Below the pieces are notes generated by a model. That model made no database searches. It saw nothing but the letters and a program-made list of their open reading frames with translations, and was not told the origin of the DNA. Below are positions 1 to 64,000 of a DNA stretch of 64,000 nucleotides, piece after piece (position 1 is the stretch's first letter; each line of letters begins with the position of its first letter). Origin of the DNA: Burkholderia cenocepacia (lineage in GTDB: Bacteria; Pseudomonadota; Gammaproteobacteria; Burkholderiales; Burkholderiaceae); NCBI RefSeq assembly GCF_900446215.1, contig NZ_UAQZ01000016.1:310001-374000 (forward strand), written 5' to 3'. Both the position numbers and the translations under genes were made by a program.

Positions 1-1
1 G

Positions 2-298
2 AACGCTGAAATCCAGGACCAGAAGGTGGTTGACGTCGTCGCGCGTATCGCCGAGGCGCATCATGTGCCGCGCGCGCACGTCGCACTGGCGTGGCTGTTG
101 ACGAAGCCGGCGATCACCGCGCCGATCATCGGGGCAACGAAGCCCGAGCATCTGGCAACCGCCATCGGCGCGCTCGACTTCTCGCTGACGCAGGACGAAA
201 TCGCCGCGCTCGAAGCGCCGTATGTCCCCCATCCGGTGGATGGCATCGTGCCACCGCTTCCGGAACATCCGCCGACGATTTCAATGCCGCGGAACTGA
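2..298 (+). CDS. Aldo/keto reductase, C-terminal fragment (truncated by window edge)
   Basis: The reading frame is open from the first bases of the window and ends at a stop at 296-298, so only the last 98 residues are seen. They read as the C-terminal end of an aldo/keto reductase. The segment ALAWLLTKPAITAPIIGATKPEHL matches the family's cofactor-binding end (here I-I-G-A-T-K-P), followed by a helix with L-T-Q-D-E-I-A-A-L-E. The family reduces carbonyls with NADPH in a TIM-barrel fold. The missing N-terminal part would hold the catalytic Tyr and Asp. A long inverted repeat (307-370) follows the stop. The substrate cannot be told. Confidence 0.85.
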   Translation, partial: NAEIQDQKVVDVVARIAEAHHVPRAHVALAWLLTKPAITAPIIGATKPEHLATAIGALDFSLTQDEIAALEAPYVPHPVDGIVPPLPEHPPTISMPRN

Positions 299-306
299 AT
301 GTCGCG

Positions 307-370
307 AGCGGCGGTACGTTCAATGGCGGCAGCTTGCGAACTCGCCGCCGCGGTCGAACGTACCGCCGCT
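307..370. repeat. 15-bp perfect inverted repeat between two genes
   Basis: AGCGGCGGTACGTTC at 307-321 is exactly reverse-complementary to 356-370. The 34-bp loop contains a second GGCGGC/GCCGCC pair (325-330 and 343-348), so a large branched hairpin is possible. It starts 9 bases after the aldo/keto reductase stop and has no T tract. It may be a Rho-independent-like stop, an mRNA-stabilising element or a regulator site for the next gene. Confidence 0.5.
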
Positions 371-397
371 GGACGAACATCGAATGCGAAAATAGAT

Positions 398-841
398 ATG
401 AAGGGGCCGTTCATCGAGTGCCGACGTCTTATCCTCTTCGCGCTCGTTGTGATGTGTGCGGTACTGCCGTTGGGGCAGCACGGTAACGTCCATGCGCAGG
501 AGCCAAAAATGTTAGTCCGTATCTCCGAAATCGAGATATTCAATCAGCATCTCGAAGCATATCGGCGCATCTTGAACGAGGAGGCCGAGGCGTCGATGCG
601 CGTCGAGCCGGGGGTAGTGTGCATTTTCCCGATGGCTCAAAAGGATAGCCCGACGCACATCAAGATTGTGGAAATCTATGCGAGCCACGATGCGTACGAC
701 GCACATATCCAGTCGCCGCATTTCAAGAAGTACAAGCGTTCGACGCTGGACATGGTGAAGTCCCTGCGACTGGTTGACATGGATGGGCTGGATGCTGAAG
801 CAATGCCGCTCATCTTCAGGAAATTGAGGGGGCGGTCGTAA
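398..841 (+). CDS. Secreted antibiotic-biosynthesis-monooxygenase (ABM) domain protein
   Basis: This is a 147-residue protein. I place the start at the ATG at 398 because it is followed by a good signal peptide: MKGPFIECRR, a hydrophobic run with LILFALVVMCAVL, then a cleavage site near VHAQE. An earlier in-frame ATG at 299 would run through an inverted repeat. The rest (about residues 38-135) resembles the small dimeric ABM/quinol-monooxygenase fold: a strand with LVRISEIEI, the helix FNQHLEAYRRILNEEA, E-P-G-V-V-C-I, and H-I-K-I-V-E-I-Y-A. Characterised relatives act on quinones or on haem. A periplasmic location is inferred from the signal peptide. The substrate is unknown. It stands alone between long intergenic stretches. 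Confidence 0.7.
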   Translation: MKGPFIECRRLILFALVVMCAVLPLGQHGNVHAQEPKMLVRISEIEIFNQHLEAYRRILNEEAEASMRVEPGVVCIFPMAQKDSPTHIKIVEIYASHDAYDAHIQSPHFKKYKRSTLDMVKSLRLVDMDGLDAEAMPLIFRKLRGRS

Positions 842-1286
842 CAAACACCGGCCAGATGGGAAGAATGGATCGCCATGAAAGCGTGCGTGTCCGTTGTCGG
901 AACTCGACCTGCCTACCGGATGTCTGGTTGCTGTTGTTGGTCCACGACCGGTTTTGGCCGATAGTGGCCGTCAGCGTCTGTTGGACGACGCGTATCGACA
1001 ACAACGTCAATCTCCGTCTGCCCGCCTCCTTTCGATCGTTCGCAGAGACCGCTCCTGAAGGCCGGACGTCCAGCTCCACCGTTTTCCCCTCAGGAAAACC
1101 CTGATCCGACTCCGTAGGGCACCGGTTTTCAGCCGATTTTCCCACTGCCGCAAGCAGCCTCGATAGGCTCCCGCCCAACCGCTCCCCACCCCCGCGCAAC
1201 CCCGTTCCATCAACCCTCCGAGCCCGCCTACCTAACCAAAACAGGTATGGCGCACCGCAATATTTCGCGCCCACGGCCGGATTTCA
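842..1286. other. Intergenic stretch without a credible gene
   Basis: No open frame here has protein-like composition in a six-frame reading. The 856-1104 frame is the longest on the plus strand, but it lacks a ribosome site and recognisable motifs. The composition is less GC-rich than the flanking genes, and 900-1000 contains the phrases ACGACCGGTTTTGGCCGATA and TGTTGGACGACGCG. These look to me like eroded sequence rather than a promoter. The regulatory region of catB begins at about 1280. Confidence 0.4.
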
Positions 1287-1301
1287 ATACCCACCAGGTA
1301 T
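1287..1301. promoter_or_regulatory. BenM/CatM-type LysR operator (ATAC-N7-GTAT)
   Basis: ATAC at 1287-1290 and GTAT at 1298-1301 are separated by seven bases. This is the consensus dyad bound by the muconate/benzoate-responsive LysR proteins BenM and CatM. A further GTAT half-site lies at 1320-1323 and touches the putative -35 element. This is the geometry expected for a LysR recognition site plus an activation half-site. No LysR gene lies in the window. Confidence 0.65.
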
Positions 1302-1322
1302 CAAAAATCCTGCCCAAAAGTA

Positions 1323-1353
1323 TTGGACGCCCCATTTCCCCGCCGCGTATAAA
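1323..1353 (+). promoter_or_regulatory. Putative sigma-70 promoter of catB
   Basis: TTGGAC (1323-1328) and TATAAA (1348-1353) form a recognisable -35/-10 pair with a 19-bp spacer. A long spacer is usual for promoters that need an activator. Transcription would start near 1360. That is two bases before the ATG at 1362 and supports the later catB start at 1389. Confidence 0.5.
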
Positions 1354-1388
1354 TCCGTTCCATGAACAGCCCCCACGCAGCGCGCCCC

Positions 1389-2525
1389 ATGTCCTCCGCC
1401 ACCATCGAACGCATCGAAACCCGTCTCGTCGACTTGCCGACGATCCGCCCGCACAAGCTGTCGGTGGCCACGATGCACGGCCAGACGCTGATGCTCGTGA
1501 AGGTGTTCTGCAGCGACGGCGTGACCGGTATCGGCGAAGGCACGACGATCGCCGGCATGGCCTACGGCCCGGAAAGCCCGGAAGCGATGAAGCTCGCGAT
1601 CGACGCGTATCTCGCACCGGCGATCGTCGGCCGTGACGCCACGCGCGTCCAGACGCTGATGGCATTCGTCGGCAAGCTTGCGAAGGTCAACCACTTCGCG
1701 AAAAGCGCGCTCGAAACCGCGCTGCTCGACGCGCACGGCAAGCGGCTCGGCGTGCCGGTCAGCGAACTGCTCGGCGGCCGTCGCCGCGATCGCCTGCCGG
1801 TTGCATGGACGCTCGCGTCGGGCGACACGGCCACCGACATCGCCGAAGCCGAACGCATGCTCGACGCGCGCCGCCACAACGTATTCAAGCTGAAGATCGG
1901 CGCGAAAGCGCCGGAAACGGATATCCGGCACGTGGCCGAGATCAAGAAGGCGGTCGGCGATCGCGCGTCGGTGCGCGTCGACGTGAACATGGCGTGGAGC
2001 GAAACGCAGGCCGCGCGCGCGATTCCGGCGCTCGCCGATGCGGGCTGCGAACTGGTCGAGCAGCCGGTCGCATCGGCCGCGGCGCTGGCGCGCCTGATGC
2101 GCCGCTTCCCCGTCGCGCTGATGGCCGATGAAATCCTGCAGGGCCCCGACAGCGCATTCGACATCGCGAAGCAGCACGGCGCGGACGTGTTCGCGATCAA
2201 GATCGAACAGAGCGGCGGCCTCTTCGCCGCGCAGCGCGTGGCCGCGATCGCGGATGCGGCCGGCATCGAGCTGTACGGCGGCACGATGCTCGAAGGCGCG
2301 TTCAGCACGGTGGCATCCGCACACCTGTTCGCGAGTATCGCGAACCTGCAGTGGGGCACCGAACTGTTCGGGCCGCTGCTGATCACCGAAGAAATCCTGA
2401 CGCAGCCGCTGGATTACAGCGACTTCGAACTGACCGTGCCGGACGGCCCCGGTCTCGGCATCGCGCTCGACGAGGACAAGGTCAGGCGCTTCACCCGCGA
2501 CGGGCTGACGAAAGTCGCGCGGTAA
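1389..2525 (+). CDS. catB: Muconate cycloisomerase
   Basis: CatB converts cis,cis-muconate to muconolactone in the beta-ketoadipate pathway. The 378-residue frame shows the enolase-superfamily layout. The N-terminal cap carries I-R-P-H-K-L-S-V. The barrel has the K-x-K pair K167/K169 (FKLKIG), metal ligands D198 (VDVN), E224 (EQPV) and D247 (ADEI), and K271 (IKIEQSGG), all as in muconate lactonising enzymes. I choose the ATG at 1389 over 1362 because the promoter leaves almost no leader for 1362 and family members begin close to S-A-T-I-E-R-I-E. It is first in a cat/ben operon, with catA 51 bases downstream. Control by a BenM/CatR-type activator is inferred from the dyad at 1287. catC, which normally completes the pathway, is not adjacent. 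Confidence 0.93.
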   Translation: MSSATIERIETRLVDLPTIRPHKLSVATMHGQTLMLVKVFCSDGVTGIGEGTTIAGMAYGPESPEAMKLAIDAYLAPAIVGRDATRVQTLMAFVGKLAKVNHFAKSALETALLDAHGKRLGVPVSELLGGRRRDRLPVAWTLASGDTATDIAEAERMLDARRHNVFKLKIGAKAPETDIRHVAEIKKAVGDRASVRVDVNMAWSETQAARAIPALADAGCELVEQPVASAAALARLMRRFPVALMADEILQGPDSAFDIAKQHGADVFAIKIEQSGGLFAAQRVAAIADAAGIELYGGTMLEGAFSTVASAHLFASIANLQWGTELFGPLLITEEILTQPLDYSDFELTVPDGPGLGIALDEDKVRRFTRDGLTKVAR

Positions 2526-2576
2526 GTCGAGTCAGGCAACGACCGTCATCCCCCAAATACACGTGGAGACAGCATC

Positions 2577-3518
2577 ATGAGCGTCAAAGTTTTCGATACC
2601 CGGGAAGTGCAGGACCTGCTGAAGGCCGCGTCGAACGCGGGCGGAAGCGGCACCGGCGGCAATGCACGCACGCAGCAGATCGTGCTGCGCCTGCTCGGCG
2701 ACCTGTTCAAGGCGATCGACGATCTCGACATCACGCCCGACGAAGTGTGGGCGGGCGTCAACTACCTGAACAAGCTCGGTCAGGATGGCGAAGCAGCGCT
2801 GCTCGCGGCCGGCCTCGGTCTCGAGAAGTATCTCGACATCCGGATGGACGCCGAGGACGAGGCGATCGGGCTCGACGGCGGCACGCCGCGCACGATCGAG
2901 GGGCCGCTGTACGTGGCCGGAGCACCGGTGCGCGACAGCGTCGCGAAGATCGACCTCGACGCGGACGACGGCGCGGGCCCGCTCGTGATCCACGGCACGG
3001 TCACCGGTCTCGACGGCAAGCCGATCGCCGGCGCGGTGGTCGAATGCTGGCACGCGAATTCGAAGGGCTTCTATTCGCACTTCGACCCGACCGGCAAGCA
3101 GAGCGATTTCAACCTGCGCGGCGCGGTGAAAACGGGCGCCGACGGCAAGTACGAATTCCGCACACTGATGCCGGTCGGCTACGGCTGCCCGCCGCAGGGC
3201 GCGACGCAGCAATTGCTGAACCGCCTCGGCCGCCACGGCAACCGTCCGGCGCACGTGCACTTCTTCGTGACGAGCGACGATCACCGCAAGCTGACGACAC
3301 AGTTCAACATCGACGGCGATCCGCTGATCTGGGACGACTTCGCGTATGCGACGCGCGAGGAATTGATCCCGCCCGTGACCGAAAGAACCGGCGGCACGGC
3401 GCTCGGCATGAAGGCCGATGCGTACCAGGACATCGAGTTCAACTTCGTGCTGACGCCGCGCGTGCAGGGCAAGGACAACCAGATCGTCGAACGCCTGCGC
3501 GCGTCCGCCGCGGCATAA
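2577..3518 (+). CDS. catA: Catechol 1,2-dioxygenase (intradiol)
   Basis: CatA opens catechol between the two hydroxyls to give cis,cis-muconate, using non-haem Fe(III). At 313 residues it has family length. An N-terminal helical dimerisation and lipid-binding domain spans about residues 1-105. The beta-sandwich follows with all four iron ligands: Y166 (GFYSHF), Y202 (PVGYG), H226 and H228 (RPAHVHFF). W158-H159 in ECWHA and the R-x-x-x-R-P-A-H stretch are typical. A GGAG sits 8 bases before the ATG. It supplies the substrate of CatB and uses the catechol made by BenABCD. A strong hairpin follows the stop. Confidence 0.95.
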   Translation: MSVKVFDTREVQDLLKAASNAGGSGTGGNARTQQIVLRLLGDLFKAIDDLDITPDEVWAGVNYLNKLGQDGEAALLAAGLGLEKYLDIRMDAEDEAIGLDGGTPRTIEGPLYVAGAPVRDSVAKIDLDADDGAGPLVIHGTVTGLDGKPIAGAVVECWHANSKGFYSHFDPTGKQSDFNLRGAVKTGADGKYEFRTLMPVGYGCPPQGATQQLLNRLGRHGNRPAHVHFFVTSDDHRKLTTQFNIDGDPLIWDDFAYATREELIPPVTERTGGTALGMKADAYQDIEFNFVLTPRVQGKDNQIVERLRASAAA

Positions 3519-3526
3519 CCACCGGC

Positions 3527-3557
3527 GGCACGGCGGCGCGCGTGCGCCGCCGCTGCC
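3527..3557. terminator. GC hairpin between catA and benA (attenuator or processing element)
   Basis: CGGCGGCGC (3531-3539) pairs perfectly with 3544-3552 around a four-base loop. The stem extends by GGCA (3527-3530) with TGCC (3554-3557) across a single bulge. There is no T run, so it is unlikely to be a full terminator. It may set the cat:ben mRNA ratio or block exonucleases. Confidence 0.5.
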
Positions 3558-3635
3558 GGCCGGTCCCCCCGAGATTCAACCGATACCGATGCGAGCGTGC
3601 TTGCAGGACGCGGCACGCGCATGGAAGGAGCCATC

Positions 3636-4994
3636 ATGTCCATCACGATCGACGCTACGAACGACCTGGATCACCTGCTGGAAACCGCCGTGCAGGATGA
3701 CAAGGCGGCCGGCGTCTTCCGTTGCCGCCGCGACATCTTCACGAACGCGGCGCTGTACGAGCTCGAGATGAAGCACATCTTCGAGGGCAACTGGGTGTAT
3801 CTGGCGCACGAAAGCCAGATTCCCGACAACAACGATTACTACACGACGTGGATCGGCCGCCAGCCGATCGTCATCACGCGCGACAAGACCGGCGAGCTGC
3901 ATGCGGTCATCAATGCGTGTGCGCACAAGGGCGCGATGCTGTGCCGCCGCAAGCACGGCAACAAGGGCAGCTTCACGTGCCCGTTCCACGGCTGGACCTT
4001 CTCGAACACCGGCAAGCTGCTGAAGGTGAAGGACGAGAAGACGACCGAATACCCGGTGCAGTTCAACACGCACGGCTCGCACGACCTGAAGAAGGTCGCG
4101 CGCTTCGCGAACTATCGCGGCTTCCTGTTCGGCAGCCTCAACGCGGACGTGCTGCCGCTCGAGGACTACCTCGGCGAAGCGCGCGTGATCATCGACCAGA
4201 TCGTCGACCAGGCGCCGAACGGGCTCGAAGTGCTGCGCGGCAACTCGTCCTACATCTACGAAGGCAACTGGAAGATGCAGATGGAGAACGGTTGCGACGG
4301 CTATCACGTCAGCACCGTGCACTGGAACTATGCGGCGACGATGGGCCGCCGTAAGGCGGACGGCACCAAGGCGGTCGACGCGAACAGCTGGAGCAAGTCG
4401 GTCGCGGGCGTGTACGGCTTCGACCACGGCCACATACTGCTGTGGACGCAGACGATGAACCCGGAGGTGCGGCCCGTGTATCAGCACCGCGACGAGATCC
4501 GGGCGCGCGTCGGCGACGTGCAGGCCGACTTCATCGTGAACCAGACGCGCAACCTGTGCGTGTATCCGAACGTGTTCCTGATGGACCAGTTCAGCACGCA
4601 GATCCGCGTGGTGCGACCGCTCGGCGTCGACAGGACCGAAGTCACGATCTTCTGCTTCGCGCCGAAAGGCGAGAGCGAGGCCGATCGCACGACGCGGATC
4701 CGCCAGTACGAGGATTTCTTCAACGTGACCGGCATGGGCACGGCCGACGATCTCGAAGAGTTCCGCGCGTGCCAGGCCGGCTATGCGGGCATCACGGCGA
4801 TGTGGAACGACCTGTCGCGCGGCGCGCCGCTGTGGGTCGACGGGCCGGACGAGAACGCGAAAAAGATGGGGCTGAACCCGCGCATTTCGGGCGAACGCAG
4901 CGAGGACGAAGGGCTGTTCGTGTGCCAGCACGAACACTGGGTGCACGTGATGCGCGATGCGCTGAAGAAGGAACGCGGGGAGGTGGCGGCATGA
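3636..4994 (+). CDS. benA: Benzoate 1,2-dioxygenase large (alpha) subunit
   Basis: This is the catalytic subunit of the Rieske oxygenase that makes the benzoate cis-diol. The start at 3636 is fixed by GGAAGGAG at 3623-3630, five bases upstream, and gives 452 residues. The Rieske [2Fe-2S] ligands are C95, H97, C115 and H118 (CAH...CPFHGW, C-x-H-x17-C-x2-H). The mononuclear iron site is formed by D221, H224 and H229 in E-N-G-C-D-G-Y-H-V-S-T-V-H. The rest follows BenA/XylX. It overlaps benB by four bases (ATGA). Related substrates such as other aromatic carboxylates cannot be excluded, but adjacent catA/catB support benzoate. Confidence 0.95.
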   Translation: MSITIDATNDLDHLLETAVQDDKAAGVFRCRRDIFTNAALYELEMKHIFEGNWVYLAHESQIPDNNDYYTTWIGRQPIVITRDKTGELHAVINACAHKGAMLCRRKHGNKGSFTCPFHGWTFSNTGKLLKVKDEKTTEYPVQFNTHGSHDLKKVARFANYRGFLFGSLNADVLPLEDYLGEARVIIDQIVDQAPNGLEVLRGNSSYIYEGNWKMQMENGCDGYHVSTVHWNYAATMGRRKADGTKAVDANSWSKSVAGVYGFDHGHILLWTQTMNPEVRPVYQHRDEIRARVGDVQADFIVNQTRNLCVYPNVFLMDQFSTQIRVVRPLGVDRTEVTIFCFAPKGESEADRTTRIRQYEDFFNVTGMGTADDLEEFRACQAGYAGITAMWNDLSRGAPLWVDGPDENAKKMGLNPRISGERSEDEGLFVCQHEHWVHVMRDALKKERGEVAA

Positions 4995-5479
4995 GCTTCG
5001 ATTACCGGACGATTTGCGCGGCGCTGTATCGCGAAGCGCGCCTGCTTGACGATCGCGAGTGGGACGCGTGGCTGACCTGCTACACGGAGGACGTCACGTA
5101 CTGGATGCCCGCATGGGACGACGACGATCGGCCGACCGACGATCCGCAGAGCCAGATCTCGCTGATGTATTACGCGGACCGCGGCGGCCTCGAGGATCGC
5201 GTGTTCCGGATCAAGACCGAGCGCAGCGGCGCATCGACGCCCGAGCCGCGTACCAGCCACAACGTGACGAACGTCGAGGTGCTGGCCGAACGCGACGACG
5301 AGGTCGACGTGCGCTACAACTTTCACACGCTGAACCACCGTTATCGCGTGACCGATCACTTCTTCGGCACGATGTTCGTCACGTTGCGACGCACGGGCGA
5401 CGCGCTGCTGATTTCACGCAAGAAGATCGTGCTGAAGAACGACTACATCCGGCAGGTGCTCGACGTCTATCACGTCTGA
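4991..5479 (+). CDS. benB: Benzoate 1,2-dioxygenase small (beta) subunit
   Basis: The 162-residue beta subunit of the ring-hydroxylating dioxygenase has no redox centre and supports the alpha3-beta3 assembly. It has the NTF2-like cone fold pattern: an N-terminal helix with Y-R-E-A-R-L-L-D-D-R-E-W-D-A-W, then T-Y-W-M-P-A, and a C-terminal strand set ending in K-K-I-V-L-K-N-D-Y-I. The start codon lies inside the benA stop region (ATGA at 4991-4994), so translation is probably coupled. benC follows after 39 bases. Confidence 0.93.
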   Translation: MSFDYRTICAALYREARLLDDREWDAWLTCYTEDVTYWMPAWDDDDRPTDDPQSQISLMYYADRGGLEDRVFRIKTERSGASTPEPRTSHNVTNVEVLAERDDEVDVRYNFHTLNHRYRVTDHFFGTMFVTLRRTGDALLISRKKIVLKNDYIRQVLDVYHV

Positions 5480-5518
5480 CGCCGTTGGCCTGTCATGAAA
5501 GGAAGTGGAGGTGACGCG

Positions 5519-6541
5519 ATGTCCAGCTACAAGATTGCACTGAATTTCGAGGACGGGGTGACCCGCTTCATCGACTGCAAGGCCGGCGAGAAGGTGCTCG
5601 ATGCAGCCTTTCGCGCGAAGATCAACCTGCCGATGGATTGCTCCGACGGTGTGTGCGGCACCTGCAAGTGCCGCGCCGAAAGCGGCCGCTACGACCTCGG
5701 CGACGACTACATCGACGATGCGCTGACCGAGGACGAGAAGGACGGCGGCCTCGTGCTGACCTGCCAGATGGTGCCGCAAAGCGATTGCGTGATCGCGGTG
5801 CCGACGTCGTCGGTCGCCTGCAAGACCGGGGAGAGCGCCTTTGCCGCGACGGTCACGAAGGTCGAGCAGCACAACGATGCGGCTGTCGTGCTCGAACTCG
5901 ACGTCGGCGCCAGCGCGCCGGTGTTCCTGCCGGGCCAGTACGTGAACATCGGCGTGCCGGGCAGCGGCCAGCATCGCTCGTATTCGTTCTCGTCGGCGCC
6001 GGGCGACGCGAAGGTCGGCTTCCTGATCAAGAAGATTCCAGGCGGCGTGATGAGCACGTGGCTCGAATCGGCGCAGCCCGGCGACACGCTCGAACTGTAC
6101 GGGCCGCTCGGCAGCTTCTACCTGCGCGACGTGCAGCGGCCGCTGCTGTTCCTCGCCGGCGGTACGGGCCTCGCGCCGTTCCTGTCGATGCTCGAGGTGC
6201 TCGCGCGCAGCGGCTCGCAGCAGAAGGTGCACCTGGTCTACGGCGTGACGCGCGATCTCGATCTCGTGCTGGTCGACGCGCTTGAGGCGGTGGCGGCGAG
6301 GCTGCCGAACTTCAGCTTCGCGACGATCGTCGCGGACGCCGCGTCGAGCCATCCGCGCAAGGGCTGGGTCACGCAGCACATCCCGGCCGACGCGCTGAAC
6401 GACGGCGACGTCGACGTGTATCTGTGCGGGCCGCCGCCGATGGTCGACGCGGTGCGCCAGTACTTCGACGACGCAGGCGTGAAGCCGAACAGCTTCCACT
6501 ACGAGAAGTTCACCCCCAACGTCACGGCAAAGGCGGCATGA
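5519..6541 (+). CDS. benC: Benzoate dioxygenase electron-transfer reductase
   Basis: BenC passes electrons from NADH through FAD and a plant-type [2Fe-2S] cluster to BenAB. The start at 5519 is preceded by GGAGGT at 5507-5512 with a six-base spacer; an in-frame ATG at 5495 lacks such a site. The 340 residues show an N-terminal ferredoxin domain with C41, C46, C49 and C82 (CSDGVCGTC ... LTC). The FAD domain has R-S-Y-S-F-S-S. The NAD domain has G-G-T-G-L-A-P-F and C-G-P-P-P-M-V. It overlaps benD by four bases. Confidence 0.95.
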   Translation: MSSYKIALNFEDGVTRFIDCKAGEKVLDAAFRAKINLPMDCSDGVCGTCKCRAESGRYDLGDDYIDDALTEDEKDGGLVLTCQMVPQSDCVIAVPTSSVACKTGESAFAATVTKVEQHNDAAVVLELDVGASAPVFLPGQYVNIGVPGSGQHRSYSFSSAPGDAKVGFLIKKIPGGVMSTWLESAQPGDTLELYGPLGSFYLRDVQRPLLFLAGGTGLAPFLSMLEVLARSGSQQKVHLVYGVTRDLDLVLVDALEAVAARLPNFSFATIVADAASSHPRKGWVTQHIPADALNDGDVDVYLCGPPPMVDAVRQYFDDAGVKPNSFHYEKFTPNVTAKAA

Positions 6542-7312
6542 CCATGCAACGATTCTCCGGCAAGGTCGTCGTCGTCACCGGCGCGGCGCAGGGCATCGGC
6601 CGCGGTGTCGCGCTGCGCGCGGCGGCAGAGGGCGGCAAGGTGCTGTTCGTCGATCGCGCGGATTTCGTGGCCGAGGTGGCCGCGGAAGCGCCGGGCGGCG
6701 ATACGGCCGGCTTCGTCGCCGATCTCGAGACGTACGAAGGCGCGCATGCCGCGATGGCGCACGCGGTGCGGACGTTCGGCCGCATCGACATCCTGATCAA
6801 CGGCGTCGGCGGCGCGATCCGCATGCGGCCGTTCGCCGAGTTCGAGCCTGCGCAGATCGACGCGGAAATCCGCCGCTCGCTGATGCCGACGCTCTATGCC
6901 TGTCACGCCGTGCTGCCGCACCTGCTCGCGCGCGGCGGCGGCACGATCGTCAACATCTCGTCGAACGCGACGCGCGGCATCCGGCGCGTGCCGTATTCGG
7001 CGGCGAAGGGCGGCGTCAACGCGCTGACGTCGGCGCTTGCGATGGAATATGCGGAACACAACATCCGCGTCGTCGCCACCGCGCCGGGCGGTACCAGCGC
7101 GCCGCCGCCGCGTGCCGCGCAATGCGGCCGGCGACACCGAGCAGGAACAGGCGTGGATGGGCGAGGCCGTGCGGCAGGTGACGGAATCGACGTACTTCAA
7201 GCGCTACGGCAGCCTCGACGAGCAGATCGCGCCGATCCTGTTCTTCGCGTCGGACGAGGCGAGCTACATCACCGGCACGGTGCTGCCGGTGGCGGGCGGC
7301 GATACGGGTTGA
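6538..7312 (+). pseudogene. benD: Benzoate cis-diol dehydrogenase, interrupted by a frameshift
   Basis: BenD oxidises the benzoate cis-diol to catechol with loss of CO2. The frame from 6538 (a second ATG lies at 6544) gives a normal SDR start with TGAAQGIG, the NVS-type strand and the catalytic Y-S-A-A-K, up to A-T-A-P-G-G-T at about 7095. Downstream, the expected BenD C-terminus (V-P-R-N-A-A, then Y-F-K-R-Y-G-S-L-D-E and P-V-A-G-G-D-T-G) is found only in the next frame, ending at 7312. The shift falls in 7096-7115, a run of CG-rich triplets. It fits a loss of two bases or gain of one. Unshifted, the protein would run to 7395 with an unrelated tail. This could be a real mutation or a sequencing error in the GC-rich tract. 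The start overlaps benC (ATGA). Confidence 0.8.
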
Positions 7313-7387
7313 AGGGCGTATCGCTGGCCATTGTTTCATCGACAACCGCATACGGCCGGCGCGACGATGCCGGCCACGGAGACAATC

Positions 7388-7786
7388 ATGCATGAACGCA
7401 AAGCCATCGTTCCGGCGGGAATGGAAGCGGTGTACGAGAAGATCGGCTACGCGCCGGGACTGAAGGTCGGCGATACGCTTTACGTATCCGGCCAGATCGG
7501 CCGCGACGCGGCGATGCAGCTGGTCGAGGATCGCGAAGCGCAGATCGTGCAGGCGTTCGAGAACCTGAAGCAGGTGCTGGAGGCGGCCGGCGCATCGTTC
7601 GACGATGTGGTCGACCTCACGACGTTTCACACCGACATGCGCGACCTGCCGCTGTTCATGCAGGTGCGCGACCGCTATTTCGATGCGCATCCGCGGCCCG
7701 CGTGGACGGCCGTCGGCGCGCACATGCTCGGCGGCGCGCCGGGTTATGTCGTCGAGATCAAGGCGGTGGCGGTGCTGGCGCGCTGA
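7388..7786 (+). CDS. RidA/YjgF/RutC-family protein
   Basis: A 132-residue member of the RidA superfamily, trimeric proteins that hydrolyse reactive enamines and imines or act as specific deaminases. Visible hallmarks are G-L-K-V-G-D-T-L-Y-V-S-G-Q-I-G, Q-A-F-E-N-L-K-Q-V-L-E-A-A-G, D-V-V-D-L-T-T-F-H-T-D, and a P-A-W-T-A-V-G stretch. The Arg of the archetype R-P-A-R-T segment is replaced by W here, so it need not have the classic deaminase activity. GGAGAC lies just upstream of the ATG at 7388. It follows benD by 75 bases on the same strand and may be co-transcribed. A role in the benzoate pathway is not established. Confidence 0.85.
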   Translation: MHERKAIVPAGMEAVYEKIGYAPGLKVGDTLYVSGQIGRDAAMQLVEDREAQIVQAFENLKQVLEAAGASFDDVVDLTTFHTDMRDLPLFMQVRDRYFDAHPRPAWTAVGAHMLGGAPGYVVEIKAVAVLAR

Positions 7787-7889
7787 TCCGGTGCGTCGAT
7801 GAAGTCAGGCTCCGTGTGGATGAACACCCGAGATCGAATCGTCGGCGATCGCTGAACGGTTTCGATGCGCGTGCGACGACACCGACACG

Positions 7890-9473
7890 CTACTTGTGTA
7901 TCGCTCCCCGCAACCGCCGCACCTCCTGCTCCGACACCGGCGCGGCCCGATTCCCCCACGCGCCGCGCACGTAGCTGACCACCGCCGCGATTTCGCCGCT
8001 CGTCAGCGCGCCGCGCATCGCCGGCATCCGTTGCACCGGCCCCGGCTTGCCCGGCGCGGGCCGGGCGCCTTCGACCACGATCCGGATCGTGCTGGTCGGA
8101 TCGGCTGCGAGCACGACGGAGTTGCCTATGAGCGCCGGCCCCCGATCACGCACGCCCGTGCCGTCCGCACCGTGGCAACGCGCACAGAACCCCGCATACA
8201 CGCCGGCCCCCGGCGCCTGCTGGCCGCCTTCCGGACGCGGGCCGGCGGCCGTCAGCCGCGGCACGCCGACGCCCAGCGGATTCGTCGCGGCAGTCGGTTG
8301 CGCCGGCAACGACTTCAGGTACACGGCGATCGCATGGCGGTCGGCATCGGTCAGCAACGCGGTGCTTTCGCCGACGACCGGCGCCATCGCGCCGAACACC
8401 GCGCCGCGCGCCGCATGGCCGCTGCGCAGGAACGCGGCGATATCGTCGGCGGACCAGCGGCCGAGGCCGTCCGGGCTCGCGCCGGTCAGGTTCGGCGCGA
8501 ACCAGTGATCGTTGATGCCGCCGGTCAGGAACGCGGGGCTGCGCTCGTCGTAGCCGCGTTCGTTGTAGGCCGGCCCGCGCGGCGTATGGCACGCGCCGCA
8601 ATGGCCGAGCCCCTGCACGAGATACGCGCCGCGATTCCATTCGGCCGACTGCGACGGCTGCGGCGTGAACCGGTCGCGGTTCGCGAACACGAGGCTCCAC
8701 AGCCCCAGCGCCCAGCGCTGGTTGAACGGAAACGGCAGTTGCGTGAGTTTGGCCGCGTTCGCGGACGGCGCGACGCCGCGCATGAAATACGCATACAGCG
8801 CGCGCACGTCGTCGTCGGTCAGGTGCGCGAGCGACGGGTACGGCATCGCCGGATACAGCCGGCTGCCGTCCGCGCGCACGCCGCGCCGCAGTGCATCGTC
8901 GAACTGGCGCAGCGTGTAGTGGCCGATCCCGTGCGTCGGGTCCGGCGTGATGTTCGGCGCGTAGATCGGCCCGAACGGCGAATTCACCGGCTGGCCGCCC
9001 GCGTACGGCGTATGGTCGGCGGCGTCGTGGCACGCGGCGCAATCGCCGGCGAGCGCGAGGTAGCGGCCGCGCGCGAGCGTCGCGGCGTCGGCGCTCGCGG
9101 CGGCCGCGGCGATCACCGGGCGGCGGGCGGTCGACGTGGAGGCCGCCTCGGGCGGCGAGGGGGACGCCGCGGACGATGGCGCATCGGCCACCGACGCGTC
9201 CCGGTCGCGTGACAGCCGCCGGTCGTCCTTCACGCGTGCGGACATCGACGCAGCGGCATCGGCCGCCGACGCACCGATCCGCACGAACCGCCAGCCCGAC
9301 GCGGGCTCGGGCGCTTCCGCCGCCGACGCGGCGTCGGCCGCATCGCCCGGTGCGGCCGCGTTGTCGTCGCGCTGCATGTCGCATCCGCACAGCGCGACGC
9401 ACACGGCGAACGCGACGCGCGCGCGGCGGCCCGGAACGCGGAACGGCAACGAAGCGAGCGAGATCAGCGCCAT
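7890..9473 (-). CDS. Tri-haem c-type cytochrome (dehydrogenase cytochrome subunit-like)
   Basis: A 527-residue exported protein. The frame is open upstream of 9473, but only the ATG at 9473 starts a signal peptide, which ends near A-L-C-G-C and suggests a lipoprotein. About 110 residues rich in Ala, Asp and Ser (low complexity) follow. Then come three CxxCH haem sites: CAACH, CGACH and CARCH. The arrangement and the phrases G-Q-P-V-N-S-P-F-G and Y-A-P-N-I-T-P-D match the cytochrome subunits of membrane alcohol, gluconate and FAD-glucose dehydrogenases. No dehydrogenase is adjacent. It is the last gene of a minus-strand oxidase operon and overlaps the preceding gene by 10 bases, so it may feed electrons to that oxidase. 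The GMC dehydrogenase at 21261 lacks a cytochrome and is a candidate partner. Confidence 0.88.
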   Translation of the reverse strand: MALISLASLPFRVPGRRARVAFAVCVALCGCDMQRDDNAAAPGDAADAASAAEAPEPASGWRFVRIGASAADAAASMSARVKDDRRLSRDRDASVADAPSSAASPSPPEAASTSTARRPVIAAAAASADAATLARGRYLALAGDCAACHDAADHTPYAGGQPVNSPFGPIYAPNITPDPTHGIGHYTLRQFDDALRRGVRADGSRLYPAMPYPSLAHLTDDDVRALYAYFMRGVAPSANAAKLTQLPFPFNQRWALGLWSLVFANRDRFTPQPSQSAEWNRGAYLVQGLGHCGACHTPRGPAYNERGYDERSPAFLTGGINDHWFAPNLTGASPDGLGRWSADDIAAFLRSGHAARGAVFGAMAPVVGESTALLTDADRHAIAVYLKSLPAQPTAATNPLGVGVPRLTAAGPRPEGGQQAPGAGVYAGFCARCHGADGTGVRDRGPALIGNSVVLAADPTSTIRIVVEGARPAPGKPGPVQRMPAMRGALTSGEIAAVVSYVRGAWGNRAAPVSEQEVRRLRGAIHK

Positions 9474-9865
9474 GGACTGCAAGGCCCCACGAAAGCGGTG
9501 ACGATCCCCGTGAATACGAGACCGATCACGAAGCCGAGCGCGGCGAGCATCCCGCAGCGCGCGAGAAAGCGGGTACTGTCGTCGCGCGTCGCGACCGGCG
9601 CATCGGCATCGTGCCGGCGCCGCCACGCGCGCGCGAGCCACGTCGCGCAGGCCGCGGCCAACGCGAACGCGCCCGCGGCGATCAGCGCAAGCCATACGCC
9701 GACGTGCGCCCAGCGCGGCGCGGCCTGCGCGACGCCGAGCGGATAGCACGCGGTGGACGCGAGCGTCTCGGACACCAGCATCTGCGCGAACCACAGCGCG
9801 GGTGCGCCGACCAGGCCGGCGGCGATCGCGAGCAGCGGTGTCCACGTGCGTCGTGCATCGTTCAT
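9464..9865 (-). CDS. Small membrane protein of the cytochrome oxidase operon
   Basis: A 133-residue protein with three hydrophobic segments: around residues 10-30 (W-T-P-L-L-A-I-A-A-G-L-V), 50-75 and 105-128. An Arg/His-rich cytoplasmic stretch (R-A-W-R-R-R-H) lies between the second and third. GAGGAG stands seven bases before the ATG at 9865, which overlaps the stop of the CoxA-CoxC fusion. I do not recognise a named family. Its place between the oxidase and its cytochrome suggests an assembly or subunit-IV-like role, which is inference only. Confidence 0.8.
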   Translation of the reverse strand: MNDARRTWTPLLAIAAGLVGAPALWFAQMLVSETLASTACYPLGVAQAAPRWAHVGVWLALIAAGAFALAAACATWLARAWRRRHDADAPVATRDDSTRFLARCGMLAALGFVIGLVFTGIVTAFVGPCSPWR

Positions 9866-12501
9866 CCGGTGCTCCTCAGCCAGAACGGCGACACGTACAG
9901 CGCGGTGAAGATGAACAGCCACACGATGTCGACGAAGTGCCAGTAGAGCCCGCCGACCGTCAGCGCGACGCGCCGTTCGCGGCCGAAGAACCCGGCGGCC
10001 GTCCAGCCGGCGAGCAGCGCGAGGATCGCGAGGCCGGCCACGACGTGCGCGAGGTGGAACCCGGTGATCGTGAAGTAGAGGCTGCCGTACAGATGCGCGG
10101 TCGGGCCGTACGGATGGTCGCGCCATTCGTGCAGCTGGACCAGCGCGAACGCGATGCCGAGCACCAGCGCGACGACGAGCATCGCGACCGCGCGCCCCTG
10201 GCGGCCGGCCCGCACCGCGCGCTCGGCGAGCCACACGAACACGCTGCTCGACAGCAGCACGACCGTGTTGACGGCCGCGAGCCCGATCTTCGGCATCCCT
10301 TCGGGCGGCCACGGCGCGGGCCATTGCGACTGCAGGTAGAAGTAGCAGAACAGCAGGTAGCCGAACAGCCCGGCCTCGGTGACGATCAGCGTGAGCACGC
10401 CCCACCAGCCGCCCGCGCGTTCGCCGCAACTGCCCACCGGCAGCGGCGCGACGCACGCGGCCGGCGCGCCGGCCGGCACCGTCGGCGACGGCGGTTCGTC
10501 CGGACGAGGACCAGCCGCGGCCGCGGGCGCCTGCGTGTCGGCGCGAGCCGGCAGCCGCGCGCGTTGGCCGAGCGTGCGGCGCGGCCACAGCCACGCGGCG
10601 GTGGCGATCGCGCAACCGGCGACGGCCACGCAGACGAGCGTCGGCGAGCGCGCGAGCATCGCCGCGAACACGGCGGTCGCGAGCAGCGCGAGCACGAACG
10701 GCACGCAACTGTCCTCGGGCATCTTCAGGATCGCGCTCGGCGTCGCGGCGAGCGGCGTGACCGCGAGCGCCTCGCGCCCGTCCGCGAGCCGGTAGCCCAC
10801 CCGCAGGCTGGTGCGTTGCGGATCGTCGCGCGTTTCCCACAGCGGATGCCGCGACGCGACGAGCGGCAGCACCGCGAAGTTGTACACGGGCGTCGGCGAC
10901 GCGACTGACCATTCGAGACCGGCCGCACCCCACGGGTTGTCGCCGGCGCGCACGCCGCGCCGCGCGCTCACCAGCGCGTTGACGACGAACATCACGATGC
11001 CGATCCCGAACACGAACGAGCCGATCGTGGTCAGCAGGTTCGACGTGTCCCAGCCCATCCCGGACGGATAGGTATAGATGCGGCGCGGCATCCCGAGCAG
11101 GCCGGAGACGTGCATCGGGAAGAAGCCGAGGTTGAAGCCGACCAGCACGACCCAGAAGGTCCAGCGGCCGAACCGCTCGTTCATCATCCGGCCGGTGAAT
11201 TTCGGGAACCAGTACGCGACGCCGCCGAGCACCGGAAACACGTTGATGCCGAGCAGCACGTAATGCAGGTGCGCGACGACGAAGTACGTATCGGTGAGCT
11301 GCCAGTCGAGCGGCACGGCCGCGGTCATCACGCCCGACACGCCGCCGATCACGAACATCAGCACGAAGCCCGCGAAATACAGGAACGGCGTGCGGAACAC
11401 GGGGCGGCCGGTCCAGATCGTCGCGATCCATGCGAACACCGCGACCGCACTCGGAATCGAAATCAGCATGCTCGCGGCGCCGAACAACGCGAGCGCGAGC
11501 GGCGCGATGCCGGTCGCGAACATGTGGTGGACCCACACCTCGAAGCCGATCAGCATCGTCGCCACGGTCGACACCGCGACGGCCTCGTATGCGACGAGCG
11601 GCCGCCGGCAGAAGGTCGGCAGCGCGTCGGACACGATCCCCATCGCCGGCAGCACGACCACGTAGACCCACGGATGCGCGAACATCCAGAACAGGTGCTG
11701 CCACAACAGCGGCCGGCCGCCGTGCGCGACGTCGAAGAAGTGCGTGCCGGCATTGCGGTCGAGCCACAGCAGCAGGAACGCGAGGCTCACCGACGGCACC
11801 GCGACCAGGTTCGCGACCGACGCGGTCAGCGTGCCCCACACGATGATCGGCAGCCGGTCGATCGACATCCCGTGCGCGCGCATCCGCAGCAGCGTGACGA
11901 CGAAGTTCGCGGCGCCGCCGGTCGTCGAGATGCCGAGCAGGATCATCCCGAGCGCATAGATGTCGATGTTCGCGCCGGCGCTGTAGTCGAGCGACGTGAG
12001 CGGCACGTAGTTGAACCAGCCGCCGTCCGGCACCGCGCCGAGCGGAAAGCTCGCATACAGGAACAGCCCGGCGAACAGGAACGCCCAGTACGAGAACGCG
12101 TTCAGCCGCGGGAACGCCATGTCGCGCGAGCCGAGCATCAGCGGCCACAGGTAGTTCGCGAAACCGGACAGCACCGGCAGCGCGTACAGGAAGATCATCG
12201 TGACGCCGTGCATCGTGAACAGCGAATCGTATTGCGCGGGCGTCAGCACGGTCGCGTTCGGCCGCGCGAGCTGGATGCGCATCACGAGCGCCTCGACGCC
12301 GCCGAGCAGCAGGAACACGAATGCGGTGACGATGTAGCGCAGCCCGATGCGCTTGTGATCGACGGTGCCGAGCCAGCCGCGCCAGCCGGGTGCCGATTCC
12401 CACAGCTCGGCCAGCGCGCGCTCGTGCGCGGAACCGGGCGGCGCGTCGCCGAGATCGGGTACGCGGCTGAGCGGGGTGGGCGTGTCGCGGGCAATGGCCA
12501 T
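9862..12501 (-). CDS. Cytochrome c oxidase subunit I fused to subunit III
   Basis: This is the catalytic core of an aa3/caa3-type haem-copper oxidase, 879 residues. An ATG at 12507 directly abuts the ribosome site GGAGG (12508-12512), so the second ATG at 12501, six bases away, is the better start. Subunit I (about 1-570) has haem a ligands H98 and H413, haem a3 ligand H411, CuB ligands H276, H325 and H326, the cross-linked Y280, and the D-channel entry D127 (RDMAFPRLN). The position of the usual D-channel Glu is W278 (HPWVY) and that of the K-channel Lys is A354 (IPSAVAVF). A variable linker precedes subunit III (from about 690), which shows G-F-H-L-A-H-V and Y-W-H-F-V-D. It lies 13 bases after coxB. 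Confidence 0.93.
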   Translation of the reverse strand: MAIARDTPTPLSRVPDLGDAPPGSAHERALAELWESAPGWRGWLGTVDHKRIGLRYIVTAFVFLLLGGVEALVMRIQLARPNATVLTPAQYDSLFTMHGVTMIFLYALPVLSGFANYLWPLMLGSRDMAFPRLNAFSYWAFLFAGLFLYASFPLGAVPDGGWFNYVPLTSLDYSAGANIDIYALGMILLGISTTGGAANFVVTLLRMRAHGMSIDRLPIIVWGTLTASVANLVAVPSVSLAFLLLWLDRNAGTHFFDVAHGGRPLLWQHLFWMFAHPWVYVVVLPAMGIVSDALPTFCRRPLVAYEAVAVSTVATMLIGFEVWVHHMFATGIAPLALALFGAASMLISIPSAVAVFAWIATIWTGRPVFRTPFLYFAGFVLMFVIGGVSGVMTAAVPLDWQLTDTYFVVAHLHYVLLGINVFPVLGGVAYWFPKFTGRMMNERFGRWTFWVVLVGFNLGFFPMHVSGLLGMPRRIYTYPSGMGWDTSNLLTTIGSFVFGIGIVMFVVNALVSARRGVRAGDNPWGAAGLEWSVASPTPVYNFAVLPLVASRHPLWETRDDPQRTSLRVGYRLADGREALAVTPLAATPSAILKMPEDSCVPFVLALLATAVFAAMLARSPTLVCVAVAGCAIATAAWLWPRRTLGQRARLPARADTQAPAAAAGPRPDEPPSPTVPAGAPAACVAPLPVGSCGERAGGWWGVLTLIVTEAGLFGYLLFCYFYLQSQWPAPWPPEGMPKIGLAAVNTVVLLSSSVFVWLAERAVRAGRQGRAVAMLVVALVLGIAFALVQLHEWRDHPYGPTAHLYGSLYFTITGFHLAHVVAGLAILALLAGWTAAGFFGRERRVALTVGGLYWHFVDIVWLFIFTALYVSPFWLRSTG

Positions 12502-12514
12502 CGGCATCCTCCGT

Positions 12515-13576
12515 TCAGTGCAGCGTCGCGAGATACGCGGCGAGATCGTCGGCGTCGCGCGGCGCGAGCGCGATCGACGGCATCAGCGATTGCGGCTTGA
12601 CCTGCTGCGCATGCGCGATCCAGCGGTGCAGGTTGTCGGGCGTGTTGTCCAGCGTGCCGGCCGCGAGCAGCCGGCGCGTGCCGACGTGCGTGAGATCGGG
12701 GCCCGCGTCGCCCGCGGCGTCGGTGCCGCGCACCGCGTGGCAGCCCGCGCAGCGCGCGGCGAATACGCGCTGGCCGCGGCGTTCGGCGTTGGCGCCCGCC
12801 GCGGGTGCCCGGGCCGGTTGGCGCTGCGCGGCGAGCCATGCGTGAAACGCGGCCGGCGGCTCGGCCACGACTTCGAACGCCATGTGCGCATGTTGCGCGC
12901 CGCAGTACTGCGAGCATTGGCCGCGATAGATGCCGGGCCGGTCGGCCTGCAGCCATTGGCGGTTGGTCTGGCCGGGAATCGTCTGGGTCTTGCCGGCAAG
13001 TTGCGGCACCCAGAACGCGTGGATCACGTCGGCGCTCTTCAGTTCGATCGCGACGGGCTCGCCTACCGGAATATGGATCTCGTTCGCGGTGACGAAGGCC
13101 GGGCCGCCCGCATCGTCCGGATAACGAACGGCCCACCACCAGTCTTGTGCGGTCACGGTGATCGTCAGCGCGGGCGGGCGCGGCGGTGCGGCGACCATGC
13201 CCAGCACGCGCAGCATGTACACGAGCGCGCCGAACAGCAGCAGGATCGAGATCGCGGAGCCCACGGTCACGATCGACAGGCCGCTGCCGTGGCCGCTGCC
13301 TGCCCGTGCGCGACGACGAAACAGCGCGATCAGCAGCAGCACGGCGATCGCGATGCAGACGAATGTGCACAGCGCGAGCAGCGCCCAGCCGAGCACGAAC
13401 ACCGGCTGCGCGGCGGGGCCGGCCGCGTGCACGACGTACGCGAGCGGCAACGGCGCGGCCGGATCGCCGGGCGCCGCAGGCGCGGCGGCCGCGTACGCGA
13501 CGCTTGGCGCGACCGCGCACGCGAACGGTGCGACGCGCGCGATATGACGCGTTTTGCGGGACAGCGGAACGAGCAA
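12515..13576 (-). CDS. Cytochrome c oxidase subunit II with fused cytochrome c domain
   Basis: This subunit accepts electrons at the CuA centre. The frame is open far upstream. The start chosen is TTG at 13576, five bases after AAGGAG, which gives 353 residues with an N-terminal signal-like segment. Two membrane helices (about 58-87 and 102-128) precede the cupredoxin domain with W-W-W and the CuA ligands H186, C221, C225, H229 and M232 (CSQYCGAQHAHM). A C-terminal mono-haem domain has CAGCH at 276-280 and M-P-S-I near the end, as in caa3 oxidases. It is the first gene of the minus-strand operon. The 292-base divergent space to the SDR gene at 13869 should hold its promoter. Confidence 0.92.
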   Translation of the reverse strand: MLVPLSRKTRHIARVAPFACAVAPSVAYAAAAPAAPGDPAAPLPLAYVVHAAGPAAQPVFVLGWALLALCTFVCIAIAVLLLIALFRRRARAGSGHGSGLSIVTVGSAISILLLFGALVYMLRVLGMVAAPPRPPALTITVTAQDWWWAVRYPDDAGGPAFVTANEIHIPVGEPVAIELKSADVIHAFWVPQLAGKTQTIPGQTNRQWLQADRPGIYRGQCSQYCGAQHAHMAFEVVAEPPAAFHAWLAAQRQPARAPAAGANAERRGQRVFAARCAGCHAVRGTDAAGDAGPDLTHVGTRRLLAAGTLDNTPDNLHRWIAHAQQVKPQSLMPSIALAPRDADDLAAYLATLH

Positions 13577-13868
13577 CGAGACTCCTTGCCGGACGCACCG
13601 GCATGACGACAGCCGTTCGCGGCGGAGCAAATTTCGTGCGCGTGCGGCCGGCGCGGAGGCGGCCGCGAGGTGGCGGGATTGCGCGCACGACGGCCGGCGC
13701 GTTACAGCCGGCTTGTAAATTGGGCGACCGTTCACGGCTCGCACCGAAGCCACACGGCCCCGGCGGCCGACGGCATGTCGTTTGCTGCGCCGATCGCGTT
13801 CCGGCACGTTGCGGCGCGAAAGCTTCGACGGCGTGCCGGCCATCATCGAAAAACGGGAGGACTCGACC

Positions 13869-14852
13869 GTGAAGACCGTCGCGATCACGGGTGCAAGCGC
13901 GGGCGTCGGTCGCGCGACCGCCCACGCGTTCGCGCGACTCGGCGCGAACGTCGCGCTGCTCGCTCGCGATCCGCGCGCGCTGCACGACACCGCATGCGAA
14001 GTGCGCGCGTATGGCGTCCAGGCGCTGCCGATTGCCGTCGACGTCAGCGATGCGGCTGCGCTCGACGCGGCGGCCGAGCGGATCGAACACGAACTCGGGC
14101 CGCTCGACGTGTGGGTCAACAACGCGATGGTGACCGTGTTCGCGCCATTCGACGCCATCTCGCCGGAAGACTATGCGCGCGTGACGGCCGTCACCTACCT
14201 CGGCTGCGTGTACGGCACGCGTGCCGCGCTCGCACGGATGGCCCCGCGCAACCGCGGCACGATCGTGCAGGTCGGCTCGGCGCTCGCATACCGGTCGATT
14301 CCGTTGCAGGCGCCGTACTGCGGCGCGAAACACGCGATCCGCGGCTTTACCGACGCGCTGCGCTGCGAGCTGCTGCATGCACACAGTCATGTGCGCGTGA
14401 CGATGGTGCAATTGCCCGCGATCGACACGCCGCAGTTCGACTGGGCCGAATCCGTGCTGCCGCATGCACCGCGTCCGGTCGCGCCGGTCTATGCGCCGGA
14501 GGTGGCGGCCGATGCGATCGTGCACGCCGCGCGGCATCCGTGCCGCGAGCGCTGGGTCGGCTGGTCGTCGCTCGCGGCGATCGTCGCGAACGGCCTTGGC
14601 CCCGGCTGCTTCGACCGCTATCTCGCGCGGACGGCCGTGCGCGGCCAGCAGCGCGCGGCGCGGGCCGGCCCGCGCCCGTCGAACCTGTGGGAGCCGGTGC
14701 CGGGCCGGCATGCGACGCGCGGCGCGTTCACCGACGAAGCGCGCCGCACCGGCGCCGAGGCCGGGCTCGGCGCGTCGCGCGCGCTCGCGTTCGGCGCGGC
14801 CGTCGCGGTGCTCGCGGCTGCCTTTTCCGCCGCGCGCAAATGGCACCGGTGA
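13869..14852 (+). CDS. Short-chain dehydrogenase/reductase with C-terminal extension
   Basis: A 327-residue NAD(P)-dependent oxidoreductase of the SDR family. It has T-G-A-S-A-G-V-G at residues 8-15, N-N-A near 95, a Ser-containing strand (V-G-S-A-L) and the catalytic Y-C-G-A-K. The start is GTG at 13869, preceded by GGGAGG at 13856-13861. The last 80 residues are not part of the core fold and include a hydrophobic run (A-L-A-F-G-A-A-V-A-V-L-A-A-A-F) that could anchor it to the membrane. It overlaps or abuts the GH15 gene. The substrate is unknown. Confidence 0.85.
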   Translation: MKTVAITGASAGVGRATAHAFARLGANVALLARDPRALHDTACEVRAYGVQALPIAVDVSDAAALDAAAERIEHELGPLDVWVNNAMVTVFAPFDAISPEDYARVTAVTYLGCVYGTRAALARMAPRNRGTIVQVGSALAYRSIPLQAPYCGAKHAIRGFTDALRCELLHAHSHVRVTMVQLPAIDTPQFDWAESVLPHAPRPVAPVYAPEVAADAIVHAARHPCRERWVGWSSLAAIVANGLGPGCFDRYLARTAVRGQQRAARAGPRPSNLWEPVPGRHATRGAFTDEARRTGAEAGLGASRALAFGAAVAVLAAAFSAARKWHR

Positions 14853-14857
14853 GCGCG

Positions 14858-16636
14858 ATGCGGATCGAGGATTACGCGCTTGTCGGCGACGGACGCAGCG
14901 CGGCGCTCGTCGCGCGCGACGGCAGCATCGACTGGCTGTGCTGGCCGGACTTCGATTCGCCGCCGTGCTTCGCCGCGCTCGTCGGTACGCCGGACAACGG
15001 CCGGTTCCGGATCGCGCCGCGCGAGCACGATGCCCGCGCCACGCGTCGCTATCTGCCGGGCACCGCGATACTCGAAACGACGTTCGACACCTCGTCGGGC
15101 CGCATCACGCTCACCGACTGGATGAGCTGGAACGCGCCCGATCCATGCCTGATCCGCAGCGTGAAGGGCGAGCGCGGGACGGTCGACGTCGATATCGACC
15201 TCGGCGTGCGCTTCGACTACGGCAGCGCGCTGCCGTGGTGCCGGCGTTTCGGCCGGCGCTGGCGGATGATGACGGGCGGCGATGCGATGTGGCTCGACAC
15301 GGATGCGCGGCTCGACGTGCAGAGCGACCGGCTGGTCGGCACGCGACGGATCGCGGCGGGCGAGCGAGTGGATTTCTGCATCAGTTACGCGCGTTCGTTC
15401 GACCCGGCGCCGGCCGTGCCCGACGCGTACGCGTCGCTGCGCGACACGCAGGCGTTCTGGCGCGTCTGGTCGAATTGCAACGCCGCCGAGGGCCCGCATC
15501 GCGACGCGATCGAGCGCGCACTGATCACGGTGAAACTGCTGTCGAGCCTGCGCACCGGCGGCATCGTCGCGGCGCCGACCAGTTCGTTGCCCGAGCGCTT
15601 CGGCGGCAAGCGCAACTGGGACTACCGGTTCTGCTGGTTGCGCGATGCGAGTTTCACGCTGCGCGCGCTGGTGCGCTGCGGCTATCGCGACGAAGCCGCG
15701 CGTTGGCGCGACTGGCTCGTGCGCGCGATCGCCGATCATCCGTCGCAACTGCAGGTGCTGTATGCGGCCGACGGCGGCCGGCGCGCGGCCGAATGGGAAG
15801 CCGCGCATCTGGCCGGTTACGAAGGCGCGCAACCGGTGCGCTTCGGCAACGCGGCGGCCGACCAGTTGCAGCTCGACGTGTACGGCGAGGTGCTCGGGGC
15901 GCTGTACCAGGCGCGCCGGCACGGGCTGCCGCCCGACGACGACGCGTGGACGCTCGAGCGGCGCCTGCTCGAACATCTCGCGACGATCTGGCGCGAGCCG
16001 GACGAAGGGATCTGGGAGGTGCGCAGCGGCCGGCATCCGTTCACGTCGTCGAAGGTGATGGTATGGGCCGCGGTCGAAAGCGCGTACCGTTCCGCGCGCG
16101 CATTCGGCCACCATGCACCGCTCGACGTGTGGCGGCGCTGGGCCGACGCGGTGCGCGCGGAGGTGCTCGAGCACGGTTATCACGCGCTATTGGGCCGCTT
16201 CGTCGATCGCTTCGACGGCGACGGCATCGACGTGAGCCTGCTGCTGATTCCGCTGACCGGGATGCTCGACGCGTGCGATCCGCGCGTGGTCGCGACGGTC
16301 GCCGCGATCGAGCGCGAACTGGTCGACGACGGCTTGCCGTTCCGCTATCGGCCGCCGCGTTTCGCGGACGGTTGCGAAGGCGACGAAGGCGCGTTTCTCG
16401 CGGCCGGCTTCTGGCTCGTGCAGGTGTACCGGATGCAGGGGCGCGACGACGACGCGCACGCGCTGTTCGAGCGGCTGCTCGGCTTGCGCAACGACGTCGG
16501 GCTGCTGTCCGAGGAATACGACGTGCACACGCGGCGCCTGTGCGGGAATTTTCCGTTCACGCTCGCGCAGGTCGGGCTCGTGAATGCGGCGCTCGCGCTG
16601 CAGGGCGACGGGCGGGACGACGTCGACATCGGCTAG
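14858..16636 (+). CDS. Glycoside hydrolase family 15 (trehalase/glucoamylase-like)
   Basis: A 592-residue cytoplasmic protein with the two-domain GH15 layout. The N-terminal beta domain begins I-E-D-Y-A-L-V-G-D-G and D-G-S-I-D-W-L-C-W-P-D-F-D-S-P. The (alpha/alpha)6 barrel from about 225 contains W-D-Y-R-F-C-W-L-R-D-A. The probable general acid is the Glu in E-P-D-E-G-I-W-E, and the general base lies in G-L-L-S-E-E-Y-D. Bacterial relatives of this exact type include trehalases and glucoamylases that release glucose by inversion. There is no signal peptide. Starts at 14840 (ATG) and 14849 (GTG, overlapping the SDR stop) are also in frame; 14858 fits the family N-terminus best. Confidence 0.9.
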   Translation: MRIEDYALVGDGRSAALVARDGSIDWLCWPDFDSPPCFAALVGTPDNGRFRIAPREHDARATRRYLPGTAILETTFDTSSGRITLTDWMSWNAPDPCLIRSVKGERGTVDVDIDLGVRFDYGSALPWCRRFGRRWRMMTGGDAMWLDTDARLDVQSDRLVGTRRIAAGERVDFCISYARSFDPAPAVPDAYASLRDTQAFWRVWSNCNAAEGPHRDAIERALITVKLLSSLRTGGIVAAPTSSLPERFGGKRNWDYRFCWLRDASFTLRALVRCGYRDEAARWRDWLVRAIADHPSQLQVLYAADGGRRAAEWEAAHLAGYEGAQPVRFGNAAADQLQLDVYGEVLGALYQARRHGLPPDDDAWTLERRLLEHLATIWREPDEGIWEVRSGRHPFTSSKVMVWAAVESAYRSARAFGHHAPLDVWRRWADAVRAEVLEHGYHALLGRFVDRFDGDGIDVSLLLIPLTGMLDACDPRVVATVAAIERELVDDGLPFRYRPPRFADGCEGDEGAFLAAGFWLVQVYRMQGRDDDAHALFERLLGLRNDVGLLSEEYDVHTRRLCGNFPFTLAQVGLVNAALALQGDGRDDVDIG

Positions 16637-16664
16637 GATGACGCGCCGTCCGCGCGTGCGTTGC

Positions 16665-18509
16665 CTACGATTCGCCTTTCCCACCCTTGCTGCCTTTGCC
16701 GGCCTTGTCGCCGTGTTCGCCGTTGCCGGGCAGCACGGCCGACAGCACCTGCCGCGCGGTCTCGACGATCACGTTGGCTTCGCGCGCGTCACCTTTCACC
16801 AGCGTTTCGGCGAAATGCTTCGCCTGCTGCAGCGTCACGTGCGGCGGCAGCGGCGGCACCTCGGGGTCGCTCTTCACTTCGAGCACGACCGGCCGGTCGG
16901 ACGCGAGCGCTTCGTCCCATGCGGCGCCGAGCTGTTCCGGATCGTCGACGTAGATTCCCTTGAGGCCGAGCAGCGTCGCGAAGCGGTAGTACGGCACGTT
17001 CGGGATCTGCTGCGACGCGTCGAACTTCGGGTCGCCTTCCATCACACGCTGCTCCCACGTGACCTGGTTCAGGTCCTCGTTGTTCAGCACCATGCAGATC
17101 CAGCGCGGGTCGGGCCACTGGCGCCAGTATTTGGCGACCGTGATCAGTTCGGCCATGTTGTTCATCTGCATCGCGCCGTCGCCGACCATCGCGATCACCG
17201 GGCGCACCGGGTGCGCGAATTTCGCGGCGATCGCGTACGGCACCGCGGCGCCCATCGACGCGAGCCCGCCGGACAGCGACCCCATCATCCCGCGCCGCAT
17301 CATCAGGTCGCGCGCATACCAGTTCGCGCAGGAGCCCGAATCGCTCGTCAGGATCACGTCGTCGGGCAGGCGCGGCGACAGCTCGGTAAACGCGCGCTGC
17401 GGGTTCACGCCGCGCCCCGCGCTGGCTTTCGCGGCCGCGCGGGCGGCGAGCGTCTCGTGCCAGTCGTGGTTCCATTTCGCGATCCGGTCGCGCCATGCGG
17501 TGTCGCGACGCTCGTTCAAGAGCGGCAGCAACGCGCGCAGCGTCTCGGCGCTGTCGCCGACGAGGTTGACCTCCATCGGGTAGCGCAGGCTCAGCATGTC
17601 GGCCTTCAGGTCGATCTGCACGCCGCGCGCCTGGCCTTCCTTCGGCAAGAATTCCGAATACGGAAAACCCGAGCCGACCACCAGCAGCGTGTCGCATTCG
17701 GTCATCAGCTCGTAGCTCGGCTTGGTGCCGAGCAGCCCGATCGAACCGGTGACCCACGGCAGGTCGTCCGGCAGCGCGGCCTTGCCGAGCAGCGCTTTCG
17801 CGGCGCCCGCGCCGAGTCGGTCGGCCACCGCGATGACCTCGTCGGTCGCCTTCAGCGCACCGGCGCCGACCAGCAGCGCGACTTTCGACCCCGCGTTGAG
17901 CACGTCGGCCGCGCGCCGCAGGTCGTCCGCATACGGCACGACTTTCGGCGCCGTGTAGCCGACCCCCGAATGCACGGTGCCGTGCGCGCGCTTCGGCGGC
18001 GCGTAGTCGAGCTCCTGCAGGTCGTTCGGCAGCACGAGCGCGGTGACCGTGCGCGCGCCGAGCGCGGTGCGCACCGCGCGATCGACGAGGTGACGCACCT
18101 GGCCGGGCACCGTCGCCAGCTGAACGAATGCACCCGCAACGTCCTTGTAAAGCGCCGGTAGATCCACTTCCTGCTGATAGTGGCCGCCGAGCGCCGCGCG
18201 CGCCTGCTGGCCGACGATCGCGAGCACCGGCATGTGGTCGAGCCGCGCGTCGTACAGGCCGGTCACGAGGTGCGCGGCGCCTGGGCCCGAGGTCGCGACG
18301 CATACGCCCAGCTCGCCTGTAAATTTTGCATGCGCGGACGCCATGAAGGCCGCCATCTCCTCGTGGCGCGCCTGGATGAATTCGATCTTGCCGTCCGCGC
18401 GGTTCAGCGCGCCGAAAAAGCCGTTGATGCCGTCGCCTGGGTAGCCGTAGATGCGGCGCACGCCCCAGTCGTACAGCCGCTCGACGATGAAATCCGCCAC
18501 TGTCGCCAT
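16665..18509 (-). CDS. Thiamine-pyrophosphate-dependent enzyme, pyruvate oxidase/acetolactate synthase family
   Basis: A 614-residue ThDP enzyme. AAGGAG precedes the ATG at 18509. The three domains are in the usual order: the PYR domain with the catalytic Glu in R-H-E-E-M-A-A-F-M-A-S-A; a central FAD/UDP-like domain with L-L-V-G-A-G-A and V-V-G-S-G-F-P; and the PP domain with the metal motif V-G-D-G-A-M-Q-M-N-N. The C-terminal tail is Gly/Lys-rich (K-A-G-K-G-S-K-G-G-K) and may be a membrane-contact or flexible tail. PoxB-type pyruvate:quinone oxidase is the nearest assignment, but family members often are annotated only as ThDP-requiring proteins. It converges with GH15 and is divergent from the enolase-superfamily gene. 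Confidence 0.85.
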   Translation of the reverse strand: MATVADFIVERLYDWGVRRIYGYPGDGINGFFGALNRADGKIEFIQARHEEMAAFMASAHAKFTGELGVCVATSGPGAAHLVTGLYDARLDHMPVLAIVGQQARAALGGHYQQEVDLPALYKDVAGAFVQLATVPGQVRHLVDRAVRTALGARTVTALVLPNDLQELDYAPPKRAHGTVHSGVGYTAPKVVPYADDLRRAADVLNAGSKVALLVGAGALKATDEVIAVADRLGAGAAKALLGKAALPDDLPWVTGSIGLLGTKPSYELMTECDTLLVVGSGFPYSEFLPKEGQARGVQIDLKADMLSLRYPMEVNLVGDSAETLRALLPLLNERRDTAWRDRIAKWNHDWHETLAARAAAKASAGRGVNPQRAFTELSPRLPDDVILTSDSGSCANWYARDLMMRRGMMGSLSGGLASMGAAVPYAIAAKFAHPVRPVIAMVGDGAMQMNNMAELITVAKYWRQWPDPRWICMVLNNEDLNQVTWEQRVMEGDPKFDASQQIPNVPYYRFATLLGLKGIYVDDPEQLGAAWDEALASDRPVVLEVKSDPEVPPLPPHVTLQQAKHFAETLVKGDAREANVIVETARQVLSAVLPGNGEHGDKAGKGSKGGKGES

Positions 18510-18640
18510 GCCGTTTCTCCTTGGTTCGGGATGAGCCGATGCGAGGCTGCCGCGCAAGGCACGTGCCGCGCCGCATACGCCGGGCACAGCGGTTGCACGC
18601 CGCATCCGCAAGCAACACGCAAGCTGACCGGAGCGCAACG

Positions 18641-19741
18641 ATGGCACTTTCCGCCGCGCCGGCGATCGACGACGTGCGCGCCCGCGCGTACCGCGTGCCG
18701 ACCGACCGGCCCGAAGCCGACGGCACCTACGCATGGACCGCGACGACGGTCGTCGTCGTCGAGATCGACGCGGGGCCCGTGACGGGGCTCGGCTATACGT
18801 ACACGGACGCGAGCGCCGTGCCGCTCGTGACGTCGCTGCTGGCCGGCGTGCTGCGCAACCGGCCGGTGGTGGACATCCCGGCCGCCGTCGACGCGCTGTG
18901 GCGCGCGGTGCGCAACGTCGGCCGCGGCGGAATCGCGGCGACCGCGATCTCGGCGCTCGACGCCGCGTTGTGGGACGCAAAGGCAAAACTCGCCGACGTG
19001 CCGCTCGCGCTGCTGCTCGGCCGCTTGCGCGAGCGCGTGCCGGTGTACGGCAGCGGCGGTTTCACGACTTACGATGCGCCGACGCTCGCCGCGCAGCTCG
19101 ACGGCTGGCGCGCCGGGCACGTGCGCGCGTGCAAGATCAAGATCGGCGTGGACGATGCACGCGATCCGTCGCGCGTGCGCGCGGCGCGCGATGCGCTCGG
19201 GCCGGGCGTCGACCTGTTCGTCGATGCGAACGGCGCGTATGCGCCGCGCACCGCGCTCGCGTTCGCGCAGGCCGCCGCCGATTGCGACATCCGCTGGTTC
19301 GAGGAGCCAGTCAGCAGCGACGACGTCGACGGGCTGCGGTTCGTGCGCGAGCACGTCGGCGCGCGGGTCGACATCGCCGCCGGCGAGTACGCGTATACGC
19401 CCGACGATTTCCGGCGCTTGCTGGAAGGCCACGCGGTCGACGTGCTGCAGGCCGACGCGACGCGCTGCGGCGGCGTCAGCGGCTTTCTCGCGGCCGCCGC
19501 GCTTGCCGATGCGCATCACGTCGACCTGTCCGCGCATTGCGCACCCGCGCTGCACCGGCACATCGGATGCGCGGCGGCGCGCCTGCGCCACATCGAATGG
19601 TTTCACGATCACGTGCGCATCGAGCGGATGCTGTTCGACGGCGCGCCGATGCTCGTCGACGGCGCGCTCGAGATCGACGCGACGCGCGCCGGGCTCGGCC
19701 TCGAATTGCGCGCCGCCGATCTGCTGGATCTCGCGCTTTGA
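18641..19741 (+). CDS. Enolase-superfamily (mandelate racemase/muconate lactonising type) enzyme
   Basis: A 366-residue protein with an N-terminal capping domain and a TIM barrel. Catalytic features are K-I-K in A-C-K-I-K-I-G, metal ligands D (F-V-D-A-N-G-A-Y), E (F-E-E-P-V) and E (A-A-G-E-Y), then a His in S-A-H-C-A-P-A-L-H. The ligand set is that of acid-sugar dehydratases and racemases rather than of the catB type, where the third ligand is Asp. The substrate is not predictable. It starts a plus-strand run that continues with a membrane protein 20 bases downstream, so it is probably co-transcribed with the GMC genes. Confidence 0.88.
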   Translation: MALSAAPAIDDVRARAYRVPTDRPEADGTYAWTATTVVVVEIDAGPVTGLGYTYTDASAVPLVTSLLAGVLRNRPVVDIPAAVDALWRAVRNVGRGGIAATAISALDAALWDAKAKLADVPLALLLGRLRERVPVYGSGGFTTYDAPTLAAQLDGWRAGHVRACKIKIGVDDARDPSRVRAARDALGPGVDLFVDANGAYAPRTALAFAQAAADCDIRWFEEPVSSDDVDGLRFVREHVGARVDIAAGEYAYTPDDFRRLLEGHAVDVLQADATRCGGVSGFLAAAALADAHHVDLSAHCAPALHRHIGCAAARLRHIEWFHDHVRIERMLFDGAPMLVDGALEIDATRAGLGLELRAADLLDLAL

Positions 19742-19760
19742 ATCCCGACCAGGAGGAACG

Positions 19761-20612
19761 ATGCGACACCCCCGACATCGCGCCGCCGAGCGCGACAGGT
19801 TGCTCGCCGACGCCGCGCGGCTGCTGAACCGCAGCGCGCTGCTGCTGGCCGGCTCGGTGCTCGCGGACAGCGGCGTCGAGCACTATCGCGGCACCTTTCA
19901 CAATCGCGCGATGCTCGCGCCGCTCGCGATGTCGACGCTGTCGGTGATCGCGAGCGTGCACGGCCACGCGGACGACACGCCCGTGCGCCACCGGCTGCGC
20001 GACGCGGTACACGTCGCAGCGGCCGCGGTCGGCGTCGCCGGTTCCGCGTTCCACCTGTACAACGTGACGAAGCGACCGGGCGGGTTCAGCTGGCACAACC
20101 TGTTCTATGGCGCGCCGCTCGGTGCGCCGTTCGCGCTGCTGCTGTCGGGCGCGCTGGGGGCGGCGGGCGAGCGGCTGCGCGAGAGCCCGGCCGACGCGCC
20201 GCGGCTCGCCGGACTGCCGGCCGGGCGCGCGCTGGCCGGGCTCGTCGCGGCGGGGCTCGTCGGCACGCTCGGTGAAGTCGGGCTGCTGCATTTTCGCGGC
20301 GCCTTCCAGCATCGCGCGATGTTCGCGCCGCTCGTCGTGCCGCCGGTGGCCGCACTGGCGACCGCGCAGCTCGCGCTGTCGCGTCCGCGCGCCGACCGGC
20401 GGTTCTGCCGCGGCTGGCTGCGCGCGACGGCCGTGCTCGGGTTCGTCGGCGTCGCGTTTCATGTGCGCGGCGTCGCGCGGCAGATGGGCGGCTGGCGCAA
20501 CTGGTCGCAGAACGTGCTGTCGGGCCCGCCGCTGCCGGCGCCGCCGAGTTTCACCGCGCTCGCGATCGCGGGGCTCGCCGCGACCGCGCTCGCCGAACGG
20601 GAGGCGCCATGA
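19761..20612 (+). CDS. Membrane protein made of two tandem homologous halves
   Basis: A 283-residue protein with a strong AGGAGG ribosome site at 19751-19756. I do not recognise a named family. It has about eight hydrophobic segments in two repeats. The first half holds E-H-Y-R-G-T-F-H-N-R-A-M-L-A-P-L (about 37-52) and A-F-H-L-Y-N-V (about 98-104). The second half repeats L-H-F-R-G-A-F-Q-H-R-A-M-F-A-P-L (about 176-191) and A-F-H-V-R-G-V (about 236-242). Conserved His, Arg and Glu inside or next to helices suggest haem, metal or quinone contact, which is inference. It overlaps the next gene by ATGA. That gene is a gluconate-dehydrogenase-subunit-3-like protein, so this may be the membrane partner of the GMC enzyme. 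Confidence 0.85.
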   Translation: MRHPRHRAAERDRLLADAARLLNRSALLLAGSVLADSGVEHYRGTFHNRAMLAPLAMSTLSVIASVHGHADDTPVRHRLRDAVHVAAAAVGVAGSAFHLYNVTKRPGGFSWHNLFYGAPLGAPFALLLSGALGAAGERLRESPADAPRLAGLPAGRALAGLVAAGLVGTLGEVGLLHFRGAFQHRAMFAPLVVPPVAALATAQLALSRPRADRRFCRGWLRATAVLGFVGVAFHVRGVARQMGGWRNWSQNVLSGPPLPAPPSFTALAIAGLAATALAEREAP

Positions 20613-21274
20613 GCGATACGAACCGCAACGCGGTCGCGCTGCCGCGCTATCCGGGCTACGACGTGCTCGCCAAGCGCGACACGCCATCGTGGAACGATGC
20701 GACGCGGCGCGCAATCGATGCGCGCCTGCGTGTCGCGGCCCATGCGCCACGCTATCTGGATGCCGAACGATTCGCGACGCTCGGCGCGTTGTGCGCGCGT
20801 ATCGTCCCGCAGCAGCCGGGCGGCGCGGGCGCGATCCCGACCGCCGCCTTGGTCGACGCGCGGCTCGCGGCTGACGACGGCGACGGCTATCGCGATGCGC
20901 GCCTTCCGCCGCTGCGCGTCGCGTGGCAGACGGGTCTCGCCGCGCTCGACGCGATGGCGCGGCACGCGCATGGTTGCCCGTTCGCGGCGCTCGGCGCGCG
21001 CGACGCCGATGCGTTGCTGCACGCGGTACAGCAAGGCGACGTCGACCGGCAGTTGGAACCGGCGTGGGACGGCATGGACCCGCGCACGTTCTTCACGAAG
21101 CGCGTGCTGATGGACGTCTGCGGCGCGTACTACGGCCATCCGTTCGCGTGGAACGAGATCGGCTTCGGCGGACCCGCGAGCCCGCGCGGCTACGTGCGGA
21201 TGGACTTCAACCGCCGCGACCCGTGGGAAGCGGACATGCGCATGGAGGAGGGCGATCGCGATGGCCGCCGATGA
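20609..21274 (+). CDS. Gluconate 2-dehydrogenase subunit 3-like (gamma) protein
   Basis: A 221-residue helical protein resembling the small subunit of gluconate and FAD-glucose dehydrogenases, which stabilises and escorts the flavoprotein. Typical pieces are F-A-T-L-G-A-L-C-A-R-I-V-P-Q, A-L-V-D-A-R-L, F-F-T-K-R-V-L-M-D-V-C-G-A-Y-Y-G-H-P-F-A-W-N-E-I-G-F-G-G-P-A. Family members often carry a twin-arginine signal at the N-terminus; here the first 40 residues have none. The complex may therefore stay inside the cell. It overlaps the preceding gene by four bases and the GMC gene by 14 bases. Confidence 0.85.
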   Translation: MSDTNRNAVALPRYPGYDVLAKRDTPSWNDATRRAIDARLRVAAHAPRYLDAERFATLGALCARIVPQQPGGAGAIPTAALVDARLAADDGDGYRDARLPPLRVAWQTGLAALDAMARHAHGCPFAALGARDADALLHAVQQGDVDRQLEPAWDGMDPRTFFTKRVLMDVCGAYYGHPFAWNEIGFGGPASPRGYVRMDFNRRDPWEADMRMEEGDRDGRR

Positions 21275-22931
21275 ACCGCTGTCCGCCCCGACGCCGCGCG
21301 GCCGCGACGGCCGTGCGCCCGATCCGTTTCGGGTCGGCGGCTGGTCGCCGATGCGGATGTTCCGCGACGACGATGAGGTCGACTTCGTGATTGTCGGCAC
21401 CGGCGCGGGCGGCGGCACGCTCGCGTGCAAGCTCGCCGAATACGGCTTTTCGGTCGTCGCGCTCGACGCGGGTGCATGGTGGCGGCCGCTCGAGGAATTC
21501 GCGTCGGACGAGACGCATCAGCACAAGCTGTTCTGGACCGACGAGCGGATCTGCGACGGCGCCGATCCGCTCACGCTCGGCACCAACAACAGCGGCCGGG
21601 CGATCGGCGGCAGCACGGTGCACTTCGCGATGGTGTCGCTGCGATTCAGGCCCGAGTGGTTTCGCTCGCGCAGCGCGCTCGGCTACGGCGTCGACTGGCC
21701 GCTCGACTGGCGCGAGATGTGGCGTTACTACCGCGAGGTCGAACAGGCGTTGAAGATCAGCGGGCCGGTGAATTACCCGTGGGGCCCGCCGCGGCCGCGC
21801 TATCCGTATCGCGCGCATGAACTGAACGCGGCCGCGCTCGTGCTCGCACGTGGCGCGGAGGCAATGGGCATCGACTGGACGCCGACGCCGCTCGCGACGC
21901 TGTCCGCGCCGCGCGGCCGCGCGCATCCGTGCGTGTATCGCGGCTTCTGCATCGCCGGCTGCGCGACCAACGCGAAACAGAGCGCGCTCGTCACGTGGAT
22001 TCCGCGCGCGGTCGCGGCCGGCGCCGAGGTGCGCGATCTCGCGATGGCGCTGCGGATCGAGGCCGCAGGCGATCGCGCGACCGGCGTGCACTACCGGCGC
22101 GATGGCCGCACGCATTTCCAGCGCGCGCGCAACGTCATCGTCGCCGGTTACGCGATCGAGACGCCGCGCCTGCTGCTGCTGTCCGCGAACGGGCGGCATC
22201 CGCAGGGGCTCGCGAACCGTTCGGGCCTCGTCGGCCGCTATCTGATGGCGCAGCTCAACCAGGCGTCGTGGGGGACGATGGACGACGAAGTGCGCTGGTA
22301 CAAGGGCCCGCCGTCGCTGTCGATCACCGAGCACTGGAACTACGCGGACGAAGGCAAGGATTTCTTCGGCGGCTACTGCTGGATGAGCCAGGGGCCGCTG
22401 CCGATCGAATGGGCGCGCAAGGTCGCCGCGCGCGGGCTGTGGGGCGATGCGCTGAAGCGCGAGATGGCGCGCTACAACTTCCAGGCCGGCCTGAAGATCG
22501 TCGGCGAGACGCTGCCGCGCGCGGACAACCGCGTGACGCTCGCCGACGAACGCGACGCGTTCGGGCTGCCGGTCGCGCGCGTCACCTATTCGTACGACGA
22601 CAACGATCGCCGGATGATTCGCCATGCGCTCGCGCAGATGGGCCGTTCGCTGGAAGCGGCCGGCGCGCGCCACGTCTGGCACGAGGAGGACGACACGTGC
22701 CATCTCGCCGGCACCGTGCGGATGGGCGACGACCCGGCGACGAGCGTCGTCGATGCCGATTGCCGCAGCTGGGACATCCCGAACCTGTGGGTGTGCGACG
22801 GCTCGGTGTTTCCGACCGTCGGCGGCGTGAATCCGTCGCTGACGATCCAGGCGATCGCGTGCCGCACCGCCGACCGCATCCGCGCGCTGGTCGCGCGCGG
22901 CGACGCGCATGCGCGTGCGCGATGGCGGTGA
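21261..22931 (+). CDS. GMC-family FAD dehydrogenase with C-x5-C-x3-C cluster motif
   Basis: A 556-residue flavoprotein of the glucose-methanol-choline family. The FAD-binding V-I-V-G-T-G-A-G-G-G is at about 43-52. The second signature includes N-S-G-R-A-I-G-G-S-T-V. C224, C230 and C234 (CVYRGFCIAGC) form the spacing that holds a [3Fe-4S] cluster in the Burkholderia FAD-glucose dehydrogenase alpha subunit. The active-site part near the C-terminus shows H-L-A-G-T-V-R-M-G and G-G-V-N-P-S-L-T-I. Substrates in the family include gluconate, 2-ketogluconate, glucose, sorbitol and fructose. The usual tri-haem cytochrome partner is missing here, and no export signal is visible. Confidence 0.9.
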   Translation: MAADEPLSAPTPRGRDGRAPDPFRVGGWSPMRMFRDDDEVDFVIVGTGAGGGTLACKLAEYGFSVVALDAGAWWRPLEEFASDETHQHKLFWTDERICDGADPLTLGTNNSGRAIGGSTVHFAMVSLRFRPEWFRSRSALGYGVDWPLDWREMWRYYREVEQALKISGPVNYPWGPPRPRYPYRAHELNAAALVLARGAEAMGIDWTPTPLATLSAPRGRAHPCVYRGFCIAGCATNAKQSALVTWIPRAVAAGAEVRDLAMALRIEAAGDRATGVHYRRDGRTHFQRARNVIVAGYAIETPRLLLLSANGRHPQGLANRSGLVGRYLMAQLNQASWGTMDDEVRWYKGPPSLSITEHWNYADEGKDFFGGYCWMSQGPLPIEWARKVAARGLWGDALKREMARYNFQAGLKIVGETLPRADNRVTLADERDAFGLPVARVTYSYDDNDRRMIRHALAQMGRSLEAAGARHVWHEEDDTCHLAGTVRMGDDPATSVVDADCRSWDIPNLWVCDGSVFPTVGGVNPSLTIQAIACRTADRIRALVARGDAHARARWR

Positions 22932-23022
22932 CGCGTGCCGCGCGGCCTCCGTCGTCGCGATGCGTGCGAACGAGAGGAGAGCCGCACGCGAACCGTTCAA
23001 TCTCTTAGCGAGGATTCGTCTC

Positions 23023-23406
23023 ATGTCTGCATTCAACCGTTCATCCCTGCGCCGCGGTGCCGCCTGCACCCTGCTGGCCGTGTGCGCGTCGGCGCTGCCC
23101 GCGGCGGCGCAGTTGCGTCCCGCCAATCCGGCCAGCGTGCCGGATTCATCCACGCAGGCATTCAAGCGTGCCGACCGCAAGATGATGGAAGCGATGGAAA
23201 GCGCCCCGTACACGGGCGACGCCGATCGCGATTTCGTCTCGCACATGGCGCCGCATCACCAGGGCGCGATCGACATGGCGCAGGTCGAGCTGAAATACGG
23301 CAAGGACCCGACGCTGCGGCAGCTCGCGAGCCGGATCGTCGCCGCGCAGCGCGACGAGATCGCGCTGATGGAACGCTGGCAGAAGGAGCACGGCAAGACG
23401 CCGTGA
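23023..23406 (+). CDS. Secreted DUF305-domain protein
   Basis: A 127-residue protein with a signal peptide (S-S-L-R-R-G-A-A-C-T-L-L-A-V-C-A, cleavage near A-A-A-Q). The remainder is a four-helix DUF305 domain with the signature H-M-A-P-H-H-Q-G-A-I-D-M-A-Q and R-I-V-A-A-Q-R-D-E-I. The family is ferritin-like in topology and often sits near copper-handling genes. The Met/His pattern would suit metal binding, but the function is not established. The start at 23023 is the ATG that opens the signal peptide. It lies 91 bases after the GMC gene on the same strand. Confidence 0.85.
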   Translation: MSAFNRSSLRRGAACTLLAVCASALPAAAQLRPANPASVPDSSTQAFKRADRKMMEAMESAPYTGDADRDFVSHMAPHHQGAIDMAQVELKYGKDPTLRQLASRIVAAQRDEIALMERWQKEHGKTP

Positions 23407-23532
23407 ATCGCGGGGCGGGACGGGATGCGCGGTCGGCCGTACCGGCGGCCGCGCATCCGGTCAGCGGCGACAGCGGACACGTGCCGACGCGACGGCGGCG
23501 CGTACCGGCAACCGCGACAGGAGGGGTGATGG

Positions 23533-24273
23533 ATGGACGGTGAACGTGACGCGGCAGATCGCTCGATCGACAGCGTGGCCGACTACATGGCGGTGATCGG
23601 CGCGCAGCGGCAGACGATGGCGCTGCGCCTCTTTCGCGGCCAGTGCAATGCCGGCTGGCCGCTCGTGCCGGGCATCGCGCGACAGCGCGCGTCGCCCGAC
23701 GTCGAAGCGCGGATGCTCGACGAATTCACGCGGCGCGCGCTGCCGCACCTCGAACCCGGACAGAACCTCGATGCGTGCGACTGGCTCGCGCTCGCGCAGC
23801 AGCACGGGATGCGCACACGGCTGCTCGACTGGTCCGGCAACGCGCTCGCCGCGCTGTGGTTCGCGGTCAGGCGCGCGGGCGAAGCGGGCGGCGACGGCGT
23901 GGTGTGGTGCCTCGCGCACGACGCCGACGACATCGCGACCGCCGCCGAGCGGCGCGCCCCGCTGGAGGTCACGCGCACCAAGGTGTTCCGGCCGCGTCAC
24001 GTGATGCCGCGGATCACCGCGCAGGACGGCTGGTTCACGATTCACGGCTACGACGCCGGCGCCGAGCGCTTCGTGCCGCTCGACGAGCATGCGGATTTTG
24101 CCGGCCGCCTCATCCGCATCGTCGTACCGGGCGCGCGGTTCGCGACGATCCGGCAGGAACTCGCCGGTGTCGGCGTGAGCGTCGCGACGATCTTTCCGGA
24201 TCTCGACGGCATCGCGCAGCTGACCGACACGCGCTATTTCCCGGACGACGAGGACACGCACGCGCCGCGGTAA
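23533..24273 (+). CDS. FRG-domain protein
   Basis: A 246-residue soluble protein. AGGAGG at 23519-23524 precedes the ATG. The FRG signature is visible as L-F-R-G-Q at about 33-37, followed by W-P-L-V-P-G-I-A-R, Q-Q-H-G-M-R-T-R-L-L-D-W-S-G-N-A-L-A-A-L-W-F-A-V and P-R-I-T-A-Q-D-G-W-F-T-I-H, all typical of the domain. The function of FRG proteins is unsettled; some occur near toxins or in defence contexts. Here there is no obvious partner gene. It lies among stress-associated genes. Confidence 0.85.
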   Translation: MDGERDAADRSIDSVADYMAVIGAQRQTMALRLFRGQCNAGWPLVPGIARQRASPDVEARMLDEFTRRALPHLEPGQNLDACDWLALAQQHGMRTRLLDWSGNALAALWFAVRRAGEAGGDGVVWCLAHDADDIATAAERRAPLEVTRTKVFRPRHVMPRITAQDGWFTIHGYDAGAERFVPLDEHADFAGRLIRIVVPGARFATIRQELAGVGVSVATIFPDLDGIAQLTDTRYFPDDEDTHAPR

Positions 24274-24423
24274 AGCCGCCGCCGCACGGGCACGCGCGAT
24301 GCTTGTTTCGACGGCGCGCACACGGGACCGGCCCCCGAGCGGCCCTGCATGCGTCCGGTTCGCGGCGGGCGGCGACGCGGTTCATGCGCACATTCCAACC
24401 AACCATCGAATCCGGAGGCTGTC

Positions 24424-24930
24424 ATGCGCGAACCCAACGAACCACCGAGCGACCGTCGCGACACGGCGTGCAAGCCCGGCGCCGGTTCCGCGCCGAGCGG
24501 GCACGCGGTCACCCGCGCGTTCGAACGTTTCGCGTCGGGCGTGACGACCTGGGCCGGCTCGCCTGTCGCGTTCGGCAGCGCGGTCGCCATCACCGTGCTG
24601 TGGCTCGTGAGCGGGCCCGTGTTTCACTACTCCGACGCATGGCAGTTGGTGATCAATACTGGCACCACGATCATCACGTTCCTGATGGTGTTCCTGCTGC
24701 AGCGCAACCAGAACCGCGACAGCGTGGCGCTGCACCTGAAGCTCGACGAATTGCTCGCGGTCACGCGCGCGGCGAGCGACCGGCTGATCGGGATCGAGGA
24801 TGCGTCGGAGGAGGAATTGCGCGCGCTGGCGCAGACCTACGTCGAAATGGCGCAGCGCGCGGCCGAGCGCGGCGAGGACGAGCCGGGCGGCACACGCGCG
24901 GAAACGGCCGATACGCCGCCCGAATCCTGA
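24424..24930 (+). CDS. Low-affinity iron permease-like small membrane protein
   Basis: A 168-residue protein with a disordered N-terminus, two central membrane helices (about 45-65: A-F-G-S-A-V-A-I-T-V-L-W-L-V-S-G; about 72-95: W-Q-L-V-I-N-T-G-T-T-I-I-T-F-L-M-V-F-L-L-Q) and the phrase Q-R-N-Q-N-R-D-S-V-A-L-H-L-K-L-D-E-L. This is the core of the family named after fungal Fet4-type low-affinity iron permeases. Transport has not been shown for the short bacterial forms. The C-terminus is acidic. GGAGG stands about six bases before the ATG at 24424. Confidence 0.85.
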   Translation: MREPNEPPSDRRDTACKPGAGSAPSGHAVTRAFERFASGVTTWAGSPVAFGSAVAITVLWLVSGPVFHYSDAWQLVINTGTTIITFLMVFLLQRNQNRDSVALHLKLDELLAVTRAASDRLIGIEDASEEELRALAQTYVEMAQRAAERGEDEPGGTRAETADTPPES

Positions 24931-25095
24931 TCGCTTGATCGCGCGATGCGCGGCCCGATGATTTTTCAAACGCTTGTCGCTTCCGGCGTCGCATCGCGGC
25001 AGACCGGCGTGCCCATGACGCTCGCAGCGGGGAACGGCACGTGCTGCAACCCGAAACGAAGCCCGGTCGTTCCGGGTATTGCCTACGGTGCTTCC

Positions 25096-25575
25096 ATGAA
25101 CTCCAGAATCCCTTCGAATCCGCTGTTGAATCTTGCGGTGGCCGTCGCCTGTGGCGCGGCCGCGATGTACTTTCTCGATCCGTCGTCCGGCCGGCGCCGG
25201 CGCGCGTATCTGCGCGACAAGGCGGTTGCGGGCCGGCATGGCGTGGCCGATTATGCGAATACGCAGGCGAAGCGGGCGGCCGACCATGCGCGCGGCGCGA
25301 TCGCCGGCCTGCGGGCGGACTGGCTCGCGGGCGATGCGAGCGACGCGCAGGTCGCCGAGCGCGTGCGTGCGGCGCTCGGCCGGCTCGTCGGTCGCCCGCG
25401 CGACATCGACGTGAGCGTCGAGCGCGGCAACGTGTGCCTGACCGGACAGGTCGAGGAGGCCGAAAGGCAGGCGCTGATCGACGGCGTCGCCGCGCTGCAT
25501 GGCGTGCATCACGTCGAGGACGCGATGGGCGCGCGCAGCGAATACAAGGCGCCGCCCGGCGGCCATTCGCACTGA
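25096..25575 (+). CDS. BON-domain protein with N-terminal membrane segment
   Basis: A 159-residue protein. The start at 25096 is preferred over the open frame from 24946 because it begins directly before a hydrophobic segment (L-N-L-A-V-A-V-A-C-G-A-A-A-M-Y-F-L-D-P) followed by a basic stretch S-G-R-R-R-R-A-Y. A BON domain covers about 75-150, with V-A-E-R-V-R-A-A-L-G-R-L, I-D-V-S-V-E-R-G-N-V-C-L-T-G-Q-V and V-H-H-V-E-D. BON domains bind membranes and occur in osmotic-shock proteins. A role in envelope stress is inference. A motif shared with 26741 lies at 24960-24979 upstream. Confidence 0.85.
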   Translation: MNSRIPSNPLLNLAVAVACGAAAMYFLDPSSGRRRRAYLRDKAVAGRHGVADYANTQAKRAADHARGAIAGLRADWLAGDASDAQVAERVRAALGRLVGRPRDIDVSVERGNVCLTGQVEEAERQALIDGVAALHGVHHVEDAMGARSEYKAPPGGHSH

Positions 25576-25688
25576 CGCGGCCGCGGCTGCCCGCACCGGC
25601 GGGGGCCGGTGAACGACTACGACACGCATTCGGCGCACGCACGGCTGCCGGCACGACGGCAGCCTGGCGCCCCAACCGGAGCAAGCCC

Positions 25689-26171
25689 ATGACCGACCGC
25701 CAGCCCCCCGATACGACGCCTCCGCATCCGGAGCCCGGCGCGCACGACGCGCTCGAACACCTGCTCGGCAGCCTGCATCGACACGGCTTCCTGCGTTTCG
25801 CGAACGAGGTCGTCACGGCGAACGCGCGGCTGGCCGACACGTTCGTCGACGTGCTCGACAAGCCCGGCATGCAGAGCGGCATGCAGAATCTCGCGATGCT
25901 CGTGACGGCGCTGTCGCGCATTCCGCCGGAACAGTTCGGTCGCGCCGCGTTCGCGGCGGCCGACGCGCTGCATCACGTGGGCGCCTGGCAGCCGGCGCAG
26001 CATGAGCATGTCGCGCCCGGCGTGCGCGGCGTCTATCGGCTGCTGCACGACGAGGCGCTGTGGGAGGCGTTGACGCCGCTGCTCGAAGGACTGAAAGTCT
26101 TCGCGCAAGGGCTCGCGCGTGATGCGCAGCCGCCGGTCGCCGGGCTCAACGAGGCGACGAAAGACGCTTGA
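25689..26171 (+). CDS. DUF1641-like helical protein
   Basis: A 160-residue, mostly helical soluble protein. The patterns H-D-A-L-E-H-L-L-G-S-L-H-R-H-G-F-L-R-F-A-N-E-V-V, N-A-R-L-A-D-T-F-V-D-V-L-D and L-A-M-L-V-T-A-L-S-R-I-P-P-E match the DUF1641 type. Its C-terminus reads L-L-E-G-L-K-V-F-A-Q-G-L. Members often sit beside formate dehydrogenase or sulfur redox genes; none is here. No biochemical role is known to me. Its 3' end overlaps the convergent Nudix gene by 26 bases. Confidence 0.75.
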   Translation: MTDRQPPDTTPPHPEPGAHDALEHLLGSLHRHGFLRFANEVVTANARLADTFVDVLDKPGMQSGMQNLAMLVTALSRIPPEQFGRAAFAAADALHHVGAWQPAQHEHVAPGVRGVYRLLHDEALWEALTPLLEGLKVFAQGLARDAQPPVAGLNEATKDA

Positions 26172-26619
26172 CCGGCGCCGGTGACAGGCCGCACGCGGCG
26201 CACAGGTCCGCGAACTGGCGGATGATGCGCTGCGTCGGCGCGCTCGCCGGCCAGTGCGGCACCGCGTCGATGCCGACCCAGCGGCACAGCGCGATTTCCC
26301 GGCCCGGGCATGCGTGCGCGCCGCGCGGCAGGCTCGCGACGAACACGTGATGGCGTTTCACGCTGCCGTCCACGTAGAAGAAATACGCGAGTTCGAGATC
26401 GACGAGCCCCGTTTCCTCCCGAAGCTCGCGATGCGCGGCGTCGAGCGCCGATTCGCCGCGCCGAATCACGCCGCCCGGCAGCGTCCAGCGCGACGACGGC
26501 CGTCGGGCGACCAGCAGCACGCGCTGGTTGCGATGGCAGATGATCGTTGCGCGTTCTTTCGCCAGCGGCGCCAGCGGCACCGCGCGAACAGGGAAATCGG
26601 ACGGGTCGGGGAGCGTCAT
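26146..26619 (-). CDS. Nudix hydrolase
   Basis: A 157-residue protein with the complete Nudix box G-x5-E-x7-R-E-x2-E-E-x-G: G-G-V-I-R-R-G-E-S-A ... R-E-L-R-E-E-T-G-L. These residues bind Mg and cleave nucleoside diphosphate derivatives. The preceding strand W-T-L-P-G is typical. The start is uncertain: ATG at 26619 gives a compact Nudix domain, while ATG at 26652 and TTG at 26667 also are in frame, and none has a clear ribosome site. The substrate is unknown. Confidence 0.85.
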   Translation of the reverse strand: MTLPDPSDFPVRAVPLAPLAKERATIICHRNQRVLLVARRPSSRWTLPGGVIRRGESALDAAHRELREETGLVDLELAYFFYVDGSVKRHHVFVASLPRGAHACPGREIALCRWVGIDAVPHWPASAPTQRIIRQFADLCAACGLSPAPVKRLSSPR

Positions 26620-26815
26620 GCAGGGCAGGCGACGGGTGAATGAAAGATCCATTACCCGGTACAGCAACCTGCATTCCTGCTTCGCCGCCGCGCCTGCCGG
26701 CGCGTGAGCGTTTCGGGGCTGCGTGCCGGCGGGCGTCCGCGATTTTTCAACGGCTTGTCATTTATGCCGCCGCCTGTCGCGGCCGACCGCGCGCGCGGTG
26801 CGGCGCAATGCGCGG

Positions 26816-27019
26816 CTATCGCGCGTCTTCGCGCTTGCGGGATGGTGCGCGATCCTGCGGCGTGCCGTTTTCCGGCTCGTCCGGCTTGCCTTCGGCGGGA
26901 TCGTGCGCGCTGCGCGGCGGCGGCGTGGCCGTGCCGGGGCGTTTGCCTTCGGGACCGGGCGTGCTGTTGCCGCGATCTTCGTCGCGCGTGTCGGTGTCGA
27001 GTGAGGTCGAGCGTGTCAT
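26816..27019 (-). CDS. Small hydrophilic, disordered protein (tentative)
   Basis: A 67-residue frame starting at an ATG at 27019, with AGGACT about 10 bases upstream. It is rich in Asp, Glu, Pro, Gly, Lys and Thr (for example S-L-D-T-D-T-R-D-E-D-R-G-N), with no hydrophobic core, and ends in a basic tail. The composition is unlike the Arg/Ala-rich shadow frames seen elsewhere in this DNA, which is why I keep it. Similar short disordered proteins are common stress-associated genes in Burkholderia, but I cannot name a family. Confidence 0.45.
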   Translation of the reverse strand: MTRSTSLDTDTRDEDRGNSTPGPEGKRPGTATPPPRSAHDPAEGKPDEPENGTPQDRAPSRKREDAR

Positions 27020-27186
27020 GGTTCGCGAGTCCTGTCGGGGCCGTCGAAACGTACGCGTCGCGCATCGGGCGTGCCGGTCGGCTGGAACCAAGCCGAACCA
27101 CGTTGCCGGGCCCGCTGTTTGCTTGATCGCGCGCTTGAGGTCCGTGCGGGCAATGACGCCCGCGGCCGCCGCCCGGAGTCCCGTTC

Positions 27187-28575
27187 ATGCCCGATGCGAT
27201 CCTGTGCCCGTTGTCCGTTCGTGAGCGATTTGGCGTCGCGGTCCGGCGCGCGCTGACGCCCGGACCGCGCGGCACCGGCGCGCCTGACGCGTTCGTGTCG
27301 GCGGCGGCCGGTGCCGCCCTGTCGACGCCGCTGCACGTGCGCTGGCCGACCGTGGTCGCGCGCGCAGGCGATGGGCCGTCCGGTGGCGGCAGCGGCGCGG
27401 GCCCCGCGCCGGGCCGCAACGACGGCGAGCACCCGACCGACGCGCCGGGCGGCGGCGGTGGCGACGACCATCGGCACGACGATCGCGGCGGTCGCACCGG
27501 CGGAGACGGAGACGGCAACGACGGCGAAGGCGAACGCAAGCGACCCGGCAAGAAAACGCTGATCATCCTCGGCGCGGTGCTGATCGTGCTGCTCGTCGGC
27601 GGCCTCGTCTGGTGGCTCGCGACGCGCAACCAGGAAAGCACCGACGATGCGTACACCGACGGTAACGCGATCGCGGTCGCGCCGCACGTGTCCGGCTACG
27701 TGACGCGGCTGGCGGTCGACGACAACACCTTCGTGCGGCGCGGCGACGTGCTCGTCGAGATCGATCCGCGCGACTACCGCGCGCAGGTCGACGCGGCGCA
27801 GGCGCAGCTCGGCCTCGCCCAGGCCCAGCTGGATGCGGCGCGCGTGCAGCTCGACATCGCACGCGTGCAGTATCCGGCCCAGTACCGGCAAGCGCGCGCG
27901 CAGATCGAATCGGCGGAAGCCGCGTACCGGCAGGCGCTCGCCGCGCAGGCGCGGCAACGCGCGGTCGATGCGCGCGCAACCTCGCAGCAGGCGATCGATG
28001 CGGCCGACGCGCAGCGCGCGACCGCCGACGCGAACGTCGCGATGGCCCAGGCGCAGGCGCGCACCGCGAGCCTCGTGCCGCAGCAGATCCGGCAGGCCGA
28101 GACGGCCGTCGAGGAGCGCCGCCAGCAGGTGCTGCAGGCGCGCGCGCAGCTCGAGACGGCCAACCTGAACCTGTCGTACTGCGAAATGCGTGCGCCGTCC
28201 GACGGCTGGGTCACGCGGCGCAACGTGCAACTGGGCTCGTTCCTGCAACCGGGCACGTCGATCTTCTCGATCGTCACGCCGCGCGTGTGGATCACCGCGA
28301 ATTTCAAGGAGTCGCAGCTCGAACGGATGCGCATCGGCGACCGCGTCGACGTGTCGGTCGACGCGTATCCCGATCTCGACCTGCACGGCCACGTCGACAG
28401 CATCCAGCTCGGCAGCGGCTCGCGCTTCTCCGCGTTCCCCACCGAGAACGCGACCGGCAACTTCGTGAAGATCGTGCAGCGCGTGCCGGTGAAGATCGTG
28501 CTCGACGGCCCGCTGCCGACCCGTCCGCCGCTCGGTCTCGGCCTGTCGGCCGTGCCGACCGTTCACCTGAAATGA
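27187..28575 (+). CDS. EmrA-type membrane fusion protein of a tripartite efflux pump
   Basis: A 462-residue periplasmic adaptor of the HlyD family. One membrane helix lies at about 124-143 (K-K-T-L-I-I-L-G-A-V-L-I-V-L-L-V). The lipoyl half-motif T-D-D-A-Y-T-D-G-N-A-I-A-V-A-P-H-V-S-G-Y-V follows, then a long coiled coil (about 200-320, many Q-A and A-Q-A-Q repeats), then the beta barrel with V-W-I-T-A-N-F-K-E-S-Q-L. The first 123 residues are unusual: a Gly/Asp/His-rich cytoplasmic extension (G-G-G-G-G-D-D-H-R-H-D-D-R-G-G). EmrA is normally about 390 residues. EmrB- and NodT-like genes follow, so a pump for hydrophobic toxic compounds is likely. Confidence 0.9.
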   Translation: MPDAILCPLSVRERFGVAVRRALTPGPRGTGAPDAFVSAAAGAALSTPLHVRWPTVVARAGDGPSGGGSGAGPAPGRNDGEHPTDAPGGGGGDDHRHDDRGGRTGGDGDGNDGEGERKRPGKKTLIILGAVLIVLLVGGLVWWLATRNQESTDDAYTDGNAIAVAPHVSGYVTRLAVDDNTFVRRGDVLVEIDPRDYRAQVDAAQAQLGLAQAQLDAARVQLDIARVQYPAQYRQARAQIESAEAAYRQALAAQARQRAVDARATSQQAIDAADAQRATADANVAMAQAQARTASLVPQQIRQAETAVEERRQQVLQARAQLETANLNLSYCEMRAPSDGWVTRRNVQLGSFLQPGTSIFSIVTPRVWITANFKESQLERMRIGDRVDVSVDAYPDLDLHGHVDSIQLGSGSRFSAFPTENATGNFVKIVQRVPVKIVLDGPLPTRPPLGLGLSAVPTVHLK

Positions 28576-28660
28576 CCGGCCGCCGCGCCGCGGCCGGTGT
28601 CGACCGGAGCGATCCGATGCCCGATACCCGCACGTCATTCCCGTTTCGCGAGGCCCGCCG

Positions 28661-30253
28661 ATGAACCGGCCGCCCGAGCGCAACGGCGCGTCCGGCGGCG
28701 CATGGCGACCCGCCGCGAACCCGTGGCTCATCGCGATCGTCGTCACGCTCGCCGCGTTCATGGAAGTACTCGACACCACGATCGTCAACGTCGCGCTGCC
28801 GCACATCGCCGGCACGATGTCGGCGAGCTACGACGAGGCGACCTGGACACTCACGTCGTACCTCGTCGCGAACGGCATCGTGCTGCCGATTTCGGGCTTC
28901 CTCGGGCGCCTGCTCGGCCGCAAGCGCTACTTCCTGCTGTGCATCGCCGCGTTCACCGTGTGCTCGTTCCTGTGCGGCGTCGCGACCAACCTCGGCGAAC
29001 TGATCGTGTTTCGCGTGCTGCAGGGGCTGTTCGGCGGCGGGCTGCAGCCGAACCAGCAGTCGATCATCCTCGATACGTTCCCGCCCGAGCAGCGCAATCG
29101 CGCGTTCTCGATCTCGGCGATCGCGATCGTCGTCGCGCCGGTGCTCGGGCCGACGCTCGGCGGCTGGATCACCGACCATTTCTCGTGGCGCTGGGTGTTC
29201 CTGCTCAACGTGCCGATCGGCGCGCTGACCGTGCTCGCGGTGATGCAGCTCGTCGAGGATCCGCCGTGGCGGCGCGATGCCGAACGCGGGATCTCCATCG
29301 ACTACATCGGCATCGGGCTGATCGCGATCGGGCTCGGCTGCCTGCAGGTGATGCTCGATCGCGGCGAGGACGAGGACTGGTTCGGTTCGAACTTCATCCG
29401 CATCTTCGCGGTGCTGTCCGCGCTCGGGCTGATCGGCGCGACGCTGTGGCTGCTGCGCACGAAGAAGCCGGTGGTCGACCTGTCGTGCCTGCGCGACCGC
29501 AATTTCGCGCTCGGCTGCGTGACGATCGCGACGTTCGCGGCCGTGCTGTACGGCAGCGCGGTGATCGTGCCGCAGCTCGCGCAGCAGCATCTCGGCTACA
29601 CGGCGACGCTCGCGGGGCTGGTGCTGTCACCCGGCGCGCTGCTGATCACGCTCGAGATTCCGCTCGTGAGCCGGCTGATGCCGCACGTGCAGACGCGCTA
29701 TCTCGTCGGGTTCGGCTTCGTGCTGCTGTGCGGCGCGCTGATCTATTCGCGCACGCTGGTGCCGAACATCGATTACACGCACCTCATGATGATCCGCTGC
29801 GCGCAGTCGCTCGCGATCGGCTTCATGTTCGTGCCGATCACGACGCTCGCGTACCTGACCGTGCCGCAGCGGCTCAACGACGACGCGTCCGCGCTGTTCA
29901 CGATGTTCCGCAACGTCGCGGGCTCGATCGGCATCTCGGTGTCGACCGCGCTGATCCGCGAACGCACGCAGGCGCGCATGGCGCATCTGTCCACGCACAT
30001 GTCGACGCTGTCGCAGAACTTCCAGGATGCGTTGCAGGAGAACGCACGCGCGATCGGCGCGCTGACGGGCGCGCCGCCGTCGGCCGCATTGCAGACGGCC
30101 GGCGGGCGGCTGTACGAGACCTTCATCGCGCAAGCGACGATCCTTGCGTATATCGACGTGTTCGCGATCCTCGCGGTGTTCTGCGCGTTCAGCATTCCGC
30201 TGACGTTCCTGTTCTCGCCGGCGAAGGCCGCGCGCGCCGCGGGAGGGCATTGA
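28661..30253 (+). CDS. EmrB-type major facilitator efflux permease (DHA2, 14 TM)
   Basis: A 530-residue proton-driven drug exporter. Hallmarks of the DHA2 family are the motif L-D-T-T-I-V-N-V-A-L-P-H-I-A-G after the first helix and G-R-x-x-G-R-K-R in the first loop (motif A type). Motif C is A-P-V-L-G-P-T-L-G-G-W-I in helix 5, followed by W-R-W-V-F-L-L-N-V-P-I-G. About 14 hydrophobic segments can be counted. It starts 85 bases after the adaptor gene and its stop is one base before the outer-membrane factor gene, so one operon is clear. Confidence 0.92.
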   Translation: MNRPPERNGASGGAWRPAANPWLIAIVVTLAAFMEVLDTTIVNVALPHIAGTMSASYDEATWTLTSYLVANGIVLPISGFLGRLLGRKRYFLLCIAAFTVCSFLCGVATNLGELIVFRVLQGLFGGGLQPNQQSIILDTFPPEQRNRAFSISAIAIVVAPVLGPTLGGWITDHFSWRWVFLLNVPIGALTVLAVMQLVEDPPWRRDAERGISIDYIGIGLIAIGLGCLQVMLDRGEDEDWFGSNFIRIFAVLSALGLIGATLWLLRTKKPVVDLSCLRDRNFALGCVTIATFAAVLYGSAVIVPQLAQQHLGYTATLAGLVLSPGALLITLEIPLVSRLMPHVQTRYLVGFGFVLLCGALIYSRTLVPNIDYTHLMMIRCAQSLAIGFMFVPITTLAYLTVPQRLNDDASALFTMFRNVAGSIGISVSTALIRERTQARMAHLSTHMSTLSQNFQDALQENARAIGALTGAPPSAALQTAGGRLYETFIAQATILAYIDVFAILAVFCAFSIPLTFLFSPAKAARAAGGH

Positions 30254-30254
30254 G

Positions 30255-31904
30255 ATGAACGCACGTCGGGACAATCGCAATCGCCGCGTGATTCGCAGCC
30301 TCGTGCGCCGCGCGGCGACGATCTTCACCGGATGCGCGGTGGTCGCAAGCTGCACCGTCGGGCCCGACTACCAGCCGCCGCACGCGGACGTGCCGGACAC
30401 CTGGCATGCGATGCGGGCGGACGGACAGGCGGCGTCTCCCGCATCGGACGCGGCCGCACGGTCGTCGCCGACGGTCGACGCCGATCCCGATCCGCGCTGG
30501 TGGCGCGCGTTCGGCGATCCGCTGCTCGACCGGCTCGTCGAGCGCGCGGCGCACGACAACCTCGACGTGCAGGCGGCCGTGCTGCGCATCGCGCAGGCAC
30601 GCGCGCAGGTTCGCGCGGCCGCCGCGCAAGGTTTGCCGGACGTGCGGGCGACCGCCAGCTATCAGCGCGAACAGCTCGGCCTGAAAGGCATCGTCGAGGA
30701 ACAGGGCATCGACCAGCGCGTCGATCGTCTCGGCGCGCCGGGCTCGCCGCTCGACCGGTTCGGGCCGGGCACCGGCGCGCGCGTGCAGCAGGGCGCGCGT
30801 AGCGCGATCGATGCGCTCGAGGCGCCGGTCAACCTGTGGCAGGCCGGCTTCGACGCGTCGTGGGAGCTGGACCTGTTCGGGCGCGTGCGCCGCTCGGTCG
30901 AAGCGGCCGGCGCGCAGACGAGCGCGGCGATCGCAAGCCGCGACGACGCGCTGCTGTCGCTCGAGGCGGAGGTCGCGCAGACCTATCTGCAACTGCGCGG
31001 CGCGCAAGCCCAGCGCGCGCTGGCCGACGACCTGCAACGCGCGCAGCGCGAACTGCTCGACCTGACGCGCGAACAGGCCGCGCACGGTCTCGCGAGCGAT
31101 CTCGACGTGCGCAGCGCCGACGCGCGGCTCGCGCAGATCCGCGCGCAACTGCCGCAGTTCGACCAGCAGATCGTGTTGTTGCGCAACGGTCTCGCGTATC
31201 TGGTCGGCGGCGCGCCGGGCGCGCTCGACGACTGGCTTGCCGCCCCGCGCGCGCTGCCGGACGTGCCGCCGGCCGTGCCCGTCGGCCTGCCGTCGACGCT
31301 CGCGCGCCGGCGTCCCGACATCCGCCGCGCGGAAGCCGAACTGCATGCGGCCACCGCCGACGTCGGCGTCGCGGTCGCGCAGTTCTATCCGGACATCTCG
31401 TTGACCGGGCAAGTCGGGTTGCGTGCGTCGCACGTGCGCGAGCTCGCGCACTGGTCGCACCTGTTCTATTCGTTCGGGCCGGCCATCTCGCTGCCGATCT
31501 TCTCCGGCGGGCAGCTCGTGTCGAATCTGCGGCTGTCGCAGGCGCGCCAGGCGGAAGCGGCGCTCGCCTACCGGCAGGCGGTGCTCGTCGCGCTGCGCGA
31601 CGTCGACAATGCACTGGCCGTGTACCGCACCGACCAGGCGCGCGCGGCCGCGCTCGACGATGCGGTGAAGGCCGAACAGGGCGCGCTGGACCTCGCGCGC
31701 GATCGCTACCGGAAAGGCTTGTCGCCGTTCCTCGACGTGCTGGACGCCGAGCGGCAATGGTCGGAGGGGCGGCAGCAGGCGCAGCAGGGCGCGTTGCAGA
31801 CGACGACCGATCTCGTCGCGCTGTACAAGGCGCTCGGCGGCGGATGGCAGGCGGAGCCGGGCGCGAATGCGAATCCGGATGCCGGTACGGCCCGCGCGCA
31901 ATAG
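30255..31904 (+). CDS. NodT-family outer-membrane efflux lipoprotein
   Basis: A 549-residue outer-membrane channel of the TolC/NodT type. The signal ends at the lipobox V-V-A-S-C (C33), followed by the family start T-V-G-P-D-Y-Q-P-P. Two homologous outer-membrane efflux repeats are present. Typical phrases are D-P-R-W-W-R-A-F-G-D-P-L-L-D, W-E-L-D-L-F-G-R-V-R-R, R-R-P-D-I-R-R-A-E-A-E-L and P-A-I-S-L-P-I-F-S-G-G. It completes the EmrA/EmrB/OMF operon. The residue stretch around 150-180 (with R-V-D-R-L-G-A-P-G) looks like an insertion relative to shorter family members. Confidence 0.9.
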   Translation: MNARRDNRNRRVIRSLVRRAATIFTGCAVVASCTVGPDYQPPHADVPDTWHAMRADGQAASPASDAAARSSPTVDADPDPRWWRAFGDPLLDRLVERAAHDNLDVQAAVLRIAQARAQVRAAAAQGLPDVRATASYQREQLGLKGIVEEQGIDQRVDRLGAPGSPLDRFGPGTGARVQQGARSAIDALEAPVNLWQAGFDASWELDLFGRVRRSVEAAGAQTSAAIASRDDALLSLEAEVAQTYLQLRGAQAQRALADDLQRAQRELLDLTREQAAHGLASDLDVRSADARLAQIRAQLPQFDQQIVLLRNGLAYLVGGAPGALDDWLAAPRALPDVPPAVPVGLPSTLARRRPDIRRAEAELHAATADVGVAVAQFYPDISLTGQVGLRASHVRELAHWSHLFYSFGPAISLPIFSGGQLVSNLRLSQARQAEAALAYRQAVLVALRDVDNALAVYRTDQARAAALDDAVKAEQGALDLARDRYRKGLSPFLDVLDAERQWSEGRQQAQQGALQTTTDLVALYKALGGGWQAEPGANANPDAGTARAQ

Positions 31905-31926
31905 CCGCGAACGCACGCCGGACATC

Positions 31927-31963
31927 GCGGGCCCCGCTCGCGCCACGCCGCTCGCCGGCCCGC
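31927..31963. terminator. Hairpin between convergent efflux and regulator genes
   Basis: GCGGGCC at 31927-31933 pairs with GGCCCGC at 31957-31963 around a 23-base loop, placed between the stop codons of two convergent genes. It has no T tract. A bidirectional stop function is plausible but weakly supported. Confidence 0.3.
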
Positions 31964-31971
31964 ACGCGGCG

Positions 31972-32682
31972 TCAATCCCACGCGTGCTTGCTGAACTGAT
32001 AGCCCTTGGAGCGGATCGTCTTGATCCGTTTCGGTTCGGCCGCATCGTCGCGCAGCTTGCGGCGCAGCTTCGAGATGCGACCGTCGATCGACCGGTCGAG
32101 GCCGTCGAACGCGATGCCGCGCAGCAGCAGCGTCAGGTCTTCGCGGCTGACCACCTCGCCCGCGCGGCACACGAGCGCCCACAGCAGGTCGAATTCGGTC
32201 GACGTCAGGCGCGGCATGCTGCCGTCGGGAAGATGCACGCGACGATCGGCCCGGTCGATCGAGAATTTGCCGAACACGTATCGCTGCGGCGAATCCGGCG
32301 CGGGCTCGCCCGCCGGCACGCGCGTGCGCCGCAACTGCGCCTTGATCCGCGCGAGCAGCAGCCGCGGCTCGACCGGCTTGCGGAGAAAGTCGTCCGCGCC
32401 GAGTTCCAGGCCGAGCAATTCGTCGAACGGTTCGTCGCGGCCGGTCACCATGATCACGATGCCGTCGTACTGCATGCGCGCCTCGCGGCAGATCTCGAAG
32501 CCGTCCTTGCCCGGCAGGTTGACGTCGAGCAGCACGAGGTCGGGGCGGTTCGCGACGATTGCCGGCACTGCGCCGGCGCCGTCGAACAGCGTGTCCACCT
32601 GGTAATGATGCTGGCGCAGATAGTCGGCGATCAGCGCGGACAGCGGGGCGTCGTCTTCGACGAGCAGGATTCGGATGGGCAT
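31972..32682 (-). CDS. OmpR/PhoB-family response regulator
   Basis: A 236-residue two-component regulator. The receiver domain (1-120) has the acidic pair E-D-D at 9-11, the phospho-acceptor in L-L-D-V-N-L-P-G-K-D-G, T in M-V-T-G-R-D, and K in L-R-K-P-V. A winged-helix DNA-binding domain (about 138-232) has L-T-S-T-E-F-D-L-L-W-A-L-V and S-R-E-D-L, ending with I-R-S-K-G-Y-Q-F. The order and the R-S-I-D-G-R-I-S-K-L-R-R-K-L-R segment fit the TctD/RstA type. No histidine kinase is next to it, so it is an orphan within this window. Regulation of the convergent efflux operon is a guess from proximity. Confidence 0.9.
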   Translation of the reverse strand: MPIRILLVEDDAPLSALIADYLRQHHYQVDTLFDGAGAVPAIVANRPDLVLLDVNLPGKDGFEICREARMQYDGIVIMVTGRDEPFDELLGLELGADDFLRKPVEPRLLLARIKAQLRRTRVPAGEPAPDSPQRYVFGKFSIDRADRRVHLPDGSMPRLTSTEFDLLWALVCRAGEVVSREDLTLLLRGIAFDGLDRSIDGRISKLRRKLRDDAAEPKRIKTIRSKGYQFSKHAWD

Positions 32683-33270
32683 CGCTAAACGAAGGGGGCA
32701 AAACGGGAAGGTGGCGAGCGGTCAGGCCCAGTCCGAACGCGTCGTAGCCGAAGCGACGTGGATGATACTGCGCAACATTCCGGTGGAATGTGGCGAAATC
32801 TGAATCGTTCGGTGAGCTTAGCTATGGGCCAATCGCCGCCGCCGGGCGGCAGGTACGGGAAGCGCGAGGCGGGGTCGCGCGCAGGGCAGAAACGGTTCGG
32901 GGCGAGGGCCGGCGCGGCGCTCGCGACGTTGCGCGGCCACGCATCCTTCAGACGAAAACGTTTGCGCCAGGCCGCGGTCGCGAACCGCGCTCGCACCGGT
33001 CAAACCCAGGCCAGGCAAGGTTAGTCGACATATCATTACAAAATATTACCGACGTGGGCGGGCGCCGCTCCCTACAATCTGCGCAGCCGACTCGCGCGCA
33101 TCGCGCACTGCGATGGCATCGTTTTCCGATCGTATCGACTGCCGGTTTCGACGACACGTCGAGCCATGTCGCTCGCGTGCGGAACCGGATGCGCGCGGGT
33201 CGGCGCGACGCCGCGCCGGCGCCTGACGGGCGGGCAAGCGGATGGTACGAACGATTGACGGGGAAATGAA
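32683..33270. other. Intergenic region with a perfect dyad and an AT-rich patch
   Basis: No protein-like frame is visible; the overlapping plus-strand frames at 32758 and 32790 are Arg/Gly-rich and lack ribosome sites. Two features stand out: a 17-base dyad at 32775-32791 and an AT-rich patch at 33030-33050 with TACAAT at 33073-33078, which could be a -10 box for the FliT-like gene 190 bases downstream. Confidence 0.4.
32775..32791. promoter_or_regulatory. Perfect dyad ACATTCC-N3-GGAATGT
   Basis: ACATTCCGGTGGAATGT is a 7-3-7 perfect inverted repeat, 93 bases upstream of the response-regulator start at 32682. Its size and position suit a dimeric transcription factor site, perhaps autoregulation. 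The protein that binds it is unknown. Confidence 0.4.
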
Positions 33271-33603
33271 ATGACGCCGTTGCAAGTCGTCCAGCGTCTC
33301 GAGGCACTCACGCAGGCGATCGAAGCCGCGGTCGCGCGCGCCGACTGGAACGAAGCCGTCCGCGCGGCCGAGATGCGGTCGGCGTTCGTGCTTGCGCTTG
33401 CACCCGATCAACCGGCCGAGGTCGTGTCGGCGTTGATGCGCATGCAGGAAATCGATGTCCGGATTTCCACCATCGCGCGCGACACGCTGGAGGCGCTCAT
33501 TGCGGAGGGCTGGACGGCGTTGCACGCGACCCGGTTGGCCACCCACGCGCTGAGGGTGCGGCAGCGATCGCTCGACGCCGGCGCCGCGGCCACGCGACAT
33601 TGA
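33271..33603 (+). CDS. FliT-like small helical protein
   Basis: A 110-residue, entirely helical protein with no signal. The heptad-like pattern V-V-Q-R-L-E-A-L-T-Q-A-I-E-A-A-V-A-R-A-D-W-N-E-A-V and the loop R-S-A-F-V-L-A-L resemble FliT, the export chaperone of the flagellar cap protein FliD. FliD or other flagellar genes are not adjacent, so this is an isolated copy or a different small chaperone. GGGGAAATGA lies close to the ATG at 33271 and serves as ribosome site. Its stop is 23 bases before the next small gene. Confidence 0.5.
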   Translation: MTPLQVVQRLEALTQAIEAAVARADWNEAVRAAEMRSAFVLALAPDQPAEVVSALMRMQEIDVRISTIARDTLEALIAEGWTALHATRLATHALRVRQRSLDAGAAATRH

Positions 33604-33626
33604 AATTCGTTTCTGCAGGTGACGGG

Positions 33627-33848
33627 ATGAGATTCAGAAAACGCACCAGTCACGTCGATGCGACACGGTGGTTCGCCGACGGCGATCATGAACGGGTAGA
33701 GCGCCGTGACGGGAAGTGGGCGGTCGCGACGCCGGAAGGCTGGCGGCCGGTGCAGCCGGGCGACTGGATCGTGCGCGATGAAGGCGGCAACTGCTGGCCG
33801 ATGGAAGACGGCCTCTTCGTGCGTTGCTACGAACCGGCAGCCGACTGA
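33627..33848 (+). CDS. Phage-type small protein (R-K-x-x-x-V-x-A-x-x-W ... G-D-W-I family)
   Basis: A 73-residue protein starting at 33627 after AGGTGACGGG. The N-terminus M-R-F-R-K-R-T-S-H-V-D-A-T-R-W-F and the C-terminus V-Q-P-G-D-W-I-V-R-D-E-G-G-N-C-W-P-M-E-D-G-L-F-V-R-C-Y-E fit a short protein common in prophages (there usually K-x-R-K-K-P-V-x-I-E-A ... G-D-W-I-I-x-G-x-x-G-E-x-Y-P-C-K-P-D-I-F-E). No function is known. No other phage gene is near, so it may be a stray cargo gene. Confidence 0.7.
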   Translation: MRFRKRTSHVDATRWFADGDHERVERRDGKWAVATPEGWRPVQPGDWIVRDEGGNCWPMEDGLFVRCYEPAAD

Positions 33849-33870
33849 CGCGGCCGCCGGCTCGCCGCGC

Positions 33871-34410
33871 TTATCGACTCTTGCGCGAAAACATCAACGA
33901 ATCGGCGTCGTTGAACCGGATAGGCCGCGGCTCGCCGTAACCGGCTTTCTCCGCGACCCGGATCGATGCGACATTGGTCGGCGCGATCAGGCACACGCTG
34001 CGCTCGAACCGCTGCTGCGCGTCGAGCCATGCGAGCGCGGCCGCGAGCGCCTCGGTCGCATAGCCGCGGCCCTGCGCCCACGTCGCCAGCGCCCAGCCGG
34101 CTTCCGGCACGCCGCGGATCGGCGGTTCGATGTTCCGGTGGAAATCCGCGAAGCCGAGATCGCCGACATAGCGGCCCGACGCCTTTTCGCGAATCGCCCA
34201 GTAGCCATAGCCGAGCAGCGGCCACAGCCCGCGATACGCGAGCATGCGCATCCACGAGTCGCGCGGCGCGGACGGCTCGCCGTTGAAGATGTGCGCGACG
34301 ACGCCGGGTTCCGCCCACATGGCGGCGAGTGCGTCGAAGTCGCCGAGCGGATGGCCTTCGAGCACCAGGCGCGGCGTATCGAGAACGGGCGGGGACGAGA
34401 CGGGTGGCAT
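33871..34410 (-). CDS. GNAT N-acetyltransferase (RimJ/RimL type)
   Basis: A 179-residue acetyl-CoA-dependent transferase. It shows L-D-T-P-R-L-V-L-E-G, the acetyl-CoA loop region W-A-Q-G-R-G-Y-A-T-E-A-L-A-A-A-L, and N-V-A-S-I-R-V-A-E-K-A-G-Y, all typical of the RimJ/RimL subgroup. The acceptor is unknown. It follows the DeoR gene by 32 bases on the same strand and may be the last gene of the amino-sugar operon, where an amino-sugar or protein acceptor would be possible. Confidence 0.88.
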   Translation of the reverse strand: MPPVSSPPVLDTPRLVLEGHPLGDFDALAAMWAEPGVVAHIFNGEPSAPRDSWMRMLAYRGLWPLLGYGYWAIREKASGRYVGDLGFADFHRNIEPPIRGVPEAGWALATWAQGRGYATEALAAALAWLDAQQRFERSVCLIAPTNVASIRVAEKAGYGEPRPIRFNDADSLMFSRKSR

Positions 34411-34442
34411 CGGGTGTCCGGAAAGAGGGGAAAGTCGGGCGG

Positions 34443-35261
34443 CTAGACCGTCAGCACGTCGATGCCGCGCTGGCGCAGGTCGTCGACCACGGCTGCGTCG
34501 GCGCCCGTATCGGTGATCAGCATGTCGAGCTGCTCGACGCTCGCGATTACCGAGAGATTGCGCTTCATCAGCTTCGACGAATCGGCGACCGCGATCACCT
34601 GGCGCGAGATCTTCAGCATCTGCGCGTTCAGTTGCGCTTCGAGCAGGTGCGGCGTCATCAGGCCGATCTCGGGATCGAGGCTGTCGACGCCGAGGAACAG
34701 CCGGTCCGCGTACAGCCCCTGCAGCGCGACGACGGCCTGCGGCCCCGACAGCGAATACGAGTTCGGCCGAAGCTGCCCGCCCGGCATGATCAGGTTGATG
34801 TGCGGCGCGGCCGCGAGCAGCACGGCCACGTTCAGCGCATTGGTGATCACGTTCAGCGATTGCAGCTTCATCGCGAGGATCTGCTTCGCGATTTCCTCGG
34901 TCGTGCTGCCGGAGTCGAGCAGGATCGTTTCGCCGTCGCCGATCAGCGCGGCGGCGGCCGCCGCGATCCGCACCTTCTCCGCGTGACGGAGCTTCTGCTT
35001 GACCGCGATCGGCACCTCGTCGCTTTCGCGCAGCACCAGCGCGCCGCCGTGGGTGCGCAGCACCGCGCCGGCCGCCGCGAGCGCGTTCAGGTCGCTGCGC
35101 ACCGTGACGAGCGAGATGCCGAACCGCTCGGCCAGTTCCTCGACGGTGACCTTCTCCCGCTCGCGCACCAGCTCGCAGATCAGGCGGCGACGTTCTTCGA
35201 CAAGCAGCGGCGCGTGATCGACGGCAGGCGACGGAGGCACTCGGTGAGCGGGCATGTCCAT
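34443..35261 (-). CDS. DeoR-family transcriptional repressor (AgaR-like)
   Basis: A 272-residue regulator. The N-terminal winged helix has R-R-R-L-I-C-E-L-V, V-T-V-E-E-L-A-E-R-F-G-I-S-L-V-T-V-R-S-D-L. The effector domain has D-S-G-S-T-T-E-E-I-A, N-A-L-N-V-A, M-P-G-G-Q-L-R-P-N-S-Y-S-L-S-G and L-F-L-G-V-D-S-L-D, typical of phosphosugar-sensing DeoR proteins. The start could be 35261 or 35255. It is co-directional with AgaS, GatZ and a sugar kinase. The long inverted repeat at 39806-39863 with repeated TTTCGTT blocks is the likely operator, resembling the motif style of AgaR/DeoR proteins. Inducer: probably an amino-sugar or tagatose phosphate (inference). Confidence 0.9.
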   Translation of the reverse strand: MDMPAHRVPPSPAVDHAPLLVEERRRLICELVREREKVTVEELAERFGISLVTVRSDLNALAAAGAVLRTHGGALVLRESDEVPIAVKQKLRHAEKVRIAAAAAALIGDGETILLDSGSTTEEIAKQILAMKLQSLNVITNALNVAVLLAAAPHINLIMPGGQLRPNSYSLSGPQAVVALQGLYADRLFLGVDSLDPEIGLMTPHLLEAQLNAQMLKISRQVIAVADSSKLMKRNLSVIASVEQLDMLITDTGADAAVVDDLRQRGIDVLTV

Positions 35262-35289
35262 TTCGGCAAGACAGGGAGCCGAAATGATA

Positions 35290-36264
35290 TCAAAACCCCT
35301 GGCCGGGCTGGAGCGCATGCAAGGCCGGCGCGTCGAGCGGCATGCCCGCCAGCCGGGCCGCGTGGACCGCCGCGCCGACGTGGGGCCCGAGCCGCGGCGC
35401 GGTGAGCACCGCATCCGGCACGCGGCGCGCGAGCGCGTCGCGCAGCGGCTCGAGCACGCGCGCGCCGGCGTTGAACACGCCGCCGGAATACGACACCGGC
35501 AGCGGTTCGCCGGGCGGCCAGCCGAGGGTGCGCGCGACGCCTGCCGCGAGTTGCGCGAGCTCGTCGGTCGCGCGGTCGATCAGCGCGTGCGCTGCGGGGT
35601 CGCCCGCGTGCGCCGCATCGATCACGAGCCGCGACAGCTGCGCGAAGCGGCTGCGCACCGCGCCCGCATTCACGGCCGCGCACAGGTCGAGATCGTGTTG
35701 CAGCGCGAAGTGCGCGCGCACGATGTCGAACAGCGGCCCGCGCGCGGCGCGGCCGTCCGCCATCCGCGAAAACGCGGCGAGCCCTTCGCGCGCGAGCCAG
35801 TAGGCCGAGCCTTCGTCGCCGAAGACCTCGCCCCAGCCGCCGCAGCGTGCGGCGCGGCCTTCGCGTTGCCCGTACGCGATCGATCCGGTGCCGGCGACGA
35901 TGCTGATGCCGTCGCCGCCGGCCAGCGTGCCGGCCCAGCTGCACACCATGTCGTTGCCGATCCGGTAGCGCTCGCGCGCGAACAGCGGCGCGAGCAGGCC
36001 GTCGAGCTCGGGCAGCAGGCGGCTGTCCTCGCCGTACGCGGGCAGGCCGGCGAATGCGTACGCGACGTCGTCGCGCGCGACGTTCGCCGCGGCCAGCACC
36101 GCATGCACGCCGTCGGCGAGCAGCGTGCGCAGCGCGTCCATGCCGATCTCGAGGTAGTAGCTGGTGGTCGTTTCGTGGCGCGCCCGCACGCGGCCTTGAC
36201 GGTCGATCACCATGAACGCGGTTTTCGTGCCGCCGCCGTCGATGCCGAGAAAGAGTGGAGTCAT
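35290..36264 (-). CDS. BadF/BadG-type amino-sugar kinase (N-acetylhexosamine kinase-like)
   Basis: A 324-residue ATPase of the actin-like fold. Phosphate-1 motif: L-F-L-G-I-D-G-G-G-T-K-T. Phosphate-2 region: I-V-A-G-T-G-S-I-A-Y-G, then C-G-G-W-G-E-V-F-G-D-E-G-S-A-Y-W-L. The adenosine motif lies in Y-S-G-G-V-F-N-A-G. Members phosphorylate GlcNAc, GalNAc or glucosamine. The start overlaps the AgaS-like gene (ATGA at 36261-36264). In this operon the expected product is an amino-sugar 6-phosphate. Strict substrate specificity cannot be read from the sequence. Confidence 0.88.
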   Translation of the reverse strand: MTPLFLGIDGGGTKTAFMVIDRQGRVRARHETTTSYYLEIGMDALRTLLADGVHAVLAAANVARDDVAYAFAGLPAYGEDSRLLPELDGLLAPLFARERYRIGNDMVCSWAGTLAGGDGISIVAGTGSIAYGQREGRAARCGGWGEVFGDEGSAYWLAREGLAAFSRMADGRAARGPLFDIVRAHFALQHDLDLCAAVNAGAVRSRFAQLSRLVIDAAHAGDPAAHALIDRATDELAQLAAGVARTLGWPPGEPLPVSYSGGVFNAGARVLEPLRDALARRVPDAVLTAPRLGPHVGAAVHAARLAGMPLDAPALHALQPGQGF

Positions 36265-37442
36265 GTGGGCTGCCCCGCGTACGGATGAATGGTGACGCCG
36301 GCCACGACGCGGTTGACGGTGCCGGATGCGCTCGGGTTGTCGGGCGTGAGCCCTAGGCGCAGCGACGCGAGCAGCGCGAAACACTGCGCGAGCACCAGCG
36401 CGACGGGCGCGAGCGCGAGATCGGGCAGGCCGGGCGGCAGCGGCACCGTCAGGTCGTCGCCGGACGGTGACGGCGTGCCGGTGTCGCCCGCGTCGTCGGC
36501 CGGCGCGACGCCGACCGACAGTATGCCGGCCGCGCGGTTTTCGCGCCGTAGTTCGCGCAGCAGGTCGAGGTCGTAGCGGCGCGTATGCGGATCGCCGGAC
36601 AGCAGCACGACGACGAGCGTGCGTTCGTCGAGGAACGTTTTCGGGCCGTGCCGGAAGCCGAGCGGCGATTCGGCCATCGCGACGATCAGCCCGTCGGTCA
36701 GTTCCAGCAGTTTCAGCGCGGCTTCGCGCGCGAGCCCGAGCAGCGTGCCGCTGCCCAGATACACGACGCGCTCGGGCAACTGCCGCACGTGCGCGGCGAG
36801 CCGCGACGCGTGGTCGCGCAGCAGCGTGCGCGCGGCGTCGGCCAGCGGCCCGACCGGCATGCCGGCCACGCCGAACGCCCAGGCCGCGCCGAGCAGCATG
36901 CCGCTGAAACTGGACGTCATCGCGAACGCCTGGTCGTGCGTGGCCTCGGGCAACAGCACGACGTGCGCGCGCGGATGCGTGCCGAGGCGGCGGTTCAGCA
37001 TGCCGTCGGCCGCGCACGTGAACGCGAGGTGGCGGCAGCCGTCGACGAGGCGATCCGCCAGTTCGACGGCCGCGACGCTTTCGGGGCTGTTGCCGGAGCG
37101 CGCGAACGACACCAGCAGCGTCGGCACGCCCGGCTGCAGCGTGTCGCCGGGGTTCGCGACGATGTCGGTGGTGGCCACCGCTTCGACGCGGCCGCCGAAG
37201 CGGTGCCGCAGCGCGGGCGCGAGGCACTGGCCGATGAAGGCCGAGCTGCCCGCGCCGGTCAGGACGATGCGCAGGCGGGGATCGGCGAGCAGCGGCGCGA
37301 GAAACGCGTCGAGCGCCGCGCGCTGCGCGTCGACGACGGCATGCACGTCGGGCCAGACGTCGGGTTGCTGGGCGATTTCGCGTGCCGTGTGGGCGGCGTG
37401 GCGGCGGCTGAGGTCGGCGGGATCGAGGTCGAAAAATTCCAT
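36261..37442 (-). CDS. agaS: SIS-domain ketose/aldose isomerase, AgaS-like (galactosamine-6-phosphate deaminase)
   Basis: A 393-residue protein with two sugar-isomerase domains. The first includes I-V-L-T-G-A-G-S-S-A-F-I-G-Q, L-V-S-F-A-R-S-G-N-S-P-E-S, and the second V-V-Y-L-G-S-G-T-L-L-G-L-A-R-E-A-A-L-K-L-L-E-L-T-D-G and E-S-P-L-G-F-R-H-G-P-K. This layout is that of AgaS, which converts galactosamine-6-phosphate to tagatose-6-phosphate plus ammonia. The C-terminal H-P-Y-A-G-Q-P end matches family members. Neighbours (kinase, GatZ, DeoR) support that role. A GlmS-like frlB role is the alternative. Confidence 0.88.
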   Translation of the reverse strand: MEFFDLDPADLSRRHAAHTAREIAQQPDVWPDVHAVVDAQRAALDAFLAPLLADPRLRIVLTGAGSSAFIGQCLAPALRHRFGGRVEAVATTDIVANPGDTLQPGVPTLLVSFARSGNSPESVAAVELADRLVDGCRHLAFTCAADGMLNRRLGTHPRAHVVLLPEATHDQAFAMTSSFSGMLLGAAWAFGVAGMPVGPLADAARTLLRDHASRLAAHVRQLPERVVYLGSGTLLGLAREAALKLLELTDGLIVAMAESPLGFRHGPKTFLDERTLVVVLLSGDPHTRRYDLDLLRELRRENRAAGILSVGVAPADDAGDTGTPSPSGDDLTVPLPPGLPDLALAPVALVLAQCFALLASLRLGLTPDNPSASGTVNRVVAGVTIHPYAGQPT

Positions 37443-37464
37443 GAGCAGATCTGAGGAGAGTCGG

Positions 37465-38760
37465 TCACGCGGCACACGCGTGGAGATACGGACGGACGGC
37501 CGCGGCCGTGCCGTCTTGCAACAGGGCGCCGGCGCGCAACGCGAGCCGTCCTTCGCGGACGGCCTCGTACTGGCGCGGCAGATGCTGGCTGACGAGCGTG
37601 AGCGGCGGCGGCGACGCATCGAGGCGCGCGAGCAGGTCGGCGCACGCGCGTTGCACGACGGGATGGGCCCAGTAGTAGCGGATGCGGTCGCTCAGGCTGT
37701 ACGCGAGATCGAGTTCGAGTTGCGCGCCGGCCGGGTAGTAATCGCGCCAGTGCGCCGGTTCGTTGCGCATCACGCCGAGCACGGTCGCGATGAACCCGTC
37801 GTCGCCGCCGAGCCATTCGCGCTCGATCGCGGCGAGCGACCACAGCGTTTCGCGCATCGCGAAGGTCACGCCGGGGCCGACCTTCAGGATCGCGAAGTGG
37901 TCGCGCACGAGTTGCGCGAGGTTGTCGGGCGTCTGGTAATCGGTCGAATGCGCTTCGAACACGAGCGCGGGTTCCGTTTCGATGAATGCGCTCAGTTCAC
38001 GCGCGTTGCCGGCGTCGTAGTCGATCACCTTGTGATGATCGAACTCGACGCCCGGCTGTACGACCATCGCGATCACGCGCGACCACGCATCGTCGAGGCC
38101 GGCGCGCGCGAACGCGTCGCGGTGCAGCGCGAGCGTCGAGCCGGCCGCTTCGGGCGTGGTGACCGCGACCGCGTCGAGCGTCTCGTGCGCACCGCCGGGC
38201 ACCGGCACCTCGGTGCCGATCACATAGACGGGCGCGTCGCCGCGCGGCGCACCGGCCGCCCACGCGGCCTCGGCGGCGCGGCACAGGCGCACCGCCCGCG
38301 CGGCGATCTCGGCTTCGGGCAACGGCTGCGGATCGTCCGCGCACGACATCGAGCAGTCGAGATGCAGCTTGCGGAAGCCGGCCGCCACGTACTGCGCGAC
38401 CATCGTCTCGGCCTTGTCCATCGCGTGCGCGGCCGGCAGCCGGCGCCATGCGTTCGGGCCGAGATGGTCGCCGCCGAGCAGGATCGCATCGGGGCTCACG
38501 CGTTCGCGCGCGGCGATGTCGAATACGTGGCGACGGAAGTCGTGCGGCGTCATGCCCGTATAGCCGCCGTCCTGGTTGACCTGGTTGCAGGTCGCCTCGA
38601 TCAGCGCGGGGCGTTCGCGCGCCGCGCATTCGCGCAGCGCGGCGGCGATCGCGACCGGATGCGCGGAGCACACGGACGGGATGCCGATCGCGGGTGTGCC
38701 GGCCGGCGCGTGACGCGACGACTGCTTGTGACGGCGGACGAGATCGAGCAGCGGGTTCAT
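37465..38760 (-). CDS. GatZ/KbaZ/AgaZ-type tagatose-phosphate protein
   Basis: A 431-residue protein of the class II D-tagatose-bisphosphate aldolase accessory family. Visible motifs: G-I-P-S-V-C-S-A-H-P, E-A-T-C-N-Q-V-N-Q-D-G-G-Y-T-G-M, L-L-G-G-D-H-L-G-P, K-L-H-L-D-C-S-M-S-C-A-D-D, T-E-V-P-V-P-G-G, and F-E-A-H-S-T-D-Y-Q. The family was first described as a non-catalytic aldolase subunit; AgaZ has later been proposed to be the tagatose-6-phosphate kinase. The catalytic aldolase (KbaY/GatY) is not in the window. GGGGGAA precedes the ATG. It overlaps the DMT gene by four bases. Confidence 0.9.
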   Translation of the reverse strand: MNPLLDLVRRHKQSSRHAPAGTPAIGIPSVCSAHPVAIAAALRECAARERPALIEATCNQVNQDGGYTGMTPHDFRRHVFDIAARERVSPDAILLGGDHLGPNAWRRLPAAHAMDKAETMVAQYVAAGFRKLHLDCSMSCADDPQPLPEAEIAARAVRLCRAAEAAWAAGAPRGDAPVYVIGTEVPVPGGAHETLDAVAVTTPEAAGSTLALHRDAFARAGLDDAWSRVIAMVVQPGVEFDHHKVIDYDAGNARELSAFIETEPALVFEAHSTDYQTPDNLAQLVRDHFAILKVGPGVTFAMRETLWSLAAIEREWLGGDDGFIATVLGVMRNEPAHWRDYYPAGAQLELDLAYSLSDRIRYYWAHPVVQRACADLLARLDASPPPLTLVSQHLPRQYEAVREGRLALRAGALLQDGTAAAVRPYLHACAA

Positions 38761-39659
38761 GCCGATTCCCCCGCCGTGTGGGTTGCCGCGGCGCCTTCCG
38801 GCTGCAGCGCGAGCAGCAGCGCGGCCAGCAGCGCCAGCGCGATGCCCGTGAGCTTGCTGCCGGTCGGCGTCGCACCGGTGACGATCATCGAGATCACCGA
38901 CGTCAGCAGCGGCGCGCCCGCGTTGACGAGCGGCGACACGACGATCGCCTTGCCGAAGCGGAACGCATAGACGAGCGTCAGCGCGCCGATCGCATTCAGC
39001 ACCTGGATCACGGCAGCGAGGCCCGGGCCGCCGATCCCGTAGTTGATCGTGCGGCCGAAGTCGGTCATCCACAGCGCGAACGGCACGCACAGCAGGCCCG
39101 TCAGCGCCATGTAGAAGAAGATCGATTCCGCGTCCATCGTCGCGTTCGCGATCTTGATGAAATACGCCTGCAGCCCCCATGCGACGAGCACCAGCAGCGC
39201 GAGCGCGAACCACAGCCCGAACCGCGCGGGGCCCTGGCCCGACTGGAAGTCGAACAGCGGCAGCGAGCACAGCGCGAGCACGATGCCGGCCACGCCGAGC
39301 TTGCCGGTGCGTTCGCGCAGCAGCAGGAACGACAGCGCGATCGTCAGCGCCGGCGACAGCGACACGATCGGGAACACGAGATACGGCGGCCCCGATTCGA
39401 CCGCGCGGAACAGCAGCATTTGCCCGCCCGCGCCGAGCAGCCCGATCGCGAGCCCGAGCGCCAGCGAACGGCCATCGCGCCGCACACGCCAGCCGGCGCG
39501 GCCGAGCGCGACCAGCGCTGGCGGAATCATCGTGAACGCCCAGACCACGTAGATCAGCGTGTCGGGGAAGCCGTGTTCGGCGGGCAAGCCGGTGAATGCG
39601 CCCCACACGCCCCAGAGCAGGGTCGTGACGAGCGCGTGAACGAGCCAGTTGTTTTGCAT
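38757..39659 (-). CDS. DMT/EamA-type ten-helix permease
   Basis: A 300-residue membrane protein with about ten hydrophobic segments in two homologous halves, each with an EamA-like pattern: first W-L-V-H-A-L-V-T-T-L-L-W-G-V-W-G, later L-L-V-L-V-A-W-G-L-Q-A-Y-F-I-K. The start at 39659 follows a long open upstream extension that lacks protein character. It is the first gene of the minus operon and is therefore probably the importer of the sugar handled by the kinase, or an exporter. DMT proteins are not typical hexosamine importers, so this is a point of interest. Confidence 0.88.
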   Translation of the reverse strand: MQNNWLVHALVTTLLWGVWGAFTGLPAEHGFPDTLIYVVWAFTMIPPALVALGRAGWRVRRDGRSLALGLAIGLLGAGGQMLLFRAVESGPPYLVFPIVSLSPALTIALSFLLLRERTGKLGVAGIVLALCSLPLFDFQSGQGPARFGLWFALALLVLVAWGLQAYFIKIANATMDAESIFFYMALTGLLCVPFALWMTDFGRTINYGIGGPGLAAVIQVLNAIGALTLVYAFRFGKAIVVSPLVNAGAPLLTSVISMIVTGATPTGSKLTGIALALLAALLLALQPEGAAATHTAGESA

Positions 39660-39805
39660 CGGTCGCGTCTTTCGAAGTGGGTTCTGATCCGTCGAATGCT
39701 TTCGTTTGATGCCGTGCAAGGCCAAATCGGAGGCGTTCGGCGGGCGAGCCCGACGACGTTCCAGCAGGGATCGGCAGAAACGTCCGTCGGGAGCGGCCAA
39801 TCTAT

Positions 39806-39863
39806 GATCTTTCGTTTCCTTTCGTTATTAGTGTAAACCACAAACGAAAGAAATCGAAAGATC
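39806..39863. promoter_or_regulatory. Long inverted-repeat operator between divergent amino-sugar operons
   Basis: The 21-base arm at 39806-39826 (GATCTTTCG..., with two TTTCG blocks) is matched by the reverse complement at 39843-39863 with only two mismatches. The arms flank a 16-base AT-rich spacer containing GTGTAAACCAC. Each arm carries direct repeats of CTTTCG spaced about nine to ten bases apart. Repeated TTTCGTTT blocks are typical of DeoR-family operators, including AgaR. It lies in the 363-base gap between the start at 39659 (minus) and 40023 (plus), so one site can control both operons. Confidence 0.8.
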
Positions 39864-40022
39864 GACTAGATTGCCGATCTGCGCGAGACGGATGCGTCGG
39901 CGCACGGCCCTTCTTCACGAGGAATTCCGTATGAACGCTTGCTTTTCCTTTCGATTTCCACTGCCTGCCCGGCGTGCCAGCAGGGCGGCGCGCTGCGTGC
40001 CGTTGCGTCGCGAGGTGCGTCC

Positions 40023-42158
40023 ATGACCACCCGGCGCGCGTTCGTGCAGTGGCTGGCCGCCGGCGCGGCGAGCCCGATTCTGGTCGGCGTCGGCGTGCGC
40101 GATGCCCGCGGCGGCGAGCCGTCGCGCGTCGCGCTGCGTGACGACCGGCTCGTGATCGAGTTCGATCCGGCGATGCGCAGCCGGCTGGCCGTGCGTCGCG
40201 GCGGCGGCACGCGTGCGCTGACCCGCTTCGATGCGAGCGAGACGCTCGAGCAACTGATCGGCCCGGCGCCGGCGCCGACCTCGGACGGCCCCGCGCCCGA
40301 CACGCGGCCGGTGCGCACGATCGATCGCTTCGCGCTCGTCGACGCCGCGCATGCGGACGTCTCCACCGCCTTCGGCGCGGGGCGGCAACTGCGGCTGGTG
40401 GGCCGGTCGGCGCACGGCTTCGAGAAGACGGTGCGCATCACGTTGCTCGACGCGCGGCCGGGCGTCGCGCTGCTCGACACGCAGTTCCGCAACGTCGGCA
40501 CGCAGCCGACCGACGTCCGCGCATGGAACGTCGCCGCGCACCGGCTGCTGCCGGCCGCGGCCGGCGCGGGCGGCTACTGGACCTATTCGGGCGCGAGCCA
40601 CGCGGACCGGCGCGACTGGGTGCAGCCGGTCAAGGCCGGCTTCGATCAGCGCAATTTCATGGGCATGAACGCGTCGGACTATGGCGGCGGCACGCCGGTC
40701 GTCGACGTGTGGCGGCGCGGCCAGGGCATCGCGCTCGGTCACCTCGACATCGTGCCGCGCCTCGTATCGCTGCCGGTGAAGGCGGTGCGCGACGAAGTCT
40801 CGCTCGGCCTGCGCGGCGAGCAGACGGTCACGCTCGCGCCGGGCGCGACGCTCGATACGCCGACCGCCTTCGTGATGCTGCACGACGGCGACTATTTCGT
40901 CGCGCTCGATACGTACCGGCAGATGATGGGCGCGCAGGGTTTCCATGCGCCGCGGCCGCCGGCGAGCGCGTACGAGCCGATCTGGTGCGCGTGGGGCTAC
41001 GAGCGTCAGTTCAGCCTCGACTACGTGCGCGCGACGCTGCCGAAGGTGCAGGAACTCGGCTTCAAGTGGGCGGTGCTCGACGACGGCTGGCAGCGGCGCA
41101 CCGGCGACTGGGTGCCCGACCGCGCGAAATTCCCGGCCGGCGACGCGGACATGAAGGCGCTCGTCGACGACATCCATGCGCGCGGCCAGAAGGCGCGGCT
41201 GTGGATCGCGCCGCTCGCGGTCGCGCCGGGCAGCGACGAACTGCACGACCACACCGACATGCTGCTGCTCGACGCGGACGGCGCACCGCAGGCGATCACC
41301 TGGTGGAACAGCTTCTATCTGTGCCCGGCCTACGAGAAGACGCAGGCGCACATCGCCGCACTGATGAAGAAGGTGATCGGCGAGTGGGGCTTCGACGGCG
41401 TGAAGATCGACGGCCAGCACCTGAACGGCGTCGCGCCGTGCTACAACCCCGCGCACCGGCATGCGCGGCCGGAGGATTCGGTCGAGCACCTCGCCGATTT
41501 CTACCGCGTGTTCCATGACGCCGCGCATGCGATCAAGCCGGATGCGGTCGTCGAAGTGTGCCCGTGCGGCACCGCGTACGCGTTCCACAACATGCGCTAC
41601 ATCGACCAGGCGCCGGCGTCCGATCCGCTGTCGAGCTGGCAGGTGCGCCACAAGGGCAAGACGCTGAAGGCGCTGATGGGCGCATCGTCCGCGTACGCGG
41701 GCGATCACGTCGAACTGAGCGACGGCGGCCGCGATTTCGCGTCGGCGGTGGGCGTCGGCGCGGTGATCTCGACGAAGTTCACGTGGCCCGTCGATCCGAA
41801 ACCGAAGGACTCGTTCCTGCTGACGCCCGAGCACGAGCAGGCATGGCGGCACTGGGTCGAGGTCTACAACGCGCACCGGCTCGCCGAGGGCCGCTATCGC
41901 GGCGAGCTGTACGACATCGCGTTCGACAAGCCCGAGGCTCACGTCGTGGAAAAGGACGGCGTGCTGCATTACGCGTTCTACGCCGAGCGCTGGAGCGGCC
42001 CGGTCGCGCTGCGCGGCCTGCAGCCCGGCCGGTCATACCGGATCGTCGATTACGCGAACGGCAATCGCGAGGTCGGCCGCATCGCGCCGGGGCACGACGC
42101 GATCGCATTGCGCTTCGAGCATGCGGCGCTGCTGCGCGCCGAGCCGCTCGACGCGTGA
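40023..42158 (+). CDS. Exported glycoside hydrolase family 36 alpha-galactosidase
   Basis: A 711-residue enzyme. The start at 40023 follows GAGGTG and opens a Tat-type signal (T-T-R-R-A-F-V-Q-W-L-A-A-G-A-A-S-P). An N-terminal beta-sandwich domain (to about 310) is followed by the TIM barrel with Y-E-P-I-W-C-A-W-G-Y and K-W-A-V-L-D-D-G-W. The nucleophile candidate is D463 in G-F-D-G-V-K-I-D-G-Q-H, and the stretch V-C-P-C-G-T lies further on. GH36 contains alpha-galactosidases and alpha-N-acetylgalactosaminidases, so either activity is possible. Export is predicted to the periplasm or beyond. It heads the plus arm of the divergent locus. Confidence 0.9.
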   Translation: MTTRRAFVQWLAAGAASPILVGVGVRDARGGEPSRVALRDDRLVIEFDPAMRSRLAVRRGGGTRALTRFDASETLEQLIGPAPAPTSDGPAPDTRPVRTIDRFALVDAAHADVSTAFGAGRQLRLVGRSAHGFEKTVRITLLDARPGVALLDTQFRNVGTQPTDVRAWNVAAHRLLPAAAGAGGYWTYSGASHADRRDWVQPVKAGFDQRNFMGMNASDYGGGTPVVDVWRRGQGIALGHLDIVPRLVSLPVKAVRDEVSLGLRGEQTVTLAPGATLDTPTAFVMLHDGDYFVALDTYRQMMGAQGFHAPRPPASAYEPIWCAWGYERQFSLDYVRATLPKVQELGFKWAVLDDGWQRRTGDWVPDRAKFPAGDADMKALVDDIHARGQKARLWIAPLAVAPGSDELHDHTDMLLLDADGAPQAITWWNSFYLCPAYEKTQAHIAALMKKVIGEWGFDGVKIDGQHLNGVAPCYNPAHRHARPEDSVEHLADFYRVFHDAAHAIKPDAVVEVCPCGTAYAFHNMRYIDQAPASDPLSSWQVRHKGKTLKALMGASSAYAGDHVELSDGGRDFASAVGVGAVISTKFTWPVDPKPKDSFLLTPEHEQAWRHWVEVYNAHRLAEGRYRGELYDIAFDKPEAHVVEKDGVLHYAFYAERWSGPVALRGLQPGRSYRIVDYANGNREVGRIAPGHDAIALRFEHAALLRAEPLDA

Positions 42159-42283
42159 GCGTCACCCCGCAACACCGCGTACCACCGCCCGGGCCACGTG
42201 ACGTCGCGCATCACCGGGCAACCGGCAGTTCCGCACCGCGCAGTTCCATTCGTCATTCCGATCCCTCCACTGGAGATGCTTCG

Positions 42284-43165
42284 ATGAAAAAAATTGCACG
42301 CAACCTTTCCGGTGTCGCGGCGCTCGCGCTGTGCGCCTCGATCCTGCAGGCCTGCGGCGACGGGTCGTCCGATCCGTTGTCGGCCAAGGCCTTTGCCGCG
42401 TCGCCGCCGGCCGTGGCGGCGCCCGCGCGCGCCGCGTCGCACTGGACGCCGGCGGTGGGCGATACGTGGCAATGGCAGCTCAAGGGCAAGCTCAATACGT
42501 CGTACAACGTGGCCATCTACGACATCGACCTGTTCGATACCGACGCGGCGACGATCGCGGCGCTCAAGCAGGCGGGGCGCAAGGTCGTCTGTTATTTCTC
42601 CGCGGGCAGTTCGGAGAACTGGCGGCCCGATTTCTCGAAGTTCAAGGCATCCGACCAGGGCAACAAGCTCGACGACTGGGAGGGCGAGCGCTGGCTCGAC
42701 ATCCGTTCGGGCAACGTGCGCGACATCATGACGGCCCGCCTCGACCGCGCGGTGGCGAAGGGATGCGACGGCGTCGAGCCGGACAACGTCGACGGCTATG
42801 CGAACGACACCGGTTTCCCGTTGCAGGACACCGATCAGTACGCGTTCAACGTGTTCATCGCGAACGAGGCGCACAAGCGCAATCTGGCGGTCGGGCTGAA
42901 GAACGACGTCGATCAGCTCGTGGCGCTCGAACCGTCGTTCGACTTCGCGGTGAACGAGGAGTGCAACGAGCAGAAGGAGTGCGACGGCTACACGGTGTTC
43001 ACGTCGAAGAACAAGCCGGTGCTGAACGCCGAGTATGCGGGCAAATACCGGACGCCGAGCGGGCAACGCACGCTGTGCAATGCGGCGCGCGCGCTCAACA
43101 TGCGCACGCTCGTGCTGGCGAAAAAGCTCGACGACAGCTACCGGTTCAGCTGCGACGGCGCCTGA
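42284..43165 (+). CDS. GH114 endo-alpha-1,4-polygalactosaminidase-like lipoprotein
   Basis: A 293-residue lipoprotein: signal A-L-A-L-C-A-S-I-L-Q-A-C, with C24 as the lipidation site. The GH114 barrel begins W-T-P-A-V-G-D-T-W-Q-W-Q-L and shows Y-N-V-A-I-Y-D-I-D-L-F-D, V-V-C-Y-F-S-A-G-S-S-E-N-W-R-P-D, G-C-D-G-V-E-P-D-N-V-D-G-Y and F-A-V-N-E-E-C. The acidic pairs D-I-D and E-P-D lie where catalytic carboxylates are expected. Characterised members cleave alpha-1,4-linked galactosamine polymers (fungal galactosaminogalactan, Pel). A GGAGATG box precedes the ATG. It is 125 bases after GH36 and is followed by a hairpin and a porin. Confidence 0.88.
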   Translation: MKKIARNLSGVAALALCASILQACGDGSSDPLSAKAFAASPPAVAAPARAASHWTPAVGDTWQWQLKGKLNTSYNVAIYDIDLFDTDAATIAALKQAGRKVVCYFSAGSSENWRPDFSKFKASDQGNKLDDWEGERWLDIRSGNVRDIMTARLDRAVAKGCDGVEPDNVDGYANDTGFPLQDTDQYAFNVFIANEAHKRNLAVGLKNDVDQLVALEPSFDFAVNEECNEQKECDGYTVFTSKNKPVLNAEYAGKYRTPSGQRTLCNAARALNMRTLVLAKKLDDSYRFSCDGA

Positions 43166-43173
43166 TCGAACCG

Positions 43174-43191
43174 CGCCCGTCGTGACGGGCG
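43174..43191. terminator. Perfect 8-bp hairpin after the GH114 gene
   Basis: CGCCCGTC (43174-43181) and GACGGGCG (43184-43191) form a perfect stem with a two-base centre, 8 bases after the GH114 stop. It has no T tract. It may stabilise the hydrolase mRNA or partly stop transcription ahead of the porin gene. Confidence 0.4.
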
Positions 43192-43340
43192 AACCTGTGT
43201 GACCGGTGTCCGCGCGCGCACGCTCCGTGCCCGGGCGTGCGCGTCGCGCGCATCGGATGCCGCGATCCGGCGCGCGATGCATGGCCGATGCCGCATCGAC
43301 GTCCGTTCAAATCGATTCGCACTACTTATCCAACAATACG

Positions 43341-44468
43341 ATGAAAAATTGCATGCTGATTGCAGGCGCTGCCGTGGCGGCCGCGCTTTCCGTCGCCGCG
43401 CGCGCGGAGGGTTCGGTCACGCTGTACGGCACGATCGATACGGGTGTCGCGTATCTGAACCACGCGGAAGCCGGGAAGTCGCGCGTATCGATGTCGTCGG
43501 GCGCGTTGTCGGCGAACGAATGGGGATTGACCGGCAGCGAGGCGCTCGGCGGCGACATGAACGCGATCTTCACGCTCGAGAACAATTTCGACGTCGGGAC
43601 CGGCCAGCTCGACGGCGGCCGGCTGTTCGGCTCGAAAGCGTTCGTCGGCGTCGCGTCCGCGACGTGGGGCACGCTGACGCTCGGCCGGCAGAACGATCCG
43701 GTGACGGATCTCGTGCAGCCGATCACGGCCGACGCGTTCAGCGGGCTCTTCGCGCCGCCCGGCGACGTCGACAACTACGACAGCAGCGTGACGTTCAGCA
43801 ACGCGGTCAAATGGACGAGCGCGGCGTGGCACGGCGTGACGGTTGCGGCGATGGTGTCGCCCGGCGGCGTGGCCGGCGCATCGGGGTCGGGGCTCGCGTA
43901 TGCCGGCGCATTCGGCTATGCGGACGGTCCGCTGAGCGCGGCGGCCGGCTACCTGCACGTCGACAACGGCAACGCGCTCCGTTCGACGCGCGGCGCATCG
44001 TCGGCCGATTCGTTCTTCAACAGCGCGGTGAACCGCGCGTATGCGTCGGCGCGGTCGATCGAAGTCGCGCGCGCCGGGGTGCAGTATGCGATCGGCAACG
44101 TGACCGTCGGCGCGGCGTTCAGCTTCAGCGAATACCGGCCCGACGCGTCGTCGACGTTCGTGCACGCGCAGCGCTACCGGAACGGTTCGGCATTCGCGCA
44201 ATGGCAGGCGCTGCCGTCGCTGCTGACGATCGTCGGCTACAACTTCACGTGGTCGGGCGGCGATTCGTCCGCGCGCTATCACCAGGTCAATGCCGGCGTC
44301 GACTATCTGCTGAGCAAGCGCACCGATCTCTATACGACGGTCGGCTACCAGCACGCGAACGGCTTCAACGGAACCGGGCCGGCCCAGGCCGTGATCGGGT
44401 CGTACAACGTCGATGCCGGCACGAATTCGCAGTTGCTCGCGATCGTCGGCATCCGGCACCGGTTCTGA
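43341..44468 (+). CDS. General porin (Burkholderiales OmpC-like)
   Basis: A 375-residue outer-membrane porin. A signal peptide (M-L-I-A-G-A-A-V-A-A-A-L-S-V-A-A-R-A) precedes the mature start E-G-S-V-T-L-Y-G-T-I-D-T-G-V-A-Y. This is the classic N-terminus of trimeric 16-strand porins, followed by S-R-V-S-M-S-S-G, F-T-L-E-N-N-F and the C-terminal aromatic-ended strand R-H-R-F. A second in-frame extension upstream to 43206 has no signal-peptide character. No clear ribosome site is seen. It is the third gene of the plus arm and likely admits sugar fragments released by GH36 and GH114. Confidence 0.9.
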   Translation: MKNCMLIAGAAVAAALSVAARAEGSVTLYGTIDTGVAYLNHAEAGKSRVSMSSGALSANEWGLTGSEALGGDMNAIFTLENNFDVGTGQLDGGRLFGSKAFVGVASATWGTLTLGRQNDPVTDLVQPITADAFSGLFAPPGDVDNYDSSVTFSNAVKWTSAAWHGVTVAAMVSPGGVAGASGSGLAYAGAFGYADGPLSAAAGYLHVDNGNALRSTRGASSADSFFNSAVNRAYASARSIEVARAGVQYAIGNVTVGAAFSFSEYRPDASSTFVHAQRYRNGSAFAQWQALPSLLTIVGYNFTWSGGDSSARYHQVNAGVDYLLSKRTDLYTTVGYQHANGFNGTGPAQAVIGSYNVDAGTNSQLLAIVGIRHRF

Positions 44469-44487
44469 GCCCGGTTGCCGGCGCGCG

Positions 44488-44709
44488 TTATTTGCGGCTT
44501 TTCAGGAAGGAGCGTCCTTCGGCCGTGATCGATGCGCCGGAGCGGCCGTGCGCGGGATGGCTGACGAACCCGGCGCTGACGAGTTCCCGCGCGATCGACC
44601 AGCCGAGCGCCGGCGCGTCGCGGCCGTAGCGAACATCGGCGAGCCGTTCGAGCGCCCAGATCGCGGAGGCCGACAGGTTGGGGGTGTTGGACGTGAGATT
44701 GTCGTTCAT
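44488..44709 (-). CDS. Small winged-helix-like or uncharacterised protein
   Basis: A 73-residue protein with GAGGAAG before the ATG at 44709. It contains the helical phrase A-S-A-I-W-A-L-E-R-L-A-D-V-R-Y, then L-G-W-S-I-A-R-E-L-V-S-A-G-F-V-S-H-P and I-T-A-E-G-R-S-F-L. The pattern of a helix, turn, helix and a final strand-like I-T-A-E-G-R resembles a small winged helix, but I cannot name a family. It lies 65 bases downstream of the HPr-like gene on the same strand, so it may be co-transcribed. Confidence 0.65.
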   Translation of the reverse strand: MNDNLTSNTPNLSASAIWALERLADVRYGRDAPALGWSIARELVSAGFVSHPAHGRSGASITAEGRSFLKSRK

Positions 44710-44774
44710 CGCTTCCTCGGGAAATGGGGTGTCGGGGTGGACGGCGCATGGCCGCGGGATCGGCGGCGCAAGCG

Positions 44775-45038
44775 TCAGCTTGCCTGCAGCAACGGCAGCA
44801 GCGCCTGCAGCGCGGCCTCCTCGTCGGGGCCGGTGGCGAGCACCTGGGCCGACGTGCCGCCGTGAACCTGCAGCGACGCGATTGCGCCGCCGTCTTTTGC
44901 GTTGCTGCTGTGCCCGTTCGCGATCAGCTGGATGTCGCTGTCGAAACGGCGTGCCGCGGCGACGGTCGCGTCGCGCGCGGCGCGGCCGCGATTGCGGTTC
45001 CATGCGGGGCCGATTTGAACGTACACAACGATTGCCAC
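44775..45038 (-). CDS. HPr-like protein lacking the active-site histidine
   Basis: An 87-residue protein read from a GTG at 45038, with GGAGG 12 bases upstream. It aligns by eye with the phosphocarrier HPr along its length: G-R-A-A-R-D-A-T occupies the place of G-L-H-A-R-P-A-T, R-F-D-S-D-I-Q-L the next strand, N-A-K-D the place of N-A-K-S, then A-S-L-Q-V, and T-G-P-D-E-E-A-A-L-Q-A-L the end. His15 is Ala, Pro18 is Asp, and the regulatory Ser46 is Asp. It therefore cannot carry phosphate on His15. A regulatory decoy role is possible, as with HPr paralogues such as Crh, which is inference. It is co-directional with the small gene at 44488. Confidence 0.75.
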   Translation of the reverse strand: MAIVVYVQIGPAWNRNRGRAARDATVAAARRFDSDIQLIANGHSSNAKDGGAIASLQVHGGTSAQVLATGPDEEAALQALLPLLQAS

Positions 45039-45248
45039 GATGCTGGAAAGCCTCCGGACAGGTGGGCGGGGCGGTGCGCGACATGCACGGTTGCGCACGT
45101 GTTGCGGACATCGGGCGGCCGGTATTCACGATTTCTCCCGCAGGGTCGCGGGTGCCGGCCGGGCGGAGTGCGCGCGCCATCCGGCGCGAACATGCCGACA
45201 TCCGCTGCGAAGGCGCATTCAAGTGCGCGGATTGTCGGGAAGTGCGTG

Positions 45249-45291
45249 ATTATAATGCATCGGCCAGATCATGTGAATTGCATTATAATGC
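45249..45291. promoter_or_regulatory. Paired ATTATAATGC boxes (promoter or operator)
   Basis: ATTATAATGC occurs at 45249-45258 and again at 45282-45291, 33 bases apart. The second copy is part of the perfect palindrome GCATTATAATGC (45280-45291). Each contains TATAAT and so could be a -10 box for the phnA gene at 45402, or an operator. The same core ATTATAAT is found at 46926-46933, next to a ribbon-helix-helix gene. Confidence 0.5.
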
Positions 45292-45401
45292 GGTGTGCGC
45301 CGATGCCGGCCCGCGGCGTTGCCGGCGGGCGTGTCGCCCGCATCCGGGCGCGCAACCTGCTCGCCCGGCATCATCGAACTCCTCCCCGAATGGAAGCCGC
45401 A

Positions 45402-45743
45402 ATGAATGCCCCCGCCTGCCCGCAATGTGCAATGGAAAACACTTACCCGGATGGTGCGCTGACCGTCTGCGCGGACTGCGGCCACGAATGGTCGGCCGAC
45501 GCCGGCGCCGAGGCCGGTGACGAACCGGCGGGCGACGTCGTCAAGGACGCGAACGGCAACGTGCTGTCGGACGGCGATTCGGTCGTGCTGATCAAGGATC
45601 TGCGTGTGAAGGGCTCGTCGATCACGCTGAAGATGGGCACCAAGGTCAAGAGCATCCGGCTCGTCGGCGGCGATCACGAAGTCGACTGCAAGACCGACAT
45701 GGGCGGCTTCATGCTGAAGGCGTGCTACCTGAAGAAGGTCTGA
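45402..45743 (+). CDS. PhnA/YjdM-type zinc-ribbon protein
   Basis: A 113-residue protein. An N-terminal zinc ribbon (C-P-Q-C at about 6-9 and C-A-D-C at about 25-28) precedes the PhnA domain, with V-V-K-D-A-N-G-N-V-L-S-D-G-D-S-V-V-L-I-K-D-L-R-V-K-G and K-A-C-Y-L-K-K-V at the end. Although named for an alkylphosphonate locus, the family's function is not known to be phosphonate catabolism. The start at 45402 has GGAAG nearby; 45390 also is in frame. Promoter elements with repeated ATTATAATGC lie about 110-150 bases upstream. Confidence 0.9.
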   Translation: MNAPACPQCAMENTYPDGALTVCADCGHEWSADAGAEAGDEPAGDVVKDANGNVLSDGDSVVLIKDLRVKGSSITLKMGTKVKSIRLVGGDHEVDCKTDMGGFMLKACYLKKV

Positions 45744-45810
45744 GCACGCGGTTCAGGCGACCGTTGCCTTCGCGTTTTCATCCGCCGCGTTTTCATCCGA
45801 CTACCCGCAC

Positions 45811-46647
45811 ATGGCCGAGGATCGAACTTCCTATGACGCGTTCGTCAGGTTCCTGGCGACGCCGCTGAACGACGGCCGGCCTTTCGTGCTGCGGACGCAG
45901 CATGCGGTGTCGCTGCACTTCGATCATTTCGGCACGCAGAGCTTCATGTCGCTGCGCGATCCGATGCGGCTGGAGCTGGGTTATACGCGCGTGATGATGG
46001 GTTTCCTGCTGCTGCAGCCCGAGCCTGCACACATCTGCATGCTCGGGCTCGGCGGCGGTTCGCTCGCGAAGTACTGCTACCGTCACCTGCCCGGCACGAC
46101 GATCGATGCGGTCGAGATCAATCCGGACGTGATCGCGCTGCGCGACGTGTTCAGGATTCCTGCCGATGATGCGCGGTTCAGCGTGGTATGCGCGGACGGC
46201 GCGGATCATCTGGAGCGGGCGGACGTCCGGACCGACGTGATCCTGCACGATGCGTTCGTCGCCGACGGTATGCGCGGCCGCTGTGCCGGCCGCACGTTCC
46301 TCGACGCGTGCCGCGCGCGCCTGAGCGCATCCGGCGTGCTCGCGATCAACTTCATGGACGACGATCCGGCGTTGCCGCAGCACCTCGAGCAACTGCGGTC
46401 GGTATTCGGTTCGTCGTATGCGCTGCTGCCGTGCGGCGACGACAACAACTTCGTCGCATTCGCATGGAAGGACGGCAGCCGGCTGCCGTCGTTGCGTATC
46501 CTGCTGGAGCGGGCGCTCGCGTGCCCGCAGGCCGGCGAACTGAAGCTGGCTGCCACCGCGAGGCGCATGAAGCACGGCGAGGGCATCGATCCGCGGCGGC
46601 TGGTCTGGCGCGCGCAGTCGCACGAACGTTGGGAGATCGGCGCGTAA
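45811..46647 (+). CDS. Spermidine synthase-like methyltransferase-fold protein
   Basis: A 278-residue protein with the polyamine aminopropyltransferase core: the nucleotide-binding I-C-M-L-G-L-G-G-G-S-L-A-K-Y, I-D-A-V-E-I-N-P-D-V-I-A-L at the end of the second strand, and V-I-L-H-D-A-F-V-A-D-G-M in place of D-x-x-D-x-x-x-D. The canonical N-terminal beta domain of spermidine synthase is shortened. Such orphan homologues often are not true spermidine synthases. No ribosome site is evident near the ATG. No partner enzyme for decarboxylated S-adenosylmethionine lies next to it. Confidence 0.75.
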   Translation: MAEDRTSYDAFVRFLATPLNDGRPFVLRTQHAVSLHFDHFGTQSFMSLRDPMRLELGYTRVMMGFLLLQPEPAHICMLGLGGGSLAKYCYRHLPGTTIDAVEINPDVIALRDVFRIPADDARFSVVCADGADHLERADVRTDVILHDAFVADGMRGRCAGRTFLDACRARLSASGVLAINFMDDDPALPQHLEQLRSVFGSSYALLPCGDDNNFVAFAWKDGSRLPSLRILLERALACPQAGELKLAATARRMKHGEGIDPRRLVWRAQSHERWEIGA

Positions 46648-46707
46648 CGGTACCGGGCGGTACCGGGCCGGCGAGGCCGGCGCCGCGCGCGGCCGGTGCG
46701 GCCGCGC

Positions 46708-46893
46708 TTACTTCACGCGCTTGCCGATCGCGCTCCGGGTCTTGTACGTGACGCCGTGCCGGTCCAGATATTCGCGGATCAACTGCCGTACGACTTGCGA
46801 CGGCGTAAGATCCTGCTCCGCGCAGAGCATCTCGAAGGCTTCCTTCTTCGCGGGATCGATCAGGACGGTCAGGCGGGCGGTTTTCGTTTCCAT
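46708..46893 (-). CDS. Ribbon-helix-helix (CopG-like) DNA-binding protein
   Basis: A 61-residue protein with the RHH pattern: a short strand A-R-L-T-V-L-I-D, helix P-A-K-K-E-A-F-E-M-L-C-A-E, turn D-L-T-P-S-Q and helix V-V-R-Q-L-I-R-E-Y-L-D. Such proteins are often antitoxins or autoregulators. No toxin partner is adjacent. The palindrome ATTATAAT at 46926-46933 stands 33 bases upstream of its start and occurs twice before the phnA gene too. It may be the protein's own operator (inference). Confidence 0.8.
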   Translation of the reverse strand: METKTARLTVLIDPAKKEAFEMLCAEQDLTPSQVVRQLIREYLDRHGVTYKTRSAIGKRVK

Positions 46894-46925
46894 GACGGGG
46901 CGAGGGTGGTCGATATGTTAATCAA

Positions 46926-46933
46926 ATTATAAT
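46926..46933. promoter_or_regulatory. ATTATAAT palindrome upstream of the RHH gene
   Basis: This eight-base palindrome lies in an AT-rich patch (46915-46935) between the divergently placed ends of the RHH gene and the YoaK gene's 3' end. It is identical to the core of the two boxes at 45249 and 45282. It could be a -10 element or an RHH operator. Confidence 0.4.
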
Positions 46934-46982
46934 CGATCCGCTTTCGGCGTTACCGCGCGCGAGCGCCGCCTGTCGCGCACGA

Positions 46983-47741
46983 TCAGCGTTTGCTGCGCAG
47001 CAGCGCGAGCAGGTCGTCGATCACCGGCACGATGGCGAGCGTGACGAGCACCGCGGCGAGCGGCACGGTCGACACGTAGCCCACGCGCTTGAAGCCGATC
47101 GCGCCGGCCAGGCCGCCGACGAAGAACGACGAGAGCATCGTCGCGTGAATCCGCAGTTTCGAACGGTTGGCGATCACCGCGTGCGCGTCGACGTCGATGG
47201 CCGACCGGTTCCAGTAGAACAGCTTGCCGAGCTCGATGCCGAGGTCGGTCACGATGCCCGTCATGTGCGTCGTGCGGATCTCCGCGCCCGACAGTTTCGT
47301 GATCGTCGCGTTCTGCAGCCCCATGATGAAGCACAGCAGCGTCACGGTCACCGGCACGAAGAAGGTTTCCCACAGGGCCAGATGGCTGCCGAGCAGCCCG
47401 AACAGCAACAGCAGCGCGGCTTCGACCAGCAGCGGCAGCATGAACTGGCTGTGCAGCCCGCGGCGGCGCCCCCAGTTGACGAGGACCGCCGAGCACGCGG
47501 CGCCGATCAGGAACGACCCCAGCGAGCTGATGCCGGCGAGCGCGAGCCGCACGTCGCCGAGCGCCGTCTGGTCGGCGATCGCCGACACGATGCCGCTCAT
47601 GTGCGACGTGTACTGCTTGACCGCGAGAAAGCCGCCGGCATTGGCCGCGCCGGCGACGAACGCGAGCGAAAACCCGAGCTGGCGGTTCGCGGTCGCGCTG
47701 CGGTGTTTTCCCGTCAGGTTTCGAAAGTACTGCGCTGGCAT
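46983..47741 (-). CDS. YoaK/DUF1275 membrane protein
   Basis: A 252-residue inner-membrane protein with about six hydrophobic segments and the family signature F-V-A-G-A-A-N-A-G-G-F-L-A-V, Y-T-S-H-M-S-G-I-V-S-A-I, G-L-Q-N-A-T-I-T and T-H-M-T-G-I-V-T-D-L-G-I-E-L-G. DUF1275 proteins are unexplained; the repeated T-H-M-(S/T)-G pattern hints at ion or ligand binding. I start at ATG 47741; a GTG at 47777 also is in frame. A 19-bp palindrome lies in the divergent upstream region. Confidence 0.85.
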   Translation of the reverse strand: MPAQYFRNLTGKHRSATANRQLGFSLAFVAGAANAGGFLAVKQYTSHMSGIVSAIADQTALGDVRLALAGISSLGSFLIGAACSAVLVNWGRRRGLHSQFMLPLLVEAALLLLFGLLGSHLALWETFFVPVTVTLLCFIMGLQNATITKLSGAEIRTTHMTGIVTDLGIELGKLFYWNRSAIDVDAHAVIANRSKLRIHATMLSSFFVGGLAGAIGFKRVGYVSTVPLAAVLVTLAIVPVIDDLLALLRSKR

Positions 47742-47856
47742 AAGGGTGTCGCTCGATCGTCGCGGATTCGCGGTCACAGGCCGAAACCGGTGCCGGACGT
47801 CGTGACGGGCACGCCGCTTGCACCGGATACCGGGGCTGTCGAATCATGTGATGAAC

Positions 47857-47875
47857 ATGATAATGTCATTATCAT
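47857..47875. promoter_or_regulatory. Perfect 9-1-9 palindrome, Fur-like
   Basis: ATGATAATGTCATTATCAT is a perfect palindrome around one base in a 242-base divergent space. The half-sites T-G-A-T-A-A-T and A-T-T-A-T-C-A match the Fur-box style but are three bases apart rather than one. A Fur-family or another dimeric metal regulator could bind. Confidence 0.5.
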
Positions 47876-47983
47876 ACTCTGTTGGCCGGATGGTGCTTTC
47901 AGTACAATGATGGAAGGCGCCGCCGGCTGGCTGTTTCGCCGCTGCGCGGCGCGCGCTTGCGATTCCCTTCTGCCCACCGCTTC

Positions 47984-48334
47984 ATGACCCCGATCAAGTT
48001 CATCCTGCGCTACACGGCGATCCCGTTCACGGCCATCGTCGCCGTGGTGATCTGGACTGTCATACCATCGTCGAAAGAGATCGATGCGAGACAATATGCG
48101 GCGCTGTCGCGCGCGTACGCGAGTTTCCCGCTGCCGTTCCGGCGCGAGATCTCGGACACGATGGAGCACGGCACGATCAACGACCGGCGCTATCAGGCGC
48201 TCGTGCGCGATTCGCTGGGCAACGGCGTCGCGCTGGACTGGCCGGCGTCGGGCGTCGGCGGCGTCGCCGACGAGCGGCAAAAACTGGCCGAACTGATTCA
48301 GGCCGATTCGGATCTTCAAAGGCAACGGCAATGA
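47984..48334 (+). CDS. Small membrane protein with an N-terminal anchor
   Basis: A 116-residue protein. The N-terminus M-T-P-I-K-F-I-L-R-Y precedes one hydrophobic helix (T-A-I-P-F-T-A-I-V-A-V-V-I-W-T-V-I). A soluble, periplasm-facing part follows, with R-Q-Y-A-A-L-S-R-A-Y-A and Y-Q-A-L-V-R-D-S-L-G. I do not recognise the family. Its stop overlaps the start of the next twin-helix protein by four bases, so they are translated together. Confidence 0.75.
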   Translation: MTPIKFILRYTAIPFTAIVAVVIWTVIPSSKEIDARQYAALSRAYASFPLPFRREISDTMEHGTINDRRYQALVRDSLGNGVALDWPASGVGGVADERQKLAELIQADSDLQRQRQ

Positions 48335-48543
48335 AAACCCTGCTGGTTTCTGTGGCATTCGCGATGATCATCGCGAGTTTGATCTTCGCGCTGTACTTCA
48401 TGAATCACGATCGCGGCAAGTCCAAGCGGATGGCGTGGTCGCTCGCCGCGCGCGTCGGGTTGTCGGTCACGCTGTTCCTGTCGCTGCTGATCGCGTACAA
48501 GCTCGGCTGGATCGAACCGACCGGGTTGCCGATCGGGCGCTGA
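48331..48543 (+). CDS. DUF2909-like twin-transmembrane protein
   Basis: A 70-residue protein with two hydrophobic helices joined by a basic loop: L-L-V-S-V-A-F-A-M-I-I-A-S-L-I-F-A-L-Y-F, then N-H-D-R-G-K-S-K-R-M-A-W-S-L-A-A-R-V-G-L-S-V and a second helix. This matches the twin-TM proteins near terminal oxidase genes, though none is adjacent here. The function is unknown. It overlaps the preceding gene by ATGA. Confidence 0.8.
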   Translation: MKTLLVSVAFAMIIASLIFALYFMNHDRGKSKRMAWSLAARVGLSVTLFLSLLIAYKLGWIEPTGLPIGR

Positions 48544-48654
48544 CGCGCGATTGCCGCGCGGTTCGATCCCGCGTGATCGCGCCGAAGTGGACTTGACGGC
48601 GAGAACCGGTGGTCGATCAACCCGTGACGGCGGTTCGACCGGGGCAGGCAGCCG

Positions 48655-50330
<1,676 letters not shown>

Positions 50331-50334
<4 letters not shown>

Positions 50335-51200
50335 GCTGTCTCCCGGTGCTCGAAGCGCGCCTGCCAGTAGCCGCCGAGCGCATTCACGGCGATCACGGCC
50401 GCGGTGATCGCGAGGCCGGGCCACACCGCGATCCACCACGCGTTGTACAGATAGTTGCGGCCCTCGGCGAGCATCAATCCCCATTCCGCCGCGGGCGGCT
50501 GCGGCCCCATTCCGAGAAAGCTCAACCCCGACGTGCCGATGATCGCGGTGCCCAGCCCGATCGTCGCGAGGACCGGCACCTGCGCGATCGCATGCGGCAA
50601 CACGTGTCGCCACACCAGTACCGCCGGCGCGAGGCCGAGGGTGCGCGCGTGCTCGACATAGCCGGACGCCGCGACGACGAAGGTCTGCGCCCGCACCACG
50701 CGTGCGAAGCGCGGCACCGACGCGATGCCGAGCGCGAACACGAGGTTGACCGCGCCGGGGCCGGTGAACGAGATCAGCATCAGCGCGAGCAGCAGGTCGG
50801 GGAAGGCGGACACGACGTCGAGCACGCGCGTGATCAGCTCATCGAGCCAGCCGCGCGCGAGGCCGGCGCACAGCCCGAGCGCGGTGCCGAACAGTGTCGC
50901 GACGCCGATCGCGGCCGCGCTGATCGACAGCGAGTAGCGGGCGCCATGCACGACCCGCGAGAAGATGTCGCGGCCGAGCTGGTCGGTGCCGAGCCAGTGC
51001 TCGGCGCTGCTGCCGAGCTGCGCGGACAGCGGATCGGCCGCCAGCGGGTCGTAGTGCGCGAGCCAGCCCGGTGCGACCACGGCGATCGCGTTCAGCAGCA
51101 GATACACGGCGGCGAGCGCGAGGCCCGGATGGCGGCGCAGCCAGCCGGCGGCGGCGAATGTGGCGGGCGTGCGCAACGTGAAGTCGATGGGCGTGGACAT
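50331..51200 (-). CDS. Peptide-type ABC permease (DppC-like)
   Basis: A 289-residue permease with about six helices. After the first helix comes the phrase G-T-D-Q-L-G-R-D-I-F-S-R-V-V-H-G-A-R-Y-S-L. The ABC-contact loop is E-H-A-R-T-L-G-L-A-P-A-V-L-V-W-R-H-V-L-P-H-A, the EAA-type motif. It pairs with the DppB-like permease 12 bases upstream and with the fused ATPase by an ATGA overlap. Confidence 0.92.
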
Positions 51201-51212
51201 GAAGTCTCCGGT

Positions 51213-52223
51213 TCAGCGCGCTGCGCGGCGGTCGCGCAGGCGGGGATCGATCAGCAGGTACAGCAGGTCGACGGCCGTGCTGAGCGTGACGTAGATGGCC
51301 GCCGACAGGATCGCGATCGCGAGGATCACCGGCATGTCCTTCGACAGCACCGCGTCGACCGTCACCTTGCCGAGGCCCGGCCGGCCGAACACCTGTTCGG
51401 TGATCACCGCGCCGCTCAGCAAGCCGCCGACGAGCCAGCCGGCGAGCGTGACGGCCGGCAGCGCCGCATGGCGCAGCGCATGGCGCACCCGCAGCGCGAG
51501 CCCGCCGATGCCCCACGAACGCACCGTCAGCGCGTACGGCTCGTCGAGCGCGCGCTCGATGCCTTGCCGCAGCACGCGGCCGATCACCGCGCCCTGCGCG
51601 AGCCCGAGCGACAGCGCGGGCAGCACGAGCGACGCGAAGCCGCGATCGCCGGCCACCGGGAACAACTTCAGCGTGAAGCTGAACACGAACAGCAGCATGA
51701 TGCCGAGCCAGAACGACGGCGTCGACGCGAGCAGCAGTTCGACACCCGATGCGGCGCGGCCGGCCCAGCGTCGGCCGGCGGTCAGTACCGCGAGGCCGAC
51801 CGCGAATACGATCGTCACCACCAGCGCCGCGCCCGTCAGTTTCAGCGTCGGCCATAGCTGGCCGAGCACGAGCGGCGCGACGTCGGTGTTGAGGATGTAC
51901 GAGCGGCCGAACTCGCCGTGCAGCACGCGCCACAGGTAATGCAGGTATTGCAGCGCGAGCGGCTCGTCGAGCCCCCATTCCTGGCGGATCGCGGCCTCGA
52001 TCTCCGGCGTACTCAACTGCTCGCCGATCAGGATGCCGACGATATCGCCCGGCGCGAGATGCACGGCGGCGAACGACAGCGTCACCGCGGCCCACAGCAC
52101 GAGCGCGCCGGTGGCGAGCCGCGTCGCGACCGGCGAACGCAGCCAGCGGCGCCACGCAGCCGGCGGCGCAGCGGCAGGCCGCGCGTCCGGGACGGCGACG
52201 AAAGCGGACGACGGACGGTTCAT
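51213..52223 (-). CDS. Peptide-type ABC permease (DppB-like)
   Basis: A 336-residue permease. It carries the DppB signature A-V-H-L-A-P-G-D-I-V-G-I-L-I-G, L-D-E-P-L-A-L-Q-Y-L-H-Y-L, and the EAA-type loop L-D-E-P-Y-A-L-T-V-R-S-W-G-I-G-G-L-A-L-R-V-R-H-A-L-R-H-A. About six membrane helices. It follows the binding-protein gene by 61 bases on the minus strand. Confidence 0.92.
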   Translation of the reverse strand: MNRPSSAFVAVPDARPAAAPPAAWRRWLRSPVATRLATGALVLWAAVTLSFAAVHLAPGDIVGILIGEQLSTPEIEAAIRQEWGLDEPLALQYLHYLWRVLHGEFGRSYILNTDVAPLVLGQLWPTLKLTGAALVVTIVFAVGLAVLTAGRRWAGRAASGVELLLASTPSFWLGIMLLFVFSFTLKLFPVAGDRGFASLVLPALSLGLAQGAVIGRVLRQGIERALDEPYALTVRSWGIGGLALRVRHALRHAALPAVTLAGWLVGGLLSGAVITEQVFGRPGLGKVTVDAVLSKDMPVILAIAILSAAIYVTLSTAVDLLYLLIDPRLRDRRAAR

Positions 52224-52284
52224 GGTCGATTCTCCTGTCGGGGCGGCGCGATGGGCGAGGCGAAGCAGGCCGGCACGCGTCGGC

Positions 52285-53925
52285 TTACTTCTTCACCCAC
52301 ACGTCGTACGGGTTCTCGGGCATCTGCGCGAACGAGCGGAAGCGCAAGCCCTGGACCGCCTTCGCGGCGGCGATCTGGTCTTCCGGCTCGTACAGCGGCA
52401 GCGCGTACGCCTGTTCGTTGATCGCGAAGCGCTGCAACTCGCCGTACAGCCTCTTGCGCTCGGCGACGTTCTGCGTGCGCGCAGCCGCCTGCAGCCAGCG
52501 CGTCAGCTCGGGCGCCGCCGCACGGCTGTAGTTCAGCGCGCCGCCGCGATCGACGGGCAGGTAGTGGCCTTCGATGTCGATGCCGTCCGGCGGCGTGTTC
52601 GAGTTCGCGATCGAACCGAACTTGCCGCTCTTGCGCGCCTCGACGTACGTGCCGTCGTCGACGTACTGAATCTTCAGGTCCACGCCCAGTCGTTGCCGCG
52701 CTTGTGCCTGCAGCGCCTGCAGCAGCACGTCGCGCTGGTCGCGCACGGTCGCCTGCGCCTGGACGACCGCGATCGTCAGCCGTTCGCCGTGCTTCGTGCG
52801 ATAGCCGCCGCTGTCGCGCGCGCTCCAGCCGGCTTCATCCAGCAACTGGTTCGCGAGCTTCGGGTTGTTGCCGTAGGTCTTTTCGATCGACGCGTCGTAG
52901 AACGGATCGATCGGCGACGTGATGCCCCAGGCGCGCGTGCGCTCGCCGCGGTAGATCGACTGCACGATGCCGGTCGTGTCGAGCCCTTCGAGCAGCGCGC
53001 GGCGCACCTTCACGTCCTGCGTCGCGCCGTAGCCGACGTTCAGGAACAGCGAGTACGGCGTGCCGGTATTGAGCGCGCGGCGGTAGGTGAAATCGGCGTT
53101 CTTGCGGATCAGCGCGGCGTCGTTGCCGGACACGCCCTCGATCACGTCGACCTGGCCGGACAGCAGCGCGCCGGTGCGGACCGACGATTCGGGCAGGAAC
53201 CGGTAGACGACCCGGTCGAGATACGCGGGGCCCTGGTGGCCCGCGGTCGGCGGCGCCCAGCGATAGTCGGGATTCTTCGCGAACTCGATTTCCTGGCCCT
53301 TCACGTAGCGGCGCAGGATGAACGGGCCGGTGCCCGCGATGTCGGGGCCGCCGGATTTCAGGCCGGGCCGGTCGAACGCGTTCGGCGACAGCAGCGGCAG
53401 CCGGCCCGCGAACGTCAGGAACGGCGCATACGGCGCGTCGAGCGTGATGACGACGGTGTGCTCGTCCGGCGTCTTGACGTCGGCGACGTGCGAGATCAGC
53501 CGCGCAAGCTGGCTGCCGGCCGCATACGACAGTTCGCGCGCGTTCAGGAAATTGCGGGCGACGGCCTTCGCGTCGAACGGCGCGCCGTCGGTGAACTTCA
53601 CGCCGTCGCGCAGCGTGAACGTGTAGGTCTTGCCGTCGGCGGAGACCTTGTAGCCGGTCGCGAGCCACGGGACGTAGCTGCCGTCGGGCTTCTGCGCGAG
53701 CAGGCTTTCATACGCGTTGCGCAGCAGCAGCTCGACCTTGTCCTGGCCGTTCAGTTGCGGGTTCAGCGTGCGGGGCTCGGTTTCGACGCCCCAGGTCAGC
53801 GTGCCGCCCGCGACGGGCGCGCCCTGGGCGAACGCCGCATGCGGCAGCGCGAGCGCGAGCAGCAGCGCAGCCGATGCGGTGCGGCGCGACGCGCGCGGCG
53901 CGGAATCCGGAAATGCGAATGTCAT
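52285..53925 (-). CDS. Peptide-type ABC substrate-binding protein (SBP family 5)
   Basis: A 546-residue periplasmic binding protein. The signal peptide (A-S-A-A-L-L-L-A-L-A-L-P-H-A-A-F-A) precedes the mature part with G-V-E-T-E-P-R-T-L-N-P-Q-L and W-L-A-T-G-Y-K-V-S-A-D-G-K-T-Y-T-F-T-L-R-D-G-V-K-F-T-D-G, the family signature. The ligand may be a peptide, an opine, or a sulfur compound such as glutathione. In this operon it lies between a GNAT and LLM pair and the permeases, so a modified or sulfur-bearing ligand is the better guess. Confidence 0.92.
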   Translation of the reverse strand: MTFAFPDSAPRASRRTASAALLLALALPHAAFAQGAPVAGGTLTWGVETEPRTLNPQLNGQDKVELLLRNAYESLLAQKPDGSYVPWLATGYKVSADGKTYTFTLRDGVKFTDGAPFDAKAVARNFLNARELSYAAGSQLARLISHVADVKTPDEHTVVITLDAPYAPFLTFAGRLPLLSPNAFDRPGLKSGGPDIAGTGPFILRRYVKGQEIEFAKNPDYRWAPPTAGHQGPAYLDRVVYRFLPESSVRTGALLSGQVDVIEGVSGNDAALIRKNADFTYRRALNTGTPYSLFLNVGYGATQDVKVRRALLEGLDTTGIVQSIYRGERTRAWGITSPIDPFYDASIEKTYGNNPKLANQLLDEAGWSARDSGGYRTKHGERLTIAVVQAQATVRDQRDVLLQALQAQARQRLGVDLKIQYVDDGTYVEARKSGKFGSIANSNTPPDGIDIEGHYLPVDRGGALNYSRAAAPELTRWLQAAARTQNVAERKRLYGELQRFAINEQAYALPLYEPEDQIAAAKAVQGLRFRSFAQMPENPYDVWVKK

Positions 53926-54002
53926 GCGAGAAAGCCTTTTACGAGGTGGATAGCGGTGGATGCGGTTCGCGTCGTTTATGTGGGCCGGCGCGGCACGTCA
54001 CG

Positions 54003-54578
54003 TCATGCGTTCGCGTGGATGCGCTCGTGGTCCCGGGCGGTATCGTCCGCTGTCGGGGCCGGGTAGAGATCCGGGATCAGGATTTTTCTCAGCCAGACGA
54101 GCGGCGTGCCGAGCGCATTCGTCGAGCGGTCGAACGGCTGATAGCCGCTGCGCTCGTAATACGACGGCAGCCATGGATGGTTGGTCGCGGTCGCGAGATA
54201 CGTCGCCGGCGCCTTCACCTGCGACGCCAGGAACTGCGTCTCGACGTGCGCGATCAGCGCGTGTCCGAATCCCTGCCGCTTGAACGCTGGGGCGACCGCG
54301 AACCAGTGCAGGAACGGATAGGGCGTGCGATGGCGTTCGCCGGATACCCACGGAAACCGCACGGTCAACGTGGCCGCGAGGGCGGTACGGCCGTCGGGTG
54401 TCGCGTGTTCGAGCACGAACGTCGTTTCGCGCGCGATGGTCTGCGCGACGCGTTCGATCGGCGAGCGCGTGATCGTGAAGTGCACGCCCTGCGCCGCGAG
54501 CGGCGCGTAGGCGTTCTGCAGCAGCGCATAGACGGCCGGCACGTCGTCCGCGCCGGCGATGCGGATCGTATCGGTCAT
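54003..54578 (-). CDS. GNAT N-acetyltransferase
   Basis: A 191-residue acetyltransferase. Motif A region: F-L-H-W-F-A-V-A-P-A-F-K-R-Q-G-F-G-H-A-L-I-A-H-V-E. Motif B region: H-P-W-L-P-S-Y-Y-E-R-S-G-Y. The substrate is unknown. The start overlaps the stop of the LLM monooxygenase (ATGA), and the binding-protein gene follows 77 bases on. The pairing suggests that it acetylates the transporter's ligand or its breakdown product. Confidence 0.85.
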   Translation of the reverse strand: MTDTIRIAGADDVPAVYALLQNAYAPLAAQGVHFTITRSPIERVAQTIARETTFVLEHATPDGRTALAATLTVRFPWVSGERHRTPYPFLHWFAVAPAFKRQGFGHALIAHVETQFLASQVKAPATYLATATNHPWLPSYYERSGYQPFDRSTNALGTPLVWLRKILIPDLYPAPTADDTARDHERIHANA

Positions 54579-55714
54579 GGCGCGGTGCCTTCGAAGTGCG
54601 GTTGATGCGTGGTCGTGCGCGCGTTCCACCCGTCGCGCGCCGCCGCGGCGTCGTGATCGTCGGCGGGCGCGCCGGCCAGCAACCGCAGCGACGCAATCCG
54701 CGGTGCGGCATCGGCGAGTGGCGTGTCGACGACGAATTCGGCAATCCCGTGACGACGATGCAACGCGTCGAACTCGCACAGCACGTCGTCGCGCGTGCCG
54801 TGCACGATGCGCGTTTCGCGCGGGTCGATCCGGTGCGGGCCGCCGCCGGCCTGACGGATGTACGCATGCGCCTGTTCGACGCTGCCGACGTTGACGGCCG
54901 GCGTGTCGCCCACCTGCACGCGAAAGCCCTGATGGCCGCTCGCGAGCCGCGCGGCCGCGTCGCGGGTGCCGGCGACGATCGCGGAGACGGCCAGCAGCGG
55001 CGTGCGGCCGCCCGACGCTTCCCGATAGGTATCGAACGTGCGCGCCAGATCCGTTGCCGATGCGTTCAGGTGCGACGCGTAGACGAACGCCCAGCCGAGC
55101 CGTGCGGCGAGCGTCGCGCTTTCCGCGCTCGCGCCGAGCAGGAACGGTTGCGCGGGCGTTGGCGGTCGCGGCGTCGCATGCAGCGTGGCCGCATCCTCGC
55201 CGGTCGCATCGGTTGTCGCATCGTCACCGTGGAGATGGCGATTCAGCGCGTGGGCCAGATCGGCGAAGGGCGCGCGTCGCGCCGGATCGTAGCCGTCCTG
55301 CAGCGCGCGCGTCGACAGCGGCAGGCCGCCCGGCGCCTTGCCGATGCCGAGATCGACGCGGCCGGGCGCGAGCGACGCGAGCAGGTTGAAGTTTTCCGCG
55401 ATCTTGTACGGACTGTAGTGCTGCAGCATCACGCCGCCCGATCCGACCCGAATGCGCCGCGTCTGCGCGAGCACGTGCGCGATCAGGATTTCCGGCGACG
55501 GGCACGCGAGCGCGGCCGTGTTGTGATGCTCGGCGAGCCAGTAGCGGTGATAACCGGCCGCATCGGCGAAGCGCGCGAGCGAGACGCTGCGCGCCAGCGC
55601 GTCGGCGGCGGTTTCTCCGGGCGCGACGGGGCTCTTGTCGAGTACGCTCAAGCGGAACGGCAACGCGGACAAGGCGGACGAATCGGTGTGGGAGCGGATG
55701 GCGTCGAACGTCAT
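54575..55714 (-). CDS. Luciferase-like flavin monooxygenase (bacterial LLM, MsnO8-type)
   Basis: A 379-residue TIM-barrel protein with L-S-V-L-D-K-S-P-V near the N-terminus, Y-W-L-A-E-H-H-N, V-G-S-G-G-V-M-L-Q-H-Y-S-P-Y-K-I-A-E, and P-G-R-V-D-L-G-I-G-K-A-P-G. These phrases match the FMN-reducing-partner monooxygenase group annotated as MsnO8. It is the first gene of the minus operon of transporter genes. The substrate is unknown; two-component flavin monooxygenases in such loci often cleave C-S bonds. Confidence 0.88.
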   Translation of the reverse strand: MTFDAIRSHTDSSALSALPFRLSVLDKSPVAPGETAADALARSVSLARFADAAGYHRYWLAEHHNTAALACPSPEILIAHVLAQTRRIRVGSGGVMLQHYSPYKIAENFNLLASLAPGRVDLGIGKAPGGLPLSTRALQDGYDPARRAPFADLAHALNRHLHGDDATTDATGEDAATLHATPRPPTPAQPFLLGASAESATLAARLGWAFVYASHLNASATDLARTFDTYREASGGRTPLLAVSAIVAGTRDAAARLASGHQGFRVQVGDTPAVNVGSVEQAHAYIRQAGGGPHRIDPRETRIVHGTRDDVLCEFDALHRRHGIAEFVVDTPLADAAPRIASLRLLAGAPADDHDAAAARDGWNARTTTHQPHFEGTAP

Positions 55715-55995
55715 GATGAAGCGATCGGCGCGGGTCGAAACGGCCGGATCAGCGGGTTTGGCATGCCGAATTATTTTGCGTCGTCGTTCGCACGGTCAAA
55801 CAATCAAGAAGAATATCGAAAGCCGAAAATATTCGTTCCGGCCGACCGGGGGGCTTGCGTTATGGTCGTTGGCTGCGCGCCTCGCGGCGCGTGCGTGGAG
55901 CCTGCCCGACGATCTCCGGCGCGAGTACGCTCGCCGTCGCGATGGCCGCAGGCATGCTCCGATTCTCCGACTGAACAGAATCACGAGGAATCCGA
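55715..55995. promoter_or_regulatory. Divergent control region of the two LLM operons
   Basis: This 281-base gap separates the start at 55714 (minus) from the leader ORF at 55996 (plus). It is AT-richer than its surroundings and contains GAATAT (55811-55816) and ATATTC (55829-55834), an inverted repeat with a 12-base spacer around C-G-A-A-A-G-C-C. A LysR-type site for sulfur control such as CysB or SsuR would have this size. No regulator gene lies nearby. Confidence 0.4.
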
Positions 55996-56052
55996 ATGAA
56001 CGAGCAACGCGAACGACGTACGGCCTTCACGACGACCGGAGCCGCGTCATGA
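55996..56052 (+). CDS. Eighteen-codon leader ORF coupled to the LLM gene (tentative)
   Basis: ATG at 55996, a GAGGAA box six to seven bases before, and the frame M-N-E-Q-R-E-R-R-T-A-F-T-T-T-G-A-A-S ending at TGA 56050-56052. The stop overlaps the ATG of the next gene as ATGA. The strong ribosome site sits here, while the LLM gene has none, so translation of the LLM gene probably depends on this ORF. A regulatory leader or simply a translation-coupling device. Confidence 0.5.
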   Translation: MNEQRERRTAFTTTGAAS

Positions 56053-57356
56053 GCGGCGCACGCAGACGTCTCAAGACGCTCGTCGGCGCGGCGAGCGTGC
56101 TGTACGCGCCCGGCGATGCGGATGTCGGGCAGGGCGTGCGGCGCGCGGCGTCGCTCGCGCGCAAGGCGGAAGCCGAGAAGATCACCGGCCTCTTTACCGC
56201 CGATCTGCTGCAGGCCGATGCGGCCGGCCTCGCCGGGACCACCGGCAGCCAGGAGCCGATCGTCGCGCTGGCGGCGCTGAGTCAGGCGACCTCGGCCATC
56301 GGGCTCGTCGCGACCGTGTCGACGACGTATCACCATCCGTACAACCTCGCGCGGCTGATCGGCACGCTCGATCACGTGAGCGGCGGCCGCGCCGCGTGGA
56401 ACGCGGTCACGTCGTCGGTCGGCGAGGAGAATTTCGGCGATGCCGCGCTGCCCGACCCGGAGCAGCGTTATGCGCGCGCGGCCGAGTTCATCGAGGTCGT
56501 CAACGCGCTGTTCGATGCGAACGATCCGCGTGCGACGCGTCGCGGGCCGGGTGGCAGCATCTCCGTTGATCCGCTCAAGCTCGGCGCGATCGACTATCGC
56601 GGCGCGCATTTCCAGGTACAGGGGCCGTTGAACGTACCGCCTTCGGCGCAACGGCGGCCCGTGCTGTTTCAGGCGGGGCAGTCGGCAGGCGGCGTGGCGC
56701 TCGGCGCGCGGTATGCGGAAGTCGTCTACACGTCGCAGCCGACGCTCGACGATGCGCGCGCGTTCGTCGCCGAGCTGCACCGGCAGGCGGCTGCATTCGG
56801 CCGCGGCGACCGGCCGCCGCTCGTGATGAACTCGTTTCATTCGGTGATCGGCGACTCCGATGCCGACGTCGCGCGGCGCTTGCGCGACAAGCATGAGCGC
56901 ATCGACTACGAACAGGGCAGGCTGAAGCTTGCCGACATGCTCGGCGGCGGTGTCGACCTGCGCGGCCTGCCGCTCGACCAGCCGTTGCCGGCATCGCTGC
57001 TGCCGGCGATCGACAGCGTGCACCGCCGGCGCGGGCGCGTGGCGATCTTCGTCGGCTATGCGCGCCAGCGGCTGACGCTGCGCGAACTGATCGTGCGTGC
57101 GCAGGAGACCGGGCACTGGTTCGTCGCGGGCACGCCGGAGCAGCTCGCCGATGCGATCGAAACGCGCTATCGCGCGGGGCTCGTCGACGTGCTGTCGCTG
57201 CACGGGCTGGGCCAGCCGGACCAGGAGGACTTGTTGCTCAACGGCTTGCTGCCCGAGTTGCGGCGGCGCGACCTGCTCGATACCGACTATGTAGGCGGCG
57301 ATTTCCGCGCGAACCTGGAACTGCCGGCGTGGCGGCGCGAGGCCGTGGCGGCGTGA
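56049..57356 (+). CDS. Luciferase-like monooxygenase, NtaA/SnaA/DszA type
   Basis: A 435-residue FMN-dependent monooxygenase of the group that includes nitrilotriacetate monooxygenase NtaA and the sulfone monooxygenase DszA. Visible phrases are A-E-A-E-K-I-T-G-L-F-T-A-D, L-V-A-T-V-S-T-T-Y-H-H-P-Y-N-L-A-R, S-G-G-R-A-A-W-N-A-V-T-S, F-Q-V-Q-G-P-L-N-V-P, and P-V-L-F-Q-A-G-Q-S. It needs a flavin reductase, which is not seen here. The ATG at 56049 lies inside the leader ORF's stop. It heads the plus operon with an ABC transporter, so its substrate is likely what the transporter imports. Confidence 0.9.
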   Translation: MSGARRRLKTLVGAASVLYAPGDADVGQGVRRAASLARKAEAEKITGLFTADLLQADAAGLAGTTGSQEPIVALAALSQATSAIGLVATVSTTYHHPYNLARLIGTLDHVSGGRAAWNAVTSSVGEENFGDAALPDPEQRYARAAEFIEVVNALFDANDPRATRRGPGGSISVDPLKLGAIDYRGAHFQVQGPLNVPPSAQRRPVLFQAGQSAGGVALGARYAEVVYTSQPTLDDARAFVAELHRQAAAFGRGDRPPLVMNSFHSVIGDSDADVARRLRDKHERIDYEQGRLKLADMLGGGVDLRGLPLDQPLPASLLPAIDSVHRRRGRVAIFVGYARQRLTLRELIVRAQETGHWFVAGTPEQLADAIETRYRAGLVDVLSLHGLGQPDQEDLLLNGLLPELRRRDLLDTDYVGGDFRANLELPAWRREAVAA

Positions 57357-57533
57357 ACGGATGACTCGCGCACCGGGCGAGGACGTTGGCCGGTGCGCGG
57401 TTCGGCGCATATCGCGCGATCAGATATCCATCGAAAAAATAACCATTTGGTACACGCTTCGGCGCGCATTACAGTCTCGCCTCCTGCCGGCCGCCACGCC
57501 GGTCGTTCCGACGTTATTTCAGAAATGCGCCAC

Positions 57534-58337
57534 ATGAATCGTTTGATGCGTTCCAGGGTCCGCCGTGCCGCGGCCGCGCTGTTCGTGCTCGGCCTCGCGC
57601 CGGTTTCCCATGCGGCCCAGCCGACGTTGCGCGTCGGCATCGACGCCGAGTCGTACCCGCCGTTCTTTTCGAAAGATGCCGGCGGCAAGTGGAAGGGCTG
57701 GGAAATCGACGTGCTCGATGCCGCGTGCGGCAAGCTGAACGTGCGGTGCGAGGTCACCGACATCGCGTGGGACGGCCTGATTCCTGCGTTGCAGAACCGC
57801 AAGATCGACGTGATCTGGTCGTCGATGACGATCACCGGCGAGCGGCAGAAAGCCATCGATTTCAGCCGTGCGTATTACGAATCGCCGACGGTGTTCGTCG
57901 GCGCGAAAAGCGACCGGCGCCGCGTCGACTGCGCGGTGCCCGCGACCTTCAAGGGCAGCGTGATCGGCGTCGAGGCCGGCACCAACTTCTCCGCGTTCCT
58001 CGATGCCCGCTTCAAGCAGAACGCGCAAGTCAAGGCGTTCGACAAGTTCGACAATGCGCTCGCGGATCTGGTGTCCGGCCGCGTCGACTACGTGCAGGAA
58101 GGCAAGGGGCTGTTCACGGCGTTCCTCGCGTCGCGCGACGGCAAGGACTTCGAGGTCAAGGCCACGTGCGCGGACAATCCGGTGCTGGGCCTCGGCATCG
58201 GCGCGGGCGTGCGCCATGGCGATGCGCTGCGCGGCAAGCTGTCGACCGCGATCGCGCAATTGCAGCAGGACGGCACGTGGGATGCGATCACCGCCCGCTA
58301 TCCGAACCTGAAGGGCACGATCGAGAAGGGGCGTTGA
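57534..58337 (+). CDS. Polar amino acid-type ABC substrate-binding protein (SBP family 3)
   Basis: A 267-residue periplasmic binding protein with a signal peptide (A-L-F-V-L-G-L-A-P-V-S-H-A). The mature part reads L-R-V-G-I-D-A-E-S-Y-P-P-F, G-W-E-I-D-V-L-D-A-A, I-A-W-D-G-L-I-P-A-L, I-D-V-I-W-S-S-M-T-I-T-G-E-R-Q-K-A-I-D-F-S, all typical of amino acid and cystine binders. ATG at 57525 also is in frame. The upstream gap holds an AT-rich patch (57424-57450) that may be its own promoter. Two permeases follow; no matching ATPase is seen. Confidence 0.9.
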   Translation: MNRLMRSRVRRAAAALFVLGLAPVSHAAQPTLRVGIDAESYPPFFSKDAGGKWKGWEIDVLDAACGKLNVRCEVTDIAWDGLIPALQNRKIDVIWSSMTITGERQKAIDFSRAYYESPTVFVGAKSDRRRVDCAVPATFKGSVIGVEAGTNFSAFLDARFKQNAQVKAFDKFDNALADLVSGRVDYVQEGKGLFTAFLASRDGKDFEVKATCADNPVLGLGIGAGVRHGDALRGKLSTAIAQLQQDGTWDAITARYPNLKGTIEKGR

Positions 58338-58341
58338 GCGC

Positions 58342-59076
58342 ATGGCCGCGGACGATTCGCTGCTCGCATTGCTCGCCTTCGGCGACGGCGGTTATGGCCG
58401 CGTGTTCGCGGGCGCGTTCGCGCTGACGTTCGGCGTCGCGGCCGCGTCGTTCTGCACCGGCGTGCTGCTCGGCATCGCCGGCGCGCTCGGCAAGCTGTCG
58501 CGATACGCGGCGCTCGTGTGGCTGGCGCGGCTCTACACGATGCTCGTGCGCGCGCTGCCGGAGTTGTTGTGCCTGCTGCTCGCGTTCTACGCGGTCGCGC
58601 CGGCCATCGAGAACGCGTTGCGCGGCAGCGGCATCGTAGCCGGCGACTTCGCGTTCGACCCGTTCGTCGTCGCCGCGCTGTCGCTCGGTTTCATCCAGGG
58701 TGCGTATCTCACCGACATCTTGCGCGCGGCGCTCGTCAACGTGCCGGTCGGGCAGATCGAAGCCGCGCACGCGTACGGGATGACGCCCTGGCAGACGTTC
58801 ACGCGTATCCGGCTCCCGGCCGCGGCGCGGCTCGCGCTGCCGGGCGTCGGCAACGTGTGGCTGAACGCGACCAAGGACGCGTCGTTCATCAGCGTGCTCG
58901 GATCGTTCACGGATCTGCTGAAGGCGAGCCAGCTCGCGGCCGGTGCGACGCGGCACTACGTCTTCTTCTATCTGGTCACGGCCGCGCTGTTCCTGCTGCT
59001 GAGCATCACGTCGACGGGCATTTTCGCGGCGCTCGAGCGGCATGCGAACCGCGGCACGACGCGCGCGACGACATGA
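58342..59076 (+). CDS. Polar amino acid-type ABC permease (first)
   Basis: A 244-residue HisQM-type permease with about five to six helices. The coupling loop is V-P-V-G-Q-I-E-A-A-H-A-Y-G-M-T-P-W-Q-T-F-T-R-I-R-L-P. It starts 4 bases after the binding-protein stop and overlaps the second permease by ATGA. The first helix region includes L-T-F-G-V-A-A-A-S-F-C-T-G. Confidence 0.9.
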   Translation: MAADDSLLALLAFGDGGYGRVFAGAFALTFGVAAASFCTGVLLGIAGALGKLSRYAALVWLARLYTMLVRALPELLCLLLAFYAVAPAIENALRGSGIVAGDFAFDPFVVAALSLGFIQGAYLTDILRAALVNVPVGQIEAAHAYGMTPWQTFTRIRLPAAARLALPGVGNVWLNATKDASFISVLGSFTDLLKASQLAAGATRHYVFFYLVTAALFLLLSITSTGIFAALERHANRGTTRATT

Positions 59077-59840
59077 TCTTCTCGCTGCCTTTCCTGCTCG
59101 ACACGGTGATGCCGAAGCTGCTGGCCGCGGTGCCGACCACGCTCGCGCTGACGCTCGTATCGGGTGCGGCCAGCGTGCTGCTGGGCGTGCCGCTCGCGCT
59201 CGCCGCCGGTGCGCGCCATGCGCCGCTGCGCTGGTCCGCGCGTGGCTGGCTCATGCTGATCCGCGGCACGCCGCTCCTCGTTCAGCTCTATCTGCTGTAC
59301 TACGGATTCGGGCAGATCGTCCCGCGCGAATGGATGCGCGACAGCTGGGCGTCGCCGCTGCTACGCGACGCGTTCTGGTACGCGATCGTCGCGCTGAGCG
59401 TGAACGAGAGCGCGTACGTCGCGACAATCCTGCGCGGCGCGATCGCCGGCGTGCCAGCCGGTGAGATCGAGGCCGGCCACGCATACGGGATGACGCGCAT
59501 GCAGGTGCTGCGCCGCATCGTCGGCCCGCGTGCGTGGCGGCTTGCGCTGCCCGCGCTCACCGGCGAGGCGATCCTGCTGCTGAAATCGACCGTCCTCGCG
59601 TCGACCGTGACCGTGTTCGACGTGATGGGCACGGCCAATACGCTGCGCTTCGAGACGTTGCGCGTGTACGAACCGCTGGCCGGTGCGGCGATCGTCTATG
59701 TCGTGCTGGTCGCGTTGCTGACCATTCCCGCCGCCCGCGTCGAGCAGCGCATCAATCGCTACCTGACGCGCCAGCCCGACGAACGGGTGCCCGCACGGCG
59801 CAGCCGCGCGTCGTCGGGCGCGTGGGCGGCCCCCAACTGA
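59073..59840 (+). CDS. Polar amino acid-type ABC permease (second)
   Basis: A 255-residue permease. Typical phrases are L-I-R-G-T-P-L-L-V-Q-L-Y-L-L-Y-Y-G after the second helix and the coupling loop V-P-A-G-E-I-E-A-G-H-A-Y-G-M-T-R-M-Q-V-L-R-R-I. It forms the heterodimer with the preceding permease. The C-terminal 25 residues are basic and disordered. An ATPase of this type is absent from the window. Confidence 0.9.
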   Translation: MIFSLPFLLDTVMPKLLAAVPTTLALTLVSGAASVLLGVPLALAAGARHAPLRWSARGWLMLIRGTPLLVQLYLLYYGFGQIVPREWMRDSWASPLLRDAFWYAIVALSVNESAYVATILRGAIAGVPAGEIEAGHAYGMTRMQVLRRIVGPRAWRLALPALTGEAILLLKSTVLASTVTVFDVMGTANTLRFETLRVYEPLAGAAIVYVVLVALLTIPAARVEQRINRYLTRQPDERVPARRSRASSGAWAAPN

Positions 59841-59866
59841 TTCCTGCCTTGGTACCGATTTCGACG

Positions 59867-61249
59867 ATGTCCGATCCTCGCCCCTTGCTGTTTTCCCTGT
59901 ATGAACAAGCCAGCGTCGGCTGCGGCGGCGCGCCGAGCCTGTGGACCCATCCGGCCGACGAACGGCTGCGCGCGAATACGCTCGCGTTCTGGTCGAATCT
60001 CGCGCGCACGGCCGAGCAGGCCGATCTCGACATGCTGTTCTTCGCGGACGTGCTCGGCCTGTACGACGTCTATGGCGGGTCGGCCGACGCGGCGGTGCAG
60101 TGGGCGGTCGAGGCACCCGCGAACGATCCGATGATGCTGATTCCGGCGCTCGTCGCGCAGACCGAACGGCTCGCGTTCGGCGTGACGGCGAGCACGACCT
60201 ACGAGCATCCGTTCGCGCTCGCGCGTCGCTTCAGCACGCTCGATCATCTGAGCAACGGCCGGATCGGCTGGAACATCGTGACGTCCTACCTGACGAGCGC
60301 GGCGCGCAACTTCGGGCTCGACCGGATGATCGGCCACGACGCACGCTACGCGCGCGCGGAGGAGTTTCTCGACGTCGTGTACAAGCTGTGGGAAGGGAGC
60401 TGGGCGGACGACGCGGTCGTCGCCGACAAGCACGCGCCGCGCTATGCGCGTGGCGAGCGCGTGCGGCCGATCGCGCACGAAGGCACGCACTACCGCGTGC
60501 AGGGGCCGCACGTCTGCGCGCCGTCGCCGCAGCGCTCGCCCGTGCTGATCCAGGCCGGCTGGTCGGGGCGCGGGCGCGCGTTCGCGGCGAAGCACGCGGA
60601 GGTGGTGTTCGTCGCGAAATCGGATCCGCACGAGATTCGCGCGGGCCTCGACGAGATTCGGCGGCTCGCGGCCGAACGCGGCCGCGCGGCGGACGACGTG
60701 AAGTCGCTGACGGTGCTGCGGATCGTCACGGCGCGCTCGTCGAGCGACGCGAAGGAGAAGTATCACTCGCTGCAGCAGCACTATCACCAGCACGCGCAAC
60801 TCGTCAGCTATGCGGGCGACACCGGCATCGACATCGACCGCTATGCGGACGACGAACCGCTGACGACGCAGACGGAAGGCCTGACGTCCTACGTGGTGCG
60901 GCCGGATGGCAGCGGCAAGCCGCTCACCGCCGGCGACGTGCGGCGCAAGTTCGCGAGCGTCACGCGCGGCACCGACCTGATCCTCGTCGGCGCGCCGGAC
61001 GAAGTCGCGGACCAGCTCGCCGAGCATGCGCAGCGGTCGACGACGAGCGGCTACATGATCAACCCGCTGATCAGCCCGGGCACGCTCGACGATTTCGCCG
61101 AACTGATCGTGCCCGAGCTGAAGAAGCGCGGCCTGTACCGGACGACGCCGGCGAGCGGCACCTTCCGTTCACGGCTGGGCGGCCGCGACCGCCTGCCGGA
61201 CACGGCCTATGGCGCGTCGTTCCGGTTTCCCGTGCCGGAAGCGGGCTGA
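59867..61249 (+). CDS. Luciferase-like monooxygenase, NtaA/SnaA/DszA type (second copy)
   Basis: A 460-residue FMN-dependent monooxygenase of the same group as the 56049 gene but clearly diverged. It has the markers D-M-L-F-F-A-D-V-L-G-L-Y-D-V-Y-G, A-F-G-V-T-A-S-T-T-Y-E-H-P-F, S-N-G-R-I-G-W-N-I-V-T-S-Y-L, Y-R-V-Q-G-P-H-V-C-A-P, and P-V-L-I-Q-A-G-W-S. The C-terminus has K-K-R-G-L-Y-R. It follows the permease by 26 bases. Two related monooxygenases in one operon may act in sequence on one ligand or on two related ones. Confidence 0.9.
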   Translation: MSDPRPLLFSLYEQASVGCGGAPSLWTHPADERLRANTLAFWSNLARTAEQADLDMLFFADVLGLYDVYGGSADAAVQWAVEAPANDPMMLIPALVAQTERLAFGVTASTTYEHPFALARRFSTLDHLSNGRIGWNIVTSYLTSAARNFGLDRMIGHDARYARAEEFLDVVYKLWEGSWADDAVVADKHAPRYARGERVRPIAHEGTHYRVQGPHVCAPSPQRSPVLIQAGWSGRGRAFAAKHAEVVFVAKSDPHEIRAGLDEIRRLAAERGRAADDVKSLTVLRIVTARSSSDAKEKYHSLQQHYHQHAQLVSYAGDTGIDIDRYADDEPLTTQTEGLTSYVVRPDGSGKPLTAGDVRRKFASVTRGTDLILVGAPDEVADQLAEHAQRSTTSGYMINPLISPGTLDDFAELIVPELKKRGLYRTTPASGTFRSRLGGRDRLPDTAYGASFRFPVPEAG

Positions 61250-61292
61250 CCGGCCGACCAATGCCGAACGACTTTCATCGGAGTGGCGTGAC

Positions 61293-61355
61293 ATGATCGA
61301 TGACGTACTGTTCCTGCCGCACCTGCATCGTGCCGACCGGAATCTTCCGGCATGA
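61293..61355 (+). CDS. Twenty-codon ORF coupled to the ABC ATPase gene (tentative)
   Basis: ATG at 61293 with GGAG about nine bases upstream; the frame M-I-D-D-V-L-F-L-P-H-L-H-R-A-D-R-N-L-P-A ends at TGA 61353-61355 and overlaps the next ATG (61352) as ATGA. The ATPase gene has no clear ribosome site of its own. This is the same arrangement as at 55996-56052. It may only couple translation. Confidence 0.4.
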   Translation: MIDDVLFLPHLHRADRNLPA

Positions 61356-62914
61356 ATGGCGCGACGAACGAAACCATGGAGGCGACGCGGCGCGAAGCTC
61401 GACCCCGTCGATCGGTGTCGCTGCCCGTCCTGAGCGCCACGGGCGTCGCGAAACGCTTCGACGCGACCGTCGCGCTGGCAGCGCTCGACCTGTCGATCGG
61501 CGCCGGCGAAGTCGTCGCGCTGATGGGCGCGAACGGCGCGGGCAAGTCGACTTTCGTCAAGATCCTGAGCGGTGCGCTGCAAGCGGACGACGGCACGCTG
61601 ACGCTGCGCGGCGAACCGTATCGGCCGGCGTCGCCGCACATGGCCAAGCGGCTCGGCGTCGCGACCGTGCACCAGTCGGTGGCCGACGCCGTCGTGCCGA
61701 CGCTGTCGATCGCCGACAACCTGCTGCTGGACCGGCTGTGTGACCCGACGTCGCCGTGGCGCGCGCCGCCGGCCGCGCGGCGTGCCGCGGCGCGTTCGCT
61801 TGCCGAGCGGGTCGGGCTCGACGTCGATCTGGCGACGCCGCTCGCATCGCTGTCGCTGGCCGACCAGCAGCGCGTGACCTTGGCGCGTGCGCTGGCCGGG
61901 CAGCCGTCGTTGCTGATTCTCGACGAGCCGACCGCCAGCCTGTCGGCGACGGAGGCCGAGCGGCTGTTCGAGCTGGTGGATGCGTTGCGCCGCGATGGCG
62001 TCGCCATCCTGCTGGTGTCGCATCGGCTCGGCGACTTACGTCGTATCGCGGATCGCGCGGCGATCGTCCGCGATGGCCGGATCGTCGCGGATCTGGCCGC
62101 GCCGATCGATTTCGACGCCGCGGTGGAAACGATGATCGGCCGGCCGTTGCCGCGTACGCGTGCCGTGGCGCCGGAGCGGGTCGCACCGACCGAATCCGGG
62201 CCCGGATCAGGCTTCAGCGTGCGGCAGATCCGGCTGACGCCGACCAGCACGCCGTTCGACCTCGATGTCCGGCGCGGCGAGATCGTCGCGATCGCGGGCC
62301 CGGTCGGCGGCGGCAAGTCGCGCTTCGCGCGGACGATCTTCGGCGCGGTGCGGGCGGCCGCCGGCGAGATGACGCTCGACGGACGGCCATGGCGGCCACG
62401 TTCGCCGGCCGATGCGATTCGCGCCGGCGTATTCCTGGCCGGCGAGGATCGCTGGCGCACGTCGCTGTTTCCCGACAGCGTCCCGTTCGCGTCGATCGCG
62501 GGCACGATCGGCTTTCCGTTCCTGTCGCGCTGGTTCGCGGGCGGCGCGGTGCGCCGAGCCCGCGAACGTACGGCCGCCGCGGCCGCGATCGCGCGGTTCG
62601 GCATTCGCTGCGAGGGGCCGGACGATCGCGTCGCGCACCTGTCCGGCGGCAACCAGCAGAAGGTCGTGCTCGCGCGCTGGCACGCCGAGCCCGCGCGGCT
62701 GTTGCTGCTCGACGAGCCGTTCCAGGGCATCGATGCGGGCGCGCGCGCCGATATCGTCGATACGCTGCGGCGTCATGCGCATGAACGTGCGACGCTCGTG
62801 TTCGTCAGCGATCTCGAGGAAGCGGCCGAGATCGCCGATCGGATCGTGCGGTTCGATCGCGCGACGCTCGATGGCCTGTCTCCGATTTCTTCCATCGTGG
62901 GTGCCCACTCATGA
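61352..62914 (+). CDS. Ribose-type ABC transporter, dual ATPase (RbsA-like)
   Basis: A 520-residue sugar-type ATPase with two domains. Domain 1: Walker A G-A-N-G-A-G-K-S-T, degenerate signature L-S-L-A-D-Q-Q-R, Walker B L-L-I-L-D-E-P-T. Domain 2: G-P-V-G-G-G-K-S, L-S-G-G-N-Q-Q-K, L-L-L-L-D-E-P-F-Q-G-I. The V-A-T-V-H-Q-S segment in domain 1 is typical of the family. The permease gene follows with a four-base overlap. The sugar or sugar-like ligand is unknown. A methionine at 61376 is an alternative start. The rest of the transporter lies beyond the window. Confidence 0.92.
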   Translation: MNGATNETMEATRREARPRRSVSLPVLSATGVAKRFDATVALAALDLSIGAGEVVALMGANGAGKSTFVKILSGALQADDGTLTLRGEPYRPASPHMAKRLGVATVHQSVADAVVPTLSIADNLLLDRLCDPTSPWRAPPAARRAAARSLAERVGLDVDLATPLASLSLADQQRVTLARALAGQPSLLILDEPTASLSATEAERLFELVDALRRDGVAILLVSHRLGDLRRIADRAAIVRDGRIVADLAAPIDFDAAVETMIGRPLPRTRAVAPERVAPTESGPGSGFSVRQIRLTPTSTPFDLDVRRGEIVAIAGPVGGGKSRFARTIFGAVRAAAGEMTLDGRPWRPRSPADAIRAGVFLAGEDRWRTSLFPDSVPFASIAGTIGFPFLSRWFAGGAVRRARERTAAAAAIARFGIRCEGPDDRVAHLSGGNQQKVVLARWHAEPARLLLLDEPFQGIDAGARADIVDTLRRHAHERATLVFVSDLEEAAEIADRIVRFDRATLDGLSPISSIVGAHS

Positions 62915-63972
62915 AACCCGTGACTTCTTCTTCCGCCGTGCATCATGCCGCCCCCGTCGAACGATCGTCGCGCACGGGGCCGGCGCGCATCCGCGATGCG
63001 CTCGAACGGACGGGCATCCTGCTCGTACTGGCCGTCCTCGTGGTGGTGTTTGCGCTCAGGGAGCCTGCGTTCCTGAACGTCGACAATCTGTTCAGCATCC
63101 TGCAGGCGGTGTCGATCGTCGCGTTGCTCGGCGTCGGGGTGACGGTCACGCTCGCGGCCGGCGGTTTCGACCTGTCGGTCGGCAGCGTGGCCGCGACCGC
63201 GCAGATGGCCGCGAGCTACGTGCTGGTCGTCTGGCATGGCAGCGCGTTGGCGGCCGTGATCGCGTGCGTCGTGCTCGGCGTGACCGCCGGGTTGTTCAAC
63301 GGCTTGCTGATCACGCGGCTGCGCGTGCCCGACCAGCTCGCGACGCTCGGCACGCTGTTCCTGCTGGCCGGCCTGCAGTTGATCCCGACCGGCGGCCGTT
63401 CGCTCGCGACCGGCTCCGTGCTGCCCGACGGCACGGATGCGACGGGCGTGTTCCCCGACGCGTTCCTCGCGCTCGGCCGACTGCGCGTATTCGACGTCGT
63501 ACCGTTGCCGGTGCTGGTGCTTGCGGCCGTGACGGTGCTGGCCTGCGTCACGATGGAAGCGACGCGCTGGGGCCGCGTGATCTATGCGATCGGCGGCAAC
63601 GAAACGGCTGCGCGGCTGGCCGGTGCGCCGGCCGCGCGCTACCGTGTCGCCGCGTATGTCGTGTCGGGCGCGATCGCGTCGCTGGGCGGCGTGTTGATCG
63701 CCGCGCGAGTCGGCCGCGGCGACGTGAGCGCGGGACACTCGCTGCTGCTCGACGCGGTGGCCGCCGCACTGATCGGCTACGCGGTGTGGGGCGCGAAGCG
63801 GCCCAACGTGTTCGGCACGGTCGTCGGCGCGGTGTTCGTCGGCGTGCTGCTCAACGGACTCACGATGCTGAACGCGCCCTACTATATGCAGGATTTCATC
63901 AAGGGCGTGCTGCTCGTGCTGGCCTTGGCGTTTACGTTCGGCATCGGTCGCCGGGCGGATGCCCGGGCGTGA
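62911..63972 (+). CDS. Ribose-type ABC permease (RbsC-like)
   Basis: A 353-residue permease with about nine to ten helices, family signature L-G-V-G-V-T-V-T-L-A-A-G-G-F-D-L-S-V-G-S-V-A-A and G-G-N-E-T-A-A-R-L-A-G-A (coupling loop), then R-V-G-R-G-D-V-S-A-G. The first 35 residues are a hydrophilic extension. It overlaps the ATPase gene by ATGA and ends 28 bases before the window edge; a second permease and a binding protein are expected beyond it. Confidence 0.92.
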   Translation: MKPVTSSSAVHHAAPVERSSRTGPARIRDALERTGILLVLAVLVVVFALREPAFLNVDNLFSILQAVSIVALLGVGVTVTLAAGGFDLSVGSVAATAQMAASYVLVVWHGSALAAVIACVVLGVTAGLFNGLLITRLRVPDQLATLGTLFLLAGLQLIPTGGRSLATGSVLPDGTDATGVFPDAFLALGRLRVFDVVPLPVLVLAAVTVLACVTMEATRWGRVIYAIGGNETAARLAGAPAARYRVAAYVVSGAIASLGGVLIAARVGRGDVSAGHSLLLDAVAAALIGYAVWGAKRPNVFGTVVGAVFVGVLLNGLTMLNAPYYMQDFIKGVLLVLALAFTFGIGRRADARA

Positions 63973-64000
63973 CGGGTGAGGTCGCCAAGCGTCGGCTCGG

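Follow-up and report, generated by a model that had tools for sequence, protein, structure and literature searches.

A predicted AgaR-controlled Burkholderia cassette for feeding on galactosamine-rich polymers

The window analyzed here is a stretch of 64,000 nucleotides from Burkholderia cenocepacia. Eight named genes lie within it as two divergent arms around one operator (34443–44468): agaR, a kinase gene, agaS, agaZ, and an EamA permease gene on one side, and genes for a GH36 glycosidase, a GH114 lipoprotein, and a porin on the other. All eight genes are present and open, and their families were assigned using Pfam and NCBIfam. See Table 1 for the coordinates of all features. An earlier note on this DNA had described divergent operons sharing one operator, and we found the same, with open genes on either side of CTTTCG-type repeats (39809–39860) that are conserved in five genomes. 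It had also drawn the locus from 33871 to 44468, which is correct from 34443 on, but positions 33871–34410 encode a GNAT acetyltransferase with a match of at least 78% identity in 43 of 65 genus genomes, five of which have the cassette. The GNAT gene was therefore ruled out as a cassette member and is a core flanking gene.

Table 1. Features of the cassette, with proposed functions and the basis of each assignment
Feature	Position	Strand	Basis
agaR, DeoR-family repressor, 270 aa	34443–35255	-	NCBIfam NF040755 best model; Pfam/NCBIfam families
BadF/NagK-type sugar kinase, 324 aa, proposed galactosamine kinase	35290–36264	-	PF01869
agaS, galactosamine-6-phosphate deaminase/isomerase, 393 aa	36261–37442	-	TIGR02815; E. 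coli AgaS likeness
agaZ/gatZ, 431 aa, proposed tagatose-6-phosphate 4-epimerase	37465–38760	-	TIGR02810; GatZ active-site residues
EamA/DMT-superfamily permease, 300 aa, proposed galactosamine importer	38757–39659	-	PF00892
AgaR-type operator (predicted), CTTTCG/CGAAAG repeats	39809–39860	.	Repeat conservation and pattern scan
Leader ORF, 31 codons	39931–40026	+	Conserved across five genomes
GH36 alpha-glycosidase, twin-arginine start, 711 aa, proposed exo-alpha-galactosaminidase	40023–42158	+	PF02065
GH114 lipoprotein, 293 aa, lipobox LQAC, Cys24, proposed endo-alpha-1,4-galactosaminidase	42284–43165	+	PF03537
Gram-negative porin, 375 aa	43341–44468	+	PF13609; retained in own and four other cassettes
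All-or-none cassette extent	34410–44486	.	Homology breaks in L138–L141

Four relatives (L138–L141) lack the cassette. In these genomes, homology ends at 34407–34409 and restarts at 44469–44487, with 140–364 bases intervening. Based on these empty sites, the cassette behaves as a unit, and the Burkholderia eight-gene block is self-contained and all-or-none. It is carried by 5 of the 65 genus genomes, and the hydrolase arm and the galactosamine (GalN)-catabolic arm are either both present or both absent in the genomes compared. The combination of GH36, GH114, and porin genes beside agaS and gatZ, which the earlier note proposed to look for in other Burkholderia, occurs in four further cassettes, all of them with the porin. 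Among 299 family genomes, full-length GH36 genes (n = 4) and strong AgaS matches fall in the same four genomes; this bears out a linkage of GH36 with agaS, which is also seen in a Bacteroidales locus. Among 369 genomes sampled from the class, GH36 was found at E ≤ 1e-30 in the cassette's own genome alone. Across 32 gene comparisons with the four cassette-bearing relatives, dN/dS was 0.01–0.26. The GC content of the cassette (69.7%) gives no sign of foreign origin when compared with the flanks (70.5% and 68.7%). A promoter scan found none, and a terminator scan gave no excess over shuffles.

The predicted AgaR-type operator contains CTTTCG and CGAAAG twice each, with a spacing of 10 bp inside each pair, and lies beside the regulator's own operon. 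The repeats are nearly invariant in the five genomes, and the surrounding sequence drifts. A repeat-derived pattern, written post hoc from the site already seen, gave three matches in the window with up to two mismatches, all in the divergent spacer, against an expected 0.07. We also scanned the entire 8.04 Mb genome for the tandem form only, using a pattern built from the known sites and allowing one mismatch. Two exact sites were found, both inside the cassette, in addition to a 1-mismatch site on another contig; the reversed control gave two matches. With no further exact tandem copy in the genome, we rejected the idea of additional genes controlled by a tandem AgaR operator outside the cassette. 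AgaR scores 240.2 bits against NF040755, below the equivalog cut-off of 260, yet this is its top NCBIfam model, and it shares 39% identity with E. coli AgaR and 43% with AgaR of the Bacteroidales GH36 locus. The CTTTCG unit is also repeated in the E. coli agaR-kbaZ spacer, and none is found in the agaR spacer of the rumen Bacteroidales locus (L066). AgaR sites are known to contain CTTTC. On the GH36 side, the stop of the leader ORF overlaps the GH36 start as ATGA. This overlap, the AGGAA ahead of the ATG, and the start MNACFSFR are conserved in all five genomes, and in two of them the leader length is changed by 24 or 27 bases with the frame preserved.

The GH114 lipoprotein scores 293.1 bits against PF03537 (curated cut-off 27) and matches the structure of Aspergillus fumigatus Ega3 (6oj1) at 4e-71, with 54% identity across 213 columns. 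Asp167 (in PDN) and Glu225 (in NEEC) match Ega3 Asp189 and Glu247 with an identical 58-residue spacing, and we propose that this Ega3-like protein is an endo-alpha-1,4-galactosaminidase. The five cassette copies share 54–55% identity with Ega3, compared with 49% for L037 and L038, 46–47% for Vibrio/Pseudoalteromonas copies, 38–40% for other Burkholderia copies, and 35% for the fungal FsGH114. A 27-row GH114 tree has an unresolved base and long branches, so we do not claim a transfer between fungus and bacterium. Ega3 favors deacetylated stretches of its polymer (PMC12054363). FsGH114 had no activity on Pel and a T. maritima homologue did not attack galactosaminogalactan, so a PF03537 match is by itself no proof of activity; B. 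cepacia DSM7288 GH114 gave no soluble protein from E. coli (PMC12054363). By itself, GH114 has no fixed association with aga genes, as 16 of 21 other strong genus loci have no aga gene beside them. The linkage of the hydrolases with agaS and gatZ that had been suggested thus holds for GH36 but not for GH114 alone.

The best solved matches of the GH36 glycosidase are 8x1b (8.6e-78) and 9awt, which is FpGalNase (9.7e-76), with the next at 7.1e-17. Chain 8x1b is labeled an alpha-galactosidase, has almost the sequence of 9awt, and carries Leu at FpGalNase position 566, where FpGalNase has Pro; a Pro/Leu change at this position is reported for the F. plautii enzyme. Among solved GH36 proteins of named activity, the nearest is the alpha-galactosaminidase FpGalNase, at 31% identity. 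Counterparts of FpGalNase Trp317, Asp346, Asp347, Trp387, Lys461, Asp463, Cys513, and Asp532 are present (8 of 8), with that of Asp463 assigned by eye from the K-x-D motif where the aligner gapped. Tyr464 is missing, with a Gly after the nucleophile as in L066, and the sequence reads KIDGQH against KGDY in FpGalNase, with two additional residues adjoining the nucleophile. Because Tyr464 is missing, we do not file the protein as an FpGalNase orthologue. We propose that it is an exo-alpha-galactosaminidase whose sugar could be GalN, GalNAc, or Gal. In two other phyla, GH36 genes of this kind are found together with genes of galactosamine catabolism.

The kinase is 38% identical to the kinase of the F. 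plautii GalNase locus, and among solved chains it lies closest to amino-sugar kinases and one hexokinase. It falls far below every NCBIfam cut-off, with its best score on an N-acetylglucosamine kinase model. The EamA permease shares 46% identity with the permease adjoining agaR-agaS-GH36 in the Bacteroidales locus. AgaS is 47% identical to E. coli AgaS and scores 450.1 bits against TIGR02815, below the cut-off of 529.2. AgaZ scores 579.0 bits against TIGR02810, above the cut-off of 568.8, shares 51% identity with E. coli KbaZ and 48% with E. coli GatZ, and conserves all seven GatZ active-site residues (Cys20, Glu44, Asp87, His88, Glu171, His257, and Lys279). GatZ and KbaZ are reported to interconvert fructose-6-phosphate and tagatose-6-phosphate (PMC11907403).

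From the protein families, catalytic residues, operator, linkage, and presence or absence as a unit, which are observed in the sequence, we infer the activities, step order, inducer, localization, and polymer source of a pathway. We give a probability of roughly 70% to the reading that the cassette is under AgaR control and serves for feeding on GalN-rich polymers with alpha-1,4 linkages, of the type of galactosaminogalactan or Pel. The GH114 lipoprotein would make internal cuts in the chain, the porin would let oligosaccharides in, and in the periplasm the Tat-exported GH36 would remove GalN from the chain ends. GalN would then be imported by the EamA permease, the BadF-type kinase would convert it to GalN-6-phosphate, and AgaS would yield tagatose-6-phosphate and ammonia by deamination and isomerization. 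AgaZ would produce fructose-6-phosphate, probably by C4 epimerization, and this product would enter central metabolism with no tagatose-bisphosphate aldolase involved. AgaR would silence both arms from the one operator until relieved by a pathway intermediate. The scavenging of galactosamine polymers predicted in the earlier note agrees with an Ega3-like GH114, a GH36 nearest to FpGalNase, and arms that are present or absent together.

The same note had offered distant genes as one explanation for the lack of KbaY. KbaY is indeed lacking, as no catalytic KbaY/AgaY aldolase was found in the own genome: its single PF01116 class II aldolase gene passes the TIGR01521 fructose-bisphosphate aldolase model (570 vs 496) and falls under the tagatose models (219 vs 444). 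However, AgaZ acting as a tagatose-6-phosphate 4-epimerase would account for the “missing” aldolase, and is the probable explanation rather than distant genes. It is possible, though rather doubtful, that the pathway instead has a classical end, in which a PfkB-like kinase (L097) phosphorylates tagatose-6-phosphate, the housekeeping class II aldolase cleaves the product, and AgaZ is a helper subunit; this covers the last steps only and is otherwise compatible with the main reading. L097 scores ~253 bits on 1-phosphofructokinase and 6-phosphofructokinase II models and 108–118 bits on tagatose-6-phosphate kinase models, and the family name of AgaZ is that of a non-catalytic aldolase subunit. However, L097 passes the 1-PFK subfamily cut-off and no equivalog cut-off, it sits on another contig, and there is no second class II aldolase beside the fructose-bisphosphate type. 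The epimerase activity reported for GatZ/KbaZ also argues against a classical end (PMC11907403). The genome has 13 weaker PfkB-type matches besides L097 and no PF00365 match.

The lack of AgaA had likewise been read as favoring a GalN-rich substrate. No deacetylase is found within the cassette, but NagA is above cut-off elsewhere in the genome, so the missing AgaA alone does not exclude GalNAc. Were the targets N-acetylated GalNAc glycans, whether chains of the mucin/blood-group type or acetylated regions within the GalN-rich polymers, GH36 would free GalNAc, the kinase would form GalNAc-6-phosphate, and housekeeping NagA would deacetylate it ahead of AgaS. The best, far-under-cut-off kinase score and the GH36 departure at Tyr464 are consistent with this route. 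We nevertheless consider it unlikely, as the cassette has no deacetylase of its own, no other exact tandem operator occurs genome-wide, Ega3 favors deacetylated stretches (PMC12054363), and FpGalNase, the nearest GH36 of named activity with a solved structure, works on GalN. Less probable still is that the hydrolases mainly disrupt competitors’ biofilms or fungal mucilage, with feeding secondary. Nanomolar doses of Ega3 disrupt biofilms of A. fumigatus as well as Pel-dependent ones of P. aeruginosa (PMC10485009), and most other genus GH114 loci are without catabolic genes, but the cassette hydrolases share an operator region with import and catabolism and are co-present or co-absent with them. 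Remodeling of an own Pel-like polymer is very improbable. In Pseudoalteromonas sp. THAF3, a 46% identical GH114 adjoins pelG, pelF, and a PelD gene and may serve this role; however, no PelG was found in the own genome, which makes self-remodeling unlikely, and a full catabolic arm adjoins the hydrolases.

If feeding on GalN-rich polymers is correct, galactosaminogalactan and Pel serve as a food source in addition to being armor. Both are matrix polymers of important fungal or bacterial biofilms, and the cassette offers testable enzymes for biofilm breakdown. It also supplies a candidate galactosamine permease, a candidate galactosamine kinase, and a natural case where AgaZ seems to function without its own aldolase partner. 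The chances are about even that this is the first dedicated bacterial cassette for poly-alpha-1,4-galactosamine utilization, with an aldolase-free aga pathway (AgaZ epimerase) and an EamA galactosamine importer; none seems to be described among the matches listed from the open-licence literature, judged by title and start of abstract.

Of known loci, the Flavonifractor plautii GalNase locus (L069) resembles the cassette in its GH36 (30%), BadF kinase (38%), AgaZ (44%), and a SIS-domain protein. It additionally has a protein matching solved chain 6n1a, which we take to be the F. plautii GalNAc deacetylase, as well as a class II aldolase, a GPH-type symporter, and a GH4 protein, with no GH114 within 22 kb. 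The uncultured rumen Bacteroidales locus L066 clusters a GH36 (42%), permease (46%), AgaR (43%), AgaS (35%), and a GatZ-like protein, with no GH114 within 17 kb. It has a PfkB kinase in place of BadF and a SusC/SusD-type pair (a TonB-plug receptor and a SusD protein) in place of the porin. E. coli agaR-kbaZ-agaS-kbaY is similar in AgaR (39%), AgaS (47%), AgaZ (51%), and the CTTTCG-type repeats of the agaR spacer. The cassette differs from E. coli aga/kba in having no PTS, deacetylase, or KbaY and in its extra components, namely the porin, the EamA permease, a kinase in the cytoplasm, and the two secreted hydrolases. Finally, the likeness to A. fumigatus Ega3 lies in the 54% identity over 213 columns and the matching catalytic acids; Ega3 is part of polymer synthesis in the fungus, whereas the GH114 described here sits in a bacterial catabolic cassette.

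The eight-gene cassette lies in a genome of 8.04 Mb in 18 contigs. In the gene calls, the minus arm runs outwards from the operator as an EamA permease, agaZ, agaS, a BadF-type kinase, and agaR, with short gaps or overlaps between them, and the plus arm reads GH36, GH114, and porin. By eye, the GH36 protein starts with a twin-arginine pattern (MTTRRAFVQ), and GH114 has a lipobox whose last residue is Cys24. The operator between the arms spans 52 bases, with two CTTTCG and two CGAAAG units; it is almost constant across five genomes while its surroundings drift, and the tandem arrangement has no further exact copy in the whole 8.04 Mb. A leader ORF, which also covers a further CTTTCG unit, is kept in five genomes, with length changes in-frame.

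We searched 65 genus genomes for GH114 and found matches in 23, better than 1e-40 in 19 of these. All 21 strong GH114 loci besides our own (16–19.5 kb each) were compared with the window. The whole cassette is present in identical gene order in 4 of the 21; in one more (L037) a second copy has decayed, leaving agaR, permease, and GH36 pieces, and 16 have no aga genes at E 1e-6. Counting our own, 5/65 genomes therefore carry the cassette. The L037 genome also holds an intact cassette, and GH114 in its decayed copy is still open, with a dN/dS of 0.17. Against four relatives, dN/dS was 0.01–0.26 for all eight genes (32 comparisons). Among 299 sampled genomes of the family, GH36 matched in 8 (full length in 4) and AgaS in 14; four of the AgaS matches had E values under 1e-200, and the next best reached 2e-16. 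The full-length GH36 genomes and the strong-AgaS genomes are the same four, an overlap with a hypergeometric probability of ~3e-9 if kinship is disregarded. GH36 is 94–96% identical in B. lata, B. cepacia LK29, and B. arboris, where it sits on a 1.26 Mb replicon.

The earlier note had drawn the left edge of the locus at 33871, a start that includes a GNAT acetyltransferase gene (33871–34410). The eight-gene unit holds, but the GNAT gene adjoining agaR falls outside it, being present at ≥78% identity in 43/65 genus genomes. We compared 7 of the 38 genomes that have the GNAT gene without the cassette. In four, window homology ends at 34407–34409 and restarts at 44469–44487; in the other three, different open frames occupy the site. 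Scars are visible in L144 (the agaR end, 71% over 49 residues) and L142 (the kinase end, 62% over 32 residues), both cassette-less loci. From the four clean sites together with the three filled ones, the cassette is therefore gained and lost as a single piece, at a variable site.

Features in the window and in comparison loci from other genomes
Feature	Location	Remarks
Leader ORF, 31 codons	39931-40026	own ribosome-binding pattern; ATGA overlap with GH36 at its end
Decayed second cassette, diverged	L037 7610-10222	best pieces 70-75% identical, others lower
AA10-type lytic polysaccharide monooxygenase	L040 4380-5090	scanned member of seven related proteins; six similar, loci L037-L053
Other open frames at cassette site	L142 3511-9643	cassette-less genome
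Other open frames at cassette site	L143 7365-9629	cassette-less genome
Other open frames at cassette site	L144 10355-15721	cassette-less genome
Vibrio GH114 gene	L146 9923-10780	46-48% identity (with L148); plasmid typed conjugative
Vibrio GH114 gene	L148 9923-10789	46-48% identity (with L146); plasmid typed conjugative
Pseudoalteromonas plasmid GH114 gene	L147 10001-10825	adjoins pelG, pelF, PelD gene

GH114 matches Ega3, the Aspergillus fumigatus endo-alpha-1,4-galactosaminidase, at E 4e-71 (54% identity over 213 columns). Asp189 and Glu247, on which Ega3 activity depends (review PMC10485009), align to Asp167 and Glu225, 58 residues apart in both proteins. PMC12054363 gives deacetylated stretches as the specific target of Ega3, describes fungal FsGH114 as inactive on Pel and a T. 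maritima relative as inactive on galactosaminogalactan, and states that the bacterial GH114 genes it tried, one from B. cepacia DSM7288, were not properly soluble in E. coli. The seven related proteins, of which the scanned one is AA10-type, belong to loci of other Burkholderia GH114 genes and hint at a fungal-wall or chitin setting. Transposase and recombinase genes lie near the Vibrio plasmid genes, and the far end of L147 has a second gene, annotated polygalactosaminidase.

Two chains lead the solved matches of GH36 at ~1e-75: 9awt, the A-type blood alpha-D-galactosamine galactosaminidase, and 8x1b, which carries the label alpha-galactosidase; the next solved protein follows at 7e-17. We take both as the Flavonifractor plautii enzyme FpGalNase because their sequences are nearly the same and 8x1b has Leu for Pro at position 566, a change reported for that enzyme (PMC11762096). 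Among FpGalNase residues named in the same paper, counterparts in the window are Trp324, Asp353, Asp354, Trp394, Lys461, Asp463, Cys515, and Asp534. Tyr464 has none, and the window protein carries a two-residue insertion behind the nucleophile, a change shared by the GH36 of L066, a locus of an uncultured rumen Bacteroidales. From these matches and kept residues, the window GH36 groups with FpGalNase, apart from typical alpha-galactosidases of solved structure, and may act on GalN, GalNAc, or Gal.

No dedicated aldolase accompanies agaZ. The single PF01116 gene is a fructose-bisphosphate aldolase by model, lying between genes read as pyruvate-kinase-like and purC-like, and PF00365 is absent from the genome. 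Two points speak against epimerisation by AgaZ: a PfkB-like kinase present in this genome (L097) could feed the older aldolase pathway, and a kinase role has been proposed for AgaZ, as repeated in review PMC12118421. PMC11907403 reports that E. coli GatZ and KbaZ convert fructose-6-phosphate to tagatose-6-phosphate and that a GatZ allows Agrobacterium to grow on galactitol, which points to the reverse conversion; the window AgaZ retains each of the seven GatZ residues considered in that paper. Because of this conversion, these residues, and the aldolase and PF00365 results, we favour epimerisation by AgaZ, which would probably explain why no aldolase accompanies it. The proposal of galactosamine-glycan scavenging stands, with a sharper boundary and a stronger case for galactosamine. 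PelG was not found in the genome, which argues against the bacterium's own Pel as substrate; acetylated residues may also be used, since NagA is present. The galactose part of galactosaminogalactan would need other genes.

Two short peptide patterns, run non-exhaustively against 84,980 genomes, gave 20 loci, 3 of them Burkholderia. Nine of the other 17 were compared with the window proteins, with open frames mapped in five. In seven of the nine, GH36 was alone among window proteins, some contigs being short (4–10 kb); the other two (L069, L066), both from other phyla, hold genes related to the catabolic arm. The GalNase of F. plautii (L069) occurs with a BadF kinase (38% to the window kinase), a SIS-domain protein, AgaZ (44%), a class II aldolase, a GPH symporter, and a protein matching chain 6n1a, the GalNAc deacetylase. 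L066 reads AgaS (35%), GatZ-like protein, PfkB kinase, GH36 (42%); AgaR (43%) and the permease (46%) diverge from this group, behind which lie a TonB-plug receptor and SusD. The E. coli agaR-kbaZ spacer has repeats of a CTTTCG-type unit, as in the window operator; the agaR spacer of L066 has none. We did not find the gene combination described in the open-licence literature searched. Each component family is already known, and together they form a new version of the aga pathway.
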